In this document: positions 1 through 51,122 of the stretch, piece after piece
Numbering within the stretch: the first letter of the stretch is position 1
How the letters are laid out: each line of letters begins with the position of its first letter
NCBI GenBank assembly: GCA_902775595.1
Contig: CACYNF010000020.1
Span: 3,274-54,395, forward strand
Length of the DNA: 51,122 nucleotides
Direction of reading: 5' to 3'
From: an uncultured bacterium
Lineage (GTDB): Bacteria > Verrucomicrobiota > Kiritimatiellia > RFP12 > UBA1067
Translations under genes and position numbers: made by a program
Notes under the pieces: model-generated
Told to the model about the DNA's origin: nothing
The model's database searches: none
What the model saw: the letters and a program-made list of their open reading frames with translations, nothing else

Positions 1-1444
1 GGACTCCGAAAAGCCACGTGCAGTAGTCGTCGAGAAGCGGGCGCTTCATGACCATCATGTTGAAGCGGTGTCCGCTCGTGGACTTCATCGCCGAATCAAA
101 GGCGGGCAGGAAGTCGGGGTGCTTCTCCTCCAGTATGCGGCGCGTCTCGTCGAGGTCCTCGGCATGATGCGCGTGGATGTACTGCGAATAGGTGGATTCG
201 ATGAAGTAGTTGCGCCTCTTCGGCAGGACAGCGTCCGCGCGCGAAAGCGCCTCGCATATCTCGGCACCGCTCGCGATTCCGCCGCGCCACCTGAAATGGC
301 GTCGGTAGTGGACAAGCCCGACGGCGTCTGACTTCGTGTTCTTCCATGCCCAGTAGAGCGCAGTAAGCTCGCACCAGCCCCTGTTCTTCGCGCTGATGTT
401 CTCGCCTTCGTCGTCGCGCGCGAAGCCGGGCGGAACCGCCGCATCGCCCGAAAGCGCCGCACCGACGAAGACGGGGAGATACACGGCGTCCTGTGGCATC
501 GCGTACTGCTTGTGCGTCGCGACTACCATCACGAGCTCGGAGTCTTCGCGATTGAGGAAAAACGGGCGGAACACGACGTGCCGCTCGCGGTCGGATTCGG
601 GCGGTGGCGTCATGTAGTCTGGGCCGTAGAGCCGCGTCATATAGTCTTTCATCGAAGCGGCGCACGGGCACTTGCGACCTTCGAAGTCCAGCGCCTCGCC
701 AGGCATCAGCCCCGCGCGCGGAGCAAGTTCCCCGAAGTAGTGGCGGCGTCCGACGGGATAGGTGACGAAGCGAGACGACTCGTTGCGGCAAAGGCCGTTC
801 CACCAGTCCCAGAGCCACGTCCAGAAACCGAGCGAGGCAAACGCGACGAAGAATCCGGCGATTCTCTTTACGCGAAACGCACCACCCTTCAAGCCCCACC
901 TGCGGTGCCATCTGCGCTCGGCGAACGCCTTGCGGCACGAATAGAGGAAGCCGAGTGCAAGCGAGCCGAGTCCGTGCAGCCGGCGAAGGACCGGATTGTC
1001 CGGCGCGGCTTCCGAAAGGAACACATCGACGAACACTCCGGGGCATGCAGGAGGTTTTACGAGATCCTCGCGCGTCACGAAACTTGTGCCGCGCAGTCGT
1101 ATCCTGGGGAAGCAGAGTCCGTAGCTCTTCGGCGCACCCGGCTCGAAAATCGCGTACTTCTCGCCGAAGCGCGACCTGAACGCGTCGCGGAAGCGCGACC
1201 AGTCCGCGCGAGGCATGTTGACGTCGAGATCGTCGTCCCACGGGATGAAGCCCCCGTGCCGCGCCGCTCCGAGCGCGGTGCCGCCGCCGAGGATGAGGCA
1301 CGCTCCGGTCTCTCGCGCCACGGCGAGGATGTCGTCGAGAATCGACGCGAGGCACCTCTGAAGCGAGGCGAGGCGCTCCCCTTCCAGCGGAACAGCGTCG
1401 CAGGCGGCAAGATGCTTGTATGCGTCAAAGGTCGAGAGCCCCAT
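1..1444 (-). CDS. LicD-DUF4422 fusion phosphotransferase (3' end beyond window)
   Basis: The frame is open from an ATG at 1444 to the left edge, about 481 codons, and the C-terminus is outside the window. Residues about 1-240 are LicD-like: the nucleotidyltransferase core LGGGTALGAARHGGFIPWDD followed by DLDVNM carries the family's Asp cluster, with a tail ending near CPCPASMKDY-like residues (RKCPCAASMKDYM). From about residue 290 the frame reads as DUF4422, a domain of capsule biosynthesis proteins: VVATHKQYAMP, VGLVHYRRHF, and RFNMMVMKRPLLDDYCTWLF. LicD proteins transfer phosphocholine or similar phospho-groups from CDP donors to glycans; DUF4422 is glycosyltransferase-like. The start follows the upstream TGA directly (TGAATG) and has GGAGGG just upstream, so translation is coupled. 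No stop separates the two halves. The substrate is unknown. Confidence 0.85.
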   Translation of the reverse strand, partial: MGLSTFDAYKHLAACDAVPLEGERLASLQRCLASILDDILAVARETGACLILGGGTALGAARHGGFIPWDDDLDVNMPRADWSRFRDAFRSRFGEKYAIFEPGAPKSYGLCFPRIRLRGTSFVTREDLVKPPACPGVFVDVFLSEAAPDNPVLRRLHGLGSLALGFLYSCRKAFAERRWHRRWGLKGGAFRVKRIAGFFVAFASLGFWTWLWDWWNGLCRNESSRFVTYPVGRRHYFGELAPRAGLMPGEALDFEGRKCPCAASMKDYMTRLYGPDYMTPPPESDRERHVVFRPFFLNREDSELVMVVATHKQYAMPQDAVYLPVFVGAALSGDAAVPPGFARDDEGENISAKNRGWCELTALYWAWKNTKSDAVGLVHYRRHFRWRGGIASGAEICEALSRADAVLPKRRNYFIESTYSQYIHAHHAEDLDETRRILEEKHPDFLPAFDSAMKSTSGHRFNMMVMKRPLLDDYCTWLFGV

Positions 1445-2398
1445 TCAACCCTCCCGCCAAGAGGCGATGAGATTGTCGTATGCCTCGAGAAGACCGGTGC
1501 GCGGCTTCCATCCAAGCGCTTCCAGCTTCGCCGTGGAAAGGCGCATCCTGAACTCCGGAGCGTAGCCGCGTCCCTCCGCGCCCGCGAGATCGACGACGAC
1601 GCGCGTCGGCGGATGCGCCGCGGCGAGCATGTCGGCCATCTCGCGTATCGTGCAGAAGGTCGCGGGGTTCGCGACATTGTACGCCTCGCCGGGAGCGCCC
1701 TTTGCGGCAAGCGTCAGTATGGCGGAAACGGCGTCGTCGATGTAGCAGTAGCAGCGTGCGGTGCGGCCCTCGGTGTGGAGCACGATGTCGCGCTTCTCGA
1801 GGACCGCCTCCGCGAACTGCGCGAAGACGCGCGTGTCGCCGCGAACGACGCCAGGGCCGAACGTCTGGGTAAGGCGCGCAATCGTGACGTCCACTCCGAA
1901 CTCCTTCGCGTACGCGGCGCACAGGTTCTCGGCGAGACGCTTCGCCTCCGGATAGCTCGAGCGCACCGCAGCGGGATCGAGCACGCCGAAGTCGCCTTCC
2001 GCCACGGGGTCGGACGTCGGCGCGCCGTAGACCTCCATCGTCGAGAGGAACACTACCTTGCCGAGGCGCGCGGTCCGCGCGAGCTCGAGGACGTTGCGAG
2101 TTCCGTCGACAATCGTCGCAATCGTCTCGACGGGGCTTTCCACAAATCCGCGAGAGGCGGTCTCCGCGGCCGCGTGGATGAGGCAGGCCCCTGACGGGGA
2201 CGGAAGGGACAGTCGGGACTTGTCAAACGGCCTTGTGACATCCCATTCGACAACATCGATGCCTTTAAGGCCAGCAAACAGCCGCTTTGCCTTCTCGACG
2301 TTGCGAGCCGCGGCCACGACATGGTCGCCCCTCGCGGCGAGCGTCCTCACGAGCGCCGCGCCGATCAGTCCTGTCGATCCTGTAACGATGTATGTCAT
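1445..2398 (-). CDS. NAD-dependent epimerase/dehydratase (extended SDR)
   Basis: This is an extended short-chain dehydrogenase of about 317 aa, acting in nucleotide-sugar metabolism. It begins with the Rossmann motif TGSTGLIG right after the chosen start, has the STMEVYG stretch with its Ser, and the catalytic pair in SYPEAKRLAENL (Tyr and Lys four apart). Such enzymes epimerise, dehydrate or reduce NDP-sugars in the cytoplasm. I prefer the ATG at 2398 (MTYIVTGS) because it starts at the first beta-strand; an in-frame ATG at 2410 would add MEHR. The gene lies between a TagF-like gene and the LicD fusion, so it probably makes or modifies a precursor sugar for this polymer. The specific substrate cannot be read from the sequence. 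Confidence 0.9.
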   Translation of the reverse strand: MTYIVTGSTGLIGAALVRTLAARGDHVVAAARNVEKAKRLFAGLKGIDVVEWDVTRPFDKSRLSLPSPSGACLIHAAAETASRGFVESPVETIATIVDGTRNVLELARTARLGKVVFLSTMEVYGAPTSDPVAEGDFGVLDPAAVRSSYPEAKRLAENLCAAYAKEFGVDVTIARLTQTFGPGVVRGDTRVFAQFAEAVLEKRDIVLHTEGRTARCYCYIDDAVSAILTLAAKGAPGEAYNVANPATFCTIREMADMLAAAHPPTRVVVDLAGAEGRGYAPEFRMRLSTAKLEALGWKPRTGLLEAYDNLIASWREG

Positions 2399-2409
2399 TC
2401 GATGTTCCA

Positions 2410-2440
2410 TTGAAAAGTTGAAAGGTTGAAAGGTTGAAGG
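2410..2440. repeat. 8-bp tandem repeat (TTGAAAGG)n between cotranscribed genes
   Basis: The gap between the TagF-like stop and the epimerase start is almost entirely a short tandem array: ttgaaaag, ttgaaagg, ttgaaagg and a shortened ttgaagg. No clear Shine-Dalgarno is left for the 2410 start. The array could vary in copy number by slippage and change intergenic spacing. Confidence 0.85.
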
Positions 2441-2441
2441 T

Positions 2442-3668
2442 TCATAGTTTGGACTCGATCAGGTCGCAGACGCGCTCGGTGGCGTGTCCGTCCTCCACGC
2501 AGCCCTTGCCCTTCAGGAACGCCTCGACCCCTTCCCGGTACTTCGCCTCGTCGAACGTCCGAATGTTCTCCGCCAGCTCCGCCTCCGTCTTCGCGACGGG
2601 GAAAGGCGTCTCGGACATCGGGTAGTAGAAGCCCCTTCCGCGTTCGTATTCGTTGATGTCCGGCGCATATACAAACACAGGGCGGCGCGACAGCATGAAG
2701 TCGAACATGCAGCTTGAATAGTCCGAGATAAGCGCGTCAGCTGCGACGAGCAGGTCCTGTATGTCCGGATAGAATGTTGCATCTGCAACTCCATCCTCGA
2801 TTCGCCCGCCGTCGTGCGAGTTCGCAAGGTTTGGATGTGCGCGGACCATGAACCTCCACGTGCCCCCGAAGCGCCCCGAGAAGAGTCCGGCAAGCTCCAC
2901 GAGGCTGCCGTCGATCATTCCCCAGCGGCGGGACGGCCGGTGCGTCGGCGCGTACAGCACGATCCTGTCCGCGTCTGAAAGCCCGAAGCGGGCTCGCACA
3001 GCGTGCCGCGCGGCGGCGCCGTCGGAGAAGAACACGTCGTTGCGGGGATGCCCGAACAGCTTTATGTCGCCGAACCCGAAGAACCGGCTGCGGTAGACGA
3101 GCTCCGACTCCCATGTCGCGTTGGATATGAGGAAGTCCGTCATCTCGGCATCGCGCATCAGGACCTTGAGCCACAGCTGGACGCTCCCGTCCGTCGGACG
3201 GTCCTGTCCGATGCGCTTGATCCCGAGCGAGCCGTGGAAGGTCTGTATGTAGCATTGGCCCCTGCGTTTCCCCAGGCCCCACAGCACGAACGCGTCGAAG
3301 CTCTGGTTCGAGCACCAGAACTGCGCTGTGGACATTTCAAGTATGGCTCGGAATGGAGCGTACTTCACGACGCGGATTCCGGCGGGCATTCCTGCGGCCG
3401 CGGCCTGCGGGTCTTCCGCGAGCCACACGAGCTCCACGGGCGACTTCCTGCGCAGCAGCTCGAGGGCGATGTACTTCTGGTGGTCGCCGAATCCCTTTCC
3501 GTGGAAGTTGTTGAAGACGATCTTGCCCCTGCGGACGGGGCGCAGGCGGCACAGGAGCGAGACGAGGAATGCCAGTCCCGAATAATACCACAGGTAGGGA
3601 ACGACCTTCCTCCGGAACGCCCCTGGCGCGAACGCCTTGCGAATCTTGCTGCCGAGCCCGAGCTTCAT
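2442..3668 (-). CDS. CDP-glycerol glycerophosphotransferase family protein (TagB/TagF-like)
   Basis: This 408-aa protein belongs to the teichoic-acid polymerase/primase family, which moves glycerol-phosphate or ribitol-phosphate from a CDP donor to a lipid-linked glycan on the inner membrane face. Family features are visible: an N-terminal hydrophobic segment (YLWYYSGLAFLVSLLC), GKIVFNNFHGKGFGDHQKY, QTFHGSLGIKRIG, YAPTHRPS, and the diagnostic LISDYSSCMFDFMLSRRPV near the C-terminus. The ATG at 3668 is preferred: it overlaps the upstream stop as ATGA and has GGGGAGGA upstream; a longer in-frame start at 3686 would add MRGGSA. It sits inside an overlapping run of glycan genes with a CDP-alditol-type cytidylyltransferase at 16702-17409. 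The actual polyol is not determined. Confidence 0.9.
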   Translation of the reverse strand: MKLGLGSKIRKAFAPGAFRRKVVPYLWYYSGLAFLVSLLCRLRPVRRGKIVFNNFHGKGFGDHQKYIALELLRRKSPVELVWLAEDPQAAAAGMPAGIRVVKYAPFRAILEMSTAQFWCSNQSFDAFVLWGLGKRRGQCYIQTFHGSLGIKRIGQDRPTDGSVQLWLKVLMRDAEMTDFLISNATWESELVYRSRFFGFGDIKLFGHPRNDVFFSDGAAARHAVRARFGLSDADRIVLYAPTHRPSRRWGMIDGSLVELAGLFSGRFGGTWRFMVRAHPNLANSHDGGRIEDGVADATFYPDIQDLLVAADALISDYSSCMFDFMLSRRPVFVYAPDINEYERGRGFYYPMSETPFPVAKTEAELAENIRTFDEAKYREGVEAFLKGKGCVEDGHATERVCDLIESKL

Positions 3669-4819
3669 GGCCGATCCTCCCCGCATCCAAGCACTGCGCC
3701 GGAAATGAACTCGTGTGCGCGGGCGCGCAGGGCCTCCATACGTCGGCGCACGTCATGGAAGTCGATGCACGGCGCGGACTGCGGGATCCTCCCGTCCCGC
3801 GGAACAAGGCGTCCCTCGAGGCCGAGAGCCTCGCAGATGTTCTCGAACCTCAGGTCGCCGCCGCCTCTTGAAAACGCGAAGAACGGCTTCTCGAAAATGA
3901 CAGAGAAGCAGATGCCGTGGAAGGAGTTGCACACGACCGCGTCCGCGTTCATGAAAAGGCCGAGCCATTCCTCTATGCCGGCATCATCGACGACCTTGTG
4001 TCCGAAGACCAGCCTGTCTATTCCGTAGTTCCCGACCTCGATCAGCTTTTTCCCGAGACTCTCGGCGTAGCGCCGCGCCTCGCGCACCATGTCCGCGTTG
4101 AACTTCATGCAGGTGTAGAGAAGGACGTACCCCCTCTCCTTCGGGGGGACGGCGATCTCCGCGTAGTCCTGCGCCGTCAGAAGCAGCGTCGGATCGACGA
4201 GCCACGGAACTTCGCGCCCTGTCAGCGCGGCGAGGTACTCCGCGCCCGCGCGCTCTCTGCAGCTGACGGCGGCGAAGGACTCCAGGAAGGAGCAGACCGT
4301 CTTCCTCTCGGACTCGTCGAACGGAGCCGCCGCGAGCGAGGGCGCGTAGGCGACCTTCCGCGCGGCGTCCGCGGCGGGGAAGGCGAGGAAGAACCCCCTG
4401 TCCAAGGGGAATTTCGCACGGCGCTTCCAGATCACGTCGGACTCGCACACGAATACGCTGAATCCGTCCTCCGAAAGCGCGCCTCCGACAAGGTCGCGTT
4501 CGCGGTACCGGCGTGGCGTCGCCGACATGCGGGACGCGATGAAGTCGCGGAACTTGCGGTACTTGCGCAAGTTGGCGAACGTCGAAAAGCCCCAGCGCAC
4601 GATGTAACGAACCATCAGGAGCGGCTGTCGCCACAGGAACCTCGCGTTCAGCACCGGCCATTTCAGGGAATACCCCTCCAACTGACGCGGCACATAGTCG
4701 ATCACGACAGACTCCACGCCCATCCGCGCAAGATGGCGCTGGAGCGCATAGCCATGCAGCACAGCACCGTAGTTCAGGTGCTTCGAGCATGTCGTGAAGG
4801 ATATGAGGGCGATCTTCAT
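3665..4819 (-). CDS. Polysaccharide pyruvyl transferase family protein (first copy)
   Basis: A 384-aa member of the polysaccharide pyruvyl transferase family (CsaB/WcaK type, PF04230), which adds pyruvate ketals from phosphoenolpyruvate to sugars in the cytoplasm. The N-terminus MKIALISFTTCSKHLNYGAV has the usual beta-strand followed by the NYGA loop, and the second half holds FMNADAVVCNSFHGICFSVI, the conserved D-x-x-V-x-S-x-F-H-G motif typical of the family. It overlaps both neighbours by 4 bp (ATGA), so it is translationally coupled to Stealth upstream and the TagF-like gene downstream. Pyruvylation would add negative charge. The acceptor sugar is not known. Confidence 0.9.
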   Translation of the reverse strand: MKIALISFTTCSKHLNYGAVLHGYALQRHLARMGVESVVIDYVPRQLEGYSLKWPVLNARFLWRQPLLMVRYIVRWGFSTFANLRKYRKFRDFIASRMSATPRRYRERDLVGGALSEDGFSVFVCESDVIWKRRAKFPLDRGFFLAFPAADAARKVAYAPSLAAAPFDESERKTVCSFLESFAAVSCRERAGAEYLAALTGREVPWLVDPTLLLTAQDYAEIAVPPKERGYVLLYTCMKFNADMVREARRYAESLGKKLIEVGNYGIDRLVFGHKVVDDAGIEEWLGLFMNADAVVCNSFHGICFSVIFEKPFFAFSRGGGDLRFENICEALGLEGRLVPRDGRIPQSAPCIDFHDVRRRMEALRARAHEFISGAVLGCGEDRP

Positions 4820-5817
4820 TTCTCGAAAGACGACTTACGGGGGAACATCGACTCGTACACGCCGCGCAGCCACCTGCGGTCGTCGTCCGTGATTCCGGCG
4901 GTGTCGTTGAAGCAGAAGAGACCCGGTTTCCACCTGGCGAGCATCGACGGACCGAGCCGCCATTTTGCACGGACGAACTGAAGCGAATCGGCGTAGGGGC
5001 GGCGCACCAGGTTCCTGAGCCACTGCAGCCGCCCAGGGCCTGTCCCCGCCCGGGCGAGGCGGTAGTGTCCCCTGCCGCGGGCCAGTGCCTCGTAGAGATA
5101 AAGCACCCGCTGGACATTGCCGGGGGAGCGGAACGGATAGTCCATCGTCGCCGTGATGTCGGCCTCGTACCTTTCGAACGCCTCCGCGAGATCGTCCCTG
5201 ATGTATGCGTCCATGTTGTGGTGGGGCAGACGCGCAAGCGCATTCGCAAGATCGCGGCGCGGCTTCGGATTCGCGGCCAGGACGACCTCTGCCGCGCGCT
5301 TGATCTGCGCATGGTAGTCGTTCTTGGGCTGCCAGTCCGGCCGGTGCGGCCTGCCGGCAAACCGGCATATCGGGAAACCGTCTTCGCCGAAGAAGAACGA
5401 CGGCTGCACGCTGCGTCCGAACATCATGTCGTCGTTGGCGTATATGAAGCGGTTAGACAGTCCGGGAACGCGCGGGAGATAATGCTCTATCGTGGGAGAG
5501 CAAAAGCACGGCAGCCGTTCGGACGGCATGAAGTCGCCCAGTCTCACGAGCGCAAGGCGTCCGTTGGACGCGTCAAGCCACGGCGGCGGACGGTTGTCGT
5601 CGTCTATGAGCACGAAAACACGACGTATCCACGGCGCAAAAGTCTCAAGGGAACGAAGCGAATACCTGAGGTCGTCGTTCGAAACAAAGCGGAACTTCGC
5701 ATTGGCAAAGGTCCCGTCTCCCAAGCCATACCTCCGAGCAACTTCATCTTTCTTGTGACGCCAAGCTTCATCCGATGCATCGCACCAGAGATACACAATG
5801 TCTATTTCTTCGGACAT
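4816..5817 (-). CDS. Stealth-family capsular sugar-phosphate transferase
   Basis: A 333-aa Stealth protein. These enzymes transfer hexose-1-phosphate units and build phosphodiester-linked capsules. The four conserved regions are recognisable: CR1 IDIVYLWCDASDEAWRHKK at the N-terminus; CR2 with RFVSNDDLRYSLRSLETFAP, VFVLIDDDNRPPPWL and IYANDDMMFGRSV; CR3 around YHAQIKRAAEVV; and CR4 near DDLAEAFERYEADI. The acidic DDD and NDD clusters fit metal and nucleotide binding. The start overlaps the upstream GT2 by 16 bp and the stop overlaps the pyruvyl transferase by 4 bp. With LicD and TagF homologues nearby, it is a third potential phosphodiester-forming enzyme in the cluster. Confidence 0.92.
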   Translation of the reverse strand: MSEEIDIVYLWCDASDEAWRHKKDEVARRYGLGDGTFANAKFRFVSNDDLRYSLRSLETFAPWIRRVFVLIDDDNRPPPWLDASNGRLALVRLGDFMPSERLPCFCSPTIEHYLPRVPGLSNRFIYANDDMMFGRSVQPSFFFGEDGFPICRFAGRPHRPDWQPKNDYHAQIKRAAEVVLAANPKPRRDLANALARLPHHNMDAYIRDDLAEAFERYEADITATMDYPFRSPGNVQRVLYLYEALARGRGHYRLARAGTGPGRLQWLRNLVRRPYADSLQFVRAKWRLGPSMLARWKPGLFCFNDTAGITDDDRRWLRGVYESMFPRKSSFEK

Positions 5818-6788
5818 AGCAACCTCCTCGCCTTGCGCACCAGATGGTGGGTCGCAAGGGACGCAAGCAGAAGAAGCATTGAGACGCCTCCCTGCGAACG
5901 CGCCGCGCGTGGCATGACAAATGGTACCGCGGCCGCACGGACAGGCGTCGTCAGCCCGACCAGCCTACTGCGCTGCGCCCGGAAGAACTTGCGCGTAAGG
6001 CCGGGATGCCTCGCCACGTACTCCCTCGCCTTGAATTCCTTTTTGTGGAGCCTGTAAATTGCGATGCGAGAGGCAAGGCGCCTCGCGTCCGCAACGATGC
6101 CTCTGCGAGTCACGATGGAACCGGGGCAATAGCGCCGAAAATAGAATCTTTCGGAAATCACTTTCACACGTTGCGAGGCCAGTGTCGCAAGCGGGGAAAA
6201 ATAGTCGTCCTCGTGAACCAGGCCCTCGCAGAAGCGCAATCCAGAATCCCTCAGGAAAGCAAGCCTAAAGAACCGGAACGGAACGCATACGGTCTTGTTG
6301 TTCAAATCGCATAGGCGCTCCTGGAGCTCGGCGCCTCCAAAGACGCGGCCACAGGTCTCCTCTGGCATCGTCAAGCCGCGTTCCTTCCGCCGGCACTCGC
6401 TCTCCGACATGCCCGGATCTTCGAAAAGACATTGACATCCAAACACAAGCTGATCGAGTTCGTCTCGCTCACATATCGAGAGGCACTTCTCCATCGCGTC
6501 GCCTGAAATGTAGTCGTCGCTGTCGAGGAAATAGATGTATTTGCCGGTCGCCGCATCCATGCCCGCATTGCGAGCCGCACTGAGCCCGGCATTGGCCTGC
6601 GAAATGAGCCGAATGCGAGGATCCGCCGCCGCATATTTCCGCAGAATAGCGGCGGAGCCATCCGTGGAACCGTCGTCGACGCAGATGATTTCAAGGTCCT
6701 TCAGCGTCTGCCTCAGCACGGAGTCAAGGCACTCGCCGAGGTATTTCTCGACGTTGTACACGGGAATTACGACTGAAACCTTTGGCAT
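5802..6788 (-). CDS. Glycosyltransferase family 2
   Basis: A 328-aa GT-A fold family-2 glycosyltransferase. The N-terminal region has VSVVIPVYNVEKYLGECLDS and IICVDDGSTDGS, and the metal-binding motif appears as YFLDSDDYIS at about residues 88-97. The later VHEDDYFSPL matches the conserved acidic ED motif of capsule GT2 enzymes. The C-terminal about 80 residues are basic and hydrophobic (SMLLLLASLATHHLV), suggesting membrane association. It overlaps the Stealth gene by 16 bp and lies 18 bp after the KpsC-like gene. It should add one sugar to the repeat unit; donor and linkage are unknown. Confidence 0.93.
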   Translation of the reverse strand: MPKVSVVIPVYNVEKYLGECLDSVLRQTLKDLEIICVDDGSTDGSAAILRKYAAADPRIRLISQANAGLSAARNAGMDAATGKYIYFLDSDDYISGDAMEKCLSICERDELDQLVFGCQCLFEDPGMSESECRRKERGLTMPEETCGRVFGGAELQERLCDLNNKTVCVPFRFFRLAFLRDSGLRFCEGLVHEDDYFSPLATLASQRVKVISERFYFRRYCPGSIVTRRGIVADARRLASRIAIYRLHKKEFKAREYVARHPGLTRKFFRAQRSRLVGLTTPVRAAAVPFVMPRAARSQGGVSMLLLLASLATHHLVRKARRLLCPKK

Positions 6789-6806
6789 GGCGCACCTATC
6801 ATGGAA

Positions 6807-7997
6807 TTACGGCGTTTCCCTAACCTTGCGGTACTCATCCCTAAGTGCGATCAGGTTGTCAATGGCCTTGTCGATGGCGCATGGACTGCCTGTCTCGATG
6901 TCGACCCAGTGGGTGTACATCAGATAGAATATGTAGAACACTTCCTCAAGCGTCCGGCGGTTTGTACGGCGCGGATTTTTCTGTTTGTCAATGGTTAGTC
7001 CCCATCCTGCGTAGAAAGGCATGCCGTACACGTGCACCTCCTTGCCCGCCATCAGCGCCTCGAAGCCCATCTGCGTAGAACACACATAGACCTTGTCGAC
7101 GATTTCCATAAGCGAATAGGGATTTACCGGCATCGTAACGCGGAAGACATTTCCCTCCTCCCGTACATCAGTGTAATAGCCGCCGCGCTTGCCCGTCATC
7201 GTGTCGGGATGGGTCTTCACGAGTATGTCGGCATCGGGGATCTCTCGTTTCGCATCCTCAAGCATATCCGCAAACGTTCTGTCGCTTCCCCATCCCTTCG
7301 CAATCGCCATGTCCCCGTATGACTGGTCGACGACAAGCACCTTGCGGTGGCTGGGTCGTCCAACCTGCGGGACAAAAACAGGCTGATGGTTGTATTTCGT
7401 GAGTTTAGCGGCGACGATCCTCTCCATGACCCGTCGCGCTTCCGTGCGCTGCGCATCCGTTAGGCATAATGCCGGATCGTTCAGCATATTCTCGACTGAG
7501 CTTGGCCGAGTCGCGTCAAAATAATGCCCGAGCGTATCAAACACAACCGAACACCCGTGCCTGTATCTGTCTGGCGCGGAAAGATTCGCCCAAGTGTCCG
7601 CGCTACGCAGAAAGCCATCTTCGCACACGACAAGCACGGCATCCATCTTCGCAGCGAGTGCACTTGCGCGGACATTTGCCGCAACACCCTTCGAGCCCCA
7701 CATGAAGCAATAGTTAAGCCCGTCGGGGACGACCTTCGACACCCACTTCATCTCCGTCAAAGACTGCATGACGACTTCATATTCACCAGCATAAAACCCC
7801 GTCCCATGCGCATTGCCGTCAAACGTTAGAACACCTCGTTGGCGGTTCCGCTCAAGCAACCCTTCGGCAGCCCACGGGAAAAGCGCCTTCGCGCGGTCTT
7901 TCCATCGCGCGGTCTCAGCAGCTGAATGACGCCCGAGCAAGGCACCGACCATGGACTTTGCCTTGTCCACGAATGAACTCTTCTGTCTGTCTCTCAT
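6807..7997 (-). CDS. KpsC/LpsB-like capsule polysaccharide transferase (single domain)
   Basis: A 396-aa member of the capsule polysaccharide biosynthesis family (PF05159), related to the retaining beta-Kdo transferase KpsC. The signature CEDGFLRS, the following FDTLGHYFDATRPS, and the C-terminal VYVCSTQMGFEALMAGKEVH with FYAGWGLT are all present. KpsC has two such domains of this size; this protein has one. KpsC builds the poly-Kdo linker on the lipid anchor of Gram-negative capsules, so the gene suggests a lipid-anchored polymer, or use of Kdo in the repeat unit. It overlaps the second pyruvyl transferase by 4 bp (ATGA). Confidence 0.88.
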   Translation of the reverse strand: MRDRQKSSFVDKAKSMVGALLGRHSAAETARWKDRAKALFPWAAEGLLERNRQRGVLTFDGNAHGTGFYAGEYEVVMQSLTEMKWVSKVVPDGLNYCFMWGSKGVAANVRASALAAKMDAVLVVCEDGFLRSADTWANLSAPDRYRHGCSVVFDTLGHYFDATRPSSVENMLNDPALCLTDAQRTEARRVMERIVAAKLTKYNHQPVFVPQVGRPSHRKVLVVDQSYGDMAIAKGWGSDRTFADMLEDAKREIPDADILVKTHPDTMTGKRGGYYTDVREEGNVFRVTMPVNPYSLMEIVDKVYVCSTQMGFEALMAGKEVHVYGMPFYAGWGLTIDKQKNPRRTNRRTLEEVFYIFYLMYTHWVDIETGSPCAIDKAIDNLIALRDEYRKVRETP

Positions 7998-9289
7998 AAT
8001 GTCGATCCCTTTCTGTCGAACAATGCGTCAACGCGTTTCACAAAGGTATTTTCCCTATCTTTCAGCAGCTTTCTGCGCACCATCGTCTCTGCGGCGAACC
8101 AATCGCGGTCCAAGGCCTTGGAAAGAGCCGCATCGAACTGCGCCGGCCAATCAGGCGATGACAGATTCGTTGAACACGACTCCACTCCATACTGCTGCAT
8201 CGCCCCAAAATTCTTGTGCACATAATAAGGCGAATACGCAAGGCTTACGACTGGTGTCCCTTCGCCAACCGCAAAGATGATTGGATGATGCTTCATCGTC
8301 AGCAGGATCTCCGCATCGGCGATAGCACGTCGTATCTCGCGGAATCTACCGACCGCAGGAAACACATCAATTACCTCGCCAGGGAAAAGCAACCGATATT
8401 CCGCCGCACTCTTAAGATCGGACTTGTGCATAGCCAAAAATACAACCTTCTCAATCCTAGTGGCCTTACGCGTCTTCTCGAGTGCCAAATGAACACTTTC
8501 CAGTGCCGATGCTTTTTCAGACCTATCCTTCATCCCCCAAAAATGGAAATTAACTGCAATGTACCTCCCATTGACTTGGCGCCTCGCCGCCTTTTCGCAG
8601 AAGAGCGCGTCGTCGTGCGTAAGCAGCACATGATCGCCAGATATCCCGATTTCAGCAAGCGCTTTTAACGAGTCCTCGTCATCGCGCAGGCCTATTACGC
8701 CGATATCCTTAAAACCCCAATGAGCGAACTTGCGCTCGAGTGGTCCGTTCCACACGCCAATAGTCTGCCCGCTCATCGCCACCGGCACGCCGAGCGTCTT
8801 CGCAAGCCGGCAGAGGACCATTCCCTCCCACAGGCGCGAGCGCGTGGCGCCGGTCAGGTATCCGCCGCCGCTGAAGTAGAGAAGAGAGCACTGCGAGAGC
8901 TGCTGCAGGAACGACGCGCGCCTCGCATTGAGGAACCACGTCTTCATGTTGCGCTTGACGAGATGCGCGTTCAGGAGAAGAAGCGCGGACACCGCCAGGA
9001 ATCCCAGTTTCCTTGTGCGCGAATTCAACTTGTACCAGTCGTGGCGTCTCGTATGGTTGTAGAGCAATACGCGCGGCGCGTAGTCGTGGGCGAAGCGCGG
9101 ATGCTCGCCGAAAGAAAAATCGGGGTTGGGGGTAAGATCGCGTATCTGATAACCCGGATACCGTTCGGCGAGAAGCCTCAGCGTCACGGCGCACTGCGCC
9201 TCGTCGCCCGCGTTGCCGTAGCCATGCCCTCCGACGACAAGTATCGTCTTAGTGCGCAGCCCATTGCGTTCTTTCCTGTTGCCGGCCAT
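7994..9289 (-). CDS. Polysaccharide pyruvyl transferase family protein (second copy)
   Basis: A 431-aa pyruvyl-transferase-family protein (CsaB type). The start region reads TILVVGGHGYGNAGDEAQ, the typical G-Y-G-N-x-G-D-E motif, and the second half has ILLTMKHHPIIFAVGEGTPV, equivalent to the S-x-R-x-H-x-x-I-x-A region. The ATG at 9289 (MAGNRKER) is preferred over 9370 because the extra residues are low-complexity and a small ORF ends 1 bp before 9289. It overlaps the KpsC-like gene by 4 bp. It is clearly divergent from the copy at 3665-4819, so two pyruvylations or two acceptors are possible. Confidence 0.88.
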   Translation of the reverse strand: MAGNRKERNGLRTKTILVVGGHGYGNAGDEAQCAVTLRLLAERYPGYQIRDLTPNPDFSFGEHPRFAHDYAPRVLLYNHTRRHDWYKLNSRTRKLGFLAVSALLLLNAHLVKRNMKTWFLNARRASFLQQLSQCSLLYFSGGGYLTGATRSRLWEGMVLCRLAKTLGVPVAMSGQTIGVWNGPLERKFAHWGFKDIGVIGLRDDEDSLKALAEIGISGDHVLLTHDDALFCEKAARRQVNGRYIAVNFHFWGMKDRSEKASALESVHLALEKTRKATRIEKVVFLAMHKSDLKSAAEYRLLFPGEVIDVFPAVGRFREIRRAIADAEILLTMKHHPIIFAVGEGTPVVSLAYSPYYVHKNFGAMQQYGVESCSTNLSSPDWPAQFDAALSKALDRDWFAAETMVRRKLLKDRENTFVKRVDALFDRKGSTL

Positions 9290-9290
9290 A

Positions 9291-9389
9291 TCAGATCGTT
9301 GCGACAGTCCGCTTGGGAAGCGACTTGAATCGCCCCTCCCTGGGGGCGGCGGCAAGCTCGTCTTCGGCATGTATGGTCGTGGTCGTCAT
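9291..9389 (-). CDS. Possible 32-aa leader peptide upstream of the second pyruvyl transferase
   Basis: A short frame starts at ATG 9389, 7 bases after AAGGTGA, and ends TGA at 9291, one base before the ATG of the pyruvyl transferase (TGATATG). The peptide starts MTTTTIHAEDEL and contains a basic stretch (EGRFKSLPKRTV). It has no recognisable domain. The spacing would couple translation of the next gene. It may be a real microprotein, a leader, or chance. Confidence 0.4.
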   Translation of the reverse strand: MTTTTIHAEDELAAAPREGRFKSLPKRTVATI

Positions 9390-9464
9390 CGCGATTCACC
9401 TTTTCAGTCAAAGTTGTGCACATTATATATCAACGTGCGCCACGGGTCAAGGGCATGGGCGATC

Positions 9465-9839
9465 TCAAGGCAATGCGAAGCGACGGAAGAGCACCACCGC
9501 CCACGACGCGCAGACGAGCGCGATCGCAATGAAAACAGCCGCGCTGCCGTAGTCCTTCGCCCTTTTCGCCCGTTCATCCCAATCCTTCGTGACCATATCC
9601 ACGGTTTCCTCGACTGCGGAATTAAGCAGTTCCACCATCGGCAGCGTTAAATAGACTACGAGAAGCACTCCCGTCTCGGTCCATGTCCTGGGTATCGTCA
9701 ATGCCAGGACAAGATTTAGAATGCCCACCAGGCATTCATGCCGGAAGGCCGCCTCGCGGCGAAAGCATTCCGAAAGCCCGTCAAGCGTTGCCGACATCGC
9801 CTTTCTTGCGTGGCTGAGCCCCTTGTCCTTGTTTCCCAT
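9465..9839 (-). CDS. dgkA: Diacylglycerol kinase (DgkA-type)
   Basis: A small integral-membrane kinase of 124 aa that phosphorylates diacylglycerol to phosphatidic acid with ATP, or undecaprenol in some lineages. The family signatures are clear: FRREAAFRHECLVG, the catalytic PMVELLNSAVEETVD, and AKDYGSAAVFIAIA; three hydrophobic segments follow the N-terminal amphipathic helix. The gene starts at ATG 9839, whose A is also the last base of the TGA of the upstream fusion gene. Enzymes like that fusion release diacylglycerol from phosphatidylethanolamine, so recycling by DgkA is a coherent pairing. About 75 bp separate it from the next gene's possible leader ORF. Confidence 0.95.
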   Translation of the reverse strand: MGNKDKGLSHARKAMSATLDGLSECFRREAAFRHECLVGILNLVLALTIPRTWTETGVLLVVYLTLPMVELLNSAVEETVDMVTKDWDERAKRAKDYGSAAVFIAIALVCASWAVVLFRRFALP

Positions 9840-12541
9840 CACCGAGACTCCTTTCCTGCCGAGGGCGACGCCTCCATAGGCCGGGCGGACAGAAAATTGC
9901 CGCCGTCGACACCGTCCGGGCAGCCCTTTACGCCAGCGAGTTCAAGCATGCCCTCCATCAGATGGCTTTGGCGCAGCGGGGAGTCCTTTGCCGCCTCGAC
10001 GCGCGCGGCGGTTTCAGGGAACGCCGCGCGGTATTCTGGCGAAAGCCAGATCAGCAGCGGTATTTCGTAGACGTCGCGCGACTTCACGTCGCGCCATACA
10101 TGGGAGTCTGGCGATTCGCCGTGGTCGGACACGTAAAACACAAATGACGGTTCATGTAGCTCCGCCACCTGACGAATGATAGAGGAGACGATAAAATCAT
10201 TGTAGGCCACAGATGTATCATACCAGTCTATTTTGCGTCTCGCCTTTGGTTCAAGATGCGCCGCCGTATCAGGCCATTGGCATTTAAAGTATGCAGGGAC
10301 ACGCTTTTCAGCCGGGTGGTGGCAACCGTACAAATGGATGAAAAGCGCAAATGGATCTGTTTTGCTTTCAAGGCATTTCTTGATCTCTGGCAGGGCAACT
10401 TCGTCCGGCAAAGTCCCAGGGACATTGTCGCCCTGGAGAAATTTCGCTTCACCGCAAGAGCGGAAGATGAATGTCCCAACAATATCCTTGGCTTGCCAAT
10501 GCCCTTGGCATGATACAAGCGATGTTTGGTAGCCGGCTTTTTTCAGCAGAGCAGGGAAAACATCCCGCACATCACGCCCACGCCCGAGTTCGCCGTCGGT
10601 CAGCAGCGAACAGAGCGCCTCCGGGGTCGTTGAATGATCTGTCGTCAGGTCGGTGAAAACCACGAGCCCCCCTTCATTTCGCAGAGCATCCAAGGCGGGG
10701 GTCGTCTTCCTCGAATAACCGTAAAGGCTCATGTGGCTACGAGTCAGCGATTCACCTATGACAAAGATGCAGAGCGGAGCTTTCTCCGGGTGCTTCAGAT
10801 CATACGGCGGCGCGTCAGAGCTGGCACGGGCCAAAGCTTGGTAGGATTTCCAGTTTACCACGGTATCGGTAGGCAGATGCAACAACAGAAGCGATCCGCT
10901 GATACGGTTCCAGGTGTGCGGGATGTTAAACAGATTGCGAACCATCATGCATGAGACGAACGCAAAGAAAAGGGCCAGAAGAACAGATATCGCGGAAAAC
11001 CTGGATGTGCAACTGCGTTTACGCACGAAGAAGAGAAATGTCGCCGCCACAGCAGCCAAGAGCAGAACGGCAAGGGCCACGTTCCACAAAGACAGCATGT
11101 CTCCACAGAATTCCGACAGTTCCTCTTTTGATGTCGAAAAGAGAATCAGCACCCAGTTCCCGCTAAGTACCATGTGAAAATTCAAGGCAGTCCAGCATTG
11201 CAGCCCCTCGATCAGTACCCAGAAGGAAAAGAAAAACGGAGCGACAAATCTTGCAAAACTTCCCAACAGGAGAGCCACGGCGACAGACATGCTAGAATAG
11301 AATATGCAAAGTTTGACGGCCAGCCAATACTTTGGCCACAAGACATACAAACGGATCCCCTGGTCGAGGGTGCAAAGAACGAGCGTGAACGCAATCCACC
11401 AGCGTATGCCCCATAGTCGCCATGCTACGCCACGAATGGCATCGATCATGACTTTCCTAGCGCTTGTGCCATGCACCGAGCCTCTACCGCCGAACAAAAC
11501 GGACGACAGACACGGCCAGAACCGGCGGATCAGAATTGCGGCGGCCGTCGGCAGCACCACGGCGGCGGCGGCGGCGGCCATCATCGCAGGGATGGACTTG
11601 TTACCATGCACACGCATGAAGCCGTCAAGTGCAAACGTGACGAAGAAGTGCATGACATAAATCGGGAATGACAGCGACATCATCCATGTCGGCCATTTGC
11701 CGGCCGGCAACGCCAGCCACATGCCGGAAACAAGAAGCGGAATGGCAAAGCAGAGAAGTGAAAGCGGGTCGCCCTTCCGGCTGCTTATGCAGTATGTGCG
11801 AAAAACAACGAGTCCGGCACCTGCGCAGAACAGGAATACGCCAAGCGCACGATCCCGCAGTCTTGTCGCGACGGGGATTCCCGTCCGCCTCAACATTACA
11901 CCAAGGCAAAAGTATGCGGCGCCGAACAGCGATATGCCATAGTAGAAGAAATGGTTTACAGAACTGCTGCGCAACCCGTTACGGTGAGGACTCACGACAT
12001 AATATGCCACAAAAAGGCCTATGACAGATAGCCAGCCAGGGCGTCGGCGCGTGGCAGCGGCTACCAGCGGCGAGAAAAGGATGAGTATAAAAAGTGCGCG
12101 AACATACCACAGCGGGGTAAGAAACGGAGGTCCAAGAAAATCCAGGCCAAGAATATGCTTGAAGTTTGTTGCGGAATGTCCAAGAGCAAAGAAGAAACCG
12201 TTTTCAGAGGCGTTCAAGACGGCAAAACCTATCTTGGCGAATGCAAAAAACAACGCGCTCCACAAGAGGTAGGGGACAGCAAGCGTAAAAAAAAGTTTCC
12301 CCACCTCGCGCCGCCACCATCCCTTTTCATCGAAGTGGCGCGACAGGAAATAGCCGGATACGGTGAAGAAGAAAGGGACTGCCATGCAGCATATTCCGAA
12401 GCGGGTAAGGCGGACAAACCACCATGAACCACTTCCGAACTTTGAATTCCACGCAACATGCGAAAGCGCCACCAGGCATGCGCATATCAGGCTCATGACG
12501 GCGATCTTCGAACTGGTTTCCTGTTCCGTTGCAATCTTCAT
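9839..12541 (-). CDS. Acyltransferase-3 / phosphoethanolamine transferase fusion
   Basis: A 900-aa inner-membrane protein with two enzymes in one chain. Residues about 15-340 form an acyltransferase-3 domain: ICACLVALSHVAW with the catalytic His, VPFFFTVSGYFLSRHF and about ten hydrophobic segments, ending FPIYVMHFFVTFAL. About residues 370-550 are five further TM helices as in EptA/CptA. The C-terminal periplasmic sulfatase-fold domain starts IFVIGESLTRSHMSLYGYSR, where the Thr matches the phosphoenzyme nucleophile of phosphoethanolamine transferases, and has the metal motif FYVSDHGESPD. The expected reactions are O-acylation and transfer of phosphoethanolamine from phosphatidylethanolamine. 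Start: ATG 12541 after AAGGA; a GTG at 12562 is the alternative. It overlaps dgkA. Confidence 0.9.
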   Translation of the reverse strand: MKIATEQETSSKIAVMSLICACLVALSHVAWNSKFGSGSWWFVRLTRFGICCMAVPFFFTVSGYFLSRHFDEKGWWRREVGKLFFTLAVPYLLWSALFFAFAKIGFAVLNASENGFFFALGHSATNFKHILGLDFLGPPFLTPLWYVRALFILILFSPLVAAATRRRPGWLSVIGLFVAYYVVSPHRNGLRSSSVNHFFYYGISLFGAAYFCLGVMLRRTGIPVATRLRDRALGVFLFCAGAGLVVFRTYCISSRKGDPLSLLCFAIPLLVSGMWLALPAGKWPTWMMSLSFPIYVMHFFVTFALDGFMRVHGNKSIPAMMAAAAAAVVLPTAAAILIRRFWPCLSSVLFGGRGSVHGTSARKVMIDAIRGVAWRLWGIRWWIAFTLVLCTLDQGIRLYVLWPKYWLAVKLCIFYSSMSVAVALLLGSFARFVAPFFFSFWVLIEGLQCWTALNFHMVLSGNWVLILFSTSKEELSEFCGDMLSLWNVALAVLLLAAVAATFLFFVRKRSCTSRFSAISVLLALFFAFVSCMMVRNLFNIPHTWNRISGSLLLLHLPTDTVVNWKSYQALARASSDAPPYDLKHPEKAPLCIFVIGESLTRSHMSLYGYSRKTTPALDALRNEGGLVVFTDLTTDHSTTPEALCSLLTDGELGRGRDVRDVFPALLKKAGYQTSLVSCQGHWQAKDIVGTFIFRSCGEAKFLQGDNVPGTLPDEVALPEIKKCLESKTDPFALFIHLYGCHHPAEKRVPAYFKCQWPDTAAHLEPKARRKIDWYDTSVAYNDFIVSSIIRQVAELHEPSFVFYVSDHGESPDSHVWRDVKSRDVYEIPLLIWLSPEYRAAFPETAARVEAAKDSPLRQSHLMEGMLELAGVKGCPDGVDGGNFLSARPMEASPSAGKESR

Positions 12542-12574
12542 GTTGACTTTTCCTTTTATCACAACCAGATACGA

Positions 12575-13834
12575 CTACCCCAGCAGCCACGGTACGGGAA
12601 CGGCATACGCATTGCCGCCCAGCGACTCCACGCTCTTCGACTGCGCGGCAACAAGACGGCACGCCACCGGCTTGTCCAGAATCCCGTCAAGCGCCATCAA
12701 ATGCCGCGCATCATGACGCGAAACGGCGGACGACTGCTTTATCTCTACGGCGACATAGCCGGCGGGAGTTGCTATCAAAAGATCGACTTCAAGTCCGTCT
12801 GCCGTCCGAAGATGATACGCTTCGACGTTGGCGTCCGCGAAATGCATCTGCTTGAGCATTTCCGCGACGACCGCGCTTTCAAACGCATTTCCAGGCAGAA
12901 CCCCCTCGTACCCGGCGACCGTCCTCAAGATCCCTGGATCGATGAAATGCAGTTTGGAAGACTTCACAAGCCTTTTCTTCCGGTTGGCGAACCACGGACG
13001 CAGCAAAACAATCTGGTACGAACGCTCAAGGTACTGCATGAACCTGGCGGCTGTTGACGGCGCAATCATCGCGTCGCGCGCAATGTTGGCGATGGAAACA
13101 ATTCCGCCCGTCTGGAGCGCAAGCGATTTCTGCGCAAGGACGAACGGTTCAAGATCCTTGAGCCGGACAAGATCGCGCACATCGCGCTGGAGATACGTAC
13201 GGGCGTAGTCCGCCAGCCATTTGCGCCGTTCCTTGTCGTCCATGCCAAGTTCGTCGTTCCACACGGCCGGCATGCCGCCAAACGTGAGGTACTTTTCCCA
13301 TGTCAGCGTCGCGGCGGCGAACTGCGGATCGACAACCGGCATTCCCCTAAGAATGTCTTTCGCCTCGCCTGGATTTGCAAGCAGTTTCTGCCAGCGCGAT
13401 TCCCGGATTTGTCCGTCCCAGCCGGTCGTACCGCATTCCGGGAGCATCAATGGATCCAGCTCGAAGATGGACACTCTGCCTGCCAACGTTTCCGAGATGT
13501 GTTCCATGAGAAGGATCTGGCTGGAGCCGGAAAGGACGTAGCGACATTCCTCGTGCGCGTCGTGCGCCGCTTTGACAGTCTCGAACATGGACGGCATCTT
13601 CTGGACTTCGTCCAATATCGCCCGTGGAAAGCGCAAAGCCATATCTTCGGCGGTAAGCGAGGAAAACTGCGCACGCACAATTGGGTCATCGAAAGAAATA
13701 TAGGCAAATTCGGGGAAAATCGTCTTGAGCAACGTTGTTTTGCCCGTCTGCCGAGCGCCGGTAAGCAGAATCAATCTACCGAGCGGCCTCCCCGCCACTT
13801 TTTGAATCACCTCTTTTATGCGCCTATTTTTCAT
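12575..13834 (-). CDS. AAA ATPase with DUF4143 domain
   Basis: A 419-aa AAA_14-DUF4143 protein. The N-terminal ATPase has Walker A LLTGARQTGKTTLL at about residues 23-36, Walker B with FPRAILDEVQKMP, and a sensor stretch YVLSGSSQILLM. The C-terminal half is DUF4143 and ends with a PD-(D/E)xK-like strand pattern, GLEVDLLIATPAGYVAVEIK. Proteins of this family are common, often multi-copy and of unknown function. The ATG at 13834 (MKNRRIKE) is chosen because a near-perfect promoter ends 7 bp upstream, which rules out the longer 13870 frame. It interrupts the glycan gene run with its own promoter, which suggests an independent cassette. Confidence 0.9.
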   Translation of the reverse strand: MKNRRIKEVIQKVAGRPLGRLILLTGARQTGKTTLLKTIFPEFAYISFDDPIVRAQFSSLTAEDMALRFPRAILDEVQKMPSMFETVKAAHDAHEECRYVLSGSSQILLMEHISETLAGRVSIFELDPLMLPECGTTGWDGQIRESRWQKLLANPGEAKDILRGMPVVDPQFAAATLTWEKYLTFGGMPAVWNDELGMDDKERRKWLADYARTYLQRDVRDLVRLKDLEPFVLAQKSLALQTGGIVSIANIARDAMIAPSTAARFMQYLERSYQIVLLRPWFANRKKRLVKSSKLHFIDPGILRTVAGYEGVLPGNAFESAVVAEMLKQMHFADANVEAYHLRTADGLEVDLLIATPAGYVAVEIKQSSAVSRHDARHLMALDGILDKPVACRLVAAQSKSVESLGGNAYAVPVPWLLG

Positions 13835-13841
13835 ATTCGAT

Positions 13842-13870
13842 AGTATAACACGCGATTCCCTAATTGTCAA
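13842..13870 (-). promoter_or_regulatory. Near-consensus sigma-70 promoter of the AAA-DUF4143 gene (leaderless)
   Basis: TTGACA (13870-13865), a 17-bp spacer and TATACT (13847-13842). The ATG at 13834 lies 7 bp past the -10 box, so the transcript should begin at or next to the start codon. Confidence 0.85.
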
Positions 13871-13917
13871 TCGCCGTTTTTACGCCAAAATGCACTTTTC
13901 AATCGGCGATTTTACGC
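13867..13917 (-). repeat. Pair of 19-bp direct repeats over the promoter, possible operator
   Basis: Read on the minus strand, GCGTAAAATCGCCGATTGA (13917-13899) and GCGTAAAAACGGCGATTGA (13885-13867) are 32 bp apart and differ at two bases. The second copy covers most of the -35 box and the first overlaps the stop codon of the upstream FrhB gene. This placement suits a repressor or autoregulator; no binding protein is identified. Confidence 0.6.
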
Positions 13918-15198
13918 TGGATTCTTGTGCTGTGGCATTTTGCGTTTTCGTCCGCCGGACGAGGCAATCGTCAAGACCTTGAAGACGACAGCCGTCGCGA
14001 ACGGACCAAAATGCGCGTATGTCCAGCGCGTGAGCCAAGCCGTTAGTACCTGTCGAAAATGCCCATTGCGGATGTTCGCAGGGGAGAGAACGCTTCGCTT
14101 CAATTTCGTTTCGGCCTCGTCCAGTTTATAGACGAGCTGGGGCTTCTGCATTTGCGCGACTTCCGGCGTTTCAAGCGGTGACGTCTCGAAGGCGCAGGCG
14201 GCGAAGGCATTCCGCATCTCTTCGCTGCGGATTATCACGACGGACTTTCCGAGCGGGTCGGCAATCCATTCCTTTTTGCCCCATGCGTCCTTCACGCTGA
14301 TGTCCGCCTCCACGCACCAGAAGTCCGGGCATTTGCAGCATGCAGGCACGGCGAACGCATACGAGCGCCAAAGGCGCGTCCAGCCGTTTTTGTTGCGATT
14401 GGCAAGATGTAGGTTTGTCCCGTCTTCCGCGGCATAACACGAGTTGAAATTCCCCGCATCCTTGATGCCGGTTTTGTCGCGGAAATCAACGGTGTAGCGG
14501 GCGTCCTTCGCGATGCGCTTGCGGTCGGCGAAATAGTCGGCGAACTGCGGCGTCACGTTGTGCGAGCAGACGAGCGCGCATGTATAAAGCTTCATCTTCC
14601 GGTAGCGCGGATGCTCCGCGAAGAGCGTCTTCACGCCGCGAACGACGCACGGCGTCCCCGTCATGAAACAACGTGCGCCATCCTTCAGGGAAAGGAGCGC
14701 ATCAGAGAAATCGATCGGCTCGTAGATGCTGCCGCGGCCCGCGTCCACCTCGTCCGCCGTGTGCGAGACAGCCGCCACGCCGTGCGCCTCGCCACGGCCG
14801 GAGAGAACGCGCCTCACGTGGATGACCGCATCGATTTTCCTTTCTTCGAGGAGCTTGAGAGCGATAGCCGTCGCGATGCCGCCGGACGCACTTCTGCGGC
14901 GCCCGTCGTCGTTGCCCGAATCCCAGCAGAGAAAACTCCGCGCCAGAACGCCTTCGGGCGCGATCGGCTGCGCCCCGCGCGTCCGTGCCGCGCTCGCGGC
15001 CATCGCGGCAATCTTCGCGGGCGCATTAGGGCAGAACTTCGCGCACAGCCCGCATGACGTGCACTTCTCCCTGTCGATCGATGGTCGCCTGACGAGATCC
15101 CGTCCGGCGACCATTTCAATCGCGCCGTGCGGACACGCCGCGCGGCATATTCCGCAGCCAATGCAGAGATGTTTCTTCAGCGTGCCCTCGACCGTCAT
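13912..15198 (-). CDS. Ferredoxin / coenzyme F420 hydrogenase beta-subunit-like (FrhB) protein
   Basis: A 428-aa iron-sulfur flavoprotein-type protein. The N-terminus carries two 4Fe-4S clusters: Cys at 12, 15, 18 and 22 (CIGCGICRAACP), then CTSCGLCAKFCPN. The rest matches the FrhB/FdhB N- and C-terminal domains: SASGGIATAIALKLL, FMTGTPCVVRGVKTLF and CCKCPDFWCVEADISVKDAW. True F420 hydrogenases are archaeal; homologues in bacterial capsule loci next to pyruvyl transferases and flippases have no settled role, and redox modification of a sugar is a guess. The start overlaps the flippase stop by 4 bp. Confidence 0.88.
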   Translation of the reverse strand: MTVEGTLKKHLCIGCGICRAACPHGAIEMVAGRDLVRRPSIDREKCTSCGLCAKFCPNAPAKIAAMAASAARTRGAQPIAPEGVLARSFLCWDSGNDDGRRRSASGGIATAIALKLLEERKIDAVIHVRRVLSGRGEAHGVAAVSHTADEVDAGRGSIYEPIDFSDALLSLKDGARCFMTGTPCVVRGVKTLFAEHPRYRKMKLYTCALVCSHNVTPQFADYFADRKRIAKDARYTVDFRDKTGIKDAGNFNSCYAAEDGTNLHLANRNKNGWTRLWRSYAFAVPACCKCPDFWCVEADISVKDAWGKKEWIADPLGKSVVIIRSEEMRNAFAACAFETSPLETPEVAQMQKPQLVYKLDEAETKLKRSVLSPANIRNGHFRQVLTAWLTRWTYAHFGPFATAVVFKVLTIASSGGRKRKMPQHKNPA

Positions 15199-16694
15199 CG
15201 CGAAACCCTTCTGTAAACCGCGGAAAGCACCGCATCGCAGACAGGCAGGCGCTTTGAAAGCGCCGGACGCACAGCCCGCAGCATGTCGGCAAGAGCCTCG
15301 GACCGGAAGCCTATCGCCAGTGCGGCGTAGACTGCCAGCGCGGTGGGAACGCCGCAGAATATCCTCATAATGGAACAGCTCGGAAAGGGCATGCCCGCCG
15401 CAAAGGCGGCGGCGGCGGAGATGCCGGCCATCGACAGCGCGGGGAGGACGTCAAGCATCTGCATCCGGAGCGTATAGCCGAGGTATCTCCAGTTCGGAAA
15501 CGAATTGACGAGAAGGCGGCCTATACCGACGGAGAAAGTTCCGCTCGCCACGAAGGCGTACACGCCCCACCGGTAGGATATCGCCATGGAGGTGATTCCG
15601 ATTAGCCGGTTTATTATCGTCAGCGCCATAAAGACGTTGCTGTGTCCACGCGCGACGATGGCCTGCACGTTCACGGTGCTGAAAGGCCTTACCGCACACG
15701 AGAAGCAGGCCAGCCGGAGGAATGGGGCGGAGGGCAGCCACTTCTCGCCAAACAGCGCAACTACAAGCGGCTCGGCGACGACGGCAAGCACGGACATGGC
15801 AGGAAAAACGAAGAACGTAGAACTCCTGATCATTCTTCTCATGGCCGAGCGAAGTCTGCCAGGGTCGTCCTGCATCTTCGCCAGCGCCGGGAACGAGACA
15901 CGCGCGATTGTCGAATCCACGGTGCTCATCATAAATCCCGCAGTGTGGCTGCCTTTGCGTATAAACCCAAGATCGGCACGTGAAAAACACTTTCCCGCGA
16001 CAAGTGTGTAGAGGTTGGCGTACAAATCCCTGACAAGCATGCCAACGAGCATCTTCCAGCCGAACGAGAACATCTGCCTGGCGCTGTCCCGCGAGAATGT
16101 CATCGTCGGGCGCCAGCGTATGACAAGCTGTCTGGCCGCTACACCTGCGACTCCTCCCGCGACAGAACTCCAAACCAGCGCCCATGCACCATATCCGCAA
16201 AACGCCATCCAGATTCCAGTAATTGCGGAAACAAGCGTAGTAGCCCAACTGATGCGGAAGCTCAGCTTGAACTTCATTTTTCTCGCAAGTTCCGCGCCCT
16301 GGACCCCGTTCATGGCATGAAAGAAAATCGAAAGCGACAGGACGCGGAGCATGGGCTTCAGTTCCGGGATTTCGTAGAACTCGGCCACAAACGGCGCAGA
16401 CAGGAAGAGAGCGGCGTACAGCACAAGCGAAAGCACTATACTTATGTAGAACACAGTGTTGAAGTCGTCCTGCGTAGCATCCCTCTTCTGCACAAGGGCG
16501 CGTCCGAGCCCGCAGTCAACGAGAACGTTGCCAAGCGCAATCATGACCGACAAAAGCGCAACCGTGCCGTAGTCGTTAGGAGTCAGGAGCCGGGCTAGGA
16601 CAAGCGTGACGACGAAATGCGCTGCCTGGATGCCGAACTTCTCCATCAGCACCCAGAAGACGCCCTTCGCGACCTTGTCTGTCAGTTTGCCCAT
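15195..16694 (-). CDS. Wzx-type polysaccharide flippase (WzxC-like)
   Basis: A 499-aa polytopic membrane protein of the polysaccharide-export MOP superfamily. It starts with the typical amphipathic lead-in KVAKGVFWVLMEKFGIQAAH, then LARLLTPNDYGTVALLSVMI and LVDCGLGRALVQKRDATQDD, all hallmark stretches of WzxC/TuaB-like flippases; about 12-14 hydrophobic segments follow. It should move the undecaprenyl-linked repeat unit to the periplasmic side. It lies 7 bp after the cytidylyltransferase stop and overlaps the FrhB gene by 4 bp. Together with the WbaP-type enzyme and the ligase-like protein it indicates a Wzx-dependent pathway. Confidence 0.92.
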   Translation of the reverse strand: MGKLTDKVAKGVFWVLMEKFGIQAAHFVVTLVLARLLTPNDYGTVALLSVMIALGNVLVDCGLGRALVQKRDATQDDFNTVFYISIVLSLVLYAALFLSAPFVAEFYEIPELKPMLRVLSLSIFFHAMNGVQGAELARKMKFKLSFRISWATTLVSAITGIWMAFCGYGAWALVWSSVAGGVAGVAARQLVIRWRPTMTFSRDSARQMFSFGWKMLVGMLVRDLYANLYTLVAGKCFSRADLGFIRKGSHTAGFMMSTVDSTIARVSFPALAKMQDDPGRLRSAMRRMIRSSTFFVFPAMSVLAVVAEPLVVALFGEKWLPSAPFLRLACFSCAVRPFSTVNVQAIVARGHSNVFMALTIINRLIGITSMAISYRWGVYAFVASGTFSVGIGRLLVNSFPNWRYLGYTLRMQMLDVLPALSMAGISAAAAFAAGMPFPSCSIMRIFCGVPTALAVYAALAIGFRSEALADMLRAVRPALSKRLPVCDAVLSAVYRRVSR

Positions 16695-16701
16695 CTGTCT
16701 G

Positions 16702-17409
16702 TCATGTGGCTCCGCGCCACTTCATCAGCGCGCCGAGGGTGACTATGTCCTCGGGCGTCGTGATCTTCACGTTGCCGCGGTTTCCGGGGACGAGGTGCAC
16801 CGGGATGCCGAGCGCGAAGCAGATCGTCGCCTGGTCGACCATCCCCGCGTATCCCCCGGGGCGCGAGCGGATGCGCTCGTGCGCGGCGATTATGCCGCGG
16901 AGCCGGAAGCTCTGCGGCGCCTGGGCGGTGTACGACTCGCTGCGCTGCGGGATGGAATCAACGCGCGCACCGTCCTTCGAAAGCACGATCGTCTCGTAGC
17001 ACGGCGTATAGGTCACTGCGCTGCCGTATTTCTCAACGGCGGCTATGTTCGCGGAGATCACCTCGGGAAGCACGTATGGGCGCACCCCGTCGTGGAGCAG
17101 CACGATGGAGTCGGCGCTCTCGCGTTCCTCGACGAACTTGAGCCCGGAATATATCGAGTCCTGCGCCGTCGCGCCGCCGATCGCCACGCCACGCAGCTTC
17201 GACGCCCCGTATTTCGCCGCGATGCCCTTCGCCCTCTCGACATGGTCCTCGCCGACAACGAGGTAGATGCCATCTATCATCGGATGACGCTCGAACAGTT
17301 CTAGCGTATGCGCGAGCACCGGCTTGCCGTCGAGTTCCAGATACTGCTTCGGAACCGGACCGCCCATTCGTTCGCCGCTTCCGCCGGCAAAGACTACCGC
17401 AAAATTCAT
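16702..17409 (-). CDS. IspD/TarI-family cytidylyltransferase
   Basis: A 235-aa CTP-dependent nucleotidyltransferase. The CTP-binding loop is VVFAGGSGERMGGPVPKQYL, followed by LLHDGVRPYV, QAPQSF and GNVKITTPED. Both IspD (MEP pathway) and TarI (ribitol-5-phosphate cytidylyltransferase) share this fold. The form FAGGSGERMG, the ETI...QAPQSF spacing and the NVKITTPED ending look closer to TarI-type enzymes than to IspD, and a TagF-like transferase lies in the same locus, so CDP-ribitol or another CDP-alditol is the favoured product. IspD cannot be excluded. No TarJ-like reductase is visible in the window. The gene has its own promoter with ATG 8 bp downstream of the -10 box. Confidence 0.85.
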   Translation of the reverse strand: MNFAVVFAGGSGERMGGPVPKQYLELDGKPVLAHTLELFERHPMIDGIYLVVGEDHVERAKGIAAKYGASKLRGVAIGGATAQDSIYSGLKFVEERESADSIVLLHDGVRPYVLPEVISANIAAVEKYGSAVTYTPCYETIVLSKDGARVDSIPQRSESYTAQAPQSFRLRGIIAAHERIRSRPGGYAGMVDQATICFALGIPVHLVPGNRGNVKITTPEDIVTLGALMKWRGAT

Positions 17410-17417
17410 TTGCGGAT

Positions 17418-17426
17418 ATTATACCA
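17418..17426 (-). promoter_or_regulatory. Extended -10 promoter before the cytidylyltransferase (near-leaderless)
   Basis: TGGTATAAT (17426-17418) is an extended -10 box; the -35 region is weak (GCAAAA at 17 bp). Only 8 bp separate the -10 from the ATG at 17409. Confidence 0.6.
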
Positions 17427-17448
17427 TAATAAAGCCGACTTTTGCGGG

Positions 17449-18825
17449 TCAACGGGCGCCTCGCATGAACACCACCGCGTACACGGTGCGGAAGAGAATC
17501 CAGATGTCCATCCACGGCGACCAGTTTAAGACATAGTGCACATCGAGCGCCACGCGCCGCCGGTAGTCCGTGTCGCTCCTTCCCGACGCCTGCCAGAGCC
17601 CCGTGATGCCCGGCTTTACGGAGGCGAACGTCTCGTATGACGAACCGTAGTAATGGACTTCCTTCTCGACTATCGGCCGCGGGCCGACGAGCGCCATGTC
17701 ACCGGCAAACACGTTGAAGAGCTGGGGGAACTCGTCGATAGACGTCTTGCGCAGGAACCTGCCGAGCGGTGTGACGCGCGGGTCGTCCCTTAGCTTGAAG
17801 CTGGCATCCCACTCCGCGCGCCGCGCAGGGTCGGACTCGAGAATCGCCTTGAGCCGCTCGTCAGCATCGGCGTACATCGACCTGAACTTCCACACGCGGA
17901 TGGGCCGGCCCCTCTTCCCGAGCCGGTCCTGCCTGTAGAAAACCGGCCCGCGGCTTGTAAGCTTCACGAGAATCGGAACAACGACAAAGAACGGCGAAAG
18001 CACAATGAACGCGACAAGCGCGAGCACCCTGTCGAGGATCTGCTTCTCCATCCGCAGGGCGCGGAAGTGGCGCTGGTTCACCATCTCGATCCCGCCCAGG
18101 CCGTCAAAGGACACAATCTGCCCGCCGCTTACGGGGAACGACGAGCCGCTCGGCATGTACTCGATGTGGGAGAAGAGGTGTACGAGCTCCGGCATCTGAC
18201 AGCGAAGAACACGGGGGTCGAGGCAGCTTACAAGCGTCTTGACGCCAGTCTCTTTCGCCGCGGCGGCAACCTCCGCGATATCCGCGCCAAGCGTCCTAAC
18301 GACGCGGAAGCCGAGATACGAATCCACCGAAAGGGAACGCTCGAGCCTGCGGACAAGATCACCTTCGCCAGCGAGAATCACGGGGATTCGCGCGAAGCCG
18401 AGCACGAACGCCGCTCTCCGCGCGAAATCCCTGAACGGCTGGGCGAGGAACGCGGCGAGACAGCCCGATATCACGATCACGGCGCGGGAGTAGTGCTCCG
18501 TCGTCTGGTACGCGAGCGCGAGGTAGGCGATGAGCCCGAGGTGCGTGAGGAGCGACGAGCCGACGAGCCGTCTGAGCTCCTCCGGCGGCGTCACAGGAGC
18601 CGCCGGATGCATCACGCTGCCATGGTAGAGCCGAAACATCGCGTTAAGCGCGATGTATACGAGCACAACCGGCCAGAGACGGAGATAGAACTCGGCGCCG
18701 TACTTGTAGTGCCCGGGACCGAGCGCTCGATAGGCCCACACGGTGAACGTCCAGACGCTGAAAAGGCAGACGGCGTCGGCAGCCATCAGCACCAGGACGC
18801 GAAATCTGCCGTCAAACCGAGTCAC
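17449..18825 (-). CDS. Polyprenyl glycosylphosphotransferase (WbaP/WcaJ-type initiating enzyme)
   Basis: This enzyme starts repeat-unit synthesis by moving a sugar-1-phosphate from an NDP-sugar to undecaprenyl phosphate. The protein has four N-terminal TM helices, a CoA-binding-like central domain (VILAGEGDLVRRLERSL), one further hydrophobic segment ([18 protein letters not shown]) and the catalytic domain: GPVFYRQDRLGKRGRPI, KFRSMYADADERL, SIDEFPQLFNVFAGDMALVG and GITGLWQASGRSD. I choose the GTG at 18825, preceded by TGGAGG and located after the upstream stop; an ATG at 18855 would add ten residues and overlap the upstream gene by 20 bp. It is a fixed point for calling this a lipid-linked glycan pathway. 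Confidence 0.93.
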   Translation of the reverse strand: MTRFDGRFRVLVLMAADAVCLFSVWTFTVWAYRALGPGHYKYGAEFYLRLWPVVLVYIALNAMFRLYHGSVMHPAAPVTPPEELRRLVGSSLLTHLGLIAYLALAYQTTEHYSRAVIVISGCLAAFLAQPFRDFARRAAFVLGFARIPVILAGEGDLVRRLERSLSVDSYLGFRVVRTLGADIAEVAAAAKETGVKTLVSCLDPRVLRCQMPELVHLFSHIEYMPSGSSFPVSGGQIVSFDGLGGIEMVNQRHFRALRMEKQILDRVLALVAFIVLSPFFVVVPILVKLTSRGPVFYRQDRLGKRGRPIRVWKFRSMYADADERLKAILESDPARRAEWDASFKLRDDPRVTPLGRFLRKTSIDEFPQLFNVFAGDMALVGPRPIVEKEVHYYGSSYETFASVKPGITGLWQASGRSDTDYRRRVALDVHYVLNWSPWMDIWILFRTVYAVVFMRGAR

Positions 18826-18835
18826 AAGGCCTCCA

Positions 18836-20674
18836 TCACTCTCCGCCGAGCGCATAGTGCATCCAATCCGCTATGTACAGCTCCATGCCCGGCACTACCT
18901 TCACCCAATCCGGTGCGTCGGCATAGGCAGAGGAATGGTACCATGTCGCGAATTCGCCGATCACGATACGGACTTCGCACGCCTTCAGAAGCGGCGGAGG
19001 AACCGCCTGCGGCGGGAACGGCGGCGATATGAAGACGACCGCCCTTGGAAGATTCTTCCGCGCCTCGGGGTCGGCGCTGATTTTCTTAAGCCAATCGTCG
19101 CCGGCCTTGCCTGCAAGAACGAGTCTTTCGATCCTGAAAGCGCCGGGGAGGTCCTCCACGGAGTCGACGCAGCCGACGCCTGGCGCGTGCGGATGGTTCT
19201 TCATGTACCTTCGCACGTCCTTCCAGCAGAGCACCCCGCCCAAAGACAGACCGTCGTCCACGATCCATATCGTCGGGTTCTTATACTTGACCATCGTCCG
19301 CTCTCCGTCGCGGAACACTTTGACTTCAGGCCTCTCGCGCGCGACGCCGGCGGCATACAGCGATGCCAGCACCAGCGCAGACAAGACCGCGGAGACCGCA
19401 ATCGCGACAGCGTACGGCTTCGGCTCGCGCCAGGGGCGCACCATGACGAGCGGAACGCTTGCAAGGATGACGGCGATCCAGAGCGTCCAGTCGGACATAA
19501 GCGGATTGAACGACGCGGTAACGCCCCAGGCAAGCCACATCGCAAGAGGAAGCGCATCTCGCTTTCTTGCCAGATGGACGGCTCCCCACATCAGGACAAG
19601 GAGCCATCCGAACACATACAGAAAACGGCCAAACCACCCGCAGGAGGCAAGGCGAGTCAGATGGTCGCATATGAGCGAGCCGGTAAGCGCAACGACATGG
19701 AGAGGCTGGTACCAGCCAAGGTAGGACCTCCCTATCTTCATGCCCCCGCCTGTCCAACCGCCGGGCGCGTCCACTAGCATCATCGGCGTGTTCTGCGCGA
19801 TCTCAAGGCGTATCTTGTTGCTCCACGAGCTGCGCCCCCTGAAGCCGCGCGAAAGGAAATGGGAATCCTGCAGGCACAGCCACGCTACGGCAAGCGCAAT
19901 GACGGCCGCAACCGCAATCCAAACCCTCTTCCGCCGAAGCGCGAGGCAGATCTCCCGGAACCGCGAAAGCGCAAAGCAGAGAAGAGCCAGCGCAAAGCCA
20001 AGCATCGCGCCGCGCGAGCCTGCCCACGCAAGACAGCCCACGGCAAGCGCAAAGACAACGCCGCACACGATCCGGAGCGACCGCCGCCGAACGAAGAAAA
20101 GGACGCCCGCGAGCGCCAGAACTGCGATTTCGCAGTAGAGCATCGCAGATCGGTTTGGATTCGGATATGGGAACCGAAGACGTCGGCTTCTCTTCCACTT
20201 GCGGTCGAACTCCCTGTCAATCGCACTTTTCGTGCCCGGCGGAATCGGCACAAGCGCCTTCAGTATCGGCGACTGCTCCTCGGGAAGAACAGGACGTGGC
20301 GCCTCGTAGTCGAAGGAAACCGGCTGCGAACCCTCACGGGAGAAGCCCACGAGTCTGCCGCGTTCGAAGAGATACGAGATTCGTCCTCCCTTAACATCAG
20401 GCCCCGACTCGACCGCCACTGCATCCTTAGCGAAGCGCCCCTTCCATCCTCTGACGCTGGCGAGCGTGCCGGGCCTGGCATATATCCGCTCGAACTCGCG
20501 CGTAGACCCGTCCGGCTGGCGCATCCGGTAGATGAGGCTGTTTTCCGGCGCAATGTACATCCCGAGAGCCTTCTCGGGATTTTTTTCGGGATTGAAGCCA
20601 AGCGAATCTGCCGCCGCCCCGGCCATCATCGGCAGGACGGCAAGCAGAAACGCCTTGGCGACAGGGAACCTCAT
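18836..20674 (-). CDS. Wzy_C / O-antigen ligase-like membrane protein with extra soluble domains
   Basis: A 612-aa protein with an N-terminal signal or TM segment (VAKAFLLAVLPMMAGAA), a soluble region to about residue 185, then a Wzy_C-like membrane block containing PNRSAMLYCEIAVLALAGVL and CLAWAGSRGAMLGFALALL, where SRGA is the usual ligase/polymerase motif. A roughly 170-residue C-terminal soluble domain follows (IWIVDDGLSLGG, ERLVLAGKAGDDW, VVFISPPFPPQAV). The usual five or six N-terminal helices of WaaL or Wzy are absent. The start is ATG 20674, overlapping the stop of the giant secreted protein gene as ATGA with GGGGA upstream. It could polymerise the glycan, ligate it to lipid A, or attach it to protein. 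Confidence in the family is moderate. Confidence 0.75.
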   Translation of the reverse strand: MRFPVAKAFLLAVLPMMAGAAADSLGFNPEKNPEKALGMYIAPENSLIYRMRQPDGSTREFERIYARPGTLASVRGWKGRFAKDAVAVESGPDVKGGRISYLFERGRLVGFSREGSQPVSFDYEAPRPVLPEEQSPILKALVPIPPGTKSAIDREFDRKWKRSRRLRFPYPNPNRSAMLYCEIAVLALAGVLFFVRRRSLRIVCGVVFALAVGCLAWAGSRGAMLGFALALLCFALSRFREICLALRRKRVWIAVAAVIALAVAWLCLQDSHFLSRGFRGRSSWSNKIRLEIAQNTPMMLVDAPGGWTGGGMKIGRSYLGWYQPLHVVALTGSLICDHLTRLASCGWFGRFLYVFGWLLVLMWGAVHLARKRDALPLAMWLAWGVTASFNPLMSDWTLWIAVILASVPLVMVRPWREPKPYAVAIAVSAVLSALVLASLYAAGVARERPEVKVFRDGERTMVKYKNPTIWIVDDGLSLGGVLCWKDVRRYMKNHPHAPGVGCVDSVEDLPGAFRIERLVLAGKAGDDWLKKISADPEARKNLPRAVVFISPPFPPQAVPPPLLKACEVRIVIGEFATWYHSSAYADAPDWVKVVPGMELYIADWMHYALGGE

Positions 20675-23600
20675 TCCCCGTCGTCGGGAACCGACGCCTC
20701 GTTCCAGTCGCGGTCGATCTGGACGGCAAGGATGTCGAAGGGAAGCGATTCCGTCCACGTAGAGCTGACCTTGTGAGTGAAGAAGCCGGCGGTCCACACG
20801 TCCGCATCAAGCGCCACGGCGCCTGCGTCGCGATTCATGAGCAGCACGCCGAAGTGCTTGATCTTCTTCGTCCCCGCATACGTCAGAGTTCCGGTCGCAA
20901 GACCTGTCGCGCGGGCGAGCGAATATTTCATCGCGCTCGCCGAATCGCCCGTAGTGGCCCCAAGCTTGACGGAATTCCCCGACAGCGTCACCGAAACGCC
21001 GTCGAGCTCGAAGTCGCGGTCCAGGTAGTAGCGCTGTAGGTTGGGAATCGTGTTGTACCAGCCGCCGGCGGGTTCAAGTTCAAGGTCGAGCATCTCGCCA
21101 GAAAGCGTAGCGGAGGCACCGTCCTTGTACCAGCGAAGCGTAGTCGCAGAATCGAGAATCGAAGCGGTATATCCGTCCTCGCCCTCGGCCCAGGAGATCT
21201 TCGCGATTCCGCCGAACGAATACGAAGCGGAGCTGAACGCGAGCGGGATGTAGAGATCGCAGCTCTCGGGGGTGTTGAGATCCCCGACAGGCGTCGCAGT
21301 CGAAGAGCCGGAGACGGCCGTTCCGTCGGCAAGGCGTCCAGCGACTTTCACGCCGCCCTTTGCATCGACCGTAAGAGTCAGGTAGCCGTGCCCGGCCGGG
21401 ACACCGGAATCTTCCGTCACGCCGGGGGCGGCAAGCGCCACGGTGTAGTACCCCTTGAAGGGCTCGAACACAGCCGCTGCGTTGGCAAGGCCGGAGTTGT
21501 TGCGGTAGAGTTCGGCGATATAGTTGGCTTCCGCAATGATAGCCGTCTTGCCGCTGTTCGGCACGTTAAGGCGGAGCTCCACGGAGCCGACGCTGTCGTC
21601 AAAGGCGTCAAGATCGTCTGTCGACCAGTCCTTGAGCGTCACGACGAGCGTTCCGGTGCAGGCCACCTTGGCCTTCTCCTTCTTGTCGATCGCCATGGGA
21701 ATCGTCACCTCGAACGTGCGGCTCTCGCTGTCCGCCGACCCGTCGACGACTTCGTCGAGACCGGTCTTGGAGCCAGTGTACGTCTTGCCTGCTATGACGG
21801 CCTTCGCCGAAAGCTTGCCAGCGGACGTCGCGGTGAGGGTTATGAGTCCTATGCGCGGCGCACCGATCTCGAGGGCAGAACCGTCCTCCGTCAGCACACC
21901 ACGGAACGAACCGACGGATGTGCCGAGCGGGATGACCTCGAATGTCATCTTCAGCGTCGTCCCCCAGATGGGCTTCTTGGCCGTTCCGGTCGCCGTCTGG
22001 AGAAGGCAAGTGTAGGTCCCTGCCTTGGTCGGCGTGCCGCTCACGATGCCCTTCTTCTCCCGCCCGTCGAGAGAAAGCCCAGGCGGCAGCGTGCCGGCGA
22101 GAACGCGGCTCATCGTCGAATTTCCGTCGCTTGGACCGACCTCAAAGCGCGTGTACATGCCCTGCACGAGTTGGATCGGCAGATCGTTCGTGATCGAGTC
22201 GTAGAAGTCCTTCCCGAACACGTCGACTCCGTCCGTCGCCGTCTCCTGGGCGTTCGCCTGGGCGGTCTTCGCATCATCCCATGCGGCTATCGTGGAGAAG
22301 TTCCATACAGCGGGGCCTGCCGTCCAGACAAGCGCGGAAGGATCGTTCAACGCGGCTGCAACCTCTTCCTTTGTATCGCCCGCGTACGCAAAGTCGAGCG
22401 CCCAGTAATACGTTCCGCCCGGGGCAATGGACTCAGCCGGCAGCTCGCAGGAGGTGTCGACCGTCGCGTTGGTGACGATTGTCGCAACAGATTTCGCGGA
22501 AGTGCCGATGCGGACGCGGTAGAACACGTTTTCGGCAGCAAGCTCCTCGGGCGAGATCCAGGCCAGCGCGCTTAGGTTGGTAGAGACGACGGCCTTGCTC
22601 ATGGGATCGGCCGGGACGACGGCCTTGAAGGGCACCCACTTGTATGGGCTTCCGTCGATGTCGTTCAGCGTCACGTATGTCTCGGCATCTCCCTCCGTGA
22701 GCGTGAAGACGATATTCTGCTTGCCTGCCGGGACGATGCGCGCAAACCTGTTCTGGCTGTCGCCGGAGCAGACAAACGCCTCGCCGTTTCCGATCTTGCA
22801 CCGGAGGACGCCTTCGCATCCCCCGGCAAGCGCAGGGTCGGCGGCGAAAAGCCCAGGCCCAGTCACCGTAAGCGACAGTGCGGCGGACGCGGCCTCAGCG
22901 GAACGCAGCGCGCCGTCTTCGTCGACAAACCAGGAGCCCTTCGTGCTCTTCGCGGTTACACCGCCGGACGTGGCCTCCTTGGCAAAAGTCGCGAAGCTCT
23001 TCGTCGCCGTGTCGTTGGCGATCTTGACCGTGATGGCGGACGCGGCAAGCGTCGGCTTGCTCCAGCCCTTGTATTCGCCAGTAGTGAGCGCGGCGAGCGT
23101 CACCGTGAACTGCTTTGTCAGTGCATAGTCTGTGCTGTCGTTGAGCGGAATGGACAGGCTCTTCTCGTCGTCGTCGCCATCCTCCCACTCGAGGACTTCG
23201 CTGAACGCGTCGACATCCTTGCCGATGACGGCGGTGTCCTTGTACTTCTTCTTGTTGCACACGACCGTCGCCTTGACGGCAACCCTGGTCTGCGCCGTGT
23301 ATTTGCTGCGCCTGAGCGTGATCTCGGCGGTCTTGCCGGCAGTTGCAGTCATCACGGGCTTCTTCGCGTTCGCGAACGGCGTATCGTCGTCGCCGTAGTA
23401 CGCGGCGCTTATGGTCCCCGCACCCTTGGCCGTCACCTCCGTCAGAGCGACCTTGGCTTCGTCGCGCGCGATGACGGCCGGGAACTCGTCGACCTCAATG
23501 TCGTCGGGGTCGATCTCCCACAGCTTCACGGTAAACGTCTTATTGCTCTCGACGGTCGCGACAAGGTCGGGAATCAGACGCACCTGGATCGTCTTGTCGG

Positions 23601-26082
23601 CCTTGTCACCGGCCTTCCATTCAACAATGCCGTTTGTCGGATAGTATTCCTTCCCGGGAACGGCGGCGTTCTCGTCGGTTCCGGACTGCGTCGCCCAGTT
23701 GACGCGCACGACACCTTCCTTGCCCGTGCGCTGGAGCTTCAGCGTCGCAAAGGCAGCGCTCTCCGCGACCGTGTACGTGGCGGCCGAGAACTTTACGCTG
23801 CCCGTGTTGAACGTGCCGTAGTCGAGCCTGTAGGACGAATCGGTCCTGGCGGCGTCGTCGACATGGGCGACCTTGAGGATGTAGGTTCCCGGCTCGAAGA
23901 TGCGCTTCTCGACGCAGTCCGTTGCGGACACCACCTCGGCGCCGTCCTTCGTGATGGTGAACACCGCGTCGCCGATTCCGTCGAGAGTCGTGTCGATGAG
24001 GGAGAAGTTGTAGTATACGCCGGCGGCGGCCGTGAACTTGAAGTTGTCCTCGGGGTCGTCGGTCCAGAGAGTGCGCTTGGCTCCGACGGTCTTCCCGCCG
24101 GTCGCGGCGAGCGCGATTGCATACGCCTCGTCATCGTCCGACACCTGGACTTTCTTCTTCTTGATCGTAGTGGTGTACTTGTCGTAGCTGTCGTTGTATA
24201 TGCCGAGCGCCGGCGTGATTCCAGAGGCGGCAACCTGGACGTTCTCCGCGGCAGGAGTGGAGAAGCCGCTCACGGCGTTATAGACGACCTTGACCGCGGC
24301 ATTTGTCGGCACATTGACGATCGCGCCGTTGGGATACGACTTCTTGTCTGTCCCGATGTACCAGGAACCGTCGGTTCCCTTCGTCTTCACCTGCAGCATG
24401 CCGAGCGCGGAGCCGCTCTTGAAGGCGACCGCGTTCATTGAGTGCAGGGGGAAGTCGAGACCGAGGCCACTGTTCCCCTCTGAGTCCTTGACCCACACGC
24501 GCACATAGTAGACGGCGTTCGCCTTGGCCGTGAACGTAAGCGGAGTTCCGTCGTCGGCGGAGAAAAGCGATCCCGTCGCGGCGACCGCCGTCTCCTTGGT
24601 GCCCGAGAGCGTGAATACCTTTGCGCCGAGCGAGAGATCCGTCTCCGCCTCTTCCTCCACGAGCGCGGCGCGGAGACGGTAGGTTACGCCGTTGCGCACG
24701 GGGATCATGTAGCAGTCATACCAGTCGCCCATGTTGAAGACATGCGGCGTGCTGGACATTCCGGCGGCGGTGGCAGTCGCCACGACATCCGACTCGGCGG
24801 TGCCGCTCGCCGCGGCGAGAAGCGTCGCGGTGGATGCCGAGGCCTTGTCGTCCGTAGGATCGAAGGCGTCGCCCTGCGGCGCGGTTGCGCAGTTCACGGC
24901 GCGCAATGTGAACAAAGCGTCCGGCAGCGGTTCATCCGCGACTTCGAGAAGCGGATCGTACACGCCGACGTAGTAGTATCCCGAATAGGTTGCCGTTATG
25001 GCCGCGCGGCAGTCGTAGCTCTTGTTGCCGACGGTGCTGTTGTAGGCAAGCAGTTTGCCGTCCTTGTCGTACACGTCGAGTCTTATGCTGCCAGGAGCGT
25101 CCACCGTCTCGAATGCCCACCGTTCGCCCTTTTCCAGGTATATCCTGCAGAGTGACTCGTCTGCGACCTGGTCGTAGTAGTCGTGGGAGGCGTTGAGACG
25201 GCCGGCGAACACGGAAGCCGCAAAGGCGTTGTCGGCATTCAGGTCGGTGAACGGATGGTTCGCCGGCTTGCGCTGCGTCACAGTCATATACTTCATGGTG
25301 AACGCAGTCCCAACGTCGTCGCCGGAAACGTAGAACTTGTAGTTCGCCGTCGCCTCCGGGACAATCCAGTACTTGACGCAGTTGGTGGTGTAGCTGAAGT
25401 CCTGTATCGCGTCGACGTCGCCTTCGAAGTTGATGTCGATCGCCTCGTTCTCCTTCGTGGTGCGGACGACGTACTTGTACCCCTTGACAAGCTTCGCCTT
25501 GCACCAGTATTCGCCATTGTCGCCGACGAGCTTCGCGCTCAGCGACTGTTCCGCCGTCTTGAACGTAAGTGCCCTTGGCGCGCCCTCCTCGCCCGTCACG
25601 GTAAAGCTCTTGATCCCGTTCTGGTAGTAGAGCGTCGTCTTCTGCCCGACCTCGCCGTCGATCCTGACGTAGAATGTTACGCTCTTGGGGTCTCCGGGGT
25701 CTTCGCTCGTCCCGTCACCGTAGTCCCACGAACTCGACTCGAGGAAGCAGGCCTTGACGCCGCTGGAGTACTCCTCGTAGTCGAACGACGCCATGAGGAA
25801 GTCCTCGAAGTTCTCGCTCTCCGCGACATCGATGCCCAGGTCGTCAACGTCGCCGCCCTGTATCCAGATCGTCGCGGATGCACCGCGGTTAAGACGTATC
25901 TTGTAGTATGCGACGCCGAAGTAGTCGTCATACTCGCCCTCGTACGAGTCGTATTCGGCAGTCAGCACGACAGACTGCGACGATTTGAGGCTCATCGCCG
26001 CGGCCTCGCAGCTCCCGCTCTTCGCCGCCCAGAGGCTGGAGGCGGCCGCTACGGCCCATACAAACGCCAATGTCTTCTTCAT
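20671..26082 (-). CDS. Giant secreted beta-domain protein (Calx-beta, putative Ig)
   Basis: An 1803-aa exported protein with a clean signal peptide (MKKTLAFVWAVAAASSLWAA). The N-terminal 400 residues are prepeptidase-C-terminal-like beta domains with Asp- and Tyr-rich loops (YDSYEGEYDDYFGVAYYKIR). A Calx-beta domain lies at about residues 760-870 (VKFSAATYTVAESAAFATLK). A putative Ig domain near 1370-1460 has LAGTLPPGLSLDG and GIVSGTPTKAGTYTC. The last 330 residues are a repeated beta module (GYLTLTVDAKGGVKVAGRL) like the one in the neighbouring 1540-aa protein. It is Thr-, Ser- and Asp-rich. Adhesion, surface-layer or polymer-binding roles are possible; no catalytic motif is seen. The gene follows the 1540-aa gene by 32 bp and is coupled to the ligase-like gene. 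Confidence 0.9.
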   Translation of the reverse strand: MKKTLAFVWAVAAASSLWAAKSGSCEAAAMSLKSSQSVVLTAEYDSYEGEYDDYFGVAYYKIRLNRGASATIWIQGGDVDDLGIDVAESENFEDFLMASFDYEEYSSGVKACFLESSSWDYGDGTSEDPGDPKSVTFYVRIDGEVGQKTTLYYQNGIKSFTVTGEEGAPRALTFKTAEQSLSAKLVGDNGEYWCKAKLVKGYKYVVRTTKENEAIDINFEGDVDAIQDFSYTTNCVKYWIVPEATANYKFYVSGDDVGTAFTMKYMTVTQRKPANHPFTDLNADNAFAASVFAGRLNASHDYYDQVADESLCRIYLEKGERWAFETVDAPGSIRLDVYDKDGKLLAYNSTVGNKSYDCRAAITATYSGYYYVGVYDPLLEVADEPLPDALFTLRAVNCATAPQGDAFDPTDDKASASTATLLAAASGTAESDVVATATAAGMSSTPHVFNMGDWYDCYMIPVRNGVTYRLRAALVEEEAETDLSLGAKVFTLSGTKETAVAATGSLFSADDGTPLTFTAKANAVYYVRVWVKDSEGNSGLGLDFPLHSMNAVAFKSGSALGMLQVKTKGTDGSWYIGTDKKSYPNGAIVNVPTNAAVKVVYNAVSGFSTPAAENVQVAASGITPALGIYNDSYDKYTTTIKKKKVQVSDDDEAYAIALAATGGKTVGAKRTLWTDDPEDNFKFTAAAGVYYNFSLIDTTLDGIGDAVFTITKDGAEVVSATDCVEKRIFEPGTYILKVAHVDDAARTDSSYRLDYGTFNTGSVKFSAATYTVAESAAFATLKLQRTGKEGVVRVNWATQSGTDENAAVPGKEYYPTNGIVEWKAGDKADKTIQVRLIPDLVATVESNKTFTVKLWEIDPDDIEVDEFPAVIARDEAKVALTEVTAKGAGTISAAYYGDDDTPFANAKKPVMTATAGKTAEITLRRSKYTAQTRVAVKATVVCNKKKYKDTAVIGKDVDAFSEVLEWEDGDDDEKSLSIPLNDSTDYALTKQFTVTLAALTTGEYKGWSKPTLAASAITVKIANDTATKSFATFAKEATSGGVTAKSTKGSWFVDEDGALRSAEAASAALSLTVTGPGLFAADPALAGGCEGVLRCKIGNGEAFVCSGDSQNRFARIVPAGKQNIVFTLTEGDAETYVTLNDIDGSPYKWVPFKAVVPADPMSKAVVSTNLSALAWISPEELAAENVFYRVRIGTSAKSVATIVTNATVDTSCELPAESIAPGGTYYWALDFAYAGDTKEEVAAALNDPSALVWTAGPAVWNFSTIAAWDDAKTAQANAQETATDGVDVFGKDFYDSITNDLPIQLVQGMYTRFEVGPSDGNSTMSRVLAGTLPPGLSLDGREKKGIVSGTPTKAGTYTCLLQTATGTAKKPIWGTTLKMTFEVIPLGTSVGSFRGVLTEDGSALEIGAPRIGLITLTATSAGKLSAKAVIAGKTYTGSKTGLDEVVDGSADSESRTFEVTIPMAIDKKEKAKVACTGTLVVTLKDWSTDDLDAFDDSVGSVELRLNVPNSGKTAIIAEANYIAELYRNNSGLANAAAVFEPFKGYYTVALAAPGVTEDSGVPAGHGYLTLTVDAKGGVKVAGRLADGTAVSGSSTATPVGDLNTPESCDLYIPLAFSSASYSFGGIAKISWAEGEDGYTASILDSATTLRWYKDGASATLSGEMLDLELEPAGGWYNTIPNLQRYYLDRDFELDGVSVTLSGNSVKLGATTGDSASAMKYSLARATGLATGTLTYAGTKKIKHFGVLLMNRDAGAVALDADVWTAGFFTHKVSSTWTESLPFDILAVQIDRDWNEASVPDDGE

Positions 26083-26114
26083 GTCGGTGAGTCCTTTCCT
26101 TTATCGAAGATTTA

Positions 26115-29100
26115 TCACTTGCCGGCTTCCTTGCCGACGGAGACGGCGCATCCGCGTCTCGTCGTCGTCGTCTTGACTCGACCCAGCGCGTCGACGTAGT
26201 CGATGTCATCGTCGAGCCATGCGGCTCCGCAGACCATCGGCCGCACTGTCGCCTCGTCGTCTCCGCCGCAGTCGGTGCAGCTTGTCGAGCCAAAACCAGG
26301 CAGCACGACGGCGCTGAACTTCATCGCGGCGAGCCCTTCGTTGCCCGCATTGACGGTCGGCAGCCTGAAGGACCCCTCGAACACGCCGGTCGAGGCCGTG
26401 AATTTCACGGTAAAGCCCGCAGCGGCGTTCTGCGCCTGCTTCGCCATCGAGTTGACCTTCTTCTTTGAATTATACGAGAACGTCAAGTCGTAGCCCGCGG
26501 GATTCCATGCCGCCGGCACATCGCCGTCGTAGAGCGCCCCCATCCCCTCGGGAATCGCGAAGAACGTCATGACCGCGGAAGGATCCTCCATCAGCGTGCG
26601 GACGATCTCGGAGAAGTCCTCGGTCGCGACATACTTGCCGCCGGCCGGATCAAGCGAGACCGCATAGCCGGCGGTCGTGGCCTTCTTCTCGGCATGCCGC
26701 CACTGCATCTTGCCGTCGACATCTCCGTAGACAACGCGCCTGAAGCCCTTGCCGGCCTTCGCGTAGTCCGCGGCGCGTTCGCGGTCGAGACGCATGACGC
26801 CTGCGACGGAATCAGCGGCCGACAGCGAGAGCAGAGGCAGTCTCGCGTTCGCCCACACGGGCGTCGTCAGCTCGTCGTCCCATTCGTACGGGGCAAGCGT
26901 CGCAGAACCGCTGAACTTGACGCCGTTCGGGAGCGTGCCAGCATACTTGACGACGCCGGTCTTTGCCTGCTTGGCCGTCATGCTCATCGCAAGGCTGCCG
27001 TCTCCTGCGCAGAGGGCGGTCCCCTCGAACGCACCGCTGTTCTTGAGGCTCACGGTGTAGCTGCCGACAAAATCGTCGGCTGGATTCGCTGCGCTGTACG
27101 CCTCGAACGGAATCTCGCAGTCGTATTCGTCGTCGAAGTCGGTTATCTCGACGGAGCCGTCGGCCTTCGCCGTCACGTCGAACGTCCAGTGCTGCGCCCC
27201 GGCCGTCACGCCGGCGAGGGTCGCCGTCAACGCGCCGTCAACTCCGCAGGAAGACCAGCTCTTCGAGGCGAACGACACATTCCCGAGGTTGATCGCCCTC
27301 AGTTTCGCGCTGATCTTGCCGGTGCGCGGAATCGTCAGCGTCATAAGGCCGTCGAGCCGCTTCGTCGTCTTGCCGATGACGCGGATATCCGAGAACGTGC
27401 GTGTCTTGAGAACGGAACCGTTCAGCGGCGACGTCGCGCCGGACTGCTTGACCGCAGGGTCGGAAACCTTCACCGTCACGGACAGCGCGAGCCCCGCGGT
27501 CTTCCCCTTCGAAACCCTGTAGACCGCCGTGAACCTGCCGGCGACCGTCGGGATGCCGCTGAAGGTGATCGCATCCCTATCGCTTGAATAAGTCGCCTTC
27601 ACACCGCTCGGGAGAGACCCGCTGACCTTGGCAATGGAAAGAGCGCCGTCCGCATCGAGGTAGGCAGCATCGACATTGACAACGGCCTCGGGAACGGGGA
27701 TGTATCGCACAGCCGCAATCTCCAAAGCGTCAGTCTCGAACTGCGGCGCGTTCGCGGGAACTATGGTGTACTTAAGCGTGCGGGTCGCGGAGTCGACCTT
27801 CGTGCCAGGCAGACCGGTAAGCGTGACCTTGGACGACGTCGCGCCGCTCGCCGGAAGCTCAAGCTGCACCAGCTGCGGCTCGGCGACGCGGCTGGGAAAG
27901 CCGACCTCCGATTCAGAGAGCGTGCCCTTCGTGGCCTTCAGCACGCCATCGATGTCGCCCTTCGTGCCTCCAACGCGCTCCACGGCAAGCGTGACCGTCG
28001 CGCCCGCGCGGGCGTACACCGTGCCTGCCTTCGCCAGCGGCGGATCGACGCTCGTCAACGAGAGCCGCCCCGGGGTCGCCTTGTCGTCGTCCTCGATCGT
28101 GAGGAGGAAGTTCTTCGCGCCGAGACCGGCATCGCTCGTCCCGTCCTCCTGCGTGAGGAAGAACCGGATGGTCTGGTTGCCGTCGGAATAGGGATTGTCG
28201 ATGATTCTCACGACGGAAGTCCTGACGCTCGCATCGTTGTTGTCCCAGTGGAAGGGATGCCCGTCGTCGCTGAACTCGATGAGGTCAAGGAAGTTCGTCG
28301 TGGAATGATCGAGCCACAGGATAGCCGCCGCCTCTCCGGCCGCACCCCCGATGCGCGCGATTTGGATCTCGTATACTCCGTCGCCCTTCTCCTTTATCGA
28401 TGCCGCGACCGGGTCAAACGAGATGACGCCAGTCTCCCAGATGCGATACGTGAACGCGTCCGCCGTGAGCGCGATCTTGGCCGTCGTCGTCTGGCGTGCG
28501 GAGTAGGTGTTGACGCTCCTGCCGATCGTGAAGTACTCAGAGAAGTCGACTGCGTTTGTGTCGACATTGCTGATGTAGTAGGTCTTGCCGGACGTGATGT
28601 TCATCGAAATCGCGAGGTTGCCGTCCGTGATAGTGCCCGCGAGCTCCTTGCCTGTCGGATCGGGCACGTAGACGATGTCGGACTCGAGCGTGTACCCCGC
28701 GACGGTAGAGCCGTCCTTGAGGAATGCGAAGTACGATCCGGGATCGGGGTAGCCGTTCTTGTCCGCAGGATAGGAGACCTTCACATAGCAGTTCGTCTTG
28801 GACTTCGGTATCTCGTAGCTGAACACCACGTCGTCGGCGAGATTCGTCGTGACTTCCTTGAGCGTGTCAAGCGCGCCGTTCGCGGTGCGGTTGATTAGGG
28901 CAAGCGTCACATCGGCATTCGCGCTCCCCGTCAGGCGGTAGGAAACGAGCGAACCTACCGCCGCGGCATCTACCTTGTAGTAATCCGCGCCGTCCGCAAA
29001 GGATAGCGTACCAGTCCTGGACTCGCGCGTGCCAATCGTCGCCGTCGCAGTCAAAACATCGTCGTTCGACTCTTCGTCGGCGTCGGTGGACGTCTCGAGC

Positions 29101-30737
29101 AGCTCCTTGATGCGGTCGACGTAGATTGGATTGGCCGAATTGGGGCTCACGTTGTTGAACTGGTATATGCGACCGGCGATTCCCGTGGCGAAGTCGCCCG
29201 CGGGCCGGAGAAGGATAAGCGCAGGGATGCCAGTCTTGAACTTCCCGGTCTTCTTGTTGGACGTCGCCATGCACTCGGGGCGGCACAGCCCATCCGGAAC
29301 CGCGTTGTTGAAGAAAGCGGCATTGCGCGCGGCTATCTCCGCCGCCTCGTCCTCCGTTATGCCGTTGCGGGATATGTACCCCGCGCCGCCCATCACCTTG
29401 AGCTCGTCATTCGTCTCGGACGAGTAGTTGTAGGTATAGAATCTGGCGGAAGTCGCATAGGAGTCGTATGTGAGAAGCGAAGGCGTGGAAAGCCCGTCGG
29501 CAAGCTTCGGAATGTCTATTGCGACGCAGGCTATCTTCTTCTCCGTCGCCCACGTCTTGAACTCCGGCGTGTCAAGCACCCACTTGTCTGTCGCCGCGCA
29601 GTCGGGGCACCACTGGGAGCCGCCGACAAGAATCAGCGTTCCGCCGCCGCTCTGCTTCGCCACCTTGTTCGTGGCGACATCGATATCCATGGTCCACTCG
29701 CCCCATCCAAGCGTATCGACAGTCTTTTTGCCGACCCAGGTCGGGTTCGAAGGCGAATTCTCGATCTCGCCAACATAGTCTATGTGGTTAGTTGCAACAG
29801 TCTCGAGATTCGTGGTCCCTCCGAGAATGAACAGCGTGATCTGCTTGCCGATGTCGCCGTTGTTCAGCTCGGGAATATCAAGCTCAAGCGTCGCTTTGCT
29901 CTGCCCAGCAGCCCAGATGACGTCGTTAGTAGTGACAGACGTGTTGGAGACCGAAAGCTGCAGAAGCTGCGCGGCCGCGGAATCGGGATACACGGCGACG
30001 ACCTTGTTCGTATAGACCGTGGCGGCCGCCGCGGAATTGGTGCGCGTCAGCGGAACCGTCAATGTGCGGGCGTCTCCTGGTGCGGAAACCTGCAGACGTG
30101 CATTGGGGGCGTCGGCAAAGCCGAACTCGCCACCAGTATAGGCAGGCGCCGGATTCGGGTCATAGGCATACAGCTTGTATATACTCTTGGCTTTGCTGAC
30201 TGCATGCTTCGCACCATCAGCCTTGTCCTTCCAGCCGTCAAACTCGTCGCCAGTTATCGCCTTGTCAATCAGCACCTTGTCAGATGTCAGAACTGTGCCG
30301 TCTGCCAGCACAGTGCCCTTCTTGGCCTTCCAGTAAAAGCGCACAAACGGAAAGAGATTAAGGGACTTGCCCTTCCAGCACCAGTTGTATCCCGTGCCAC
30401 CATACTTGTCGTCCGTGGACTTGTCTTCGTTGCAGCCGAAGTAGAAGACGACTCCGCTCTCCTTCATCCAGGTCGTGAAGACGCCCTGCGCCATGCAGCG
30501 CTCGAGCTTTTTGCAGTGCGAGCAGTCCTCGCCGTTCGACCAGATGGCCAAAAGCGGAAGCCCGTTGTTCACGGCATAATTCTTCACCTCGGTAAATCCG
30601 GCATGCCACTGCCCGAGCTTTATCGGCGTGCCCGCTTTTGCGCGGGCGGCAAGGATCTTCCCCGTGTCGCTCGCCCAGGTGCAAAGTGCAGAAGCGGCAA
30701 GCAGCGCCGCAATCGCGAATTTAGCCATTTTCTTCAT
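26115..30737 (-). CDS. Giant secreted protein with two thioredoxin-like domains plus Calx-beta and Ig modules
   Basis: A 1540-aa exported protein with a signal peptide (KFAIAALLAASALCTWA). Two thioredoxin-fold regions are visible: PLLAIWSNGEDCSHCKKLER with Cys72 and Cys75, and GGTLILVGGSQWCPDCAATD with Cys377 and Cys380, followed by a cis-Pro-like TGIPALILLRP. Downstream come prepeptidase-C-terminal-like repeats (about 560-700), a Calx-beta-type region (about 780-900), a putative Ig domain (GSLPSGVKATYSSD, FSGIPTVAGRFTAVY) and a C-terminal beta module related to the 1803-aa neighbour. CxxC pairs suggest disulfide exchange or anchoring through cysteines outside the inner membrane. The start overlaps the parvulin lipoprotein stop by 4 bp (ATGA). 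Confidence 0.9.
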   Translation of the reverse strand: MKKMAKFAIAALLAASALCTWASDTGKILAARAKAGTPIKLGQWHAGFTEVKNYAVNNGLPLLAIWSNGEDCSHCKKLERCMAQGVFTTWMKESGVVFYFGCNEDKSTDDKYGGTGYNWCWKGKSLNLFPFVRFYWKAKKGTVLADGTVLTSDKVLIDKAITGDEFDGWKDKADGAKHAVSKAKSIYKLYAYDPNPAPAYTGGEFGFADAPNARLQVSAPGDARTLTVPLTRTNSAAAATVYTNKVVAVYPDSAAAQLLQLSVSNTSVTTNDVIWAAGQSKATLELDIPELNNGDIGKQITLFILGGTTNLETVATNHIDYVGEIENSPSNPTWVGKKTVDTLGWGEWTMDIDVATNKVAKQSGGGTLILVGGSQWCPDCAATDKWVLDTPEFKTWATEKKIACVAIDIPKLADGLSTPSLLTYDSYATSARFYTYNYSSETNDELKVMGGAGYISRNGITEDEAAEIAARNAAFFNNAVPDGLCRPECMATSNKKTGKFKTGIPALILLRPAGDFATGIAGRIYQFNNVSPNSANPIYVDRIKELLETSTDADEESNDDVLTATATIGTRESRTGTLSFADGADYYKVDAAAVGSLVSYRLTGSANADVTLALINRTANGALDTLKEVTTNLADDVVFSYEIPKSKTNCYVKVSYPADKNGYPDPGSYFAFLKDGSTVAGYTLESDIVYVPDPTGKELAGTITDGNLAISMNITSGKTYYISNVDTNAVDFSEYFTIGRSVNTYSARQTTTAKIALTADAFTYRIWETGVISFDPVAASIKEKGDGVYEIQIARIGGAAGEAAAILWLDHSTTNFLDLIEFSDDGHPFHWDNNDASVRTSVVRIIDNPYSDGNQTIRFFLTQEDGTSDAGLGAKNFLLTIEDDDKATPGRLSLTSVDPPLAKAGTVYARAGATVTLAVERVGGTKGDIDGVLKATKGTLSESEVGFPSRVAEPQLVQLELPASGATSSKVTLTGLPGTKVDSATRTLKYTIVPANAPQFETDALEIAAVRYIPVPEAVVNVDAAYLDADGALSIAKVSGSLPSGVKATYSSDRDAITFSGIPTVAGRFTAVYRVSKGKTAGLALSVTVKVSDPAVKQSGATSPLNGSVLKTRTFSDIRVIGKTTKRLDGLMTLTIPRTGKISAKLRAINLGNVSFASKSWSSCGVDGALTATLAGVTAGAQHWTFDVTAKADGSVEITDFDDEYDCEIPFEAYSAANPADDFVGSYTVSLKNSGAFEGTALCAGDGSLAMSMTAKQAKTGVVKYAGTLPNGVKFSGSATLAPYEWDDELTTPVWANARLPLLSLSAADSVAGVMRLDRERAADYAKAGKGFRRVVYGDVDGKMQWRHAEKKATTAGYAVSLDPAGGKYVATEDFSEIVRTLMEDPSAVMTFFAIPEGMGALYDGDVPAAWNPAGYDLTFSYNSKKKVNSMAKQAQNAAAGFTVKFTASTGVFEGSFRLPTVNAGNEGLAAMKFSAVVLPGFGSTSCTDCGGDDEATVRPMVCGAAWLDDDIDYVDALGRVKTTTTRRGCAVSVGKEAGK

Positions 30738-31954
30738 TTGCTTCCCTCCTTGTCGGATGCTCCGTCCGGAACGACCTTCTTGTCAGCCGCCTCTTCCGGA
30801 ACGGCCTCATTGTTGTCAGGGCCCGGAGAATCAACAGATTCTGCAGGAGCAGGTTTCTGCGCCTTGCCCCAAAAATCCTTTCCGTTTGGAAATTCTATCA
30901 CCGCATTCTTCCAAAGCCGCTCTCCAAGCTGAGACATCAAGTTCCTCTCAAGCTCTATGCGATACTGCTTGCGAATCTCCTCCTCCGTTTCAACAAGCGT
31001 ATACTGGTAGGCCTTGAATGTGCAGCGCACAAGCTCGAATTCGTCGACTGGCTCATGTCCTTGCCCCTGCGGCTCTTTCCACTTGTCGACAACTTTTACA
31101 ATTGCTATTCCATCATCAAGGTCAATAGGTCCGGAAATGTCGCCCGCATTCGCCGTTGCAAGCCAGTCGCGCAATTGCTGGTTCTCCTCGGAGAACTCCA
31201 TCAGCTGGAAAGAGTCCCACTTCTCTGCGTACTCCGGATGTATCTGCGCCGTCTTCTTGCCCAACTCCTTGAAATCTCCGCCATTTAAGACTTTCTCACG
31301 AAACTGATTTGCCTTCTTGCGCGCCTTCTCGTTCAATCTGTCTGCATTCTTGTTCCATGCGACTATGCGCGCAAGATGGTTAGACACCATCTCGTCCGTC
31401 ACCGTATAGTAGCCATTCGTTGCAAGAGTATCGCGCAACAACTCCGCACGAATACCATCACGCATAAAATCAACTAAAACGCGCCCTTCCTCCTTCCCGA
31501 GAAGTGCGACAACCTTGTCCATTGAATCCTTTGGACGCCCGATGTAATTGAGAAATTTCTTGAACTCTGACTTAAGCCGTTTCTCGGGAACCTCTATCCC
31601 AGCCGCATCCGCCGCTTGCCTTATAAGTTCATGCCGAATGTATTCATTGGGAATATCCCTCTCCTCCGACCTAATATAATTTTTTGCTTTCTTATTCTTT
31701 ACGCCAAGCTCAATCTTGTTCCGCAGACGGTAGACATTCTCATTAAGACTGCGGCGGATGAGAAAATCCTTTTTTGTTATATCAACCCCATTAATGCGCA
31801 CAATGACATCTCGAGGCGAAAGATTCTTCATAAGGATGCTTTTCGTCTCGTCGACATAAAGGCCAGGGGCCTTCGGCTCTTCCTTCCCGCACCCAGCAAG
31901 AAGCAGGACGGCAGAAAGAAAAGCGATCGACAGGCTATGCGCTCTCAACGGCAT
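30734..31954 (-). CDS. Parvulin-type peptidyl-prolyl isomerase lipoprotein
   Basis: A 406-aa lipoprotein with the lipobox LLLAGCGK at about residues 18-25. The middle has a SurA/PrsA-like N-lobe (VIVRINGVDITKKDFLIRRS, long helices rich in Lys and Glu) and a rotamase-like segment (FREKVLNGGDFKELGKKTAQ, FSEENQQLRDWLATANAGDI, DDGIAIVKVVDKW). The last 40 residues are a low-complexity Pro/Glu/Asp tail. Such proteins help fold exported proteins in the periplasm. It is the first gene of a run leading into the two giant secreted proteins by a 4-bp overlap, so it may be their dedicated chaperone. The rotamase domain is divergent and activity is not certain. Confidence 0.85.
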   Translation of the reverse strand: MPLRAHSLSIAFLSAVLLLAGCGKEEPKAPGLYVDETKSILMKNLSPRDVIVRINGVDITKKDFLIRRSLNENVYRLRNKIELGVKNKKAKNYIRSEERDIPNEYIRHELIRQAADAAGIEVPEKRLKSEFKKFLNYIGRPKDSMDKVVALLGKEEGRVLVDFMRDGIRAELLRDTLATNGYYTVTDEMVSNHLARIVAWNKNADRLNEKARKKANQFREKVLNGGDFKELGKKTAQIHPEYAEKWDSFQLMEFSEENQQLRDWLATANAGDISGPIDLDDGIAIVKVVDKWKEPQGQGHEPVDEFELVRCTFKAYQYTLVETEEEIRKQYRIELERNLMSQLGERLWKNAVIEFPNGKDFWGKAQKPAPAESVDSPGPDNNEAVPEEAADKKVVPDGASDKEGSK

Positions 31955-31994
31955 CTAACGTAAATTTCTTTTATTGTCTTCTATTCAACATGAA

Positions 31995-32056
31995 CGGGGG
32001 CAAGGAAAACGAATCTTCCTCACCCCCGCCCAATTAATTACACTCTTCACGAGTGT
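31995..32056. other. Two intergenic hairpins between secreted-protein gene and giant-protein operon
   Basis: One inverted repeat pairs 31995-32007 with 32016-32028 (11 of 13 positions, GGGGG/CCCCC core) and a smaller perfect one pairs ACACTC (32040-32045) with GAGTGT (32051-32056). Neither has a clear U-tract on either strand, so they fit mRNA 3'-end stabilisation or partial termination better than a classical terminator. Confidence 0.6.
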
Positions 32057-32074
32057 TCCGTTCAGGCAAGCATA

Positions 32075-32821
32075 TTACCTAACAGGAACCTTGATGAGCG
32101 TGCCGCTCTTGAGGAACTTCTTGGAAGCGGCGCTGTTGAGCTTGGCCGACCAGGAGCCATAGGCAACCGTAGCATCGGTCGGAGCACCAGCATAGTCGCT
32201 ACCGTCGCAGAGCCAGTAGTCAGCATCAGGGCAACCCTTGGTCTTGAGGTCGTGCGGGTTGACCTTCTCACCGGCAAAGTTGCCGCTGACGGAGGAGAAC
32301 CTCTGGTTCTTGAGGTCATACTTGCCGAGACCAGCGAACGTGAAGTCATACTTCTCGCTCGAGTCGGAGGTAGTACCAGTGAACTGACCCTTGAGCTCGA
32401 AGTCCTTCGCCTTCTTGCCGATCACATGACCCCAATCGATCACGAGACCCTCAGTGAAGAGGAACTTCTTGTTGGTAACGTTGAACAGCTCCTTCTGGGG
32501 CTTCGTGGTCCAGAACACCTCACCATCCGCCGCGAGCTCGGTGAAGCCACCGCAGCAGGGGAGGCACTTGTAGGTGTAGCCCTGGATGCTGAGCGACGAA
32601 GGAACGCGAATCGCGCAACCAAAAGTACCGCCCTTTCCAGGGTTGCAGTTGCCAGACGGCTTGATCGTGTAGGAGATCATCACGCCAGTCGTGGTCTTGC
32701 CGGTGAACTTCCAGGTGTAGACCCAAGCGTCCTCGATCGGATCAGGTTCGCCAGGCTTGCAGGCAGCAAACGCACCACCAACAACGGCGGCAAGCGCAGC
32801 AGCAATCATGAGCTTCTTCAT
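32075..32821 (-). CDS. Cysteine-rich secreted protein of unknown function
   Basis: A 248-aa exported protein with a signal peptide (MKKLMIAAALAAVVGGAFA). The mature part has several paired cysteines (NCNPGKGGTFGCAI, YKCLPCCGGFTE, KGCPDADYWLCDGSDYAG) and otherwise a beta-rich, Gly/Lys/Thr composition, with no domain I can name. It has a strong promoter, an unusually long leader of about 215 nt and an A-rich ribosome-binding region (AAAAAGGAAAAAACAAATG), all consistent with high expression. It is separated from the giant-protein operon by a hairpin region. A structural envelope or matrix role is a guess. Confidence 0.85.
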   Translation of the reverse strand: MKKLMIAAALAAVVGGAFAACKPGEPDPIEDAWVYTWKFTGKTTTGVMISYTIKPSGNCNPGKGGTFGCAIRVPSSLSIQGYTYKCLPCCGGFTELAADGEVFWTTKPQKELFNVTNKKFLFTEGLVIDWGHVIGKKAKDFELKGQFTGTTSDSSEKYDFTFAGLGKYDLKNQRFSSVSGNFAGEKVNPHDLKTKGCPDADYWLCDGSDYAGAPTDATVAYGSWSAKLNSAASKKFLKSGTLIKVPVR

Positions 32822-33034
32822 TTGTTTTTTCCTTTTTGTTGGAGTCAGGCTTGTTGACCCTTCCCCGGTACCTTCCGCTTTCCAGAACTCTTGCGGTCAC
32901 CCGACCGCCTTCGTCCAAGTCCACTTCGGGTGGTTAACTTGTTGTCCCTCGCTCGGTTGAGTCAACTTTCGTTGTGCCCAAGTCTGTTAACCAAGGCCCG
33001 GACACCCGTCCGAATTCTCTTCCTTGCTCAAGAC
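32822..33034 (-). promoter_or_regulatory. Long structured 5' leader of the Cys-rich protein gene
   Basis: From the predicted transcription start to the ATG is about 213 nt. On the minus strand the leader can form GCGGTC-GGGT-GACCGC (32908-32893), CCAC-CCGAA-GTGG (32933-32921) and a long-range GGTTAAC/GTTAACC pair (32991-32985 with 32938-32932). It matches no riboswitch I recognise. It may act in mRNA stability or translational control. Confidence 0.5.
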
Positions 33035-33040
33035 GCGGAC

Positions 33041-33070
33041 ATTATAGCATATCTTGTGGTCTGTGCGCAA
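33041..33070 (-). promoter_or_regulatory. Promoter of the Cys-rich secreted protein (shared 13-mer class)
   Basis: TTGCGC (33070-33065), 18-bp spacer, TATAAT (33046-33041). The -35 lies inside TACCCCCTTGCGC, a 13-mer that recurs at the ribosomal operon promoter (49612-49600), and A/T tracts resembling an UP element lie just upstream. Confidence 0.8.
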
Positions 33071-33210
33071 GGGGGTATACAAAAAAATTTTCGTGTGTAT
33101 AATATACCCCACGAAATGCGCAGAACCCTTGATTTTATTGGGTCTGCTATGTACCTATATGCACGAGACCCCACACGATGACAAAAAAATTTCAAAAAAT
33201 TTTTTTGCAT

Positions 33211-33228
33211 TTCGTGTATTTCGTGGTT
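33211..33228. repeat. Short TTCGTGTAT/TTCGTGGTT tandem repeat
   Basis: Two 9-mers, TTCGTGTAT and TTCGTGGTT, in tandem. The same units occur at 44939-44965, so this is a dispersed intergenic repeat. Confidence 0.75.
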
Positions 33229-33248
33229 TGCACCTCTCCCCTCAGAAT

Positions 33249-33340
33249 ACACGAAACCGAAGCGCTGAAGATGACGCTTCGGTATCGAGCAACAAGTTTA
33301 ACCAAGTGAATGTATGCACGCGATGACAGCCGATGACAAA
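33249..33340. repeat. 92-bp direct repeat, copy 1, with 8-bp hairpin
   Basis: Almost identical to 33482-33573. It contains a perfect inverted repeat CCGAAGCG/CGCTTCGG (33257-33264 with 33275-33282, 10-nt loop), then a conserved AAGTTTAACCAAGTGAAT segment, and ends in two CGATGACA units followed by a T-rich run. Confidence 0.9.
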
Positions 33341-33481
33341 CTTTTTGAATTTTTTTGCGGTGGCCGAAGGCTCCTCCTCAGGGACCCTCGGCGAATACGC
33401 CGTATCCCTTCGCTCGGACCTTCGCTCCCCCGCCTGCCAACCTGAATCCTTGCAACCAGACGAAAGCCCCAGTTCTTAGAA

Positions 33482-33573
33482 ACACGAAACCGAAGCGCTG
33501 AAGATGACGCTTCGGTATCGAGCAACAAGTTTAACCAAGTGAATATATGCGCACGATGACACCCGATGACAAA
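33482..33573. repeat. 92-bp direct repeat, copy 2, with 8-bp hairpin
   Basis: Second copy of the 92-bp element, 233 bp from the first. The hairpin (33490-33515) is fully conserved, while differences cluster near the CGATGACA end. It is also followed by an A/T-rich run. Confidence 0.9.
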
Positions 33574-33797
33574 ATTTTTTGGTTCTTCAAAGAATTTAGT
33601 GGAACAGCATGTCTCTAAGTAATAGAAACTCCAAGTAATAGAAACTCCGAGCGTTGGGGCTCCCGCTACCGCTCCGCAGCTTCGCGCCACTCAACGACTT
33701 TGCATATGTCGATAGAAGTATTTGGGGATGCGACTGCGTCGCATAAATCGGCCGAAGGCCGCTCTAACTGTGAAGCGGTAGCGAGAACCCTAACCAT

Positions 33798-33853
33798 CGG
33801 AGTTTTTACTAATGCTCTTCCACTAAAAACTCCGAAGAGCCAATTTTTTACAT
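33798..33853 (+). promoter_or_regulatory. Mutually exclusive hairpins upstream of clpB, attenuator-like
   Basis: An 11-bp perfect inverted repeat CGGAGTTTTTA/TAAAAACTCCG pairs 33798-33808 with 33824-33834. A second hairpin GCTCTTC/GAAGAGC pairs 33814-33820 with 33834-33840 and is followed by CAATTTTTTA, like a terminator. The second hairpin's left arm is in the loop of the first and the two overlap at 33834, so they should compete. They lie about 140 bp before the clpB start. Function is inferred only from shape. Confidence 0.5.
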
Positions 33854-33990
33854 GGTGTTTCTGTTGTTTATAGAATTTGTTACTTTATGTCACATACGAG
33901 AAAAAATGTCTCTGTTTTTGTCTACCTAACGCCCTTTTCCCTCATGGCACCCAGATTGCTATATATAAATAAGAAAAAGGAGACAAAACA

Positions 33991-36066
33991 ATGAACGCCA
34001 ATTTTGAACCAGCAGAAGACAACGAAAAGTGCCTGGAGAAGTTCGGAACCGACCTGACCGCGCTTGCGCGGACGGGCAAGCTCGATCCAGTTATCGGGCG
34101 CGACACGGAAATCCGCGACGTCATCCGCATACTTTCGAGAAAGACAAAGAACAATCCAGTCCTCATCGGCGAACCCGGCGTCGGCAAGACCGCCATCGTC
34201 GAAGGACTCGCGCAGCGCATCGTGCGAGGCGACGTGCCGGAGGGCCTCAAGGACCGCACGGTCTTTTCGCTCGACATGACCGCGCTGATGGCGGGAGCCA
34301 TGTACCGAGGCCAGTTCGAGGAGCGATTGAAGGCCGTATTAAAGAAGATAAAGGAGTCCGAGGGGAAGATAATCCTCTTCATCGACGAGATCCACACGAT
34401 CGTCGGCGCGGGAAAGACCGAGGGCTCCTCCGACGCGGGCAACATGCTCAAGCCCCTTCTCGCTCGCGGCGAACTTCACTGCGTCGGCGCGACGACGCTC
34501 GACGAGTACCGCAAGTACATGGAGTCCGACAAGGCGCTCGAGCGCCGCTTCCAGCCCGTGCAGGTCGATGCGCCGAGCGAGGAGGACGCGATCTCGATAC
34601 TGCGCGGCATCAAGGAGCGCTTCGAGAAGTACCACAACGTGCACATCCGCGACGAGGCGCTCGTGAGCGCCGTAGTCCTCTCTTCGCGCTACATCCAGGA
34701 CCGCTTCCTCCCCGACAAGGCGATTGACCTTCTCGACGAAGCGTGCGCGAGAATCCGCACCGAGATGGACTCCTGCCCGCAGGAGCTCGACGAGATCTCG
34801 CGGCACGTCAGGCGTCTCGAGATCGAGGAGATCGCGCTCAAGAAGGAGAAGGACGATGCGTCCAAGAAGCGTCTGGAGGAGCTGCAGGCCGAGCTGAAGG
34901 GCCTGAAGGAGAAGTCCGACGCGATGACAGCGCAATGGAAGCGCGAAAAGGCCGACCTTGAGGAAGTCCGCAAGGTACGCACCCAGTTGCAGGAACTCAA
35001 GTCGCGCGCCGAGCGTGCCGAGACGGAGGGCAACTACAACGAGGCGGCACGACTCAAGTACGGCGACATCCCCGCGCTCGAAAAGCGTCTCAAGGAACAT
35101 GAGGACATGTTAAAGTCCAAGTCTGGCGCGGCGCTTCTCCGCGAGGAAGTAACGGCCGACGAAATCGCCGAGGTCGTCTCGCGCTGGAGCGGAATCCCGG
35201 TGACGAAGCTCGTCGAGGGCGAACGCGAGAAGCTTATGCGCCTCGGCGACGTGCTGCACCAGCGCGTAATCGGCCAGGACAAGGCGGTGGACGCAGTTGC
35301 AGACGCGGTGCTCAGGTCTCGCGCCGGAATCAAGAACCGCAACAGGCCGGTTGGCGCGTTCCTCTTCCTCGGGCCGACGGGCGTCGGCAAGACGGAGCTC
35401 GCGAAGGCGCTCGCGCAGGAGCTCTTCGACGACGAGAACGCGATGGTGAGGCTCGACATGTCGGAGTACATGGAGAAGTTCGCCGTCTCCCGGCTCGTCG
35501 GGGCGCCGCCCGGATACGTCGGCTACGACGAGGGCGGGCAGCTCACGGAGGCGGTGCGCAGGAAGCAGTTCTCGGTCGTCCTCCTGGACGAGATCGAGAA
35601 GGCGCATCCGGACGTCTTCAACATGCTGCTGCAGGTCCTCGACGACGGACGGCTCACCGACAGCCACGGAAGGACCGTGTCGTTCAAGAACACGGTGATA
35701 ATCATGACCTCGAACGCGCCGAAGGACGCGCTCAAGGACATCTTCCGCCCTGAGTTCCTGAACCGCCTCGACGAGATTCTCGAGTTCGATTCCCTGAACG
35801 AAAAGCAGATCGCCGAGATCGTGAAGCTCCAGCTGAAGGATTTCGCAAAGCGTCTCGCGGAGCAGGGATTCAAGCTCGACGTCGACGACAAGGCGCTCGC
35901 ACAGCTCGCGAAGGACGGCTACGACCCCGCGTTCGGCGCGAGGCCGGTGAAGCGCGCAATCCAGCGAGAGCTCGAGAACCCGATCGCCAAGAACATCATC
36001 GCGGGGAAGTATCTCCCTGGCGCGGTGATAAAGGCGACGGCGAAGAACGGCGCGATATCGGTATAG
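33991..36066 (+). CDS. clpB: ClpB-type AAA+ disaggregase lacking the N-terminal domain
   Basis: A 691-aa Hsp100 protein that, with DnaK, threads aggregated proteins through its pore. NBD1 has Walker A GEPGVGKT (residues 60-67), the pore loop [10 protein letters not shown] and Walker [11 protein letters not shown] coiled-coil M domain of about 125 residues (about 250-375) marks it as ClpB rather than ClpA or ClpC. NBD2 has Walker [15 protein letters not shown] near residue 461, pore loop [13 protein letters not shown] and [11 protein letters not shown]. Full-length ClpB is about 860 aa; the roughly 150-residue substrate-binding N-domain is absent. An in-frame TAA six codons upstream (33970) and AAGGAG 8 bp before the ATG show this is the real start. 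Confidence 0.93.
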
Positions 36067-36073
36067 GCCGACG

Positions 36074-37168
36074 TCAGACGACCGGGCGGATGTACTTCGA
36101 CTTGAGCGCGCGCCAGAGGACCACGCACGACGCAGAAAGCGGGATCGCGAGAAGGAGCCCGAGAACTGGACCGAGGACCGTGCCCCAGAAGAAGAACGAG
36201 AAGATCACCCCGGCGTAGCCGAGGCCTGTCTTGTTGCCCTGGATCTTCGGCGTGATGAGATAGCCGTCGAGCACCTGGCCGATCGCCCACACGGCGAGCA
36301 CGAGCACGAGCCGCGTGGTCGACCCGGCGGCGCCGAAGTAGGCGAGCGGCATTGCGACCGGGAGACACACGACCGTGCCGAAGAGCGGAACGAGGTTGAG
36401 GACGCCGAGCATGAAGCCGATGAGAAAGCCGTAGGGAAGACCGACGAGGGCGAAGCCGAGCCCATAGTACACTCCTTCGATGAGGCAGATTACAGTCTGG
36501 CGCTGGAAGAAGCTCACGAGGATTTCGATAAATGCGTCAATCTGCTCTGCTGCGAAATCGCGCGTCTCTGGCTTGAGGAAAGTGAGCTGCGAGACAATGT
36601 CGCTGCCGCGCCGCGGCTTTGACGTCAGGAAGAACACGAAGAATATGAGCGTCACGAGCGCGGAAAGAACTCCGCCGACGAACTTGAGCGCGCCACTGCC
36701 CGCCTTGAGCGCCGCGCCGCCGTAGTTCGTGTAGAGATCGCCCAGACTATCGTACCTGATGCCGAGCTGGTCGAGAAGCGACACCGACTTCGGGAACGTC
36801 GTCTTGAACCACTCGACGACATGGTTGGCCATCGTCGGACCCTGCCGTATGAGATTCGATATCTGGTCAATCGTTACAGCGCCAGCATACCAGAGGAAAA
36901 GGCCAAGCGGGACGAATATCGTCAGAAGCATCGCGGCGAGGGCAAGCGTCGGGTTTCTCACCTGCTTCTGCCACCATTCGTAGTAGGGCTTGAAGAAGAG
37001 AGACAGGAAAAAGCCAAGCACGACGGGGATTATCGCGGACGACGCGAACGAAAGCACCTTGAAGACAACCCACAGCACAAAGGCAGTGAAGGCGAACACG
37101 AGCGACAGCGACAGGACCGTAATCCCCGCCGCCACAGTTTTCTTCTGCCCGTCCGTGAACTCGATCAT
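36074..37168 (-). CDS. AI-2E family transporter (PF01594 permease)
   Basis: A 364-aa membrane protein of the AI-2E/YdgG superfamily. It has two N-terminal helices, a cytoplasmic or amphipathic middle section (NHVVEWFKTTFPKSV) and a C-terminal cluster of helices with the conserved LVGLPYGFLIGFMLGVLNLV and YLITPKIQGNKTGL. Members export small molecules or act as Na+/H+ antiporters; signalling-peptide or AI-2 export is not assured from sequence. The gene has GGAGG before ATG 37168. It converges on clpB with only 7 bp between stops and lies 32 bp upstream in the map of the metG stop. Confidence 0.9.
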   Translation of the reverse strand: MIEFTDGQKKTVAAGITVLSLSLVFAFTAFVLWVVFKVLSFASSAIIPVVLGFFLSLFFKPYYEWWQKQVRNPTLALAAMLLTIFVPLGLFLWYAGAVTIDQISNLIRQGPTMANHVVEWFKTTFPKSVSLLDQLGIRYDSLGDLYTNYGGAALKAGSGALKFVGGVLSALVTLIFFVFFLTSKPRRGSDIVSQLTFLKPETRDFAAEQIDAFIEILVSFFQRQTVICLIEGVYYGLGFALVGLPYGFLIGFMLGVLNLVPLFGTVVCLPVAMPLAYFGAAGSTTRLVLVLAVWAIGQVLDGYLITPKIQGNKTGLGYAGVIFSFFFWGTVLGPVLGLLLAIPLSASCVVLWRALKSKYIRPVV

Positions 37169-37200
37169 GAGACCTCCTTCGACTGCTCCAGTGCAGACGC

Positions 37201-39339
37201 TCAGGTTACGCTCGTTCCGCCGCCGGCCGCAGAAGCGGGCGAGACGACACCTCCGCAGACACCCGGTTCGCCGGCGAAGAGTATCATGCCTTCGCTGACT
37301 CCGACCGACATCTTCCTCGACGCGAGGTTCGCGACGAAGACGACTTCCTTCCCGACGAGCGCAGCCGGGTCGGGATAGGCCCCGCGGATTCCCGAGAAGA
37401 TCGTGCGCTTCCCGAGCGAGCCAGCGTCAAGGACGAACTTGAGGAGCTTCGAGCTCTTCGGCACTATTTCGCAGCTCTCGACGACGCCGACCCTGAGGTC
37501 GAGCTTCTCGAAATCCGGGAACGCGATTTCGGGCTTGAGAGGAACGGACGGGGGTTCACCCCTGCTAGGGCATCCGCTTCGCGGACAGCCTGCGGCTGGG
37601 GGATACGGCACCCCCGCACCCCGGCCTGCGGAACTTTCTTTCCCTTTATTCTTGCTCGCCCTCGACTCGTGGGCGACTTCGCCGGAATCGGCCGGCTTCA
37701 CCGTTGCCGCGGCAATCATCGCGTCAACCTGTTTGGAGTCGATGCGGTTCGCGAGGTACTCGTACTCGCCAAGAGAAACGCCCTCGACGGCCGTGTCGCG
37801 GGAATCCCAGGTCCACTGCGTCTCGCCAAAGAGCTTCATCGCCTTGTCGGCGTAGACCGGGAGAATGGGCTTCAGGTAAATCGCCAGGATGCGGAACGCG
37901 TTGAGCGCGGCCGTTAGGACGACGCGCGTCGCCTCCGCGTCGGTCTTCACCGTCTTCCACGGCTCCCTACGGTCGAAATACTCGTTCGCCGTGTCAGCGA
38001 GCCGGCAGATCTCGACGACCGCCAAGTTGAAGCGGCGGTCCTCGTAGTTGCGCGCAACCGCCTCTCCGCCGTCGCGGAGCTTCTTCAAAAGCGCCAGCTC
38101 CTCGTCGTGTCCGGCAAGCGTGGCGAGCTTGCCGTCGAGCTTCTTCTGGAGCATCTGCGCGGAGCGCGAGGCGATGTTCGTGATCTTGCCGACGAGATCG
38201 GAGTTGACGCGCTGGACGAAGTCCGCGAGATTCAAGTCCATGTCGTCGGTCGTGCCGCCGAGCTTCGCGGCGTAGTAGTACCTGAGCGCCTCGGGCGGGA
38301 GATGGTCGAGGTATGTCCTCGCGTTGACGAAAGTGCCCTTCGACTTCGACATCTTCTCGCCGTTGACGGTGAGAAAGCCGTGGACGAATATCTTGTTCGG
38401 CTGTTGGAAGCCGGCGACGTTCAGCATCCCCGGCCAGAAGAGGCAGTGGAACCTAATGATGTCCTTGCCGATGAAATGGTAGCGCTCGGCATCCGAGTTC
38501 TGCCACCAGTCCTCGAACTTCTCGCCGTTCTTCTCGCACCAGTTGCGGAGCGAGGCGAGATAGCCGATCGGCGCGTCGACCCAGACGTAGAAGAACTTGT
38601 CCTTGTACCCGGGAATCTCGAAGCCGAAATACGGTGCGTCGCGCGAGATGCACCAACCGCGCAAGGGCTCCTTGAACCACTCGAGGAGCTTGTTCGAGAC
38701 GTCGCTCGTCGTGTGGCCCGGAATCCACTTCTCGAGGAAGTCGTGCTGCGGCTCGAGCTCGAAGTAGAGATGCTCCGACTCCTTCACGACAGGCGTTCCG
38801 CCGCAGGTGGTGCACTTCGGGCTTCCAAGCTCCTCGGCGCCGTAGGTCGAGCCGCACTTGTCGCAGCTGTCGCCGTACTGGTTCTCCGCGCCGCACTTCG
38901 GGCAGGTGCCCTTGACGAAGCGGTCGGGGAGGAACATCTTGCAGTGCTCGCAGTAGAGCTGCGGAGACGACTTCTTCGTTATGCCGCCCGACTTCTCCAT
39001 CGCCGCGAAGATCTGCTCCGAGAACGCCTTGTTCTCTGGCGAGTTCGTCGTGTAGTAGTTGTCGAACGAAACCTGGAAGTCGGTGAAGTCCTTGAGGTGT
39101 ATCGCGTGCGTGCGCGCGATGAGGTCTTCGGGCGAGATTCCCTCCTTGCGGGCGCGGATCATCACGGGCGTGCCGTGCGTGTCGTCCGCGCAGACATAGA
39201 CGCACTCGTTCCCGCGCAGCTTCTGGAAGCGCACCCAGAAGTCGGTCTGGATGTATTCCACCAGGTGCCCGAGGTGGATGTCACCGTTCGCGTACGGAAG
39301 CGCGCTCGTAACGACTATGCGTCTCTTCTTTTCCGGCAT
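37201..39339 (-). CDS. metG: Methionyl-tRNA synthetase with in-frame palindromic insertion
   Basis: A 712-aa class-I synthetase charging tRNA-Met. The HIGH-type motif is HLGH (residues 22-25) in ALPYANGDIHLGHLVEY, the KMSKS loop is GEKMSKSKGTFV, and the zinc knuckles are four CxxC pairs between YCEHCKMF and KCTTCGG. The C-terminal tRNA-binding domain of the Trbp111 type starts FEKLDLRVGVVESCEI. Between anticodon-binding and C-terminal domains lies an unusual Pro/Gly/Cys-rich stretch (GRGAGVPYPPAAGCPRSG) encoded by a palindrome-rich DNA segment at 37546-37632. Frame and domains on both sides are intact, so the enzyme should be functional. Confidence 0.96.
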   Translation of the reverse strand: MPEKKRRIVVTSALPYANGDIHLGHLVEYIQTDFWVRFQKLRGNECVYVCADDTHGTPVMIRARKEGISPEDLIARTHAIHLKDFTDFQVSFDNYYTTNSPENKAFSEQIFAAMEKSGGITKKSSPQLYCEHCKMFLPDRFVKGTCPKCGAENQYGDSCDKCGSTYGAEELGSPKCTTCGGTPVVKESEHLYFELEPQHDFLEKWIPGHTTSDVSNKLLEWFKEPLRGWCISRDAPYFGFEIPGYKDKFFYVWVDAPIGYLASLRNWCEKNGEKFEDWWQNSDAERYHFIGKDIIRFHCLFWPGMLNVAGFQQPNKIFVHGFLTVNGEKMSKSKGTFVNARTYLDHLPPEALRYYYAAKLGGTTDDMDLNLADFVQRVNSDLVGKITNIASRSAQMLQKKLDGKLATLAGHDEELALLKKLRDGGEAVARNYEDRRFNLAVVEICRLADTANEYFDRREPWKTVKTDAEATRVVLTAALNAFRILAIYLKPILPVYADKAMKLFGETQWTWDSRDTAVEGVSLGEYEYLANRIDSKQVDAMIAAATVKPADSGEVAHESRASKNKGKESSAGRGAGVPYPPAAGCPRSGCPSRGEPPSVPLKPEIAFPDFEKLDLRVGVVESCEIVPKSSKLLKFVLDAGSLGKRTIFSGIRGAYPDPAALVGKEVVFVANLASRKMSVGVSEGMILFAGEPGVCGGVVSPASAAGGGTSVT
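37546..37632 (-). repeat. Palindromic element inserted in frame in metG
   Basis: About 87 bp made of small hairpins in series: GGGG-TTCA-CCCC (37551-37562), TCCGC-TTC-GCGGA (37573-37585), AGCC-TGC-GGCT (37587-37597) and GGGGG-ATACGGCA-CCCCC (37598-37615). It codes for about 29 residues of atypical composition in a linker. The form recalls Rickettsia palindromic elements, which also insert in frame. Confidence 0.7.
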
Positions 39340-39367
39340 GGCTGGTCTCCGGCCCGCGAAGGCGGCC

Positions 39368-39943
39368 TTACTTCGTCGAAGTGCGGTCGTTGTATTCGCC
39401 CGTCTCCGTGTTGATGCGGATCACGTCGCCCTCGTTGATGAAGAGCGGGACGGCCAGCGTATAGCCGCCCTCGACGGTCGCCGGCTTGGTGACCTTGCCG
39501 GACGCGGTGTTGCCCTTGACGCCGGGCTCGACCTTGACGACCTTGCGCTCTACGAGCTGGGGAAGGTCGACGCCGATGACCTTGTCGTTGAAGAACAGCG
39601 CCTTGACCTCCATCTCGTCCATGAGGAAGTACTTCTTGTCGCCCATGACGTCGTAGCTGACGCGGATCTCCTCGAAGTTGTCGTCGGTGAAGACGAACGC
39701 CGTGCCGTCGTCGTACGAGTACGTGACGCTCATCTGCACGAGCTCGGGCTTCTCGAACTTGTCGCCCGAGCGGTAGCTCTTGGTGCAGCCGCCGCCGGTC
39801 ATCATGTTCCTGAGCTTGCAGTTGTAGATCGCCTGTCCCTTGCCAGGCTTCGAGAACGAGAACTCCGTGATTTCCCACGGCTCCCCGTCGATAAGAAGCT
39901 TCACACCCTTGTGCAGCTCTCCGGCTCCGATTACTTCGCCCAT
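39368..39943 (-). CDS. efp: Elongation factor P
   Basis: A 191-aa EF-P, which binds between the P and E sites and relieves stalling at polyproline. The three beta-barrels are recognisable: KGVKLLIDGEPWEITEFSF, YSYDDGTAFVFTDDNFEEI and the C-terminal VPLFINEGDVIRINTETGEY. The tip loop reads SKPGKGQA, with Lys35 at the position of the modified Lys34 of E. coli. No modification enzyme is nearby. The ATG at 39943 is preferred: AGGAG lies 7 bp upstream, EF-P proteins start here, and the promoter at 39984-40012 places the more upstream ATG (39982) inside or before the transcription start. Confidence 0.96.
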   Translation of the reverse strand: MGEVIGAGELHKGVKLLIDGEPWEITEFSFSKPGKGQAIYNCKLRNMMTGGGCTKSYRSGDKFEKPELVQMSVTYSYDDGTAFVFTDDNFEEIRVSYDVMGDKKYFLMDEMEVKALFFNDKVIGVDLPQLVERKVVKVEPGVKGNTASGKVTKPATVEGGYTLAVPLFINEGDVIRINTETGEYNDRTSTK

Positions 39944-39983
39944 TTTTTGGCTCCTGTTTCCTTTAATGGTTAAAAACAACAAT

Positions 39984-40012
39984 AGTATACCAAAATCGGG
40001 CTGTAATGAAAA
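39984..40012 (-). promoter_or_regulatory. efp promoter
   Basis: TTTTCA (40012-40007), 17-bp spacer, TATACT (39989-39984). The transcript would start near 39977, about 34 nt before the ATG. Confidence 0.7.
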
Positions 40013-40030
40013 CGCCCCGCAGCCGGATTT

Positions 40031-42169
40031 TCAGCGGAGCGAGGCGCTGGAAAGCCAGCGCGTCGTCGCGAGGCGGTCGAAGCGGACCTGGCAGATCGGA
40101 TCCTTCGCGTCCGTTGCGACGACCGTTCCCTCCCCGAACACCTCGTGCCTGACGCGCGCGCCGACGGGAAACACCGCAGGCGCGGCGCGGGGCGCGGACT
40201 CCTCGGCGAGCTTCTTCCTGAGCGATGCGACGAGGTCCTCCCTCGGCGGCTCCACGTAGTCTACCGCGCTCTGGTCGATGTCGAGGAAGAAGCGCGACGG
40301 GAACTTCGGCGTGCCGTCGAAGCCGCATCCACCAGACGACGTGAGGTAGAGCCCCCTCTCCGCGCGCGTCACAGCGACGAACGCGAGGCGGCGCTCCTCC
40401 TCCATCTGCTCCTTCGACTCCGTCTTGCGCGACGGCAGCACGCCCTCGTCGAGCGCGCAGAGGAAGACGTGCGGGAACTCGAGCCCCTTCGCAGTGTGCA
40501 CCGTCATCAGCTTCACGCGGTCGCCCTTCCCGCTGTCCGCGTCGCGGTTCGTGAAGAGCGCGACGTGCGCGAGGTACTCACCGACGGAGCACTCCTCGCC
40601 GCTCGCCGCCTCGTACTGGACGATTCCGTTCTTCAGCTCAGACACGTTGTCCAGACGCGTCTGCGAGCCCTCGGTGCGAAGCATCGCCTCGTACCCGCTC
40701 TCGTCGAGGAGCGCGGAGAGGAGCTCCGACGGGCGCTCCGACGAATTCTGGTGGCGCTCCACGAGGTCGACGAGCTCGCGCGCCTTCGTGCCCTTGAATA
40801 TCTCCGCGTCGAGCGACGATTTAAGAGCCTCGTACAGCGTCTTGCCCTCTTCCTCCGCGCGCTCGCGCAAAAACGCCATGCGGCGCGTCCCGATGTTTCG
40901 GCGCGGCACATTTGCCGCGCGCGCGAAGGCGAGGTCGTCGCGCGAGTAGACGAGGCGAAGGTAGGAGAGCGCGTCCTTTATCTCCGCGCGGTCGTAGAAC
41001 GCGACGCCGCTGTAGATCGCGTACGGAACCTCCGCCTTCTTGAGCTGGGTCTCTAGCTCGCGCGTCACGAAGTGCGCGCGGTAGATGACAGCCATCGCGG
41101 AGTACGGAACGCCCTCCTTGTGCAGCCCGCGCATCTTCCGCGCGATCCACTCCGCCTCGTCCGCCGGGTTCTTCGCGTGTCGGCAGAGGACGCGCGGACC
41201 CTCCCCGCGCATCGACACGAGGTTCTTCTCGATGCGCATCGTGTTCTTCGCGATGAGGGAGTTCGCGACGGACAGGACCTCGTTCGTGGAGCGGTAGTTC
41301 CTGTTCATCACGATAGTCTTCACGCCCGTGAAGCGCTTGTCGAAGTCAAGCAGGTACTTCACGTTCGCGCCGCGCCACGAGTAGATCGTCTGGTCAGGAT
41401 CGCCAACGACGAACAGGTTGCGGTGATGCGCGACGAGCGTCTCCATCAGCTCGTACTGGAGCGGGTCCACGTCCTGGAACTCGTCGATCATCACGTACTC
41501 GAGGCGCTCCCGCCACTTGCGGCGCACCTCGGGATGGTCGCGGAATATCTGGAGCGTGAGGAGGATGAGGTCGTTGTAGTCGAGCGCGAAGCACTTCTTC
41601 TCGTAGTAGACGTAGCCACGGAAGAGGATCTCGCCGACGGTCGACGCGTCGCGGTAGCGCGCGCGGAGCGTCTCCAGGGGGAGCTCCACCATCTCGCGGC
41701 AGTATCCGCGCTCCTTGATCGTCTTGCGGACCTCGAACATGTCGCGCGCGTCGGAGAACGTGCAGTCGCGCATCGTGAGGCCGCGCTCCTCGTAGATGGT
41801 GCGCAGTATCGCGTCGATGTCGGGATTGTCGAGGACGGGGAAGTTCTGCGGATACCCGACGCAGTGCCCGTCCTCGCGTATCACCCCTGCGCAGAAGCCG
41901 TGGAAAGTGTTGACGAGCCCCGAGCCGATGTCCCCGACGAGGCTTCTGATGCGCGCGCGCATCTCGTTCGCAGACTTGTTTGAGAACGTGACGCAGAGGA
42001 TATGCCCCGGAAGGACGCCAAGCCGCTTCACGAGGTAGGCGAAGCGGTGGGCGAGCGCACGGGTCTTTCCGCTGCCCGCCCCCGCGACGACGCGCACAAA
42101 GCCCTCGGTCGTCTCGACCGCCCGTCGCTGCTCGTCGTTGAGCCCGTCCAGGATGCTGTCGCTGCCCAT
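40031..42169 (-). CDS. pcrA: UvrD/PcrA-type superfamily 1 DNA helicase
   Basis: A 712-aa 3'-5' DNA helicase of the UvrD/Rep/PcrA group, used in excision repair, replication restart and removal of RecA filaments. Motifs in order: Q-motif LNDEQRRAVETTEG, Walker A AGAGSGKT (residues 29-36), Ia VTFSNKSANEM, Walker B YVMIDEFQDVDPLQY, motif III VVGDPDQTIYSWRGA, IV MNRNYRSTNEVL, V MTVHTAKGLEFPHVFL and VI EERRLAFVAVTRAERGLYL. The C-terminus (FPVGARVRHEVFGEGTVVAT) is the Tudor-like domain that PcrA/UvrD use to touch RNA polymerase. It is 16 bp downstream of coaX on the same strand. Confidence 0.95.
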   Translation of the reverse strand: MGSDSILDGLNDEQRRAVETTEGFVRVVAGAGSGKTRALAHRFAYLVKRLGVLPGHILCVTFSNKSANEMRARIRSLVGDIGSGLVNTFHGFCAGVIREDGHCVGYPQNFPVLDNPDIDAILRTIYEERGLTMRDCTFSDARDMFEVRKTIKERGYCREMVELPLETLRARYRDASTVGEILFRGYVYYEKKCFALDYNDLILLTLQIFRDHPEVRRKWRERLEYVMIDEFQDVDPLQYELMETLVAHHRNLFVVGDPDQTIYSWRGANVKYLLDFDKRFTGVKTIVMNRNYRSTNEVLSVANSLIAKNTMRIEKNLVSMRGEGPRVLCRHAKNPADEAEWIARKMRGLHKEGVPYSAMAVIYRAHFVTRELETQLKKAEVPYAIYSGVAFYDRAEIKDALSYLRLVYSRDDLAFARAANVPRRNIGTRRMAFLRERAEEEGKTLYEALKSSLDAEIFKGTKARELVDLVERHQNSSERPSELLSALLDESGYEAMLRTEGSQTRLDNVSELKNGIVQYEAASGEECSVGEYLAHVALFTNRDADSGKGDRVKLMTVHTAKGLEFPHVFLCALDEGVLPSRKTESKEQMEEERRLAFVAVTRAERGLYLTSSGGCGFDGTPKFPSRFFLDIDQSAVDYVEPPREDLVASLRKKLAEESAPRAAPAVFPVGARVRHEVFGEGTVVATDAKDPICQVRFDRLATTRWLSSASLR

Positions 42170-42185
42170 GGCGGAGGCTCCCCCC

Positions 42186-43001
42186 TCAGGTGGCGCAGAC
42201 GAGTCCCGTGCCGTACAGCGTGAGCGTCGGGTCGACGACGAACGGCAGGTCGAGATCCTTCAAGACCCACTTGGCGAAACCGCCCGTCGCGACGAGCCGG
42301 AACTCCTCGTTGAAGTTGCGCTTGAGCTCGGCGACGATCTCGCGCACCATGCCGCGGTAGCCGACGAGCGCACCGAAGCGCATCGCCTCCTCGGTCGATC
42401 GGCCGATCTTCGGAGCGCGGCCTGCGCCGATCTTCATGCGGGGGAGCTTTGCCGTCCTCTCGAAGAGGTAGTCGCGCATCAGCGGGAACCCGGGCGCAAT
42501 CACGCCGCCGCGCCACACGCGGTCGCGCGTCACTACCGCGGCGGTGAGCGCCGTCCCGAAATCCATCACGAGCACGGGCGCGCCGTAGCGCGAAACAGCG
42601 CCGGCGGCATCTGCGAGACGGTCCGCGCCGATCGTCTCGGGCTTCGGGTAGTCGATCTTGAGCATCAACTGTCTGCCAGTCGTTGCTTCGAAGCACTTAT
42701 GCGTGACCTGGCGGAAGGCAAGGCCGTGCGCCTTCGCAAACGTGCGCCACGCGCGGTCGACTTTCGGCACGACCGAGACGTAGGCGAGAATGAGTGGGTG
42801 AGTGGAGGAGTGAGAGAGTGGGTGAGTGGAGGAGTGAGAGAGTGGGCGAGTGGAGGAGTGGAGGAGTTTAGCCAGAGACTCTACGACACGGGACGCCTCT
42901 CCAAAGCCGCCGTCGCAGTGGGCCACATGACTCACACGGCCGTCGGACCAAAGTCCCACGGCCGTGGATGTGTTGCCTACGTCTACTACGATGAGCTTCA
43001 C
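42186..43001 (-). CDS. coaX: Type III pantothenate kinase with 24-bp minisatellite
   Basis: A 271-aa CoaX that phosphorylates pantothenate, the first step of CoA synthesis. ASKHA-fold motifs are clear: VVDVGNTSTAVGLW at the N-terminus, YPKPETIGADRLADAAGA, VMDFGTALTAAVV, GGVIAPGF and LVATGGFAKWV. Residues about 45-72 are an unusual HSST/PLS repeat (SSTHPLSHSSTHPL) encoded by three 24-bp tandem units, in a surface segment before the strand LILAYVSVVP. The enzyme is about 15-20 residues longer than typical, consistent with the expansion. The start overlaps the upstream lipoprotein stop as ATGA. Confidence 0.93.
   Translation of the reverse strand: MKLIVVDVGNTSTAVGLWSDGRVSHVAHCDGGFGEASRVVESLAKLLHSSTRPLSHSSTHPLSHSSTHPLILAYVSVVPKVDRAWRTFAKAHGLAFRQVTHKCFEATTGRQLMLKIDYPKPETIGADRLADAAGAVSRYGAPVLVMDFGTALTAAVVTRDRVWRGGVIAPGFPLMRDYLFERTAKLPRMKIGAGRAPKIGRSTEEAMRFGALVGYRGMVREIVAELKRNFNEEFRLVATGGFAKWVLKDLDLPFVVDPTLTLYGTGLVCAT
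42792..42863 (-). repeat. 3 x 24-bp in-frame minisatellite within coaX
   Basis: Units at 42792-42815 and 42816-42839 are identical; 42840-42863 has a few substitutions. Each unit gives eight codons, so copy-number change would lengthen or shorten the protein without a frameshift. There are no spacers. Confidence 0.92.
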
Positions 43002-43525
43002 TTGCAGAGCCGAAGCTGCTGGTCGCAGAATGTCTTCACATAGCCGTCGTCAGACGCGGCTCTCGCCCGCTTAAGCGCGGCGACCCATGTCTTGCGGTGT
43101 TCCCGGGACGGCGACGATCCGGCAAATACGCACGCCGGCTCATTCAAAGACTTCGGACACATGACGAGCTGCGTAACGGCGGCGATCTGCGTGAGCGCAA
43201 CCGGGTCGCCGTCGTAGGACGTGCCGATCTTCGCCAAGAGCGCGTCGGCCGCAGCGGGCGTCTCGACGAACGCCTTCAGAACCTCGGGCTTCGTCGCGTC
43301 CGCGACGAGCTTGGGGTTGGCGCGCTGCCACTCGTAGGCCATCTGGTAGCCGTCCACATGCGCCATCGCGGCGCCATACGAGGCGTAGGCCGTCGCGTTG
43401 GGCTGGCCAAGCTCACACTTGGGCTCGAACGCGCCGTACTTCGGTTCTGTCGCGCAGCCGGCCGCGAAAAGAAGGACGAGCGACGCAAGGCTCGAGACAC
43501 GAACAAGTTTTTCCTTCGTAATCAT
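42998..43525 (-). CDS. Hypothetical lipoprotein
   Basis: A 175-aa predicted lipoprotein: signal segment SLASLVLLFAAGCATEP with the lipobox FAAGC. The mature part is mostly helical with three or four cysteines (EPKCELGQ, VMCPKSLNEPACVF, TFCDQQLRLCK) and no domain I recognise. It overlaps coaX by 4 bp, which suggests co-translation, though no functional link is evident. Its start is preceded by AAAGGAATTTTAAG. Confidence 0.8.
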   Translation of the reverse strand: MITKEKLVRVSSLASLVLLFAAGCATEPKYGAFEPKCELGQPNATAYASYGAAMAHVDGYQMAYEWQRANPKLVADATKPEVLKAFVETPAAADALLAKIGTSYDGDPVALTQIAAVTQLVMCPKSLNEPACVFAGSSPSREHRKTWVAALKRARAASDDGYVKTFCDQQLRLCK

Positions 43526-43561
43526 CTTAAAATTCCTTTCATTTTGCAGCAGCGCTGATGA

Positions 43562-43585
43562 CTCTGCGTCTCTGCGCCTCTGCGT
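43562..43585. repeat. 3 x 8-bp CTCTGCGY tandem repeat
   Basis: CTCTGCGT, CTCTGCGC and CTCTGCGT in the gap between the oxidoreductase stop and the lipoprotein start. Read on the minus strand it gives an ACGCAGAG-type repeat of the kind seen in the gaps of many unrelated bacterial genomes. Confidence 0.85.
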
Positions 43586-43591
43586 TAAAAA

Positions 43592-44920
43592 TCAGCCGAA
43601 CATTTCCTTGCGCCACGGCTCGCGCATCATGTCGTCCTGGTAGAGGAAGCGCTCCGCCGCCTCGTCGTTCTTCGCGTGAAGCGTGACGGGGTCGAACTCG
43701 AACCCGCGCCCGAGGCGCCACGCGACGATGGCGAGGTTGAACATCGTCGACGAGCGGAAGCCGTTCGACTCGTTGAGCGCGAACGTCTTGCGGTTTACGC
43801 AGGAGTCGATGAAGTCGGTCTGCTGCGGCGCGGGCTTCGGAAGATCGGCGAGCGTCTTGAGGACCTTCTCCTCGCTCCACCACGTTCCGTCCGCCTCGCG
43901 GATGCGGAGCGTCTTGCCGTCCTTCGCCTTCTTGTAGACGCAAAGGCCGTTCGAGCCCCTGAGAAGCGGCTCGTCGTGAAGCGACACGTCGCCGTCGAGG
44001 ATCACCTCCGTGCCGTCGGCGTAGGTCAGCGTGAAGCGGTCGAAGCTGCCGACCGCCTCGGGATGCTGCTTGAGCCCCTTGTAGTCGATCTTGACTGGCG
44101 ACGTCTCGTCCTTGCAGAGAAGGTACTGCAGCGGGTCGAGGTAGTGCTGCGCCATGTCGCCAAGCCCGCCGGAGTCGTAGTCCCAGTAGCCGCGGAAGGA
44201 CGTGCCGAAGCGGTGGTCGCTGTAGGGTTTCCACGGCGCAGGGCCGAGCCACATGTCCCAGTCGAGGCCCTCGGGAATCACCTGCGCCTTGTCCTGGACG
44301 CGGCCCGACCAGCCGAACTTCCACGAGAAGCCCTGCCCCTCGCCGAAGACGCACTTTAGCGGGCCGTCGCCGAGAAGCCCGTTCTCGACGATCTGGCGGA
44401 TCGGCTCGACGGTAGTGCCGAAGCCGTAGAACGTGTCCTTGAAGCGGAACCACGTGTTGAGGCGGAACATGCGCTTCTCGGCCTTGATGACCTCCTTCAC
44501 GCGAACGCCCTCGCCGACCGTGCGCGTCATGGGCTTTTCGCACCAGACGTCCTTGCCGGCCTTCGCCGCCATGACGCTCTGGACACCGTGCCAGTGCGGA
44601 GGCGTGCAGATGTGGACGATGTCGACGTCCGGGTCGTTGATAAGCTCGATGAAGTTCTTGTAGCCCTTGATCTTGCCCCAGCCGCACTTCTCGGCGGCGG
44701 CAAGACCCGCCGCGATACGCGGAGCGTAGCAGTCGGTGAGGCCGACGAGCCGCGAGCCCTGGAACGGCAAGTGGTTGGCGCTGTGCGCGATCTCGCCGAA
44801 GCCGATCAGCGCGCGCGTGAGCTGGTTGGAAGGCGCCGTCGCGCCCCACAGGACTTTCGCCGGGACGATGTTGAACGCCCCAAGCGCGGCCGCACCTTTA
44901 AGGAATTCTCTTCTTTTCAT
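43592..44920 (-). CDS. Tat-exported Gfo/Idh/MocA family oxidoreductase
   Basis: A 442-aa NAD(P)-dependent oxidoreductase acting on sugars or inositols. It begins with a twin-arginine signal (MKRREFLKGAAALGAFNIVP), has a Rossmann start ALIGFGEIAHSANH, VHICTPPHWH and the conserved EKPM catalytic-lysine motif (VWCEKPMTRTVGEG). The C-terminal GFO/IDH/MocA-type domain includes GDMAQHYLDPLQYLL with its His. Exported members are abundant in PVC and Bacteroidetes genomes and often act in glycan breakdown or glycosidase chemistry. It stands alone between two repeat-bearing gaps. The substrate is unknown. Confidence 0.92.
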   Translation of the reverse strand: MKRREFLKGAAALGAFNIVPAKVLWGATAPSNQLTRALIGFGEIAHSANHLPFQGSRLVGLTDCYAPRIAAGLAAAEKCGWGKIKGYKNFIELINDPDVDIVHICTPPHWHGVQSVMAAKAGKDVWCEKPMTRTVGEGVRVKEVIKAEKRMFRLNTWFRFKDTFYGFGTTVEPIRQIVENGLLGDGPLKCVFGEGQGFSWKFGWSGRVQDKAQVIPEGLDWDMWLGPAPWKPYSDHRFGTSFRGYWDYDSGGLGDMAQHYLDPLQYLLCKDETSPVKIDYKGLKQHPEAVGSFDRFTLTYADGTEVILDGDVSLHDEPLLRGSNGLCVYKKAKDGKTLRIREADGTWWSEEKVLKTLADLPKPAPQQTDFIDSCVNRKTFALNESNGFRSSTMFNLAIVAWRLGRGFEFDPVTLHAKNDEAAERFLYQDDMMREPWRKEMFG

Positions 44921-44938
44921 GCCTCTATCAATTCCCTT

Positions 44939-44965
44939 TTCGTGTATTTAGTGTATTTCGTGGTT
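44939..44965. repeat. 3 x 9-bp TTCGTGTAT-type tandem repeat
   Basis: TTCGTGTAT, TTAGTGTAT and TTCGTGGTT in the gap between nadC and the oxidoreductase. The first and third units also occur at 33211-33228. Confidence 0.85.
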
Positions 44966-44994
44966 TATATTTCGCAGCTCTGAAATCGCCCGCA

Positions 44995-45885
44995 TCAGAC
45001 CGTGCGCCATTCGAGCGACAGGTCCACCGACCCAGCAGAGTGCGTGAGGCAGCCGAGCGAAATGGCGGTGACGCCAGTCGCGGCAACCTCTTTCGCGCGC
45101 TCAAGCGTAATGCCGCCGGAGGCCTCGGTCTTGGAAATCCCCTTGCACATCTTCACGCACTTCTTCATGTCGGCGCAGGACATGTTGTCGAGCATTATCC
45201 ACTCTGGCTTCGCCTTGAGTGCGCTCGCGCACTCCCGCAAACTCTCGACCTCGACTTCGACGGCGAGCTTCGGGAACTTCCTACGCGCCGCGACGACGGC
45301 CTGGTCGAGCTCGTCGGGATTGCCTCCCTTCCAGAGACGGCGGTGGTTGTCCTTCATGAGGACGCGGTCGTACATGCCAAGCCGGTGGTTCGTGCCGCCG
45401 CCGCAGGTGACGGCGTACTTCTCGAAGACGCGGAGCCCCGGCGTAGTCTTGCGCGTGTCGAGGATGAGTGTGCCGTAGCGCTTCGTCGCGTCGACGAACT
45501 TCCTCGCGAGCGTCGCAGTCGCGCACATGCGCTGCATGAAATTGAGTGCAGTGCGTTCCGCTGCGAGAATCGACCGCGCCTTGCCGCGGAAGGAAAGGAT
45601 CGGTTCCTTCGGCTTCACGACGGAGCCGTCGGGCTTGTGGATCACGACCTTGATCTTCGGATCCACCGCCTTCATGACGGCCTTTGCGACAGTCGCGCCG
45701 GCGACTACACAGCCAGTCCCCTTCGCGTATATCTCGCCAGTCGCGACGGCCTTGGGGTCGACAAGCGCCTCGCTCGTCGCGTCGCACCACTTCGACTTGC
45801 GCGCGTCGAGCGCATCGGCAAGATCCTCGTCCAGCGCGAGCCGTACGGCTGCGCGGGCCCTCGTGGAAAGCATGACGTCCTTCAT
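44995..45885 (-). CDS. nadC: Nicotinate-nucleotide pyrophosphorylase (carboxylating)
   Basis: A 296-aa quinolinate phosphoribosyltransferase of de novo NAD synthesis. Core motifs: LALDEDL near the start, AERTALNFMQRMCATATLAR, ILDTRKTTPGLRVFEKYAV, GGGTNHRLGMYDRVLMKDNH, VEVEVESLRECASAL, WIMLDNMSCADM and a final EASGGITLERAKEVAATGV. The length is typical. The start could be ATG 45885 or ATG 45873, the latter with AAGGA 5 bp upstream; a further ATG at 45909 overlaps the upstream stop and is less likely. nadA and nadB are not in the window. Confidence 0.94.
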   Translation of the reverse strand: MKDVMLSTRARAAVRLALDEDLADALDARKSKWCDATSEALVDPKAVATGEIYAKGTGCVVAGATVAKAVMKAVDPKIKVVIHKPDGSVVKPKEPILSFRGKARSILAAERTALNFMQRMCATATLARKFVDATKRYGTLILDTRKTTPGLRVFEKYAVTCGGGTNHRLGMYDRVLMKDNHRRLWKGGNPDELDQAVVAARRKFPKLAVEVEVESLRECASALKAKPEWIMLDNMSCADMKKCVKMCKGISKTEASGGITLERAKEVAATGVTAISLGCLTHSAGSVDLSLEWRTV

Positions 45886-45901
45886 ACGGAAGAGACGTCC
45901 C

Positions 45902-46132
45902 CTATGCAAACCTAAGGAATTCCCAATGCTTGTAGATCATCACCGTGAGCGTGACGGTGATGACAAAGGCGATCAGCCCGAACACGAGCGCGGTGGTTGC
46001 CGCGGACTTGCTGATGTAGCCGTGGCGCGGCGCTGTGGTATCTACGGGCTCGAGCTTGAACCTGTCGGCGATCGCGGCGCCGCCAGCGCCTTCGCCGCCT
46101 GCCGGCTTCTTCATTGGCTTCTTGATCTTCAT
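45902..46132 (-). CDS. Small single-pass membrane protein, unknown function
   Basis: A 76-aa protein: a basic N-terminus (MKIKKPMKKPAGGEG), a flexible middle and one C-terminal TM helix (TTALVFGLIAFVITVTLTVM) followed by YKHWEFLRFA. No family is recognised. A strong promoter lies 6 bp before ATG 46132, so the mRNA is probably leaderless, and a longer in-frame start at 46177 would lie upstream of transcription. It is upstream of nadC, with stop and nadC start separated by about 16 bp. Confidence 0.7.
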   Translation of the reverse strand: MKIKKPMKKPAGGEGAGGAAIADRFKLEPVDTTAPRHGYISKSAATTALVFGLIAFVITVTLTVMIYKHWEFLRFA

Positions 46133-46138
46133 GCGCCA

Positions 46139-46168
46139 ATTATACCTAAAAAACCCCGCGGAAGTCAA
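46139..46168 (-). promoter_or_regulatory. Near-consensus promoter, leaderless start of the small membrane protein
   Basis: TTGACT (46168-46163), 18-bp spacer, TATAAT (46144-46139), and the ATG at 46132 begins 6 bp past the -10 box. Confidence 0.85.
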
Positions 46169-46195
46169 GTGCGGCACGACCTCCAGTCACATTGC

Positions 46196-46233
46196 GAAAA
46201 GAAAGAGCCGCGCGTCAGAAGACGCACGGCTCT
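46196..46233 (-). terminator. Rho-independent terminator after rpsU
   Basis: On the minus strand AGAGCCG...CGGCTCT (46233-46227 with 46210-46204) encloses a further GCGTC/GACGC stem with a TTCT loop and is followed by TTTCTTTTC. It would end the ribosomal operon. Confidence 0.85.
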
Positions 46234-46264
46234 GCGCACTTTCGCGCTGTATTCCGCGAGGAGC

Positions 46265-46468
46265 TTAGTTGAGCTCCATGCGGCCGCGGCGCGAGCGGTT
46301 GCGGATGCGGGCGCGCTGGGATTTCTTGCGCGCCTTGACGCAGGGCTTCTCGAAGTAGCGCTGGTCGCGGATGGTCTTGAGGAGACCCTCCTTGTCGAGG
46401 ATCTTCTTCATGCGCTTGAGACCGCGTTCAACGGACTCGCCCTTCTTGAGCTTGAGCACGATAGCCAT
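46265..46468 (-). CDS. rpsU: Small ribosomal subunit protein bS21
   Basis: A 67-aa bS21: IVLKLKKGESVERGLKRMKK, followed by KPCVKARKKSQRAR and a basic tail, of normal length. It starts at ATG 46468, overlapping the rplQ stop by one base (TAATG) with GGAGGTG just upstream; an open frame upstream to 46546 is within rplQ and is not used. bS21 helps mRNA selection at initiation. Placement directly after rplQ in the alpha operon is unusual; in E. coli it lies before dnaG. Confidence 0.95.
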   Translation of the reverse strand: MAIVLKLKKGESVERGLKRMKKILDKEGLLKTIRDQRYFEKPCVKARKKSQRARIRNRSRRGRMELN

Positions 46469-46875
46469 TATTTCACCTCCTTCGCCTGCTCTTCGGCAGC
46501 GGCCGGGGCGGCGAGCTCCGCCGCGCAGGTCCACTGGAGGATGCACATCTCAGCCGCGTCGCCCCTGCGGGTCCCGAGCTTGACGATGCGTGTGTAGCCG
46601 CCCTTGCGATCCTTCATCGCGGGGGCGATCTTGTCGAAGAGCTTCTGGACGGCCTTCGGCTGGAGGAGGCGGCTCGCGGCAAGGCGGCGGGCCGCGAGAT
46701 CGCCCTTCTTGGCGATCGTCACGATCTTGTCCGCGTCCTTGCGGGCCTCCTTGGCCTTCGGCAGGGTCGTCTTGATCGACTCGGCGAGGATAAGGTTGGT
46801 GACGAGGCTCTTCATGAGCATCGCGCGATGCTCGGAAGAACGCCCGAACTTCTTCATTACTCTTTGATGACGCAT
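46468..46875 (-). CDS. rplQ: Large ribosomal subunit protein bL17
   Basis: A 135-aa bL17 with the standard N-terminus MRHQRVMKKFGRSSEHRAML, SLVTNLILAESIKTTLPKAK and GGYTRIVKLGTRRGDAAEMC. The last about 20 residues are an Ala/Glu-rich extension (AAPAAAEEQAKEVK) longer than in most species. It follows rpoA by 18 bp, as in the conserved alpha operon. Confidence 0.96.
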   Translation of the reverse strand: MRHQRVMKKFGRSSEHRAMLMKSLVTNLILAESIKTTLPKAKEARKDADKIVTIAKKGDLAARRLAASRLLQPKAVQKLFDKIAPAMKDRKGGYTRIVKLGTRRGDAAEMCILQWTCAAELAAPAAAEEQAKEVK

Positions 46876-46893
46876 TGCTTTAAACCTTCTTGA

Positions 46894-47892
46894 TTACTTC
46901 TTGGACTCGAGGAGGTCGGCGTCGAACTTGTAGCCGAGGCTGAGGCCCAGCTGGACGAGCTTCTCCTTGATCTCAGTGAGCGACTTCTTGCCGAAGTTGC
47001 GGTACTTGAGCATGTCGGCCTCGGTCTTCGAGGCGAGCTCGCCCACGGTCGAGATGTTCGCGTTGTTGAGGCAGTTCGCCGCGCGGACCGAGAGCTCGAT
47101 CTCGTTGACGGACATGTTGAGGAGCTTCCTGAGGCGCTCGCGCTCGTCGGCGTCCTTCTTCTCGGTGTCCTCGAACTCGAGCGTCTCCTCGCCGGCGTAG
47201 TCGACGAACACGTCGAGGTGGCGGCGGAGAACCGCGCCTGCGGTCTTGAGCGCCTCCTCGGGGTCGATGCGGCCGTCGGTCCAGATGTCGAGAACGAGCT
47301 TCTCGTAGTCGGTGCGCTGACCGACGCGGGTGTTCTCGACGAGGAAGTTGACGCGCGTGACGGGCGAGAAGATCGAGTCGATGGCGATCTTGCCGATCTC
47401 CTGGTCGGGCTTCTTGTTGCCGTCGGCGAGGCAGAAGCCGCGGCCCGTGCGGACGTCGCACTCCATCTCTATGGAACCGTCGACGTCGAGGGTGCAGATC
47501 TCCTGGCGCGGATTGAGCACCTGGACGTTGTTCTCGGTAGCGAAGTCGCCGGCGGTCACGGTGCAAGGCCCCTTGGCCTTGAGAGTGATCGTCTGGGCGT
47601 CGCGCGTGTACGTCTTGAGAAGGACGCGCTTGAGGTTGAGGATGATGTCGGTGACGTCCTCCGCGCAGCCCTTGATCGTGCAGAACTCGTGGCTCACGTC
47701 CTTGATCTTGACCGCCGAGATGGCGGCGCCCTCGATGGACGAGAGCAGGACGCGGCGGAGCGAGTTGCCGATCGTGCGCGCATAGCCGATTTCGAAAGGT
47801 TCCGCCGTGAAACGGGTGTACGTCGCGGTGGCCGTGGATTCGTCCTTCTGGACGCCCTTCGGCATTTCGAAGCGGCTCAAACGGATAGGCAT
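46894..47892 (-). CDS. rpoA: RNA polymerase alpha subunit
   Basis: A 332-aa alpha subunit. The NTD that dimerises and holds beta and beta' has FTAEPFEIGYARTIGNSLRR, VLLSSIEGAAISAVKI and FLVENTRVGQRTDYEKLVL; the CTD has LNMSVNEIELSVRAANCLNN, ISTVGELASKTEADMLKYRN and FGKKSLTEIKEKLVQLGLSL, which contact UP elements and activators. Intact UP-element residues fit the A/T tracts seen upstream of two strong promoters here. Confidence 0.97.
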   Translation of the reverse strand: MPIRLSRFEMPKGVQKDESTATATYTRFTAEPFEIGYARTIGNSLRRVLLSSIEGAAISAVKIKDVSHEFCTIKGCAEDVTDIILNLKRVLLKTYTRDAQTITLKAKGPCTVTAGDFATENNVQVLNPRQEICTLDVDGSIEMECDVRTGRGFCLADGNKKPDQEIGKIAIDSIFSPVTRVNFLVENTRVGQRTDYEKLVLDIWTDGRIDPEEALKTAGAVLRRHLDVFVDYAGEETLEFEDTEKKDADERERLRKLLNMSVNEIELSVRAANCLNNANISTVGELASKTEADMLKYRNFGKKSLTEIKEKLVQLGLSLGYKFDADLLESKK

Positions 47893-47927
47893 TTGTTACC
47901 TCCCTGTGAAGTGGTTGGAACGGACGA

Positions 47928-48557
47928 TTAGCGCGAGTAGAGTTCAACGATGGCCTGCTCGTCGACGATCGGAGCGATCTGCTCGCGAGTCGGAACGGCG
48001 AGGACCTCGGCTCTGAGGTTGGCCCTGTCGAACTGCATCCACACGGGGAGCTGGGCCCCGGTGGCGGCCTCGACGGAACGGTTCGCGGCATCCTTGGACT
48101 TGGCGGTATCCTTCACCGAGATGAAATCACCGACCTTGACGACCATCGACGGAACGGCCGCCTTGCGGTCGTTGACGAGGATGTGGCCGTGCAGCACGAA
48201 CTGGCGGGCGGCGCGGCGGCTCGGCGCGAGACCGAGGCGGTAGACGATGTTGTCGAGACGCATCTCGAGCATCTGGAGAAGGATTTCGCCGGTGATGCCC
48301 TCCTTGCGGAGCGCTTCCTCGAAGAAGCGGTGGAACTGGAGCTCGCCCATGCCGTACTGGCGGCGGAGCGCCTGCTTCTGGCGAAGCTGGGTTCCGTATT
48401 CGGACATCTTCTTGGCGCGGCGGCCGACATGCATGCCGGGAGCGCCGGTGCCCTTCTCGACCGGGCACTTGGACATGTAGCAGCGAGCCCCCTTGAGGAA
48501 GAGCTTGCGCCCTTCGCGGCGGCACTGACGACAGACTGGACCTGTATAGCGACCCAT
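47928..48557 (-). CDS. rpsD: Small ribosomal subunit protein uS4
   Basis: A 209-aa uS4 beginning MGRYTGPVCRQCRREGRKLF. It has the zinc-binding (C+) form, with cysteines in CRQC and the later CYMSKC. The S4 RNA-binding domain is RLDNIVYRLGLAPSRRAARQ and LHGHILVNDRKAAVPSMVVK. The ATG at 48557 overlaps nothing and is 2 bp after the rpsK stop; a longer frame to 48707 runs through rpsK and is not used. In E. coli S4 represses its own operon. Confidence 0.97.
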   Translation of the reverse strand: MGRYTGPVCRQCRREGRKLFLKGARCYMSKCPVEKGTGAPGMHVGRRAKKMSEYGTQLRQKQALRRQYGMGELQFHRFFEEALRKEGITGEILLQMLEMRLDNIVYRLGLAPSRRAARQFVLHGHILVNDRKAAVPSMVVKVGDFISVKDTAKSKDAANRSVEAATGAQLPVWMQFDRANLRAEVLAVPTREQIAPIVDEQAIVELYSR

Positions 48558-48559
48558 GA

Positions 48560-49009
48560 TTAGACCCTCCTGCGCTTGCGGGCACGGCAGCCGTTGTGGG
48601 GAACGGGCGTGGTGTCCGTGATCTGGGTTACGCGGATGCCCGCGGCCTGGATGGCGCGGACGGCGCTCTCGCGGCCGGCTCCCGCCCCCTGCATGCGGAC
48701 TTCGCACTCGTGCATGCCCTTCGCGACCGCGACGCGGGCCGCGTCCTGCGCGACCATCGTGGCGGCAAACGCGGTGGACTTGCGGCTGCCCTTGAAGCCC
48801 GCCTTGCCGGCCGAGCTCCAGGAGATCACGCCGCCGCGCGCGTCGGCAATCGAAACCTGCGTGTTGTTGAAAGTGGAGCGGATGAACGCGATTCCCGCGG
48901 GAATCGACTTGCCGCTCTTCTTGGCCTTGGCCTCGCCCTCCGCCGCGGGTGCCGCGGCGTCCGCGGCCGGAGCGGCCGGGGCGACCTCGTTCTTGACTTC
49001 TTCGCTCAT
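48560..49009 (-). CDS. rpsK: Small ribosomal subunit protein uS11 with acidic N-terminal extension
   Basis: A 149-aa uS11. The core begins [20 protein letters not shown] and ends [19 protein letters not shown], with [20 protein letters not shown] in between. The first about 33 residues ([20 protein letters not shown] onward) are Ala/Glu-rich, replacing the short basic N-terminus of most uS11 proteins. The start follows the rpsM stop by 13 bp. Confidence 0.96.
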
Positions 49010-49022
49010 TTCTTAAAGCTCC

Positions 49023-49403
49023 TTAGCGGCCGGCCTGCTTGGGCATCGCGATAGAGATGCGCTTGCCGCCCTTGCGGGTGCGGGCGTTCGTCTTCGTGCG
49101 CTGTCCGCGAACGGGAAGACCCTTCTTGTGGCGGAGACCGCGGTAGGACCCGATCTGGATCAGACGGCGGATGTTCTGCGAGACCTCGCGGCGAAGGTCG
49201 CCTTCGACGCGGTAGTGGTCCTGGATGAAAGTCGTGATCGCGTGGATCTCGTCCTGCGTTACGTCGTCGGCCTTCTTCATCGGGTCGACCTTGACCGCCG
49301 CAAGCACGTCATCGGCGCGCTTGGGCCCAATACCGTGGATATAGCGCAGGGCGAAGCGAATGTGCTTCTTGCCCGGGATATCCACACCCATCATTCTTGG
49401 CAT
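49023..49403 (-). CDS. rpsM: Small ribosomal subunit protein uS13
   Basis: A 126-aa uS13: MPRMMGVDIPGKKHIRFALR, YIHGIGPKRADDVLAAV, NIRRLIQIGSYRGLRHKKG and the tail LPVRGQRTKTNARTRKGGKR that touches the P-site tRNA. Length and ending are normal. It lies 19 bp after rpmJ. Confidence 0.97.
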   Translation of the reverse strand: MPRMMGVDIPGKKHIRFALRYIHGIGPKRADDVLAAVKVDPMKKADDVTQDEIHAITTFIQDHYRVEGDLRREVSQNIRRLIQIGSYRGLRHKKGLPVRGQRTKTNARTRKGGKRISIAMPKQAGR

Positions 49404-49422
49404 GTTGTTTTTACCTCTTTTC

Positions 49423-49536
49423 TTAGCCCTGCCGCTGCTTGTGGCGCGGGTTCGTGCAGATCACGCGCACGACGCCTTTGCGGCGTATGATGCGGCAGTT
49501 CTCGCAAATGCGACGAACGGAACTACGTACTTTCAT
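49423..49536 (-). CDS. rpmJ: Large ribosomal subunit protein bL36
   Basis: A 37-aa bL36: [20 protein letters not shown] then [17 protein letters not shown]. The zinc ribbon is complete (Cys11, Cys14, Cys27, His32), so it is the C+ form. It is the first gene of the alpha operon here. No Shine-Dalgarno is visible before the ATG (AACAACAACAATG). Confidence 0.95.
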
Positions 49537-49575
49537 TGTTGTTGTTTACTCTTTAGAGTGGTCGAATGAACGAGT

Positions 49576-49605
49576 ATTGTATCATATTTTGCCGTTAGCG
49601 CGCAA
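49576..49605 (-). promoter_or_regulatory. Alpha-operon promoter (shared 13-mer class)
   Basis: TTGCGC (49605-49600), 18-bp spacer, TACAAT (49581-49576), about 35 nt before the rpmJ start. It shares TACCCCCTTGCGC and an upstream A/T tract with the promoter at 33041-33070. Confidence 0.8.
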
Positions 49606-49630
49606 GGGGGTAAATTAAAAAAAATCGCCG

Positions 49631-49659
49631 TTGCAAAAACAGGGCGAAAAGTGTATCAT
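49631..49659 (+). promoter_or_regulatory. Promoter of the TRL-like lipoprotein gene
   Basis: TTGCAA (49631-49636), 17-bp spacer, TATCAT (49654-49659). It is divergent from the ribosomal promoter and shares the intervening A-tract; the leader is about 50 nt. Confidence 0.7.
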
Positions 49660-49715
49660 ATCATCGTTCGGTTCAATGTCTGAGCCGGTCACACAAAATC
49701 CAAGGAGTCATAACA

Positions 49716-50030
49716 ATGAAGAAACTTATGTTTGTCGCGGCTCTCGCCGCCCTCGCCTCTGGCTGCGTATGTGTCGGACCCTCCAACGCCAACTCCCTCC
49801 TCACGCTCGACGTCCAGAGCCCTGACATGAGCTTTGTCGACAATGACGTCAAGCCCGCCAAGATGGGCGCCGCAAAGGCCGAAGGCATCATCTGCTTCTG
49901 CGAAGGCGACGCTTCCCTCAAGGCCGCCATGGACAACGGCGGCATCAAGAAGGTTCACCACGTCGACTACAAGGTGAAGAACATCCTCGGCATCATCGGA
50001 TCGACCACCACGATCGTCTGGGGCGAATAA
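49716..50030 (+). CDS. TRL-like lipoprotein
   Basis: A 104-aa exported protein of the TRL-like family (named after a tRNA-associated locus). Signal and lipobox are LAALASGCVCVGP. The conserved C-terminal part reads GIICFCEGDASLKAAMDNGG, IKKVHHVDYKVKNILGIIG and STTTIVWGE, a pattern typical of the family. Function is unknown. AAGGAG lies 8 bp before the ATG. It is followed by a bidirectional terminator and then a convergent tRNA-Pro, so the association with a tRNA holds here too. Confidence 0.85.
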   Translation: MKKLMFVAALAALASGCVCVGPSNANSLLTLDVQSPDMSFVDNDVKPAKMGAAKAEGIICFCEGDASLKAAMDNGGIKKVHHVDYKVKNILGIIGSTTTIVWGE

Positions 50031-50060
50031 TCCAAGGGTTCAACAACCTGAAAATCGAAA

Positions 50061-50087
50061 AGCCGCACTTCAAGGTGCGGCTTTTTT
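50061..50087. terminator. Bidirectional rho-independent terminator
   Basis: AGCCGCAC (50061-50068), loop TTCAAG, GTGCGGCT (50075-50082) and a T-run; A-residues precede it, so it also works in reverse. It would end both the lipoprotein transcript (plus) and the tRNA transcript (minus). Confidence 0.92.
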
Positions 50088-50091
50088 GATT

Positions 50092-50168
50092 TGGTCGGAG
50101 CGGAGGGATTTGAACCCTCGACCTTTTGCTCCCGAAGCAAACGCGCTACCAGACTGCGCTACGCTCCG
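50092..50168 (-). tRNA. tRNA-Pro (anticodon CGG)
   Basis: The cloverleaf is complete: acceptor stem CGGAGCG/CGCTCCG, D arm with AGTCTGGTAGCGC, anticodon stem TTTGC/GCAAA with loop TTCGGGA (anticodon CGG, reading CCG), T arm GAGGG-TTCAAAT-CCCTC, discriminator A and an encoded CCA (50094-50092). Confidence 0.95.
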
Positions 50169-50203
50169 ACGTCGGGACCTCTCGCGAGGTGAAAACGGCG
50201 GAT

Positions 50204-50232
50204 AGTATACGCTTTCCTCGCCGTAAAGTCAA
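50204..50232 (-). promoter_or_regulatory. tRNA-Pro promoter
   Basis: TTGACT (50232-50227), 17-bp spacer, TATACT (50209-50204), about 36 bp before the mature tRNA 5' end. A small CCTCGCGAGAGG palindrome lies in the leader. Confidence 0.85.
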
Positions 50233-50250
50233 TGGGCAACGAACCAAAGG

Positions 50251-51122
50251 TCAGAGGCCCGGGAAGGACAGCGTCGCAAAGTAGTCGGCGAGAGTCTCGG
50301 CGCGGCGGATTTCCCGCACCGTGCCGTCCTCCTCCAGAAGAAGCTCTGCGGAGCGGAGCTTGCCGTTGTACTGGAAGCCCATCGCATGGCCGTGCGCGCC
50401 CGCGTCGCAGATGACGACGTAGTCGCCGACGGACAGCACCGGCAGAAGCCTCTGTATCGCGAACTTGTCGTTGTTCTCGCAGAGAGACCCGGTGACGTCG
50501 TAGACAGACGTCTCGGTAGAGCCCTCCTTCCCGGGGACGACGATCTCGTGGTATGCGCCGTAGAGCGCGGGGCGCATGAGGTTGGACATGCACGCGTCGA
50601 GCCCCGCATAGAGCCGGTAGGTGTTCTTGAGGTGCAGCACCTTCGCGACGAGATAGCCGTAGGGACCAGTGATGCAGCGCCCGCACTCCATGAAGAGCTT
50701 GAGCGGAGGCGCGCCGGCGGCGGAGACCGACTCCTTGTACGCCTTCTCGATGCCGCGCCCGACGTACTCGAGGTCCATCGCCTTCTGGTCGGGCCTGTAG
50801 GGGATCCCTATCCCGCCGCCGATGTTTACGAACTCGAACTCTATCCCGACCTTCTCGCGCAGCTCGAGGACGAGGGCGAACAGCATCTTCGCGGTGTCTA
50901 TGATGTAGTCGGGGTCGAGCTCGTTGGAGGCGACCATCGTGTGGAGGCCAAAGCGCCTGACCCCCGCCTTCTTCATCTTCGCGTAGCACTCGAAGAGCTG
51001 TTCGCGCGTCATGCCGTACTTCGCCTCCTCGGGCTTCCCGATGAGGGCGTTGCCGCCCTGCGGGGGACCGGGGTTGAAGCGGAAGAAAAAAATTCGATTA
51101 GACAAATCCATGGGTCGGGGTG
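50251..51122 (-). CDS. lysA: Diaminopimelate decarboxylase-like PLP enzyme (5' end beyond window)
   Basis: The frame continues through the right edge; about 290 C-terminal residues are present and the N-terminal part with the PLP lysine is outside. A fold-type III decarboxylase is indicated by FEFVNIGGGIGIPY (phosphate-binding Gly loop), ECGRCITGPYGYLV, GLDACMSNLMRPALYGAYHE and YDVTGSLCENNDKFA, which carries the CExxD-like active-site pattern of DAP decarboxylases. The product would be lysine from meso-diaminopimelate. Related arginine, ornithine or carboxynorspermidine decarboxylases cannot be fully excluded without the N-terminus. An ATG at 51111 lies mid-domain and is unlikely to be the true start. 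Confidence 0.8.
   Translation of the reverse strand, partial: PRPMDLSNRIFFFRFNPGPPQGGNALIGKPEEAKYGMTREQLFECYAKMKKAGVRRFGLHTMVASNELDPDYIIDTAKMLFALVLELREKVGIEFEFVNIGGGIGIPYRPDQKAMDLEYVGRGIEKAYKESVSAAGAPPLKLFMECGRCITGPYGYLVAKVLHLKNTYRLYAGLDACMSNLMRPALYGAYHEIVVPGKEGSTETSVYDVTGSLCENNDKFAIQRLLPVLSVGDYVVICDAGAHGHAMGFQYNGKLRSAELLLEEDGTVREIRRAETLADYFATLSFPGL

Follow-up and report, generated by a model that had tools for sequence, protein, structure and literature searches.

Does a single protein both acylate and phospho-decorate an envelope molecule, with the lipid by-product recycled by the enzyme encoded next to it? This question was raised by a first-pass annotation of a 51,122-nucleotide stretch of DNA (the window, to which all unprefixed coordinates refer), which read one reverse-strand gene as an acyltransferase-3 (AT3) transmembrane domain, a five-helix block, and a sulfatase-fold domain that together modify a glycan or lipid A. 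The open frame at 9839-12562(-) has 907 codons starting from GTG, but ATG 12541, which is preceded by AAAGGA, is the likelier start and would place the gene at 9839..12541(-) with a product of 900 aa. In the 907-aa numbering used throughout, Pfam finds Acyl_transf_3 (PF01757) at residues 26-340 (E 5.8e-26, over the cut-off) and Sulfatase (PF00884) at residues 597-878 (E 6.9e-35), and both halves fold as expected. The motif GESLTRSHMSLYGY is present in the sulfatase-fold domain as reported, and dgkA (9465..9842(-)) does overlap the stop codon of the fusion, within GTGATG. The fusion of an AT3 domain to a phosphoethanolamine (PEtN) transferase is thus confirmed as real in the assembly.

The C-terminal half looks like a functional PEtN transferase of the CptA/EptC type. 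The best NCBIfam model for the fusion is CptA (PRK10649), which matches residues 385-879 with an E-value of 3.2e-49, below the curated cut-off. Because this model spans 385-879, the membrane helices preceding the sulfatase fold (about residues 385-575 from the profile and hydropathy, 10838..11410(-)) would belong to the PEtN transferase. The five-helix block was placed correctly, within the CptA profile, but AlphaFold models it with low confidence; its counterpart in a congener, G128, is matched weakly by PF08019. Among solved structures, the catalytic domain (597-878, 9929..10774(-)) is nearest by sequence to that of E. coli EptC (E 1.3e-24), followed by EptA and MCR. Comparison of folds again gives E. 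coli EptC as the best match (6a82, Z 38.1 with 319 residues aligned at 2.7 A) and EptA and MCR next, whereas sulfatases score Z 23-26 and LtaS ranks below MCR. An 11-sequence alignment with relatives shows that neither the Thr nucleophile nor any metal ligand is missing, Glu604, Thr646, His748, Asp813, and His814 all being invariant. Of the PF00884 proteins in the genome, the two besides the fusion resemble ordinary sulfatases by sequence, so the fusion is the only PEtN transferase detected in the assembly. Sequence, structure, and catalytic residues thus back the PEtN transferase identity, and phosphoethanolamine would be the group transferred. The sulfatase-fold module might instead move a different lipid-derived group, such as phosphoglycerol taken from phosphatidylglycerol in the manner of OpgB or LtaS, which would still leave diacylglycerol (DAG) as the by-product. 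Such enzymes belong to the same superfamily, and the surface-polysaccharide cluster around the fusion encodes both a glycerophosphotransferase-family protein (PF04464, window 2442-3686) and an IspD-family cytidylyltransferase. However, the CptA/EptC family is far ahead of the others in both profile and fold matches, with LtaS/LtaP lower, and we regard transfer of another group as highly improbable.

PEtN transferases take phosphoethanolamine from phosphatidylethanolamine (PE) and leave DAG, which DgkA converts to phosphatidate. The DgkA encoded beside the fusion matches PF01219 (E 2.3e-27, over the cut-off), aligns with E. coli DgkA over EAAFR, VELLNSA-E, and RAKD-GSAAV, and is the only PF01219 match detected in the assembly. 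The same gene order is found in G128 as separate genes, which supports the logic of DAG recycling. We also see dgkA adjoining PEtN transferase genes in several Proteobacteria loci, and its pairing with mcr-3, mcr-7, and mcr-8 has already been published (PMC10285318; PMC7559476). The annotation's proposal that DgkA recycles the by-product holds up on these grounds, and PEtN transfer with DAG recycling is the best reading, well supported by what is known of the families.

The G128 locus also indicates how the fusion came about. There, AT3, PEtN transferase, and dgkA are three abutting separate genes (L043:7695-10780), the first two 51% and 52% identical to the corresponding parts of the fusion, and dgkA again overlaps the stop of the PEtN transferase gene. 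The G128 junction reads ...TLFGGR-TGA-G-ATG-AAG, with the two genes in different frames, and almost all AT3 relatives from the order and the phylum end in FGGR followed directly by a stop. In the fusion, FGGR (residues 357-360, 11483..11494(-)) is read through into an 11-residue linker created by the fusion, GSVHGTSARKV (11450..11482(-)), and then into MIDAIRG..., with no stop and in frame with the transferase. The FGGR codons of G128, GGAGGAAGG, double as a Shine-Dalgarno sequence (pairing -14.2), whereas the corresponding codons of the fusion are GGCGGTAGA; the G128-type Shine-Dalgarno is absent, and there is no strong site upstream of Met372 (11447..11449(-)), which may be the former start of the PEtN transferase. 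We considered whether translation might still begin internally, at Met372, from a retained Shine-Dalgarno and found this unsupported, as the upstream pairing of -4.2 is equaled by 31% of internal ATGs. Because the junction differs from that of G128 in frame, stop, and ribosome-binding site alike, it fits a settled fusion and not a single sequencing error. We conclude that the fusion arose from adjacent AT3 and PEtN transferase genes.

The fusion is known from one genome, a single MAG that is 86% complete and in 203 contigs, and all the other genomes searched are without it, as would be expected if an assembly or strain-mixture artefact had joined what in the organism are two coupled genes like those of G128. 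Yet relative to G128 the stop was lost, the frame matched, and the Shine-Dalgarno codons lost together, and the G128 layout is not restorable by a one-base change. The reading frames on both sides of the junction are open and conserved, and the genus contains a second, different PEtN fusion. An artefact is thus very unlikely.

A feature of the AT3 relatives themselves is that the conserved C-terminal FGGR codons, where they contain GGAGG, also act as the ribosome-binding site for a following gene whose start comes directly after the stop (L007, L011, L013, L035, and L043). In a post hoc count over the AT3 set, GGAGG was present at the FGGR codons in 5/5 genes with a start just past the stop versus one of about ten without.

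The remaining question is whether the AT3 half acylates. When this half was modeled alone, AlphaFold gave a pLDDT of 86.8, and the model matches HGSNAT and GWT1 with Z scores of 10.4-13.1, the next unrelated fold scoring 5.4; these matches come from a second aligner, Foldseek alone having returned no significant match for the model. On this modeling, the AT3 half (11543..12487(-)) is a TmAT-fold domain, a predicted ten-helix unit. Characterized AT3 enzymes depend on the Arg and His of R/K-X10-H in helix 1 and on Arg residues in helix 3 (PMC7448272; PMC12423673); the helix-3 Arg is essential in OafA, OafB, and Oac (PMC7448272, PMC12423673). In the fusion, the TMH2 motif FxxxxG and the TMH9 motif SxxxY are both present, as FFFTVSG and SFPIY, with FFxxSG kept. 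TMH1 retains His35, but position 24 is Ser; the Arg at H-11 is absent across the whole AT3 subfamily, which has Lys or Arg at H-16 instead. In helix 3, where the alignment shows KR in 19/19 stand-alone relatives, the fusion reads KL, so that Lys89 is kept and the TMH3 Arg (RxxR/RxR) is replaced by Leu90. This R90L substitution is the sole change in the fusion among 22 AT3 columns that are invariant in 18 outgroups, and it falls at a site that binds acyl-CoA in relatives. In G128, the TMH3 Arg of the AT3 protein is intact. We found no support for relaxed evolution of the AT3 half, as a relative-rate count gave 15 unique changes in the fusion versus 13 in G128; divergence between these two at the three codon positions of AT3 is 0.43/0.30/0.62.

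That the AT3 domain is maintained while its helix-3 Arg is specifically lost counts against ordinary acylation, although it is not proof. With this CoA-binding Arg gone, acylation of the usual kind by the AT3 half is improbable, judging from the alignment. The claim that the enzyme both acylates and phospho-decorates is thus unsupported in the form given; the combination in one protein is possible but weakened by R90L. In a truly bifunctional enzyme, the AT3 module would move an acyl group across the membrane, the EptC module would add PEtN to the same glycan, and DgkA would clear the DAG. The retained AT3 fold, His35, FFxxSG, SxxxY, and Lys89, the lack of overall relaxation, and the unfused G128 neighbors, which show that both functions already traveled together, are all consistent with this. 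Moreover, TMH1 of the subfamily does not follow the canonical DxxR-X10-H, and the acyl-CoA site of the subfamily may accordingly differ and may tolerate R90L. However, the fusion lacks both the TMH3 Arg and, like its whole subfamily, the TMH1 Arg, and OafA R69A and R72A show activity of 0.1% or less (PMC7448272). On balance, we consider such bifunctionality rather unlikely.

The codons for Leu90-Phe91-Phe92, CTT TTT TTT (12287..12295(-)), contain a T8 tract at 12287-12294 on the coding strand, in a window of 60% GC. The tract lies over AT3 codons 90-92, where the Arg was lost, and is a possible slippage site.

The reading that we favor, with reasonable but not high confidence, is a translationally coupled trio of AT3, CptA/EptC-type PEtN transferase, and dgkA in which the first two genes are fused and which performs PEtN transfer with DAG recycling while acylation is impaired. 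In this trio, the C-terminal module would use Thr646 and a periplasm-facing Zn site to take phosphoethanolamine from PE and put it on an envelope glycan, which may be LPS core, O-antigen, or a lipid-linked repeat, and the DAG that is left would be converted to phosphatidate by DgkA. The AT3 module would be retained as a folded, conserved membrane unit with a presumed holding or substrate-presenting role. As this module is predicted to end in the cytoplasm, it could be joined to a five-helix transferase that starts there. A repurposed AT3 half, no longer acylating but offering PE or a lipid-linked glycan to its fused PEtN transferase from within the membrane, seems to us unlikely. If this were true, a TmAT-fold protein would have a role other than acylation, new for this fold, and PEtN transferases would have been tethered to glycan-handling modules by fusion more than once, to AT3 here and to GT2-GtrA in another congener.

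As to the acceptor, the cluster that contains the fusion encodes a WbaP-like initiating transferase, a Wzx flippase, a glycosyltransferase, a Stealth protein, a pyruvyl-transferase, and capsule-synthesis proteins, and the cluster around the G128 trio is comparable and includes NeuB- and DegT-family genes. PS decarboxylase (Psd) and LpxC are both encoded in the genome of the fusion, giving it the means to make PE and lipid A. Because the fusion is within a surface-polysaccharide cluster, lipid A is only one candidate acceptor; from gene content, the polysaccharide, the LPS core, or lipid A could serve. Directly upstream of the fusion and inside the polysaccharide cluster is a gene for an AAA_14/DUF4143 ATPase (window:12575-13870(-)). 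A promoter-like TTGACC-17-TATAAT site with 11/12 matches lies between dgkA and the pyruvyl-transferase gene (window:9422-9450(-)), and a similar site is found at the start of the AAA/DUF4143 gene (13842-13870(-)).

Compared with known systems, the fusion shares with CptA/EptC (E. coli EptC, PDB 6A82/5ZZU) the catalytic fold, the Glu/Thr/Asp-His metal site, and, judging from the profile match, probably the preceding membrane helices, but it carries an AT3 domain in front, is about 25% identical, and falls below the CptA curated cut-off. The order of a PEtN transferase followed by dgkA for the lipid by-product is that of the mcr-3/dgkA and eptA-dgkA pairs (PMC10285318, PMC7559476); unlike those pairs, in which no AT3 is mentioned, here dgkA overlaps the stop and the gene lies in a polysaccharide cluster. 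The AT3-SGNH acyltransferases OafA, OafB, and OatA likewise join an AT3 membrane domain to an extracytoplasmic catalytic domain, but the partner here is a PF00884 PEtN transferase with its own membrane helices and no SGNH domain, and the essential AT3 Arg residues are missing. The closest likeness is to the G128 trio, with the same genes, order, and kind of cluster and about 51% identity, but with three separate genes and an AT3 protein that has its TMH3 Arg. The fusion is a natural single-chain link between surface-modifying enzymes that are usually encoded apart, with an unfused sister and a lipid recycler, and it makes the idea that neighboring modification enzymes act on the same glycan directly testable. 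A natural AT3 protein without an Arg thought to be essential also offers a way to ask if AT3 folds have functions besides acylation.

We found no other AT3-PEtN fusion in about 1,300 genomes (162 from the order, 388 from the phylum, 395 Bacteroidia, and 398 Pseudomonadota, which are samples and not all bacteria) or in 78 further loci. The whole fusion used as a single-protein query against genome and viral contigs found no relatives, and none of the plasmid records has both the AT3 and the PEtN transferase halves. Our literature search found no report of an AT3-PEtN transferase fusion, and the portion of an AT3 review that we draw on names only SGNH and alanine-racemase fusion partners. The fusion is thus a rare new domain combination of known families. 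The long PEtN ORFs inspected as candidate fusions were of three kinds: with GT2-GtrA in front, with an unnamed extension at the C-terminus, or with an N-terminal part that has no AT3 match. The first kind is the second, different PEtN fusion of the genus: a 981-aa GT2-GtrA-PEtN transferase ORF followed by dgkA in a gut congener, G134 (L046:2225-5167(-), which is the same as the L066 ORF, CAMEZU010000014.1). Adjacency of AT3 and PEtN transferase genes occurs in another phylum, in Ulvibacter (L099:4680-7137), where an eptA-like gene has its start overlapped by an AT3 gene that carries the canonical R-X10-H. The C-terminal extension, about 250 residues long, is carried by PEtN transferases of Bacteroidia (L159, L160, L161, and L162) and Pseudomonadota (L164 and L165); it gives no Pfam match at E 0.01 in the two that were scanned and looks common to most of the six loci.
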